A stretch of 23,001 nt of DNA from positions 1 to 23,001 of the IMG/VR virus record IMGVR_UViG_3300012954_000092; one strand, written 5' to 3'. The stretch comes from a virus. A program made the position numbers and the translations under genes. A model generated the notes under the pieces. It was not told where the DNA came from, did no database searches, and saw only the letters and a list, made by a program, of their open reading frames with translations. Numbering within the stretch: position 1 is the first letter of the stretch; each line of letters opens with the position of its first letter. Below are positions 1 to 23,001 of this stretch, piece after piece.

Positions 1-180
1 TATATTGATGGTGAACAAGAAGTAGTTGATATGGCAAATGTCGTTAATGAATTTGCTCTCTTAAGAAACAAATATCTTGGACTGATGAAGGCTATAGACG
101 CCAAACAGTTCCAAATCAACAATATTGTGAAATTGCGAGTAGCTGGACTTGATGATGCTGAATTGTTTGCAAAAAAATAA
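1..180 (+). CDS. C-terminal end of an unrecognised phage protein (partial)
   Basis: The first 177 bases are an open frame (frame 1) that ends at TAA 178-180, so the last 59 residues of a gene starting upstream are visible. The tail is mostly predicted helix, with LLRNKYLGLMKAI in the middle and a charged end, GLDDAELFAKK. I see no catalytic motif and do not recognise the family. Its position just before uvsW makes a replication or recombination role possible, but that is context only. Its last codons contain the -35 element of the uvsW promoter. Confidence 0.75.
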   Translation, partial: YIDGEQEVVDMANVVNEFALLRNKYLGLMKAIDAKQFQINNIVKLRVAGLDDAELFAKK

Positions 181-195
181 AGACTGTGTTACAAT
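167..195 (+). promoter_or_regulatory. Sigma70-like promoter of uvsW
   Basis: TTGCAA (167-172), a 17-base spacer and TACAAT (190-195). Six bases separate the -10 box from the uvsW ATG at 202, so initiation at the usual distance would fall on or next to the A of the start codon. The same layout recurs before the primase and gp41 genes. The -35 lies inside the end of the upstream gene. Confidence 0.65.
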
Positions 196-201
196 AACAG
201 T

Positions 202-1653
202 ATGCAAAAAGCAATATTACATATCAAAGACGAAGTAAACGTCAAATTCGAAGGACTTGATGTTACTACACGCCGTAAGATATCAGATAAACTAAAATAT
301 TTTGTTCCATATGCTTATCATTTACCAGCATATAAGTTGGGAAGATGGGACGGGTTTGTTAGATTCTGTGACATTGGTGGTAGGACTTCGTTAAATCTTA
401 TTGATAAAATATTACCTATCATAGAACAACAAGGATTTGAGATTGAAATCAAGGATGATAGGAAAGAATACAAGTTTGATTTTGAGAAAGTTGATGCAGA
501 ACACCTATCACACATCAATTGGCCAAAAGGTCATACACACGAAGGCCAACCGATAATTTTAAGAGATTATCAAGTTAAAGTTATTAATGACTTTATTGCT
601 AATCCACAGTGCTTACAAGAAATAGCCACAGGTGCAGGTAAGACGATTATTACTGCCACATTGAGTAAGATGTGTCAGAAGTATGGTAGAACAATAGTAA
701 TTGTTCCTAACAAGAGTTTAGTAACACAGACAGAAGAAGATTACATTAATTTAGGTCTTGATGTTGGTGTTTATTATGGAGAAAGAAAAGAATTAAATCA
801 CAAACATACAATTTGTACATGGCAAAGTTTAAATGTTTTACACAAGAAGACTAAAAAAGTTGAAACAGACTTTCCATTAGATGAATTTTTAGATGATGTA
901 GTTTGTGTAATGGTAGACGAAGTACACATGGCAAAAGCAGATGTGTTGAAACAATTACTGACAGGTCCATTTGCTGATGTACCAATACGTTGGGGACTGA
1001 CAGGAACAATACCAAAAGAAGAATATGAGAAGGCGAGTCTTATAGCAAGTTTAGGACAAGTTATAAGCAAGTTAAGTGCTAGTGAGTTACAGAATAAAGG
1101 TGTGTTAGCAAACTGTCATGTAAACGTGATACAGACACAAGACCATCAAGCATTTAGATCTTACCAAGAAGAGCTGACTTATCTTACTACAAACACATCA
1201 AGGTTGCAGTTTATTAGTAACCTAATGGAAGAAATAAGATCTGGCGGTAATGCCTTAATACTGGTAGATAGGATAAAGACAGGTGAGCTACTTAAAGATA
1301 TGATACCTGGTAGTGTATTCATACAAGGTAAAACTAAAATGGAAGAAAGACAAGAAGAATATGATGAAGTAGCAACAGAACAATATAAAGTTCTTATAGC
1401 AACATATGGAGTTGCGGCAGTGGGTATTAACTTACCAAGAATATTTAATTTGATACTAGTAGAGCCAGGCAAGAGTTTTGTAAGGGTAATACAGAGTATT
1501 GGTAGAGGTATTAGAAAAGCAAAAGACAAGGATCATGTACAGATATGGGATATAACATCTAGTTGTAAGTTTTCAAAAAGACACTTGACTACAAGGAAAA
1601 AGTTTTACAAAGAGGCAAATTATCCGTATACTATAAACAAGGTAAACATATGA
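202..1653 (+). CDS. uvsW: UvsW-like superfamily 2 DNA/RNA helicase
   Basis: ATP-dependent helicase and branched-DNA translocase. In T4, UvsW unwinds R-loops and Holliday-type junctions and switches replication from origin-dependent to recombination-dependent mode. The 483 residues are close to T4 UvsW in length. Visible motifs are Walker A ATGAGKT (142-148), DEVH box (239-242), LTGT (motif III, 266-269) and QSIGRGIRK (motif VI, about 431-439). The N-terminal 120 residues match the position of the small substrate-binding domain of UvsW. Start: ATG at 202 lies six bases after a good -10 box and has no Shine-Dalgarno, so the mRNA may be leaderless. The stop overlaps the next ATG (ATGA), so the downstream genes are probably coupled to it. 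Confidence 0.93.
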   Translation: MQKAILHIKDEVNVKFEGLDVTTRRKISDKLKYFVPYAYHLPAYKLGRWDGFVRFCDIGGRTSLNLIDKILPIIEQQGFEIEIKDDRKEYKFDFEKVDAEHLSHINWPKGHTHEGQPIILRDYQVKVINDFIANPQCLQEIATGAGKTIITATLSKMCQKYGRTIVIVPNKSLVTQTEEDYINLGLDVGVYYGERKELNHKHTICTWQSLNVLHKKTKKVETDFPLDEFLDDVVCVMVDEVHMAKADVLKQLLTGPFADVPIRWGLTGTIPKEEYEKASLIASLGQVISKLSASELQNKGVLANCHVNVIQTQDHQAFRSYQEELTYLTTNTSRLQFISNLMEEIRSGGNALILVDRIKTGELLKDMIPGSVFIQGKTKMEERQEEYDEVATEQYKVLIATYGVAAVGINLPRIFNLILVEPGKSFVRVIQSIGRGIRKAKDKDHVQIWDITSSCKFSKRHLTTRKKFYKEANYPYTINKVNI

Positions 1654-2150
1654 AGATATTAAAAACAGACAACACACCATTTAATTTAGATAAGGTACCC
1701 GAAACAGGAGATGATATTCAGTATTGTGTTCTTGATACTAACAACAATAAGAATATAGATTTCTTTTTCATACCTTTAATTTTTATGGAAACATTTAACG
1801 CACCAAGTATGGTTATGGAAGTAGGAGAGTACACAATACAGATGCCCATCGACTGGAGTGTAATGGTTACTGAAAAGGAATTAGGACAGTGTGAGATGGT
1901 ACCATTGACTAGTATAAATGATAGAGGTTTTGAAGCAATGGTAATAAATCCTTTAACTGTCAATATGACTCAGAGTCATGAAATAAAGATAGTAAACATT
2001 TTTCAAGATGTTAAATGGTATTTTCCAAAGTTAAAACATGGTCATATTATGTCGGTTCCACTAAATGATAAACCAAATCCACCATGTATGTTTTTTGCAA
2101 AAGAAATAAATCAAATACCAGATGTGATTAATGTTGGAGATTTTCTGTGA
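1650..2150 (+). CDS. Unrecognised phage protein, 166 aa
   Basis: A 166-residue protein with no motif I can assign. It is rich in predicted beta-strand, with alternating hydrophobic segments such as FFFIPLIFMETF (about residues 39-50) and EIKIVNIFQDVKWYF in the second half, and many prolines near the C-terminus. No signal peptide or convincing membrane helix. It starts at the ATG that overlaps the uvsW stop (ATGA) and ends inside the GTGA start of the probable gene 62, so it is translated as part of the replication operon. A replication-accessory role is suggested only by position. Confidence 0.8.
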   Translation: MKILKTDNTPFNLDKVPETGDDIQYCVLDTNNNKNIDFFFIPLIFMETFNAPSMVMEVGEYTIQMPIDWSVMVTEKELGQCEMVPLTSINDRGFEAMVINPLTVNMTQSHEIKIVNIFQDVKWYFPKLKHGHIMSVPLNDKPNPPCMFFAKEINQIPDVINVGDFL

Positions 2151-2623
2151 GTAAGCCAACTATAAACTTAAATCAAATGCTGTATAACCTTGATATGGGA
2201 AACAAGCAGTGGTATGAGAGTTTAGATAGTGAATTAAAGAAAACATTTTCATCTTACGTTAGTATGAGATTTGCATCGAGTGTTAAGTCAAATAAGATAC
2301 TGCAAGAATCTTACATAGAAAGCGTGAATGAATTCTGTAACAAATATTTTAGTACAATACAAAAACATGAAGGGGATAGTTTGTTGTTTTGGAAACTGTT
2401 ATGTTTGTGCGGATCTGGACAGAAACAATTTCATCCTTGGTTAAAAGCACCAAAAGGTAAAGGAAAGAAAACTAAAATATTTGATTTTATACAATCTTGC
2501 TATCCTAATTATAAAAATGATGAGATAGAGACTTTAATAAAAGTACTTGACAAAAAAGAAATAAAAGAAATGGCCAAGCAGGCAGGATTAGATGATAAAG
2601 AAATCAAGTTGTTGATAAAATGA
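2147..2623 (+). CDS. 62: Probable clamp-loader small subunit (T4 gp62-like)
   Basis: In T4, gp62 forms one subunit of the gp44/62 clamp loader that opens and loads the gp45 sliding clamp. This 158-residue protein has the expected size class and layout: an N-terminal YESLDSELKKTF segment, a central LLFWKLLCLCGSG helix, a basic loop WLKAPKGKGKKTK (about 94-106), then a charged helical tail with the YPNYKNDEIETLIKVL pattern seen after the basic loop in phage gp62 proteins. The family has low sequence conservation and no Walker motif, so this is a remembered pattern match. Start is GTG at 2147, overlapping the previous stop (GTGA); no Shine-Dalgarno is needed if coupled. Genes 44 and 45 are not in the window. 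Confidence 0.6.
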   Translation: MSKPTINLNQMLYNLDMGNKQWYESLDSELKKTFSSYVSMRFASSVKSNKILQESYIESVNEFCNKYFSTIQKHEGDSLLFWKLLCLCGSGQKQFHPWLKAPKGKGKKTKIFDFIQSCYPNYKNDEIETLIKVLDKKEIKEMAKQAGLDDKEIKLLIK

Positions 2624-3297
2624 GTTATGTTTGTAAATTTTGTAAAAAGACTTTTGGTAGTGAACAAACACTATTAACACATCTTTGTGAACCAAAAAGA
2701 AGATGGAACAACAGGAAAGATGCAAATGTGCAGTTGGCTTTTAGATGTTTTCAACACTTTTGGAGGATCACAGCCACTAATATGAAAAGCGAAAAAACAT
2801 ACGAAGACTTTATGGGCAGTAAGTATTATCTTGCTTTCGTTAGATTTGCAAATTATGTTATGGGAGTCTATATAGCAAGTGTTGAAGATTATATAGAATG
2901 GTTATTAAAGTCAAGAGTACGAATAGACAAATGGTCAACAGATGAAGTCTACGAAACATATATCAAAGAATTCAATGTAAGAGAAAGTGTTGACAGAGCT
3001 ATAGAAAGAACTGTGTTAACCATAAAAACATGGGCAGAAGAAAACAAAAAAGATTGGACTACATTTTTTGATGAAGTCAGTGTACCACGTGCTATACATA
3101 TGATTAGGGCTGGAAAGATATCACCGTGGATACTTTACAACAGCAAAGGTGGTATCAAGTTAATGGAATCTTTCAATGAAGAGCAGATGATAATGATTGA
3201 AGAATACGTATCACCAAATGCATGGACAAAAAGATTTCAACAGAGTCCTGATGATGTTAAGTTTGCACTTGACGTAACAAAGGCGGCAGGTTTATGA
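2620..3297 (+). CDS. Zinc-finger protein of unknown function, 225 aa
   Basis: The first 25 residues form a C2H2-like finger, YVCKFCKKTF then LLTHLC, with C5, C8, H21 and C23 as likely zinc ligands (C-x2-C-x12-H-x-C). The remaining 200 residues are mainly helical, rich in aromatic and charged residues (FQHFWRI, DYIEWLLKS, KTWAEENKKDWTTFF). I do not recognise the family. The finger suggests nucleic-acid or protein binding. It sits between the probable gp62 gene and the PolIII-like gene with ATGA overlaps on both sides, so it is expressed with replication genes. Confidence 0.82.
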   Translation: MSYVCKFCKKTFGSEQTLLTHLCEPKRRWNNRKDANVQLAFRCFQHFWRITATNMKSEKTYEDFMGSKYYLAFVRFANYVMGVYIASVEDYIEWLLKSRVRIDKWSTDEVYETYIKEFNVRESVDRAIERTVLTIKTWAEENKKDWTTFFDEVSVPRAIHMIRAGKISPWILYNSKGGIKLMESFNEEQMIMIEEYVSPNAWTKRFQQSPDDVKFALDVTKAAGL

Positions 3298-3875
3298 TAG
3301 TAAAAACAGATATAGATATAGATACTAAAAATAGAAATGATCTGTTAAGTTTGATAAAGCACATTCCAGCAGGTATAGTGAAAGACAATATTATTAAAAA
3401 ACACAACACAGGTGTTTATGTAACAGATGTTCCAAAAGATCCACTACAAGGTGTGAGTAGTATTGACTATGCAGAAGCAGAAGACAGAGGATACTTTAAA
3501 TTAGACATCCTTAACGTTAGCATCTATGAAGATGTCAAAGATGAAGATCATTTGTTGAAATTAATATCAGCGGAACCTGACTGGAGTTTATTAGAACACA
3601 AAGAGATAGTAGAACAACTATTTCACGTACACAACCATTTTGATATTGTTAACAAACTGAAGCCAAAGTCTGTAGAAGACTTGGCGGCTGTGTTGGCAAT
3701 AATACGTCCTGCAAAACGTAATTTGTTAAATGAATCCTGGACTACGATTAAAGAAAAGGTTTGGGAGAAACCACAAGATGGCACTTACTTCTTTAAGAAA
3801 AGCCATGCTGTAGGATATGCACTTGCAATAGTTTTACAGTTAAATTTGCTTATTGAAAAAACAAAAAATAGTTAA
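3294..3875 (+). CDS. Miniature protein resembling bacterial DNA polymerase III alpha (DnaE) core
   Basis: A 193-residue protein whose blocks follow DnaE order. TDIDID at 5-10 matches the PDFDVDF motif carrying the first two catalytic aspartates (D8 and D10 would equal E. coli D401/D403). KKHNTGVYV (35-43) matches the KHAGGVVI block. RGYFKLDIL (65-73) matches GLVKFDFLGL, with D71 equal to the third catalytic aspartate. KPKSVEDLAAVLAIIRP (123-139) matches the QP-x-x-FEDMIALVALFRPGP block. FFKKSHAVGYALA (167-178) matches GFNKSHSAAYALV. PHP, clamp-binding and OB regions are absent and the spacers are strongly shortened. It is the last gene of the uvsW operon, and its TAA overlaps the stop of the convergent minus-strand gene. 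Homology is my reading of motifs; activity is unknown. Confidence 0.75.
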   Translation: MIVKTDIDIDTKNRNDLLSLIKHIPAGIVKDNIIKKHNTGVYVTDVPKDPLQGVSSIDYAEAEDRGYFKLDILNVSIYEDVKDEDHLLKLISAEPDWSLLEHKEIVEQLFHVHNHFDIVNKLKPKSVEDLAAVLAIIRPAKRNLLNESWTTIKEKVWEKPQDGTYFFKKSHAVGYALAIVLQLNLLIEKTKNS

Positions 3876-4237
3876 CCTTTTTTAAGAAGGCTAATATTTC
3901 TTCTAATTATTCTTTTCTTTAATACGTTGTTGATACTCGTAGTAGGACCAAACATAACTTCAACATCTTTTGTATTGAATGTTTTTATACAATCTCTAAA
4001 TCTAGTCAGTTCTCTGTTTAAGAATATGTTTATTGGTATAGTTCTGTTAGATTCCCACCACCAAATTTCTCCTAGATCTAAAAACTCTTGTTTAAGATCT
4101 TCAGTCTTGATGAGATCGTACACGTATATTGAAGTCACGTGATTATCTTGATTCTGTAAAATACCAACATATTCGTTGTTTGCGTACTTTATACAGCTCA
4201 AAAACGGAAACTTTTCTTGTAATTCTGCGTATTCCAT
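3872..4237 (-). CDS. Unrecognised minus-strand protein, 121 aa
   Basis: The only supported minus-strand gene here. It reads from ATG at 4237 down to a stop at 3874-3872, which shares bases with the stop of the convergent PolIII-like gene (both within GTTAAC). The protein starts MEYAELQEKFPFLSCIKY, contains GEIWWWESNRTIPINIFL in the middle, and ends in a basic tail KKRIIRRNISLLKKG. No family recognised. The full length is open, it fills the space between two plus-strand units exactly, and there is no better plus-strand gene in the same bases, which supports it being real. I find no clear -10/-35 pair upstream on its strand; a late motif for the opposite strand overlaps its start codon. Confidence 0.72.
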   Translation of the reverse strand: MEYAELQEKFPFLSCIKYANNEYVGILQNQDNHVTSIYVYDLIKTEDLKQEFLDLGEIWWWESNRTIPINIFLNRELTRFRDCIKTFNTKDVEVMFGPTTSINNVLKKRIIRRNISLLKKG

Positions 4238-4242
4238 AAATA
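4235..4242 (+). promoter_or_regulatory. T4-type late promoter motif
   Basis: CATAAATA, matching the NATAAATA late-promoter motif of T4-like phages, five bases before the ATG at 4248. Transcription would begin at or next to the start codon. It overlaps the start codon of the divergent minus-strand gene. Confidence 0.6.
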
Positions 4243-4247
4243 TTACT

Positions 4248-5039
4248 ATGTCAAATTCTGTTACTCTATATGTTTACAACAATACTTATACTTTGTCAAC
4301 CTCAACGAAGTTAAATAACAGTATGCCTTTATATGATAAAAACATATTACTATATTGTGGAGTAGATAACAAGTCAAATTTTAAGATTGTTACAGATAAT
4401 AATGTACCAAAAAACTTGACTGGTTTGACACTTTACTTCAATATTACGGACATCGAAAGTGAAGAAACGGTGTTGTCAAGACCAATGACGGTAACAAATG
4501 CTACAAGAGGTGAAGCAGAAATAGATATATCACAAGCAGATTTATACAGCGTAGCAGAAGGGTTTTATAACTTTACTGTTTACAGTGTGGATTCAAATCA
4601 AGTGAAATCGGCTGTTTATACAGATAGATCAGGCGACGTACAAGGTACAGTAGAAGTTAAGAATTCCGGATTACCTAAAACTAGAGCAACACAGACAGCA
4701 GATACATATACATTACGTAACACTTACTATTACAGTAATAACTTGTCTGGTTCTACAACACAAAACTTAACAGCGTCAAATCACACGTTAGCAGTATACA
4801 CAACCAACTTCACAGGAACAGTGCAAATTGAAGGAAATCTTGATAATACTGCAAGTTCAAATGATAGTGACTGGTTTCCATTATTAATGCAAGGACAATC
4901 AGTAACAGATATAACATATACCGGTGTGTCAGGTGTTACTCCATATTTCTTTGTATCAAATACTAAATGGATTAGAATAAGATATAAGCCTGACGCAGGT
5001 AACACAGGCACATTTGATAAAGTATTATTAAGAAATTAA
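4248..5039 (+). CDS. Probable virion structural protein (baseplate or fibre type)
   Basis: A 263-residue beta-rich protein, high in Thr, Ser, Asn and Tyr and low in charge, typical of tail or fibre proteins. The first half has an immunoglobulin-like pattern: NFKIVTDNNVPKNLTGLTLYF, then ATRGEAEIDIS and GFYNFTVYSVDS, similar to the N-terminal domain of baseplate upper or fibre-support proteins. The C-terminal third (TVQIEGNLDN, WFPLLMQGQS, WIRIRYKPDAGNTGTFD) looks like a second beta-sandwich. I chose ATG 4248, five bases after the late motif, over an upstream in-frame ATG at 4176 that lies inside the minus-strand gene. Followed after two bases by the next gene. Confidence 0.72.
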   Translation: MSNSVTLYVYNNTYTLSTSTKLNNSMPLYDKNILLYCGVDNKSNFKIVTDNNVPKNLTGLTLYFNITDIESEETVLSRPMTVTNATRGEAEIDISQADLYSVAEGFYNFTVYSVDSNQVKSAVYTDRSGDVQGTVEVKNSGLPKTRATQTADTYTLRNTYYYSNNLSGSTTQNLTASNHTLAVYTTNFTGTVQIEGNLDNTASSNDSDWFPLLMQGQSVTDITYTGVSGVTPYFFVSNTKWIRIRYKPDAGNTGTFDKVLLRN

Positions 5040-5041
5040 TA

Positions 5042-5998
5042 ATGAAATACACTACAGCTCTACAAAATATATCGCCTCAAGACAAGAGATGCTACTCTTT
5101 TGTTGATTTAGGGAAACCTACCAGAAGAAAATTTATTACAACAGATTACAAGAGCGATAAAGATTTTCAAGTTCGTGTTAATCGTGCTATAAAAAATGAA
5201 CACACGAGATTATTATTTTCTACTAAAGATATTGATATAGGTGTTGCAGTTGTGGCCAATAACTTTGCTGATAGAGGTAATTTAGAGGGCAAAGCATTAA
5301 CACAATTAATTAATTTTTTTCTACTTAAACAAGATTATCTTTTATTTCCATCATCTAACTTAAACAACGAATTATATAAAAATTTAAACGCTAAAGTATA
5401 TAAGTCTTGGCCAGATGATTTGCAATGTTTTGAAGCAGACTACATATCTCTTTTCAATTGTTTAGTGGCCTGTGCCACGAAAACAGATTATAACACAGTA
5501 GGATTTGATGGGGATAACTTTACTAAAAATGAATTTGTTGATATGATAAGACAGAATAATGAACATATAAAATACCAGGCATTTGGATTTGATATACTAG
5601 TAACAGATCATTACATAGATAGAGAATACGCTAAGAAATTAATAGCCATGAAACCCAAAGTAGTCGTGTGTGCTTCGGATATAGATTTAGATGAAGGTTA
5701 TGTAAAAGAATTAATGGATAACAATATCCAGATTGTCCCTGGATCCATAGCCATGAACGGAAACTTTTATGTATATGAAGGGCTGGTATCAAAAACCAGG
5801 AACATGGAAGAAAATATGCAACTGTCGGCTGTTTCATCATTACACTTAAACAAGTCGATATGGCATAGTGTTCTTAATTCGAGAAAAAATTTTTACACTA
5901 TTGTTGAAGAAATATATCATGCAAGTACTGACCCAGGAGCAAAAACCAACTTCAAATTCGGAGTAGAAGGTGTCGGTACCATGAGTTTCAAAGCATAA
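5042..5998 (+). CDS. Unrecognised protein, 318 aa
   Basis: A 318-residue soluble mixed alpha/beta protein with no family I recognise. Notable stretches are GVAVVANNFADRGNLEGKAL (about 66-85), KPKVVVCASDIDLDEGYV (about 204-221), which has a strand-loop-helix look, and a glycine-rich end FGVEGVGTMSFKA. No signal peptide, membrane segment or catalytic signature is evident. It starts two bases after the stop of the structural gene, so both are probably made late from the motif at 4235 and it may be a virion or assembly protein. Transcription of the next unit restarts at its own promoter. Confidence 0.8.
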   Translation: MKYTTALQNISPQDKRCYSFVDLGKPTRRKFITTDYKSDKDFQVRVNRAIKNEHTRLLFSTKDIDIGVAVVANNFADRGNLEGKALTQLINFFLLKQDYLLFPSSNLNNELYKNLNAKVYKSWPDDLQCFEADYISLFNCLVACATKTDYNTVGFDGDNFTKNEFVDMIRQNNEHIKYQAFGFDILVTDHYIDREYAKKLIAMKPKVVVCASDIDLDEGYVKELMDNNIQIVPGSIAMNGNFYVYEGLVSKTRNMEENMQLSAVSSLHLNKSIWHSVLNSRKNFYTIVEEIYHASTDPGAKTNFKFGVEGVGTMSFKA

Positions 5999-6001
5999 CT
6001 G

Positions 6002-6030
6002 TTGACTTCTAGTCTAGTTTAGTGTACAAT
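6002..6030 (+). promoter_or_regulatory. Sigma70-like promoter of the primase operon
   Basis: TTGACT (6002-6007), 17-base spacer, TACAAT (6025-6030), then six bases (AACACT) to the ATG at 6037. Same geometry as the uvsW promoter, and the ten bases TACAATAACA are identical at both sites. It implies a leaderless primase mRNA. Confidence 0.7.
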
Positions 6031-6036
6031 AACACT

Positions 6037-7032
6037 ATGAACTTGCAATCTACAATCTTAACAGCAATTAGTGGAAGCACTAAAAAGACTCCTAGTGGTT
6101 GGCATACAATAAACTGTCCAATGTGTACCAAGCAAGGACACACAAGACCAGACAAAAGGCATAGAGGTGGTTTTAAGTTTAGTGACGTAGTGAGCTATCA
6201 CTGTTTTAATTGCAACTACAAGGCTTCTTTTACTCCTGGAAGATTAATTGGAAGAAAGTTGCAAACTTTACTTGTTGAAATTGGAGTGAGTGAACAGAAA
6301 GTAAAAGAACTCCAATTTGAAGCAATGAAATTAAAAGATGCTGATATTGAAATTGGTAAAAAGTATGAAAGCGTAACGGAATTTAAAACTAGACAGTTGC
6401 CAAAAGGTGCTAGGCTATTAAGAGATATTGTCAATGATGATAATCCACCTGCTGATGCATTGTTTGTTTACAAATACATAATGGATAGAGATTTAGAATT
6501 TTACAAAGACTTTTACTGGAGTCCTGATCCATACATGAAGATCAATAAAAGACTTCTTGTTCCTTTTATGGCTAAAGGAGAAATAGTAGGATACACGGGC
6601 AGAGTAATTGAAGATATTCCAAATGTACCAAAGTATTACAGTGATGTACAACCTGGATACATTTTTAATATTGATAATTTACATACTGATAGAAAGTATG
6701 TTATAATAACAGAAGGAGTGTTAGATGCATTATCTATAAACGCAGTAAGTTCATTAGGTAATAAATTAACACAAGGTCAAATCGATCTAATAAATGCTAC
6801 AGGAAAAACAATAATAGTTTGTCCTGACAGAGACAAGTCGGGTAGTAATTTAATTGATGTGGCCGTTGAAAACAACTGGATGGTCAGTTTCCCCAAATGG
6901 GGATCTGGCATTAAAGACTGTGCCGACGCAGTTAAACAATATGGAAGATTGTATACTTTGAAATCTGTTATAGATAGTGCGGTTTCGAACAAAGCAAAAA
7001 TTCAAGTTTATAAAAAAATTGGAGTAGCATAA
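6037..7032 (+). CDS. 61: DNA primase (T4 gp61-like)
   Basis: Synthesises RNA primers for lagging-strand replication with the gp41 helicase. The 331 residues are near the T4 gp61 length (342). An N-terminal zinc ribbon is shown by CPMC (C27, C30) and CFNC (C56, C59). The TOPRIM core follows: ITEGVLDAL with E226, and CPDRDKSGS with D264 and D266, the expected acidic metal-binding residues. The reading frame extends upstream to GTG 6022, but that codon lies on the -10 box, so ATG 6037 is preferred. The stop TAA overlaps the ATG of the ClpP gene by one base. Gp41 lies 1.3 kb downstream with its own promoter of the same design. Confidence 0.93.
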   Translation: MNLQSTILTAISGSTKKTPSGWHTINCPMCTKQGHTRPDKRHRGGFKFSDVVSYHCFNCNYKASFTPGRLIGRKLQTLLVEIGVSEQKVKELQFEAMKLKDADIEIGKKYESVTEFKTRQLPKGARLLRDIVNDDNPPADALFVYKYIMDRDLEFYKDFYWSPDPYMKINKRLLVPFMAKGEIVGYTGRVIEDIPNVPKYYSDVQPGYIFNIDNLHTDRKYVIITEGVLDALSINAVSSLGNKLTQGQIDLINATGKTIIVCPDRDKSGSNLIDVAVENNWMVSFPKWGSGIKDCADAVKQYGRLYTLKSVIDSAVSNKAKIQVYKKIGVA

Positions 7033-7634
7033 TGAAAACAGATATGAATAATAAGAAAACAACGCAGGCACAGATGGCCAAACCTCCTGTACAACCAGGA
7101 CAATTAATGTACGAGAGTGGAATAATTTATTTTAGCGATCACTTTGATAGCACAACAACAAAACCAATTATTAACATGATCATTGAAAAAAACTTACTAC
7201 CACAGAGAGAAAGACCGAAAGAACTAACTTTAGTAATCAACTCTCCAGGAGGACAAGTTCACAGTGCATTTGCCTTAATAGATACTATGAAAGGATCTGC
7301 TATACCTGTAAAAACAATAGGATTAGGAATGATTGCCAGTTGTGGTATATTGACTTTCATGTCGGGAACAAAAGGCAGAAGATTTATAACACCAAACACG
7401 TCAATCTTATCACACCAATACAGTTGGGGTAGTGCAGGTAAAGAACATGAACTATTTGCAAGGGTGAGAGAATTTGAATTAAGCACAGAAAGAATGATAG
7501 ACCACTACAAAAAATGTACTGGGATGTCAGAAAAGAAAATCAGAGAAGTACTATTACCAGCAGAGGACGTTTGGTTAAGTGCCAAAGAAGCAGTTAAGTA
7601 CGGTATCGCTGATAAGATAGTTTCAACATACTAA
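7032..7634 (+). CDS. clpP: ClpP-like serine protease
   Basis: A 200-residue homologue of the proteolytic chamber subunit ClpP. The oxyanion motif INSPGG is at 69-74, the nucleophile is S103 in MIASCG, the catalytic histidine is H128 in SILSHQ, and the acid is D179 in AEDVWLSAKEAVKYGIAD, in the expected order and spacing. The triad is complete, so it should be active. The N-terminal 25 residues are polar and low in structure and could be a propeptide. There is no partner ATPase (ClpX or ClpA) in the window, so a host ATPase would be needed unless one lies elsewhere. It overlaps the primase stop by one base. A role in virion maturation is possible, but the phage tmRNA at 22.7 kb suggests degradation of tagged proteins. 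Confidence 0.9.
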   Translation: MKTDMNNKKTTQAQMAKPPVQPGQLMYESGIIYFSDHFDSTTTKPIINMIIEKNLLPQRERPKELTLVINSPGGQVHSAFALIDTMKGSAIPVKTIGLGMIASCGILTFMSGTKGRRFITPNTSILSHQYSWGSAGKEHELFARVREFELSTERMIDHYKKCTGMSEKKIREVLLPAEDVWLSAKEAVKYGIADKIVSTY

Positions 7635-7639
7635 AGGAG
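7634..7639 (+). promoter_or_regulatory. Shine-Dalgarno site deciding the TTG start of thyX
   Basis: AAGGAG lies seven bases before the TTG at 7647. It is one of few strong Shine-Dalgarno sites in the window and supports the unusual start codon. It begins on the last base of the clpP stop codon. Confidence 0.75.
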
Positions 7640-7646
7640 AGTTATA

Positions 7647-8315
7647 TTGTCATTAGTTAAGTTAGTAAGTTATTCAAAACCAACGGATGAATTTGATAAT
7701 AAGGTAGAAGATGTTCAAGATCTTATTGCCTTTTGTGCCAGGGTTAGTAATCCTAGTAATCAAATGAACAAGGAAACAAATGAAAAACTTATCAAATATC
7801 TAATCAAACATCAGCATTGGTCACCACTTGAAATGGTTAGTGCTTGTTTAGAAATTAATACCACACGAGATATTGCACATCAAATTGTGAGGCATAGAAG
7901 TTTTTCATTTCAGGAATTTAGTCAACGTTATGCAGACCCCAAAGAGTTTGGTGACCAGTTTGTTATGCGAGAGGCTCGTATGCAAGACCCAAAGAACCGT
8001 CAAAACAGTATTGAAAATGAAAACATGGCTCTCGAAGATGAGTGGGCAAATAAACAAATGGCGGTTATTGAAACATCGAAGATGGCGTACGATTGGGCAA
8101 TAGAGAACGGAATTGCTAAAGAACAAGCAAGGGCCGTACTGCCTGAGGGTAATACTAAAACAAGACTGTACATGAACGGTACTTTACGTAGTTGGGTACA
8201 CTACATTGATTTACGTAGTGCTAATGGAACACAAAAGGAGCATATGGAAATAGCCAAACAATGTGCAGTAGTAATTGCAGGTATTTTTCCAATGATTAAT
8301 ACTATTAAAAATTAG
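7647..8315 (+). CDS. thyX: Flavin-dependent thymidylate synthase ThyX
   Basis: Makes dTMP from dUMP using methylenetetrahydrofolate, with FAD and NADPH, supplying thymine for the AT-rich genome. The family signature RHR-x2-S-x2-E-x-S-x-RY is complete at 82-95 (R82, H83, R84, S87, E90, S92, R94, Y95). The C-terminal substrate-binding block LRSWVHYIDLRS is also present. At 222 residues it is full length. The start is TTG with a strong AAGGAG site. Arginine codon CGT is more frequent here than in most neighbouring genes, which prefer AGA, a possible sign of a different origin. It follows clpP in the primase operon. Confidence 0.95.
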   Translation: MSLVKLVSYSKPTDEFDNKVEDVQDLIAFCARVSNPSNQMNKETNEKLIKYLIKHQHWSPLEMVSACLEINTTRDIAHQIVRHRSFSFQEFSQRYADPKEFGDQFVMREARMQDPKNRQNSIENENMALEDEWANKQMAVIETSKMAYDWAIENGIAKEQARAVLPEGNTKTRLYMNGTLRSWVHYIDLRSANGTQKEHMEIAKQCAVVIAGIFPMINTIKN

Positions 8316-8318
8316 AAC

Positions 8319-8347
8319 TTGCAAAAAAACAAAATATAGGTTATAAT
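8319..8347 (+). promoter_or_regulatory. Sigma70-like promoter of gene 41
   Basis: TTGCAA (8319-8324), 17-base spacer, perfect TATAAT (8342-8347), then six bases to the ATG at 8354. Geometry is identical to the uvsW and primase promoters. The -35 and the A-tract after it also match the uvsW promoter closely (TTGCAAAAAAA in both). Confidence 0.75.
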
Positions 8348-8353
8348 AAAAAC

Positions 8354-9760
8354 ATGGCAACAGTATACACAGACGATTTACAGAAGTTATTCATAGAGTT
8401 TATGATAACTGATAGTGAGCTTTTTGTAAGAACAAGAAATATTATTAGCCCAACTTACTTTAGTAAGAAGTACTTTGACACAGTAGAAATGTTGATTGAT
8501 CATGCTGACAAATATAAGTCACTGCCAACGATAGATCAGATAAAAGCAAAATGTGAAATTGATTTTACTCCTGTACCAAATATAGATGAAGCACAAAAGG
8601 ATTGGTTCTTAGATGAGTTTGAAACATTCTGTAGACACAAGGCACTTGAAAAAGCAATTATTGAAAGTGCTGATTTACTAGAAAAGTCAGAATATGGAAC
8701 TGTAGAAGACAAAATTAAAGAAGCAGTTCGTATAGGATTAACTAAAGATCTAGGTACAGATTATTTTGAAGATCCTAGGGCTAGATTGATGAAACTCAAA
8801 GACAGCAATGGACAAGTAAGCACAGGCTGGAAGTCTTTGGATAAGAAACTTTATGGTGGATTTAATAGAGGAGAGCTGAATATATTTGCAGGTAGTTCAG
8901 GTGCAGGTAAGAGTTTATTCTTACAAAACATTGCAATGAACTTCTTAGAGCTAGGACAAAATGTCATTTACTTTACTTTTGAATTAAGTGAAGAGCTGAG
9001 TGCAATGAGGGTTGACTCTATGACAACAGGTGTGCCAACAAATGAAATTTTCAAAAAGATAGATGAAGTAGAATTAGCAGTAAAACTAAAAAGACAGAAG
9101 CAAGGCGGAACGTTCCAGATCAAGTATATGCCTTCTGGATCTAATACTAATGATATTAGATCGTATGTAAAAGAGTTTACGATACAGAAAGGTGTTGCAC
9201 CAGATGTTGTTTTAGTGGACTATTTAGATCTGATGTTTCCAGTTAACAAAAAGATTTCTCCGGCAGATATGTTTATTAAAGATAAATTTGTATCTGAAGA
9301 ATTGAGAAATTTTGCAGTAGAACAACAGATAGTATTAGTGACAGCATCTCAGTTGAACAGAGGTGCTATTGAAGAAGTAGAATATGACCAAAGCCATATT
9401 GCAGGTGGTATCAGTAAGATTAATACTGCTGATAACTTGATTGGTATATTCACAAGTAGAGCGATGAGAGAACGTGGTAGGTATCAGATACAGTTAATTA
9501 AAACAAGATCGAGTGGTGGTGTAGGAAGTAAAATTGATCTAGCGTTTGATGTTGATAGATTGAGAATTACAGACTTAGATGAGGACGATGAAGGAGTGAA
9601 TATAATGCCAGCTTCGGGTGAATCTATAGCACAAACACTTACAAAAAGAACCTCAACAGTCACAAATAAGACACCGGCTAGTGCGGTTGCCGAGAAGACA
9701 GAAATGGCTAAAGGCCTAAGAGATCTGCTAAAAGCACAGTCACAGCAGTTTGAAGATTAG
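8354..9760 (+). CDS. 41: Replicative DNA helicase (T4 gp41 / DnaB family)
   Basis: Hexameric 5'-3' helicase that opens the fork and works with the primase encoded just upstream. The 468 residues match T4 gp41 in length. An N-terminal helical domain of about 150 residues is followed by a RecA-type core with Walker A GSSGAGKS (180-187), the catalytic glutamate region YFTFELSEEL (E210), the Walker B strand DVVLVDYLDLM (near 285-296) and a later VTASQLNRGA block typical of DnaB motif 4. The start ATG lies six bases after TATAAT with no Shine-Dalgarno. The Ser/Thr/Lys-rich C-terminal 45 residues are probably flexible. The next gene has a separate late motif. Confidence 0.93.
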   Translation: MATVYTDDLQKLFIEFMITDSELFVRTRNIISPTYFSKKYFDTVEMLIDHADKYKSLPTIDQIKAKCEIDFTPVPNIDEAQKDWFLDEFETFCRHKALEKAIIESADLLEKSEYGTVEDKIKEAVRIGLTKDLGTDYFEDPRARLMKLKDSNGQVSTGWKSLDKKLYGGFNRGELNIFAGSSGAGKSLFLQNIAMNFLELGQNVIYFTFELSEELSAMRVDSMTTGVPTNEIFKKIDEVELAVKLKRQKQGGTFQIKYMPSGSNTNDIRSYVKEFTIQKGVAPDVVLVDYLDLMFPVNKKISPADMFIKDKFVSEELRNFAVEQQIVLVTASQLNRGAIEEVEYDQSHIAGGISKINTADNLIGIFTSRAMRERGRYQIQLIKTRSSGGVGSKIDLAFDVDRLRITDLDEDDEGVNIMPASGESIAQTLTKRTSTVTNKTPASAVAEKTEMAKGLRDLLKAQSQQFED

Positions 9761-9789
9761 TATGATGTGTTTATTTTGCCGTTTTATGT

Positions 9790-9797
9790 AATAAATA
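9790..9797 (+). promoter_or_regulatory. T4-type late promoter motif
   Basis: AATAAATA, six bases before the ATG at 9804, in the only non-coding gap after gene 41. It may drive the run of genes 9804-14114. Confidence 0.5.
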
Positions 9798-9803
9798 ATT
9801 AAC

Positions 9804-10058
9804 ATGAGAAAGCAAACACGTTCAATATTAGAAGAAATTAGTAAAGTAGTTCCAAGAACCGATGTGAATAATGTCGTGGAAACTAGGGCTAGTCATGTGA
9901 TTACTTCAGCAATTAACATTACTAAAATGATATATGAGTCATATGATGAGAACGTTGCTGACGACCTTGTTAAAAGATTCGTAAATAGCATTAAGACACA
10001 AGACCCTAGAAAATTTGAACGTGGAATAAAAAAGTTGAACGAAGATGAAAGCAAATGA
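9804..10058 (+). CDS. Small unrecognised helical protein, 84 aa
   Basis: An 84-residue, mostly helical, charged protein (KQTRSILEEISKVV at the start, DDLVKRFVNSIKTQDPRKFERGIKKLNEDESK at the end). No motif recognised. It begins just after a late-type motif, has no Shine-Dalgarno, and its last 14 bases overlap the next gene. Expression with the 634-residue protein suggests a shared late function, such as assembly. Confidence 0.75.
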   Translation: MRKQTRSILEEISKVVPRTDVNNVVETRASHVITSAINITKMIYESYDENVADDLVKRFVNSIKTQDPRKFERGIKKLNEDESK

Positions 10059-11949
10059 ACTACTTAAAGAAGATCCAAATCTCCACCTAACACACCTAGA
10101 AGATTTAGCACTCTTCCAAGGCAAAGAAGGTGCATCAAAGGCCATTGAATATCTAAACGATCTCGCAGAGTTGGCGAGCAGTGGTAGTAGCAAAAAATTT
10201 AACGGATTGACGATCAAGTGGGATGGAAGTCCTGCTATATTCTGCGGTAAAGATCCTGCAGATGGTAAGTTCTTTGTAGGTACAAAAGGTGTGTTCAACA
10301 AAGATGCAAAGTTAAACAAAACACCAGAAGACATTGATAACAATCATGCTGACACGGTACAAAAAGGTGAAGTCAAAGATAAGACCGGATTACGTAACAA
10401 ATTAAAAATAGCACTATCTGAATTATCAAAGTTAGGTATCGAGGGAGTATTACAAGGAGATTTACTTTTTACTTCAGGCGATCTTAATACAATTTCCTAC
10501 AAAGGAGAATCGTATGTTGCATTTAAACCTAATACAATAACATATGCAGTTCCAGTTGGAAGTGATACAGCAGAGCAAATGCAAAATGCAAAAATTGGAG
10601 TAGTGTTTCATACGTCATACTCGGGTGAAAGTTTAGATAGTATGACTGCTAGTTTTGATGTTGATATATCAGGTTTACAAAAAATATCAAGCGTTTGGTT
10701 TGATGATGCTTACATAAAAGATTATACTGGTATTGTAAACTTAACAACAGGTGAGTTTCAATCAGTACAGAAGGCTATCGGAGATGCTAAAAAATATTTA
10801 GGACAAGCAGGCGATATATTCAGTTGGATAGAATCAACTGGTATACCTGCTAAAAAATTAAGAGAGCTGATTCATGCTAATCACAATAACATGATTAGAG
10901 CTGGTGCCATAGAGCAAGATCCTAAAGCATTTTTTAATAATTTTGCAACCGATTACGAACAAAGAATTGAAAAAGATATTGAAAAATTAAAAACTGGAAG
11001 AGAAGGTCCAGCCGGACAACGAAAATTAGTAGCATTAGAGCAATGGAAGAAATCTTATTTTGCAAACAAGAATAATATTGAAGCGTGGTATAGTTTATGG
11101 TTGAAATTGTCAGCAATAAAAAATACATTGTATCAGAAAATAAAAAATATTAAAGCCATTGATGCTTTTGAAATAGAGGGTGACGAATATGTTGTGAGAG
11201 ACCAAGAAGGATTTGTCGCGGTAGATAGAGTTGGCAAAGCCATAAAAATTGTTGATAGGTTAGATTTTAGTAGAAAGAATTTTGCAAAAGAAGGATTAGA
11301 TTTATCTTTTGTCAATACCATTACAGAAAGTAGAGCATTTAGATCAAGACAAGATTTAGGAAATTACACTGCAAATGATATAGGTAATATTATCTATGCT
11401 TATTTTCTAGGCCTAATATTAATGCACAATGAATTCAAATATAAAAGAATGTCACAACAGTATGCTTTGAGAACAGGAAGTTATGGCAACTTTAATTTCT
11501 TTAGAAATAATGGAACGGATCTATATCTTTTAATTCATAGTATTATGGGAACAGGATCGATAGTACAGTTCAAGAATGATGAAGCAAGTAAAAGTTATAT
11601 CGAAAGACTACAAGCCAACACAATGTCAATGAAAGAAATGTTAAGCATTTTATCAAGAAACAGTCTACCTGATTTAACAAGAACACTACTAAGATTTGAA
11701 AGAGAGTTAAAAGTTAACGAGTCTGGTCTAAAGAAAGTAAGAAGACTTGTAACTGACTATGATAAGTTAAAACAAAAAGAAAGACAGAACATAGTGATAA
11801 AGATAGAGCAATATTTGAGAGGTAGTGTACCAAAAAGTGAATTATATAGCATATTAGTATCGATGGCTAAAGAAAGACAATTAAAAAATAGAGTTACTGT
11901 AAATCAGAAAAAACTACCTAGAAATGTTGCCGTTGGAGCAAAAAGATAA
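10045..11949 (+). CDS. Large protein with a nucleotidyltransferase-like KWDG motif, 634 aa
   Basis: The first 200 residues carry a pattern reminiscent of covalent nucleotidyltransferases (ATP-dependent ligases and capping enzymes): LTIKWDGSPA at 55-64 fits motif I (K58-x-D60-G61), VLQGDLLF (135-142) fits the D/GEL block of motif III, and YVAFKPNTITYAVP (157-170) fits the lysine-bearing later motifs. The remaining 430 residues are mainly helical and basic and have no domain I can name. I believe this is a family conserved among marine T4-like phages with no assigned function; the ligase-like reading is inference. It overlaps the upstream small gene by 14 bases and its TAA overlaps the next ATG. 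Confidence 0.85.
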   Translation: MKANELLKEDPNLHLTHLEDLALFQGKEGASKAIEYLNDLAELASSGSSKKFNGLTIKWDGSPAIFCGKDPADGKFFVGTKGVFNKDAKLNKTPEDIDNNHADTVQKGEVKDKTGLRNKLKIALSELSKLGIEGVLQGDLLFTSGDLNTISYKGESYVAFKPNTITYAVPVGSDTAEQMQNAKIGVVFHTSYSGESLDSMTASFDVDISGLQKISSVWFDDAYIKDYTGIVNLTTGEFQSVQKAIGDAKKYLGQAGDIFSWIESTGIPAKKLRELIHANHNNMIRAGAIEQDPKAFFNNFATDYEQRIEKDIEKLKTGREGPAGQRKLVALEQWKKSYFANKNNIEAWYSLWLKLSAIKNTLYQKIKNIKAIDAFEIEGDEYVVRDQEGFVAVDRVGKAIKIVDRLDFSRKNFAKEGLDLSFVNTITESRAFRSRQDLGNYTANDIGNIIYAYFLGLILMHNEFKYKRMSQQYALRTGSYGNFNFFRNNGTDLYLLIHSIMGTGSIVQFKNDEASKSYIERLQANTMSMKEMLSILSRNSLPDLTRTLLRFERELKVNESGLKKVRRLVTDYDKLKQKERQNIVIKIEQYLRGSVPKSELYSILVSMAKERQLKNRVTVNQKKLPRNVAVGAKR

Positions 11950-12311
11950 TGTATTCATACAATTCTACAAAACACAATTACCTACAGGTTGGTGATTCGT
12001 TGGAAGTATATAGTGTGTCTACGAAACTTCCTTTAGATTACAAAGGACCTGATGTGCAATCTGACAGTGAAAAAGACTTTGACCACTTGAAACAACTGAT
12101 CGGAATATACGGAAAGATTTTATTTTTTACAGCACCTACTAGAGCTAAAGATAAGTATGAGTTTAAATTTGGGGTAGAACAGCCGGATCTATTTGCACAA
12201 AACGGCGACGATGTGGGTGTTTTAAAGAAAAGATTAGATAACCTAGTTATGTTTGCAGATACTATTTGCACACAAGGAGTAAATACTAATACTTGGATAA
12301 CCAAGTTTTAG
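11949..12311 (+). CDS. Unrecognised protein, 120 aa
   Basis: A 120-residue soluble protein with mixed strand and helix content. Visible stretches are LQVGDSLEVYSVSTKL (residues 12-27), YGKILFFTAPTRAKDKYEFKFGVEQPDLF in the middle, and a C-terminal LVMFADTICTQG. No motif or family recognised. Start ATG overlaps the stop of the 634-residue gene (TAATG), so it is translationally coupled. Thirteen bases separate its stop from the next start, with a GGGAG ribosome site beginning at its last base. Confidence 0.75.
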   Translation: MYSYNSTKHNYLQVGDSLEVYSVSTKLPLDYKGPDVQSDSEKDFDHLKQLIGIYGKILFFTAPTRAKDKYEFKFGVEQPDLFAQNGDDVGVLKKRLDNLVMFADTICTQGVNTNTWITKF

Positions 12312-12324
12312 GGAGCAGAAGAAA

Positions 12325-12600
12325 ATGGACAGAATACCACCGAAACCAGCTACACAGGTATCACCTACTACGGATGCATTAGAGCATAGCAGTTTGGAAG
12401 TACACGTAGCATTAAGCCGTGAAAGGCATGAAGAGATTAATTCAAGATTTGACCGTGTTGAAACTCATATGAATAAGTTAGAGGCTAACATGGAAAAAGG
12501 CTTTGCAAAGATAGAAAAAATTATTATGTGGACAGCAGGTACAATGTTTTTCACGTTAATGACTATCCTACTAACAACAGTATTTGGAAAAGCACTATAA
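12325..12600 (+). CDS. Small membrane protein with coiled coil; holin or XhlA-like candidate
   Basis: A 91-residue protein with three parts: a polar, proline-rich N-terminus (1-25), an amphipathic helix likely to form a coiled coil (HEEINSRFDRVETHMNKLEANMEKGFAKIEKI, about 35-66), and one C-terminal membrane helix (about 67-88, IIMWTAGTMFFTLMTILLTTVF). This coiled-coil plus C-terminal anchor layout is that of XhlA-type lysis accessory proteins and some holins. No endolysin gene is visible nearby, so the lysis role is only inferred. GGGAG at 12311-12315 is a plausible ribosome site at nine bases from the ATG. Confidence 0.75.
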   Translation: MDRIPPKPATQVSPTTDALEHSSLEVHVALSRERHEEINSRFDRVETHMNKLEANMEKGFAKIEKIIMWTAGTMFFTLMTILLTTVFGKAL

Positions 12601-12601
12601 T

Positions 12602-12919
12602 ATGAAAATATTTGAAGTTACAGGTACACCACAGATATTTGGAAAGTATAAAAGCCAAGTAAAAAGAAGATATAGATGTACCACAGGTCCAAGAAAAGGT
12701 AGACAAGTGGCTGATCCGGCAACTTGTTCAGCACCGATTAATATTAAAAAGAGAATGGACTTCAGAGCAACTAGAGCCAAGAAAAAAGGTATACAAGGTG
12801 CAAGAGCAGGATATACAAAGAAATATAACCCAACAAGTAAAATTGCTAAAAAATTGAACGTTGGCGTTAAAAAAACAAGAAGAAGTAGCCCAGTAAAGAT
12901 TGGAAAGAAAAGAAGATAA
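12602..12919 (+). CDS. Small basic protein, tandem paralogue 1
   Basis: A 105-residue very basic protein (many Lys and Arg). It shares the pattern YRC-x2-G-x2-KGR-x-V-x2-P-x2-CSAP-x3-KKRM with the next gene, and later KKYNP. Two conserved cysteines could bind a metal or form a structural pair. Its charge suggests binding to DNA, RNA or a nucleoprotein. I chose ATG 12602 over the in-frame TTG 12584, which lies inside the previous gene. One base follows the previous stop. Arginine is encoded nearly always by AGA or AGG, unlike the paralogue. Confidence 0.78.
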   Translation: MKIFEVTGTPQIFGKYKSQVKRRYRCTTGPRKGRQVADPATCSAPINIKKRMDFRATRAKKKGIQGARAGYTKKYNPTSKIAKKLNVGVKKTRRSSPVKIGKKRR

Positions 12920-12920
12920 T

Positions 12921-13208
12921 ATGTTTATAAGTGATCTAATTGGAATGGTTGAAACAAAAATGATATTTGGCCGTAAAGGTAAATCGGTTGTTAAGAAATA
13001 TCGTTGTAGTTTTGGTCGTAAAAAAGGCAGGATTGTTTCAAACCCAAGCGTTTGTTCTGCCCCTTTAGATCTTAAAAAGCGTATGACTATGAAGAAAATG
13101 AAGGCACGTATGGGTGCTAGGCTTCAAAGAAAAATTAAGTTTACAAAGAAATTCAACCCCGCTTCTAGAAGAGTAGCGGCAATGAACAAGTCATTGAGAA
13201 GAAGATAA
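12921..13208 (+). CDS. Small basic protein, tandem paralogue 2
   Basis: A 95-residue basic protein aligned with the preceding one over the core: YRCSFGRKKGRIVSNPSVC then SAPLDLKKRM and FTKKFNPASRR. Both conserved cysteines are kept. Start ATG 12921 is one base after the upstream stop, and an in-frame TTG at 12900 is rejected because it lies within the paralogue. The core uses CGT for arginine repeatedly, in contrast to AGA in the first copy, so the pair is either an old duplication or one copy was acquired. Function unknown; a nucleic-acid-binding or virion-internal role would fit the charge. Confidence 0.78.
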   Translation: MFISDLIGMVETKMIFGRKGKSVVKKYRCSFGRKKGRIVSNPSVCSAPLDLKKRMTMKKMKARMGARLQRKIKFTKKFNPASRRVAAMNKSLRRR

Positions 13209-13444
13209 TGTCTGATTTTAAAGAAAACATGGATAAAATGGTCAAAGACCTTAGCAAGAAAGAGCAATTAAGCAAACAGATAAGTGCGTTAATCAATAGA
13301 AGTGAAAAAGAAATTCTAGAAAAATTAACAAAATTGCGTCTTGGCGATTATTTTAACTTGATTTCTAGCGTAAGATCTAGTAATATAAAACAAATAGAGA
13401 AGATATTAAATTTTGAAAATGACACAAACAGCAAAAATACATAA
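13208..13444 (+). CDS. Small unrecognised helical protein, 78 aa
   Basis: A 78-residue, highly charged helical protein (ENMDKMVKDLSKKEQLSKQIS, then RSEKEILEKLTKLRLGDYF). The ATG overlaps the previous stop (TAATG), and its last 26 bases overlap the start of the next gene in another frame. No motif recognised. It may form a coiled coil, and could be an assembly or regulatory protein. Confidence 0.7.
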   Translation: MSDFKENMDKMVKDLSKKEQLSKQISALINRSEKEILEKLTKLRLGDYFNLISSVRSSNIKQIEKILNFENDTNSKNT

Positions 13445-14114
13445 ACAAAGAGATTATCCAAAGTACAGCTCGGCAAAATCTGCCTTGGAACACTTTAGGT
13501 TAATAGGTACACTATTCAAGTATGATGGTATACCAGCCAGTTACCTACAACACATCAAAGATGAAATTGCACGTTTTGATAAAGTAAAAGAACAATCAAA
13601 ACAGACGGCCATGAATCTAAAGAACGTGAAAAATAAATTAGGTGAACTGATAGAAAAAGCCGTTATTAATCATATTAATGATGAGTCGTTTGGCTTGTCA
13701 TTGAAAACAACAAAGACACCGTCAGGAGTTGAAATTGACAAATATCACATAACTAAACACAAAGATAATAAGACAGGTGAAACGTCATATGACGTAATGG
13801 AAGTAGATACAGAAACATTACTTTATTATGATATTCATCTTTATGAGATCGCTTTTTTACTGACTGCAAATACTATGGACGGTCATAATAAGAAGTCTAA
13901 AATCAACCAAGAGCTACTAAAAAACAACTTACAGTACTCACAATTAAAGCATTCTATTCGTGAAAACACTAGAAAACTTAACAATGAAAATACTACTGAT
14001 CTGGAGCAAGAAGCCATCAATCCTATTATAGATAGCCTCAAGAACCAGCTTTTAATGGTTAAACAGCTTGTTAACGCACAATACAAACACAGAATAAATG
14101 CCAAGAAAGCATAA
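13419..14114 (+). CDS. Unrecognised protein with coiled-coil segments, 231 aa
   Basis: A 231-residue protein with long charged helices in the first half (about 45-85) and last third, and a short beta-like region in between (GLSLKTTKTPSGVEIDKYHIT). No family recognised. Ends in RINAKKA; the next gene also ends in AKKA. ATG 13419 is preferred to the TTG at 13413, but both lie inside the upstream gene, so the start is uncertain by two codons. The stop codon overlaps a late-type motif for the next gene. Confidence 0.75.
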   Translation: MTQTAKIHKQRDYPKYSSAKSALEHFRLIGTLFKYDGIPASYLQHIKDEIARFDKVKEQSKQTAMNLKNVKNKLGELIEKAVINHINDESFGLSLKTTKTPSGVEIDKYHITKHKDNKTGETSYDVMEVDTETLLYYDIHLYEIAFLLTANTMDGHNKKSKINQELLKNNLQYSQLKHSIRENTRKLNNENTTDLEQEAINPIIDSLKNQLLMVKQLVNAQYKHRINAKKA

Positions 14115-14117
14115 ATA
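14110..14117 (+). promoter_or_regulatory. T4-type late promoter motif
   Basis: CATAAATA, eight bases before the ATG at 14126, overlapping the stop codon of the upstream gene. A short untranslated leader of about two bases would result. Confidence 0.5.
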
Positions 14118-14125
14118 AAATTGTT

Positions 14126-14911
14126 ATGAAATTAAATGACCTACAATCTACATATGAAACCAAGATTTCCAGAATAAATCATTGGTTAGAAGAAACATAT
14201 GGCTTCAAAGTATTTGACAAGATCGATGTTGAGAAGTTATTTCAAGTGAAAGCAGACTTAGACGCTCAAAGAGAGTCTTTAAAAAACAGTCTTCCTTTTA
14301 ACTCATACCATTCACATCCTGACTATACAAAGAATATATTGCTATCAGAAGCAATAGTACTAATGATAGGACAGGTACCTGATGAAGCAGTTGACCAAAT
14401 GCAAAACGCAGATGGTGAAGACAGCCCAGTTGGTAGTGTTGACACAGAAATTCCTGTACCAGAATCTAAAGATAAAGAGCCTGTAAAAGAACAGGAAGAT
14501 TTAGAAAAAGCTGAAACAGTTTTAGCAAGTCAGCAAATGGTAGATGAGTTCCAACAGATCATAGAAGATTTAGGTAAAATGCAAAATGAAACGTTAGGTG
14601 CTCTAGTCGACAGAATGACATACGAGTTTGGCGCAGATGCGGCCGCTAATTTTAGCAACAACATGAATACAACAATTCAAGGTTTGCTAGATGGTGCCAG
14701 AGAAGCCAAAGAAAAAGCACAGAACGAAGTATTAACACTACAGGGCGAACAACCAGCCTCTACTATGGATACTGATGTTGACGGTTCTATGGACACTGAC
14801 ATGGATACACCGAGTGATGATGACTCTTTAGAATTAGATGAGCCAGCTTCAGGAGATGATTCAGCTTCAGGACCAGAAGATGAACCACTTGGCAGAGCCA
14901 AGAAAGCATAA
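14126..14911 (+). CDS. Acidic scaffold-like structural protein, 261 aa
   Basis: The N-terminal 90 residues are a folded, mostly helical region (ISRINHWLEETYGFKVFDKIDVEKLF). From about 95 the protein is strongly acidic and of low complexity, interrupted by a helix (about 130-205). The last 50 residues contain imperfect Asp/Met/Thr/Ser repeats (TMDTDVDGS then SMDTDMDT, and ASGDDSASGPED). Acidic, partly disordered proteins of this size are typical of prohead core or scaffold proteins of T4-like phages, but no head genes are in view, so this is only a candidate. Stop overlaps the next ATG (TAATG). A late-type motif precedes it. Confidence 0.75.
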   Translation: MKLNDLQSTYETKISRINHWLEETYGFKVFDKIDVEKLFQVKADLDAQRESLKNSLPFNSYHSHPDYTKNILLSEAIVLMIGQVPDEAVDQMQNADGEDSPVGSVDTEIPVPESKDKEPVKEQEDLEKAETVLASQQMVDEFQQIIEDLGKMQNETLGALVDRMTYEFGADAAANFSNNMNTTIQGLLDGAREAKEKAQNEVLTLQGEQPASTMDTDVDGSMDTDMDTPSDDDSLELDEPASGDDSASGPEDEPLGRAKKA

Positions 14912-15237
14912 TGCGTATTCAAGAAATCACAGAGAATTATTTTGATAAGTTGAGTGCGGATGCAATCAATCTTATTATGACGGCTTCTGCAAATGGAGAA
15001 AATGAGATAGACACACAGTCTATGGTTGATGAGCTTAATCAAATGGGTTACAGCGTAACGCCACAATCACTTGCAGGATTATTCAAAAACAATAAAATGA
15101 TAAAAAGTATTAATCCTCAAAAAATTACCCTAAACCAAGATAATGATTTGACACAGTACAGTAAAGATGCTACAATGGATAATGCTAAAAAAGTTGCCAG
15201 TATGGCAAAGAAAACCATTGATAGAGATATTACGTAG
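14911..15237 (+). CDS. Unrecognised small protein, 108 aa
   Basis: A 108-residue helical protein starting MRIQEITENYFDKL. The middle part (NEIDTQSMVDELNQMGYSVTPQSLAGLF) resembles a small winged-helix or helix-turn-helix arrangement, but I cannot confirm it. Its start overlaps the previous stop (TAATG) and its TAG stop overlaps the GTG start of the exonuclease gene, so the three genes are coupled. Confidence 0.72.
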   Translation: MRIQEITENYFDKLSADAINLIMTASANGENEIDTQSMVDELNQMGYSVTPQSLAGLFKNNKMIKSINPQKITLNQDNDLTQYSKDATMDNAKKVASMAKKTIDRDIT

Positions 15238-15914
15238 TGTCATTACTTGTTGAAAAATTCCAATATACAAAATTAAAAAGAACAACAGTAGAAGGTAAAA
15301 GATTCTATGTTGGAGAGAATGGAAATGCAGTTCCTAGTGTAACAACAATACTTGGAGCAACCAAAGATATGACTGCTCTTAATGAATGGAAGCGTAGGGT
15401 TGGAAAAGCCGAAGCACAAAGAATAGTAACGGAATCAGCAAATCTAGGAACAGTAACTCACAGCCATTTAGAAAATTACATAACTGGTCAGCCAAGACCC
15501 ACTGGTGGTAACATGGTTTATCAAGAAGCGAAAAAATTAAGTGACATTATTATTGATAAAGGGTTATCAAAGGTAGATGAAGTATGGGCGATAGAGCAAA
15601 ACTTATGTTTTCCAAATTTGTATGCCGGAACGGCAGATATGGTATGTGTATGGAATGGACAACCTGTAATAGGTGATTTTAAAACTTCTAGAAAAGTTAA
15701 AAAGAAAGAATGGATCGAAGAATATTTTATGCAGTGTGCCGCATATGCCCTAGCACACAACGAAGTATATGGCACTGATATAAACGCAGGGCTTATTTTT
15801 ATAGTGTCACACAGCGGTGAATACCAGCAATTCCTAGTAGAAAAAGCAGAATTTAGGAAGTATAATGATATGTGGTTAGACAGAGTGGAACAGTTTTATA
15901 AAATCGCTAAATAA
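15237..15914 (+). CDS. PD-(D/E)XK exonuclease (RecB/MGME1-like)
   Basis: A 225-residue nuclease of the family found in T4-like marine phages and in mitochondrial MGME1. PSVTTILGATKD (33-44) is the N-terminal family block; GTVTHSHLE (71-79) matches the helix with a conserved histidine and glutamate; catalytic residues are D134 in AGTADMV and D147-x-K149 in GDFKTS; Q166 and Y170 form the QCAAYALA motif (RecB motif with Q-x3-Y). All expected residues are present. Probable roles are single-strand end processing in recombination or degradation of host DNA. Starts with GTG at 15237, overlapping the upstream TAG. Confidence 0.87.
   Translation: MSLLVEKFQYTKLKRTTVEGKRFYVGENGNAVPSVTTILGATKDMTALNEWKRRVGKAEAQRIVTESANLGTVTHSHLENYITGQPRPTGGNMVYQEAKKLSDIIIDKGLSKVDEVWAIEQNLCFPNLYAGTADMVCVWNGQPVIGDFKTSRKVKKKEWIEEYFMQCAAYALAHNEVYGTDINAGLIFIVSHSGEYQQFLVEKAEFRKYNDMWLDRVEQFYKIAK
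15906..15913 (+). promoter_or_regulatory. Possible late promoter variant
   Basis: GCTAAATA at the end of the exonuclease gene, 22 bases before the ATG at 15936. It deviates from NATAAATA at one position and its spacing differs from other sites, so it is a weak candidate for the tail-fibre gene. Confidence 0.3.
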
Positions 15915-15935
15915 TACAGTTAAGGTATTTAGAAT

Positions 15936-17444
15936 ATGACAACAACATTTGTAAGACTTAAAAATCGTAGAGGAAACAAAGCCGATTTGCCAAAGCCGTT
16001 AGCGGAAGGTGAATTAGGTTTTGCTACTGATACAAGAGAATTATATATAGGTGGTGGTAATCAAAGTTCAAAGAATCGTATGGTTCAGGTAGGTGATTAC
16101 TTAAACTCACAAGTATCAACACAGAGTGACTTAGACAATAGAATAATAACTTTTACTTTATCAGGAACAGAAGATTTTAAAGGTAATGGTGTAGACGCAT
16201 TATCAACTGTTCTTAATAACGGTGTTGCTTTAAGTTTTCCTACAGCAGGAAAGACGTCAACAGCAAATACAACAGACTATCAAGTTACTAAATTTAACGT
16301 AAATGGTATGCCTACTACAATGGCAACTGACAGTTACGTTGTTAGTACAAGTGCGCCTAGCACACTTAGAATTAATTTTACAAATAACAATGTACCAGAA
16401 TCAAACTCAGTGATAGTAGTTTCTAAATGGACAGAGGCAGAAGTCATGACTGCGATATCAGGTGCTATTCCATCAATAACAGCAAACGTGGCAGATGCAA
16501 ACAACGATGTCTATGTTGATTATTCTACAGGAACTGGATTTATTGATATAACTGACGAACACACGTACATAGCACTTTCAGGTCAACCGTCAGCATCAAG
16601 TTATGGTACAATTACAGCAGGTGTCACAGTCACACAACAAAATAGTGGTGCAACAGGAACACTGAAGTACACAGTAACACCAGGTACGAGTCCAAATGTT
16701 TTTAGACTGTCATCTGTTTCGGGTACGTTTACTACTAACGCCGCTGATACTTTAGATGTTACGATACCAGCAGTTGCTACTTTCAGTACTGGTGTATATC
16801 CTGCAACAGTTTTTGATAACACAAGAGTAAATATTTCAACAACACTTGCTGGTTTGAATCCAATTGGAACAGCCGGTGTAAACGCAGGAAGTGGTACTCC
16901 TGCAAACGTGTTCATTAAAGGAACAGTTGCTAACCTAAGTTATCCTTCGGAGTCACTTGCAGTAAATGGTAATTTACTAATCTCGACAGATTCACCGAAA
17001 CAAGCAGAGCTAGTGTCAAACTTTTTAAATGTTTCACAAGGCTCAGGATTAACTACAGTAGCAAACAACATTAGAGTATACACACAAGACTCTAAACCAG
17101 AATTCAATAACAATATCTATGTCGGACCAAATTCATTGTTAAAGCAAACAATGAGTACTTCGACAACAGCAACTATCACAAGTTTTGATTTAACGGAAAC
17201 AAACACAATGTTTGTAGATTACAGTTTCAAATTTGGCACGGCTTTGGCTGTGGGTACTATCAGAATAATAAGCGATGGTACAGATGCTGACTATGTTGAT
17301 GATAGAACAGAAACAGATCCAACGAGTCATATAACTTTTAGTGCTGATGTTAACTCAGGTAAAGTTAGATTGCGTTACACAAACGGTAGTTCTACCCAAA
17401 ATGCAACTTTAAGTTACGTTGTAAAGAGGTGGAAAACTGATTAA
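15936..17444 (+). CDS. Tail-fibre-like virion protein, 502 aa
   Basis: The N-terminal 45 residues (VRLKNRRGNKADLPKPL, then AEGELGFATDTRELYIGGG) match the short attachment domain found at the start of many phage fibre and receptor-binding proteins, including the major tropism determinant. The rest is a Thr/Ser/Asn/Gly-rich beta protein; part of it (about 230-300) has alternating strands with YGTITAGVTVTQQNSGATG and similar patterns. Low lysine and absence of catalytic motifs fit a fibre shaft or adhesin that contacts the host surface. A strong hairpin follows the stop codon directly, so it probably ends its transcript. Confidence 0.8.
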   Translation: MTTTFVRLKNRRGNKADLPKPLAEGELGFATDTRELYIGGGNQSSKNRMVQVGDYLNSQVSTQSDLDNRIITFTLSGTEDFKGNGVDALSTVLNNGVALSFPTAGKTSTANTTDYQVTKFNVNGMPTTMATDSYVVSTSAPSTLRINFTNNNVPESNSVIVVSKWTEAEVMTAISGAIPSITANVADANNDVYVDYSTGTGFIDITDEHTYIALSGQPSASSYGTITAGVTVTQQNSGATGTLKYTVTPGTSPNVFRLSSVSGTFTTNAADTLDVTIPAVATFSTGVYPATVFDNTRVNISTTLAGLNPIGTAGVNAGSGTPANVFIKGTVANLSYPSESLAVNGNLLISTDSPKQAELVSNFLNVSQGSGLTTVANNIRVYTQDSKPEFNNNIYVGPNSLLKQTMSTSTTATITSFDLTETNTMFVDYSFKFGTALAVGTIRIISDGTDADYVDDRTETDPTSHITFSADVNSGKVRLRYTNGSSTQNATLSYVVKRWKTD

Positions 17445-17476
17445 GTTATAGTTCCTGTTTACTCAGGAGTTATAAC
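17445..17476 (+). terminator. Strong hairpin after the tail-fibre gene
   Basis: A 13-bp stem (17445-17457 with 17464-17476, including two G-U pairs) and six-base loop TTTACT, starting on the base after the stop codon. There is no U-run after it, so termination would be factor-assisted, or the hairpin stabilises the 3' end of the mRNA. Confidence 0.5.
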
Positions 17477-17498
17477 CATAATTACAGTTGTCCACTTG

Positions 17499-17521
17499 AA
17501 ATCTTTTCGCGAAAAAGATTT
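17499..17521. repeat. Inverted repeat with CGCG loop upstream of nrdA
   Basis: AAATCTTTT (17499-17507), loop CGCG, then AAAAAGATTT (17512-17521): nine base pairs with one bulged A. Its right arm reaches the -35 box of nrdA, so it may be an operator or a second terminator. Confidence 0.45.
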
Positions 17522-17548
17522 GACACTTTTAGATTTTTAGTCTAAAAT
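17520..17548 (+). promoter_or_regulatory. Sigma70-like promoter of nrdA
   Basis: TTGACA (17520-17525), 17-base spacer, TAAAAT (17543-17548). Predicted start near 17555 gives a leader of about 22 bases, unlike the leaderless early promoters. An inverted repeat TTTTAGA/TCTAAAA (17527-17533 and 17541-17547) spans the spacer and the -10 box. Confidence 0.65.
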
Positions 17549-17576
17549 AAGCATATAAACTAAAGACGAGAAAAAA

Positions 17577-19946
17577 ATGAACAAGAAAGCAGATTTATAT
17601 ATCTTAAAACGTGATGGTCGAAAAGAATTATTAGACATCAACAAAATTCATAAAATGACAGAAGCGGCCTGTGAAGGGTTATCAGGTGTATCATCATCTC
17701 AAGTTGAAATGAACTCTGGTTTGCAGTTTAGAGATGGAATGACAACAGACGAGATACAAGAAATTTTAATTAAGTCGGCTAACGATTTAATTGATCTTGA
17801 AAATCCAAATTATCAATATGTAGCGGCCAGATTATTACTATTCAGTTTACAGAAACACGTATATGGAAAATTTATGCCAGCAGAAGGTCATGTACCTTTA
17901 CGATACTTTGTTGCAACAAATATCGAACGTGGAGTATATGATAAATCAATCTTATCAAAATTTTCTGATGATGAATGGAATAAATTAAACAGTTATATTA
18001 GGCATGATAGAGATCTTAATTTCACTTATGCTGGATTACGTCAAGTAGTTGACAAATATCTTGTGCAAGATAGAAGTTCTGGTAAGATATTTGAAACACC
18101 ACAATTTATGTACATGATGATTGCGGCGACTTTGTTTGTAAACTATCCTAAAGAGGATAGAATGAAGTACATTAAGAAGTATTATAATGCCACAAGTCAA
18201 TTTAAAGTAAACATACCTACTCCAGTAATGGCAGGTGTAAGAACACCAATCAGACAGTTTGCTAGTTGTGTATTAGTTGAAGTAGATGATACTTTACCAA
18301 GTATTTTTTCTAGCGATATGGCAATTGGTAGATATATTGCACAAAGAGCCGGCATTGGAATCAATGCAGGTAGGATACGTGGAATCAATTCTCGTATACG
18401 AGGTGGAGAAGTTGCACACACAGGTGTTGTTCCTTTTCTTAAGAAGTTTGAAGCGACTGTGAGATGTTGCACACAAAATGGTGTGCGTGGAGGTAGTGCA
18501 ACAGTACACTTCCCTATCTGGCACCAAGAGATTGAAGACATTCTCGTACTAAAAAATAATAAAGGTACAGAAGATAACAGAGTACGTAAGTTAGATTATT
18601 CGATACAATTATCTAAATTATTTTATGAAAGATTGTTAGGTGATGAAGAAATAACTTTGTTCTCTCCACATGACGTACCAGGTTTGTATGATGCATTTGG
18701 AACAGATGAATTTGATGCGTTGTATGTTAAGTATGAGAAAGATAAAAAGATTCATAAGAAGAAAATTTCTGCACAGGTACTTTTTGGTAAACTATTACAG
18801 GAAAGAGCAGAGACAGGTCGTATCTATATTATGAATATAGATCACGCCAATACACACAGTAGTTTCCAAGACAAGGTTTCTATGAGTAACTTGTGTCAGG
18901 AGATAACTTTACCTACTGTGCCATTGCAACATATTGATGGTGACGGTGAGATTGCTTTATGTATTTTAAGTGCAGTCAACGTTGGTACAATAAAAGATTT
19001 AAGTGAGCTTGAAGAATTATGTGAAGTGGCAGTAAGAGCATTAGATGAAATAATTGACTATCAAAATTATCCGGTTACAGCGGCTGAAATTTCTACAAAA
19101 GCAAGAAGAAGTTTAGGTATAGGTTATATCGGACTTGCACATTATCTCGCTAAAAACCAAGTCAAGTATGGTGACAAAGGTGCTATAAAAGTTGTGCATG
19201 AACTTACAGAAGCATTCCAGTATTATCTAATTAAAGCCTCTGTAGAACTTGCAAAAGAAAAAGGAAAGTGTGAATACTTTGATAGAACAAAATATGCAAA
19301 AGGTGAATTACCTATCGATCACTATAAAAAAGATCTTGATGAAATTTGTTCGACTAGTTTAAAAATGAAATGGGAAAAACTTAGAAAAGAAATAAAAGAA
19401 CATGGAATGAGAAATTCAACTCTGTCGGCACAGATGCCTTCAGAAAGTTCTTCCGTTGTTAGTAATGCTACTAACGGAATAGAGCCACCACGTGGCTTCC
19501 TTTCAGTTAAGAAAAGTAAAAAAGGTCCATTAAAACAAATAGTACCTGATTACGCAAGACTGAAAAACTTTTATACCCTACTTTGGGATATGCCCAACAA
19601 TGACGGGTATATAAACGTAGTTGCTGTGATGCAAAAATTCTTTGATCAAGCAATATCAGGCAACTGGTCATATAATCCAACACATTATGAAAATAATGAA
19701 GTACCAATGAGTGTTATGTTTAAAGACTTATTAAACACTTATAAGTTAGGTTGGAAGACTAGTTATTATCAGAATACATATGATTTTAAAACAGATGCAA
19801 GTGTTGAAGTAGAAGAAGCACCAGTACAGAATGCCGCGAAAGAGTTTGAGCATTTAGATGGTTCACAGCATGACAAATCAGTTGATTCAAATGTATCAGT
19901 CACACAAGACACAGACGTTGAAAATTGCGACGCTTGTGAAATCTAA
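17577..19946 (+). CDS. nrdA: Ribonucleotide reductase class I, large subunit NrdA
   Basis: Reduces ribonucleoside diphosphates to deoxy forms together with NrdB. The 789 residues are full length. An N-terminal ATP-cone region (about 5-95, LKRDGRKELLDINKI) precedes the catalytic barrel. Active-site residues are visible: C231 in FASCVLVE (E. coli C225), N438, C440 and E442 in SNLCQE (E. coli N437, C439, E441), and C462 in LCILSAVN. The C-terminal redox pair is C784 and C787 in NCDACEI. All residues for catalysis are intact. The region before the C-terminal cysteines is a flexible acidic tail. It has its own promoter; nrdB follows after 17 bases. Confidence 0.96.
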   Translation: MNKKADLYILKRDGRKELLDINKIHKMTEAACEGLSGVSSSQVEMNSGLQFRDGMTTDEIQEILIKSANDLIDLENPNYQYVAARLLLFSLQKHVYGKFMPAEGHVPLRYFVATNIERGVYDKSILSKFSDDEWNKLNSYIRHDRDLNFTYAGLRQVVDKYLVQDRSSGKIFETPQFMYMMIAATLFVNYPKEDRMKYIKKYYNATSQFKVNIPTPVMAGVRTPIRQFASCVLVEVDDTLPSIFSSDMAIGRYIAQRAGIGINAGRIRGINSRIRGGEVAHTGVVPFLKKFEATVRCCTQNGVRGGSATVHFPIWHQEIEDILVLKNNKGTEDNRVRKLDYSIQLSKLFYERLLGDEEITLFSPHDVPGLYDAFGTDEFDALYVKYEKDKKIHKKKISAQVLFGKLLQERAETGRIYIMNIDHANTHSSFQDKVSMSNLCQEITLPTVPLQHIDGDGEIALCILSAVNVGTIKDLSELEELCEVAVRALDEIIDYQNYPVTAAEISTKARRSLGIGYIGLAHYLAKNQVKYGDKGAIKVVHELTEAFQYYLIKASVELAKEKGKCEYFDRTKYAKGELPIDHYKKDLDEICSTSLKMKWEKLRKEIKEHGMRNSTLSAQMPSESSSVVSNATNGIEPPRGFLSVKKSKKGPLKQIVPDYARLKNFYTLLWDMPNNDGYINVVAVMQKFFDQAISGNWSYNPTHYENNEVPMSVMFKDLLNTYKLGWKTSYYQNTYDFKTDASVEVEEAPVQNAAKEFEHLDGSQHDKSVDSNVSVTQDTDVENCDACEI

Positions 19947-19950
19947 GAGA

Positions 19951-19958
19951 AATAAATA
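19951..19958 (+). promoter_or_regulatory. Possible late promoter motif before nrdB
   Basis: AATAAATA, five bases before the nrdB ATG at 19964, in the 17-base gap after nrdA. Position and spacing match other late motifs here, though a late promoter for nrdB would be unexpected and the match may be chance in AT-rich DNA. Confidence 0.4.
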
Positions 19959-19963
19959 GGACT

Positions 19964-21067
19964 ATGGGAAAAACAGTTTTTAATAGAAATGATATTGACT
20001 TTACAAAAGAGCCGATGTTCTTTGGTGAAGATCAGAACGTACAAAGATACGATGTATTCAAGTATCCACAGTTTGATAAACTTAATCAAACTATGTTGGG
20101 TTACTTTTGGAGACCTGAAGAAGTAAGTTTACAAAAAGACAGGTCAGACTTTGATACTTTCAGACCTGAACAGAAACACATATTCACATCTAACTTGAAG
20201 TATCAAACTTTGTTAGACAGTGTGCAAGGTAGAGGACCGAGTCTTATGTTCTTACCGTATGTATCTAATCCAGAACTAGAAGGTTGCATTGTTACTTGGG
20301 ATTTCTTTGAAACTATTCACTCTAGATCATACACACATATTATCAAGAATGTTTATCCTGATCCAGCAGAAGTTTTTGACACTATCTTAGATGATAAAGA
20401 AATTTTAAAACGTGCAGTATCGGTAACAAAAAATTATGATACATTTGGCGAAGCCGCCGAAAATTATTTTGTAAAAGGCAAAGGCGATTTGTATGATGTT
20501 AAAAAGAAACTTTATCTAGCAATGGTAAATGTTAACCTACTTGAAGGTTTAAGATTCTATGTTTCGTTTGCTTGTACATTCGCATTTGGTGAACTTAAAC
20601 TTATGGAAGGTTCGGCAAAAATTATTTCATTGATAGCAAGAGATGAAGCGACACACTTGAACTTGTCAACACACGTCATAAAGAATTGGCATAACGCTTC
20701 TGATGATAAAGACTTTACAAAGATAGCGAAAGAGTGTGACAAAGATGTTTATGATATGTTCAAAATAGCAGTCGAAGAAGAAAAAGCATGGGCAGATCAT
20801 TTGTTCAAACAAGGAACTATTATTGGTTTAAATGAAACTCTATTACACAGATACGTTGAATTTATTGCAAACAAAAGACTAAAGGCGATTGGTAAAGAAC
20901 CGATATTTGACCAACCCGTAACACAGAATCCACTACCATGGACACAACACTGGTTAAGCTCAGCAGGCTTACAGGTAGCACCTCAAGAAACAGAAGTCGA
21001 AAGTTACATCATAGGTGGTGTAAAACAAGATGTAACCAAAGACACATTTAAAGGCTTTAAATTATGA
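19964..21067 (+). CDS. nrdB: Ribonucleotide reductase class I, small subunit NrdB
   Basis: Holds the diiron site and stable tyrosyl radical that starts catalysis in NrdA. The 367 residues are full length. Ligands are visible: D85 in QTLLDS, E116 and H119 with radical tyrosine Y123 in ETIHSRSYTHI, E194 in NLLEGLRF, and E228 and H231 in ARDEATHL, one to ten residues off the E. coli positions. The C-terminal tail (SYIIGGVKQDVTKDTFKGFKL) resembles the peptide that docks to NrdA. No glutaredoxin gene is visible in the window, so a host or distant phage reductant is needed. The stop overlaps the next ATG (ATGA). Confidence 0.96.
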   Translation: MGKTVFNRNDIDFTKEPMFFGEDQNVQRYDVFKYPQFDKLNQTMLGYFWRPEEVSLQKDRSDFDTFRPEQKHIFTSNLKYQTLLDSVQGRGPSLMFLPYVSNPELEGCIVTWDFFETIHSRSYTHIIKNVYPDPAEVFDTILDDKEILKRAVSVTKNYDTFGEAAENYFVKGKGDLYDVKKKLYLAMVNVNLLEGLRFYVSFACTFAFGELKLMEGSAKIISLIARDEATHLNLSTHVIKNWHNASDDKDFTKIAKECDKDVYDMFKIAVEEEKAWADHLFKQGTIIGLNETLLHRYVEFIANKRLKAIGKEPIFDQPVTQNPLPWTQHWLSSAGLQVAPQETEVESYIIGGVKQDVTKDTFKGFKL

Positions 21068-21387
21068 TCCAAAATAAAAAACACGAAGAAGGTGACATAG
21101 TAGCGATTAAACTAGTGACAGCAGAAGAAGTCATTGCTAAAGTAGTAGAAGACAGTACAGCCAGCATCAAAGTAATGAAACCTATGATGTTAGTACATAC
21201 TCCAAAGGGTTTGGCAATGAGCCAGTTCATGATGATGCAAGATGTTAAGGACGCAATTGAATTACCAAGAAGTAATATAATTGCAATTACAAAAGCAAAT
21301 CCAGTGGCTTCTAGTCAATACTCTCAAACAGTAACGAGTATCAAAGCACCCACACCTGAAGAAAAATCAAAAATTATCGCATCTTAA
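21064..21387 (+). CDS. Small beta-rich protein, Sm-like candidate, 107 aa
   Basis: The first 75 residues have a five-strand barrel pattern: DIVAIKLVTAEEVIAKVVEDST, SIKVMKPMMLV, GLAMSQFMMM, AIELPRSNIIAITKA. This order of a G/A-E-E-V turn, then an MKP strand, is what LSm/Sm-like proteins show, and similar small genes occur in T4-like marine phages. No RNA-binding residues can be assigned with certainty. The last 25 residues are probably flexible. It starts at the ATG overlapping the nrdB stop, so it is coupled to nrdB. Confidence 0.75.
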   Translation: MIQNKKHEEGDIVAIKLVTAEEVIAKVVEDSTASIKVMKPMMLVHTPKGLAMSQFMMMQDVKDAIELPRSNIIAITKANPVASSQYSQTVTSIKAPTPEEKSKIIAS

Positions 21388-21395
21388 TAATAGTA

Positions 21396-21403
21396 CATAA
21401 ATA
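21396..21403 (+). promoter_or_regulatory. T4-type late promoter motif
   Basis: CATAAATA, five bases before the PAAR gene ATG at 21409, in a 21-base gap. Good context, since both downstream genes look virion-associated. Predicted transcript start coincides with the ATG. Confidence 0.6.
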
Positions 21404-21408
21404 CTATT

Positions 21409-21684
21409 ATGCCAGCGGTAACGAGATTAGGTGATTTATGTACAGGTCACGGACCATGTCCTCCGAGACCAAGTAATGGTGCGAGTGGAAATGTCTTCGC
21501 AGACAATATACCAGTACACAGACAATCAGACAGTTGGTCCGTTCACTGTGTCCATGGAAGTAACTTGGCCGCAGGATCAGGATCAGTGTTTGCAAATAAC
21601 TTACAATTAGGTAGAGTCGGTGATCCAGTTGCTTGTGGCAGTTCAGTACAAACAGGTTCAGGAACAGTTTTCGCAGGAGGATAA
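21409..21684 (+). CDS. PAAR-motif spike tip protein
   Basis: A 91-residue PAAR-family protein, which caps the membrane-piercing spike of contractile tails (T4 gp5.4 is the example). Features are the start MPAVTRLGD, the repeated GNVFADNIPVHRQSD, GSVFANNLQLGRVGD and GTVFAGG units that make the three-sided cone, and likely zinc ligands among H14, H46, H49 and C76. Length is normal for the family. The start lies five bases after a late motif and has no Shine-Dalgarno. The next gene follows with a strong ribosome site. Confidence 0.92.
   Translation: MPAVTRLGDLCTGHGPCPPRPSNGASGNVFADNIPVHRQSDSWSVHCVHGSNLAAGSGSVFANNLQLGRVGDPVACGSSVQTGSGTVFAGG
21675..21680 (+). promoter_or_regulatory. Strong Shine-Dalgarno deciding the start of the next gene
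   Basis: AGGAGG ends six bases before ATG 21687. It supports this ATG over an upstream in-frame start at 21633 that lies inside the PAAR gene. Confidence 0.8.
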
Positions 21685-21686
21685 AA

Positions 21687-22616
21687 ATGACAACAGGAAA
21701 AAAAATAACAGGTAACTATCCGGATAATTTAAACTTCCCAGATAACCTTATTCCAAACACTTCACAGATAAGTGAGTTACAAAAGAATTTATTGAACAGC
21801 GGTGCTTTGGATCTAGTGGACCATACTGATCCATTTGGTAGATCTTGTAAAGCATATGCTGGTTTTAGAAATCCACATGATGATGCAATTCAACAGATAG
21901 CACAAAAGATTGCTGATCAAAAATCGGCATTACCTGATAACTGGGATCATGTCAACTATGCTCAACGTGTTGAAGTAGATGGTTCTCTCATAGGACCAGG
22001 ACAGACAACAAGGAAGTTGACTGACATTGAGATAAGAGATATCAAGTTTGTTGAAGGTGCGATAAAAGACGTTGCATTTTTGAGTAACAGACAGAGTGGT
22101 ATGTGTGTTGAAGAATTTACTAATCCAAATTCTATGTGGACAGTTATGGGTAACACTGCTTACTATGGGGCCGACGTTGCCTTACCAACAACACCAAGTT
22201 CACCTGGCGGTATTGCTATTCCAGGACTTGCAGGTTATATGAGTATGGTTTCATCTTTTAGTTCTCTAGCAAACGTACTGGCTAACGTTCCATCAACAGC
22301 ATCAGGTCCTTGTAAATTTATTGAATCGGCAATGGGTGCTTTAATGAAGGCAGGTGGTATACTAGGACAAATATTATCTAAAGTATTACAAGTGGCAGGT
22401 ATATTAGCTCTTGCAATGGCAGTTATAGGACTTGCTAAAATGTTAATAGATATAATCAAAGAAGATTTAAAATATCTTGGAAACATACTTGAAAAACTAT
22501 TACAGGCCGCACTGGCAGGATTATTAGGTCAGTTAACAAAAGATCCATGCATGGCTTATCTTTTATCAGCAGGTATTGCCACTGCTACTACATTAAAAAC
22601 ATTAGATATCATATAG
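21687..22616 (+). CDS. Probable virion-associated protein with hydrophobic helices, 309 aa
   Basis: The N-terminal 150 residues are soluble and polar (DPFGRSCKAYAGFRNPHDDAI, DWTT-free, with conserved-looking FVEGAIKDVAFLSNRQSGMC). From about 170 the protein is rich in Gly, Ala, Leu and Ile, with hydrophobic helices GLAGYMSMVSSF, ILALAMAVIGLAKMLIDII (about 240-260) and AALAGLLGQL. This resembles proteins that insert into or cross a membrane, and its place after the PAAR tip suggests a tail or injected protein. No family recognised. Its strong Shine-Dalgarno contrasts with the leaderless neighbour. Confidence 0.75.
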   Translation: MTTGKKITGNYPDNLNFPDNLIPNTSQISELQKNLLNSGALDLVDHTDPFGRSCKAYAGFRNPHDDAIQQIAQKIADQKSALPDNWDHVNYAQRVEVDGSLIGPGQTTRKLTDIEIRDIKFVEGAIKDVAFLSNRQSGMCVEEFTNPNSMWTVMGNTAYYGADVALPTTPSSPGGIAIPGLAGYMSMVSSFSSLANVLANVPSTASGPCKFIESAMGALMKAGGILGQILSKVLQVAGILALAMAVIGLAKMLIDIIKEDLKYLGNILEKLLQAALAGLLGQLTKDPCMAYLLSAGIATATTLKTLDII

Positions 22617-22620
22617 TTGG

Positions 22621-22648
22621 TTGACAAAAGTTAATAAAGTTGTATAAT
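22621..22648 (+). promoter_or_regulatory. Sigma70-like promoter of the tmRNA gene
   Basis: TTGACA (22621-22626), 16-base spacer, perfect TATAAT (22643-22648). Best sigma70 match in the window. Transcription should start near 22655, just upstream of the acceptor piece. Confidence 0.8.
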
Positions 22649-22690
22649 TACACTTACAACGATGAAGGTGTCGTAATAGGTTATACGGAC

Positions 22691-22718
22691 GTCGGGGCAG
22701 TACCGACCACCTCCACCA
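22691..22718 (+). other. tmRNA acceptor piece: T-arm, acceptor strand and encoded CCA
   Basis: Five-bp T-stem, unusual seven-base T-loop GGCAGTA (not the usual TTCRA type), acceptor strand CACCTCC, discriminator A and CCA. The atypical T-loop is, to my knowledge, a trait of alphaproteobacterial two-piece tmRNAs. The upstream boundary of the mature piece is not known. Confidence 0.85.
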
Positions 22719-22837
22719 TAAACACACGAGGCTTTATGTCTAAGAAAGAATTTGATAGAATAAGGAATGCTTATATCAAAGTCTACGGCACTAGATGGAA
22801 AGAATATTTCGTGAAACATTACTGGTGTGTTTATGAC
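22719..22837 (+). other. tmRNA intervening segment, 119 nt
   Basis: Lies between the CCA end and the mature 5' end of the coding piece and should be cut out. Its ends, TAAACACAC (22719-22727) and GTGTGTTTA (22825-22833), are perfectly complementary and extend the acceptor stem, which would present both cleavage sites on one long stem. The enclosed loop carries a small ORF. Confidence 0.75.
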
Positions 22838-22867
22838 GGGGGTGAACCAGGATCGACGGTGATTTAA
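22736..22867 (+). CDS. Possible small ORF inside the tmRNA intervening segment, 43 aa
   Basis: ATG at 22736, preceded by GAGG four bases upstream. The product starts MSKKEFDRIRNAYIKVYG and is basic and aromatic-rich, with predicted helix. The last ten or so codons run into the tmRNA coding piece, so full translation would compete with tmRNA processing. Codon choice looks like that of phage genes, but the length is short and chance cannot be excluded. A longer in-frame version from TTG 22640 starts on the -10 box and is less likely. Confidence 0.3.
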   Translation: MSKKEFDRIRNAYIKVYGTRWKEYFVKHYWCVYDGGEPGSTVI

Positions 22868-23001
22868 AAGGCATTGGAGTTGTCGGTAGGTGACGACCGC
22901 AAATCGCACAAAATTATAAATGCAGATGAAAATCTAGCACTTGCGGCCTAATTCGTTAGGCTAACGGGGTTGGCAACTTACCTGGCAACAGAAAAGTTGC
23001 A
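22838..23001 (+). other. tmRNA coding piece with PK1 pseudoknot
   Basis: PK1: stem TTGTCGGT (22880-22887) with ACCGCAA (22896-22902), one bulged T; loop bases GTGACG (22890-22895) pair with CGCAC (22905-22909), one bulged A. Twelve bases then precede the resume codon. After the tag, GCCTAA/TTAGGC with a TTCG loop (22946-22961) forms helix 5 and holds the stop codon. GCAACTT/AAGTTGC (22973-22979 and 22994-23000) begins a further pseudoknot or helix at the window edge. Confidence 0.82.
22922..22951 (+). other. tmRNA tag reading frame, predicted tag ADENLALAA
   Basis: GCA at 22922 begins a frame encoding ADENLALAA and ending at TAA 22949-22951. The PK1-to-GCA gap of 12 bases is close to the 11 bases in E. 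coli tmRNA, which supports this resume codon. The end LALAA resembles the E. coli tag ANDENYALAA and is the type recognised by ClpX and ClpA for ClpP proteolysis. A resume codon a few triplets upstream cannot be excluded. Confidence 0.8.

Follow-up and report, generated by a model that had tools for sequence, protein, structure and literature searches.

What occupies the segment between the two pieces of a phage tmRNA, and what could it be for? The question arises at the end of a 23,001-nt stretch of viral DNA (positions 1 to 23,001 of IMG/VR record IMGVR_UViG_3300012954_000092; hereafter the window), where a preliminary description made from the letters alone had recognized a phage-encoded, circularly permuted two-piece tmRNA. 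That description overlooked a protein-coding open reading frame (ORF) between the two pieces, most of which lies in an intervening sequence (IVS) of 119 nt. By analogy with other permuted tmRNAs this IVS should be discarded on maturation and be absent from the mature two-piece molecule.

Identity of the tmRNA

The identification of the tmRNA itself is borne out by ARAGORN, by two covariance models and by covariation among relatives. ARAGORN calls a permuted tmRNA with the tag ADENLALAA*, in agreement with the LALAA-type tag frame proposed earlier, and the frame has its stop codon and a ClpXP-type Ala-Ala end. The Rfam models RF01849 (alpha_tmRNA; 131.9 bits, E = 3.3e-36, gathering threshold 50) and RF04321 (tmRNA_permuted; 128.2 bits, E = 3.5e-25, gathering threshold 47) both match far above threshold. 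The acceptor stem GGGGGTG/CACCTCC pairs across the two pieces at 7/7 positions, including the G3-U pair, and the strong promoter attributed to the locus agrees with the consensus at 12/12 positions (Table 1); a TATAAT box likewise stands 5' of several related tmRNAs. The region also folds better than 100/100 shuffled sequences (z = -4.7). The window ends at or just short of the 3' end of the tmRNA gene, which is completed in contig L045 (99.5% identical over 6244 nt) and there followed by two further genes. The piece boundaries given in the preliminary description, 22718 and 22838, are exactly right, and by analogy with other permuted tmRNAs the transcript would be processed into two mature pieces at these positions.

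Table 1. Features of the tmRNA locus at the end of the window.
Feature	Position	Strand	Basis
Promoter TTGACA-16 nt-TATAAT, just 5' of the acceptor piece	22621..22648	+	consensus matches
Whole permuted two-piece tmRNA	22656 to about 22996	+	ARAGORN, RF01849, RF04321
tmRNA acceptor piece	22656..22718	+	ARAGORN, RF01849, RF04321, T-stem covariation
T-arm: stem GTCGG/CCGAC, loop GGCAGTA	22691-22707	+	sequence
Acceptor 3' strand CACCTCC, then ACCA	22708-22714; ACCA up to 22718	+	sequence
IVS-closing stem, 5' strand CAUAAACACAC	22717..22727	+	fold; near-constant among phage relatives
IVS, with most of the nested ORF inside	22719..22837	+	both covariance models place it between CCA and the acceptor 5' strand
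Shine-Dalgarno sequence GAGG, 4 nt ahead of the ATG	22728..22731	+	sequence; 77 IMG/VR contigs have SD-ATG right behind the stem
Nested small ORF, family A, MSKKEFDRIRNAYIKVYGTRWKEYFVKHYWCVYDGGEPGSTVI*	22736..22867	+	translation, homologues, purifying selection
IVS-closing stem, 3' strand GUGUGUUUAUG	22825..22835	+	fold
tmRNA coding piece: acceptor 5' strand, PK1 region, tag frame, 3' hairpin	22838..22996	+	ARAGORN, RF01849, RF04321; 3' end completed by L045
Acceptor 5' strand GGGGGTG	22838-22844	+	pairs with CACCTCC, including the G3-U pair
Tag frame ADENLALAA + TAA	22922..22951	+	ARAGORN

Covariation of the acceptor stem and T-arm in related phages had been proposed as the check on this reading, and the pairs do change together. 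We compared 82 distinct related records, in whose anchoring pairing played no part. Each of the five T-stem positions is paired in 82/82, with as many as four pair types; at positions 1-2 of the stem, the most variable, shuffling predicts about 37/82 paired, against 82/82 observed. Acceptor pairs 4-6 covary across the same records and pair 3 is G-U in 82/82, while about 11 of the 82 records are one base out of register, which lowers the figures for acceptor pairs 1, 6 and 7. The positions of the stem that closes the IVS are near-invariant in this set, since that stem formed part of the search pattern.

The preliminary description had also taken the T-loop GGCAGTA as a sign of capture from a marine alphaproteobacterium. 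The same T-loop occurs in several of the SAR11-family ssrA genes that we could parse, 61/79 SAR11-family genomes carry a permuted tmRNA, and these sequence comparisons support an alphaproteobacterial ancestry. The locus is probably a functional, ordinary-looking permuted phage tmRNA with a strong promoter of its own, and it may, as the preliminary description proposed, replace or compete with host trans-translation. That a T4-like phage should carry a permuted tmRNA is less novel than was supposed: Melnitz, a Methylophilales phage, and its relatives have already been published, in a study that counts 53 two-piece tmRNAs in phage genomes, most of them aquatic (PMC9004378), and a further survey lists 79 bacteriophage tmRNA sequences (PMC11915505). 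The phage permuted tmRNA is known, the window adds a further member, and what appears to be new is the conserved protein gene in its IVS.

Elsewhere the window encodes a ClpP-like protease at 7032-7634 (+) (PF00574, E = 1.6e-35), an Mtd_N-domain protein at 15936-17444 and a PAAR-motif protein at 21409-21684. The protease and the ClpXP-type tag in one genome could form a matched tag-and-degrade pair, or could be a coincidence.

The closing stem and the nested reading frame

The IVS of the window is closed by an 11-bp stem (CAUAAACACAC/GUGUGUUUAUG). As the near-invariance noted above is not independent evidence, independent support for the stem as an RNA structure comes from contigs L491-L494, where it reads CATAATTAC/GTAATTATG, a compensatory change relative to the window. 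A host origin of the stem was considered and set aside: scanning genome contigs for CYCCACCATAARCAC gave no tmRNA-like locus among the approximately 80 matches listed, on which basis the stem looks phage-specific. A group I intron in the tmRNA gene was likewise rejected, as the T-loop is intact, the insert being placed after CCA and ahead of the coding piece, and the Rfam scan of the window returned no intron family.

Directly behind the 5' strand of the stem follow a Shine-Dalgarno (SD) sequence and the start of a 43-codon ORF, which we call family A. Its last codons and its stop lie within the coding piece of the tmRNA, the stop 28-30 nt in. Filling ORFs arise in shuffled versions of this IVS alone in 3% (ATG start) to 7% (any start) of cases, so the case for the window ORF rests on conservation and not on length. 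The same ORF is found within the IVSs of phage contigs L213 and L214, whose tmRNAs, both confirmed by the covariance models, have another acceptor stem (GGGCCTG/CAGGTCC). L400 has a free-standing member of the family, 34 codons long. Its ATG overlaps the stop codon of the gene before it, and that gene is homologous to the one 3' of the tmRNA in L045, L049 and L053; ARAGORN finds no tmRNA in L400. Between the window and L214 there are 3 synonymous and 0 nonsynonymous changes, and between the window and the free-standing copy 13/14.8 synonymous compared with 9/75.2 nonsynonymous sites are changed (p = 7e-6). These substitution patterns argue that family A is coding and under purifying selection, although just three distinct sequences represent it inside tmRNAs, and some of the signal could have built up before the gene was captured by the IVS. 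An AlphaFold2 model of the window ORF is a single helix over residues 3-33 (mean pLDDT 73, modest confidence) with a low-confidence unstructured tail from about where the tmRNA-encoded residues start; the first 33 or so residues are accordingly predicted to be the conserved helix.

Reading frames in the intervening sequences of related phages

How general the arrangement is was gauged from a sample blind to ORFs. Scanning IMG/VR for the stem alone yielded 94 parsed stem-type phage tmRNAs, of which 22/94 have an ORF filling the IVS; for IVSs of at least 100 nt the figure is 18/19, compared with an SD-led filling ORF in 0-17% of trials, depending on the family, when the IVSs are shuffled. A scan requiring SD and ATG returned 77 contigs, a few of them short IVSs matching by chance. 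Apart from Melnitz, all nested cases are from metagenomic contigs, and we left out the 588-nt 'IVS' of L133 as a parsing artefact with a second acceptor inside. In L146, L158, L195, L049, L101 and others the IVS is about 60-100 nt long, holds no convincing ORF and resembles structured inserts.

About ten small-ORF families, A to K, occupy the slot, two of which resemble Pfam families: family C is DUF2061-like (1.8e-4, just short of the Pfam cut-off) and family D matches DUF6356 (4e-11). Family B, of 77 aa, is predicted to form two helices in a model of modest confidence, and families E to K are short ORFs, among which E, I and K may make up one superfamily with the Melnitz type. Start codons lie about 17-26 nt past the CCA, with the SD and ATG directly behind the 5' strand of the stem. 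Most families have their stop 10-12 nt short of the coding piece. Families B-H, J and K stop inside the IVS, whereas in A, short I and the Melnitz type the ORF has no stop there and overlaps the acceptor stem, a read-through kept in all members seen. Selection is evident well beyond family A: pN/pS is 0.12-0.27 in eight IVS families, and the variable columns of nine families pooled are distributed 37/26/103 over codon positions 1/2/3 (p = 2e-14).

Carriers of such ORFs are under-annotated, since ARAGORN reports no tmRNA in L213, L214, L176, L357, L096, L345, L371 or L336 although the arms are present, and the Rfam models match all of L213, L214, L176, L096, L345, L371 and L336.

Sharing of cargo and free-standing copies

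In many pairs of phages the IVS is far more alike than the sequences on either side of it. In L142 and L185 the IVS is 99.2% identical compared with 53% for the coding piece, and in the window-type pair L045 and L214 the values are 96.6% and 62%; overall, tmRNAs with coding pieces that are 50-60% alike can share cargo of up to 99% identity. The local match blocks reach 32-34 nt or more beyond the 5' end of the IVS, entering the T-arm, and at least 23 nt into the coding piece. Note that these ends do not fix the endpoints of recombination, because they fall in conserved sequences. Gain and loss within the slot are suggested by comparing L336 and L376, whose 388-nt IVS holds two ORFs, family I and then family B, with L341, where an intact family I ORF is followed by a short remnant of family B.

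Several of the same families also exist outside the slot. Of 38 family B loci, 26/38 are IVS-borne and 12/38 free-standing, and members of D and E/I are found free-standing too, near tmRNAs. In L450, L451 and L452 a free-standing family B gene is followed by TAGTGTGATTATAAT or TAGTGTAATTACATT, which is like the 3' strand of the IVS stem, possibly as the relic of a lost tmRNA or as the source of a cassette.

Cultured phages and known systems

Among cultured phages, blastn with the window tmRNA region gave no match at 1e-5, and families A, B, C and D have no significant tblastn match. With other members of the set as queries, Melnitz and the Pelagibacter phage Mosig are matched. These are marine T4-like (Kyanoviridae) phages like the window type, with an IVS stem TAAACAC...GTGTTTATG. 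The two differ in their cargo. Melnitz (MZ577097, L436 1552-1716) has an IVS ORF, MFKWLSKTRLVVITRDYFRERNRKADAKIPKYLSGTR..., of a sequence different from that of the window, which runs into the coding piece and is conserved in IMG/VR relatives; in L491-L494 it takes a longer form with KHRLHTTKYEDLCK at the end, as in families E and I. The Mosig IVS is 44 nt long and no ORF fills it; at the same place its relative L119 has a 32-codon ORF. The tmRNA contains no annotated CDS in either of these two cultured records, and the text of PMC9004378, when searched, mentions neither an intervening sequence nor an ORF in it.

Compared with the alphaproteobacterial permuted tmRNA (RF01849; RF04321), the window shares the gene order, the acceptor stem across the pieces, the T-loop, the tag frame and scores above threshold. 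The difference lies in the spacer: in the SAR11 family, the host group, the ssrA IVS is 11-12 nt in the 7 genes measured (7/30 loci were parsed by pattern), and that of the window, at 119 nt, includes both a stem and a protein gene. Second genes within the part of a tmRNA gene that is removed have been described in two other forms. Group I intron tmRNA genes contain homing endonuclease genes (PMC11915505), so that protein genes lie in a removed segment as they do here, but these are self-splicing introns in the T-loop, while the window type uses the permutation spacer and its small-protein cargo includes none recognized as a nuclease. The permuted tmRNA of GCA-2688965 sp002688965 has a tRNA-Ala gene in its IVS (PMC11915505) and thus a second gene inside, as here, but this is one RNA gene in one metagenomic genome, whereas the phage IVSs carry a recurring set of protein genes. 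We found no earlier report of protein genes in the IVS of a permuted tmRNA in the open-licence literature.

A probable slot for small protein genes

The explanation that best accounts for these comparisons, and which we hold to be very probable, is that the IVS of these phage tmRNAs serves as a cargo slot in which small protein genes can be exchanged. It draws on the purifying selection, the ORFs filling long IVSs, the placement of SD and stop, the shared cargo, the free-standing homologues and the short IVS of the hosts. The IVS of a marine phage tmRNA precursor, usually a few cut-away nucleotides, would have been turned into a place where such genes can be kept. Judged from the sequence, the precursor, or the excised IVS, would be translated before or despite processing, with one early promoter serving both the tmRNA and the small protein. 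An insert in a discarded segment would leave tmRNA function unharmed, and the cargo would be exchanged by recombination in or near the conserved flanking acceptor, T-arm and stem sequences.

For the families without a stop in the IVS a more elaborate scheme can be drawn, in which cleavage removes the stop, the excised IVS becomes a nonstop mRNA and the tmRNA from the same precursor tags its product, limiting the small protein. The arfA gene of E. coli sets a precedent for regulation of this kind (PMC10107115), as RNase cleavage deprives its mRNA of the stop, and tmRNA controls that mRNA; arfA is not nested in a tmRNA gene, and the parallel to the read-through families is hypothetical. The position of the window stop inside the coding piece and the persistence of read-through in three ORF types would fit such a self-limiting circuit. 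However, it could not be general when most families stop inside the IVS; short I and the Melnitz type resemble versions without a former KHRxHTxKYEDLCK C-terminus, such that their read-through may be a by-product, and the read-through peptides GGELGST and GGEPGST are a mere translation of conserved tmRNA sequence. We regard the circuit as rather unlikely. It is also unlikely, by our estimate, that the precursor is a dual-output RNA with feedback, acting as mRNA first and then as the tmRNA that tags and clears the nonstop leftover in the read-through families, so that the RNA ends its own mRNA function.

Another possibility is that the ORFs are no more than debris: pieces of small genes from nearby, brought by illegitimate recombination into a segment where insertions do no harm, and translated seldom or never. 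The free-standing copies of the same families close to tmRNAs, and the family B remnant in L341, are what this would predict. The purifying selection among IVS-borne copies is not, nor is the retention of SD and start, with stops exactly at the stem, in about ten families, and we find the idea quite unlikely. The ORF might instead act like a leader: ribosomes crossing the IVS, and in the window also the acceptor stem, would delay the folding and processing of the tmRNA, whatever the sequence of the peptide. The overlap with the acceptor stem in the three read-through types is suggestive of this, but amino-acid sequences are conserved even in free-standing copies with no adjacent tmRNA, which makes such a timing switch very unlikely. 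Finally, the tmRNA could be a decoy, or dead, and the locus now mainly a promoter for the small gene. Phage DS6A has a form reduced to the tRNA-like domain, and such a molecule strongly inhibits tmRNA (PMC4131195); here, however, the tag frame, the G3-U pair, the T-loop and the acceptor pairing are intact and covarying, and this seems to us the least probable reading of all.

Implications

If the cargo slot is accepted as the best reading, it adds a set of small phage genes that are easily overlooked, as no CDS is annotated within the tmRNA in either of the two cultured records and several carriers escape ARAGORN. Their products would be candidate early phage proteins acting on the host, a suggestion that comes from the early-type promoter only. 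Since Melnitz, a cultured phage, has the arrangement, the expression of the small protein, the order of processing and any feedback between it and ribosome rescue are open to direct testing. More generally, a split RNA gene could offer the spacer that it discards as an exchangeable slot for protein genes.
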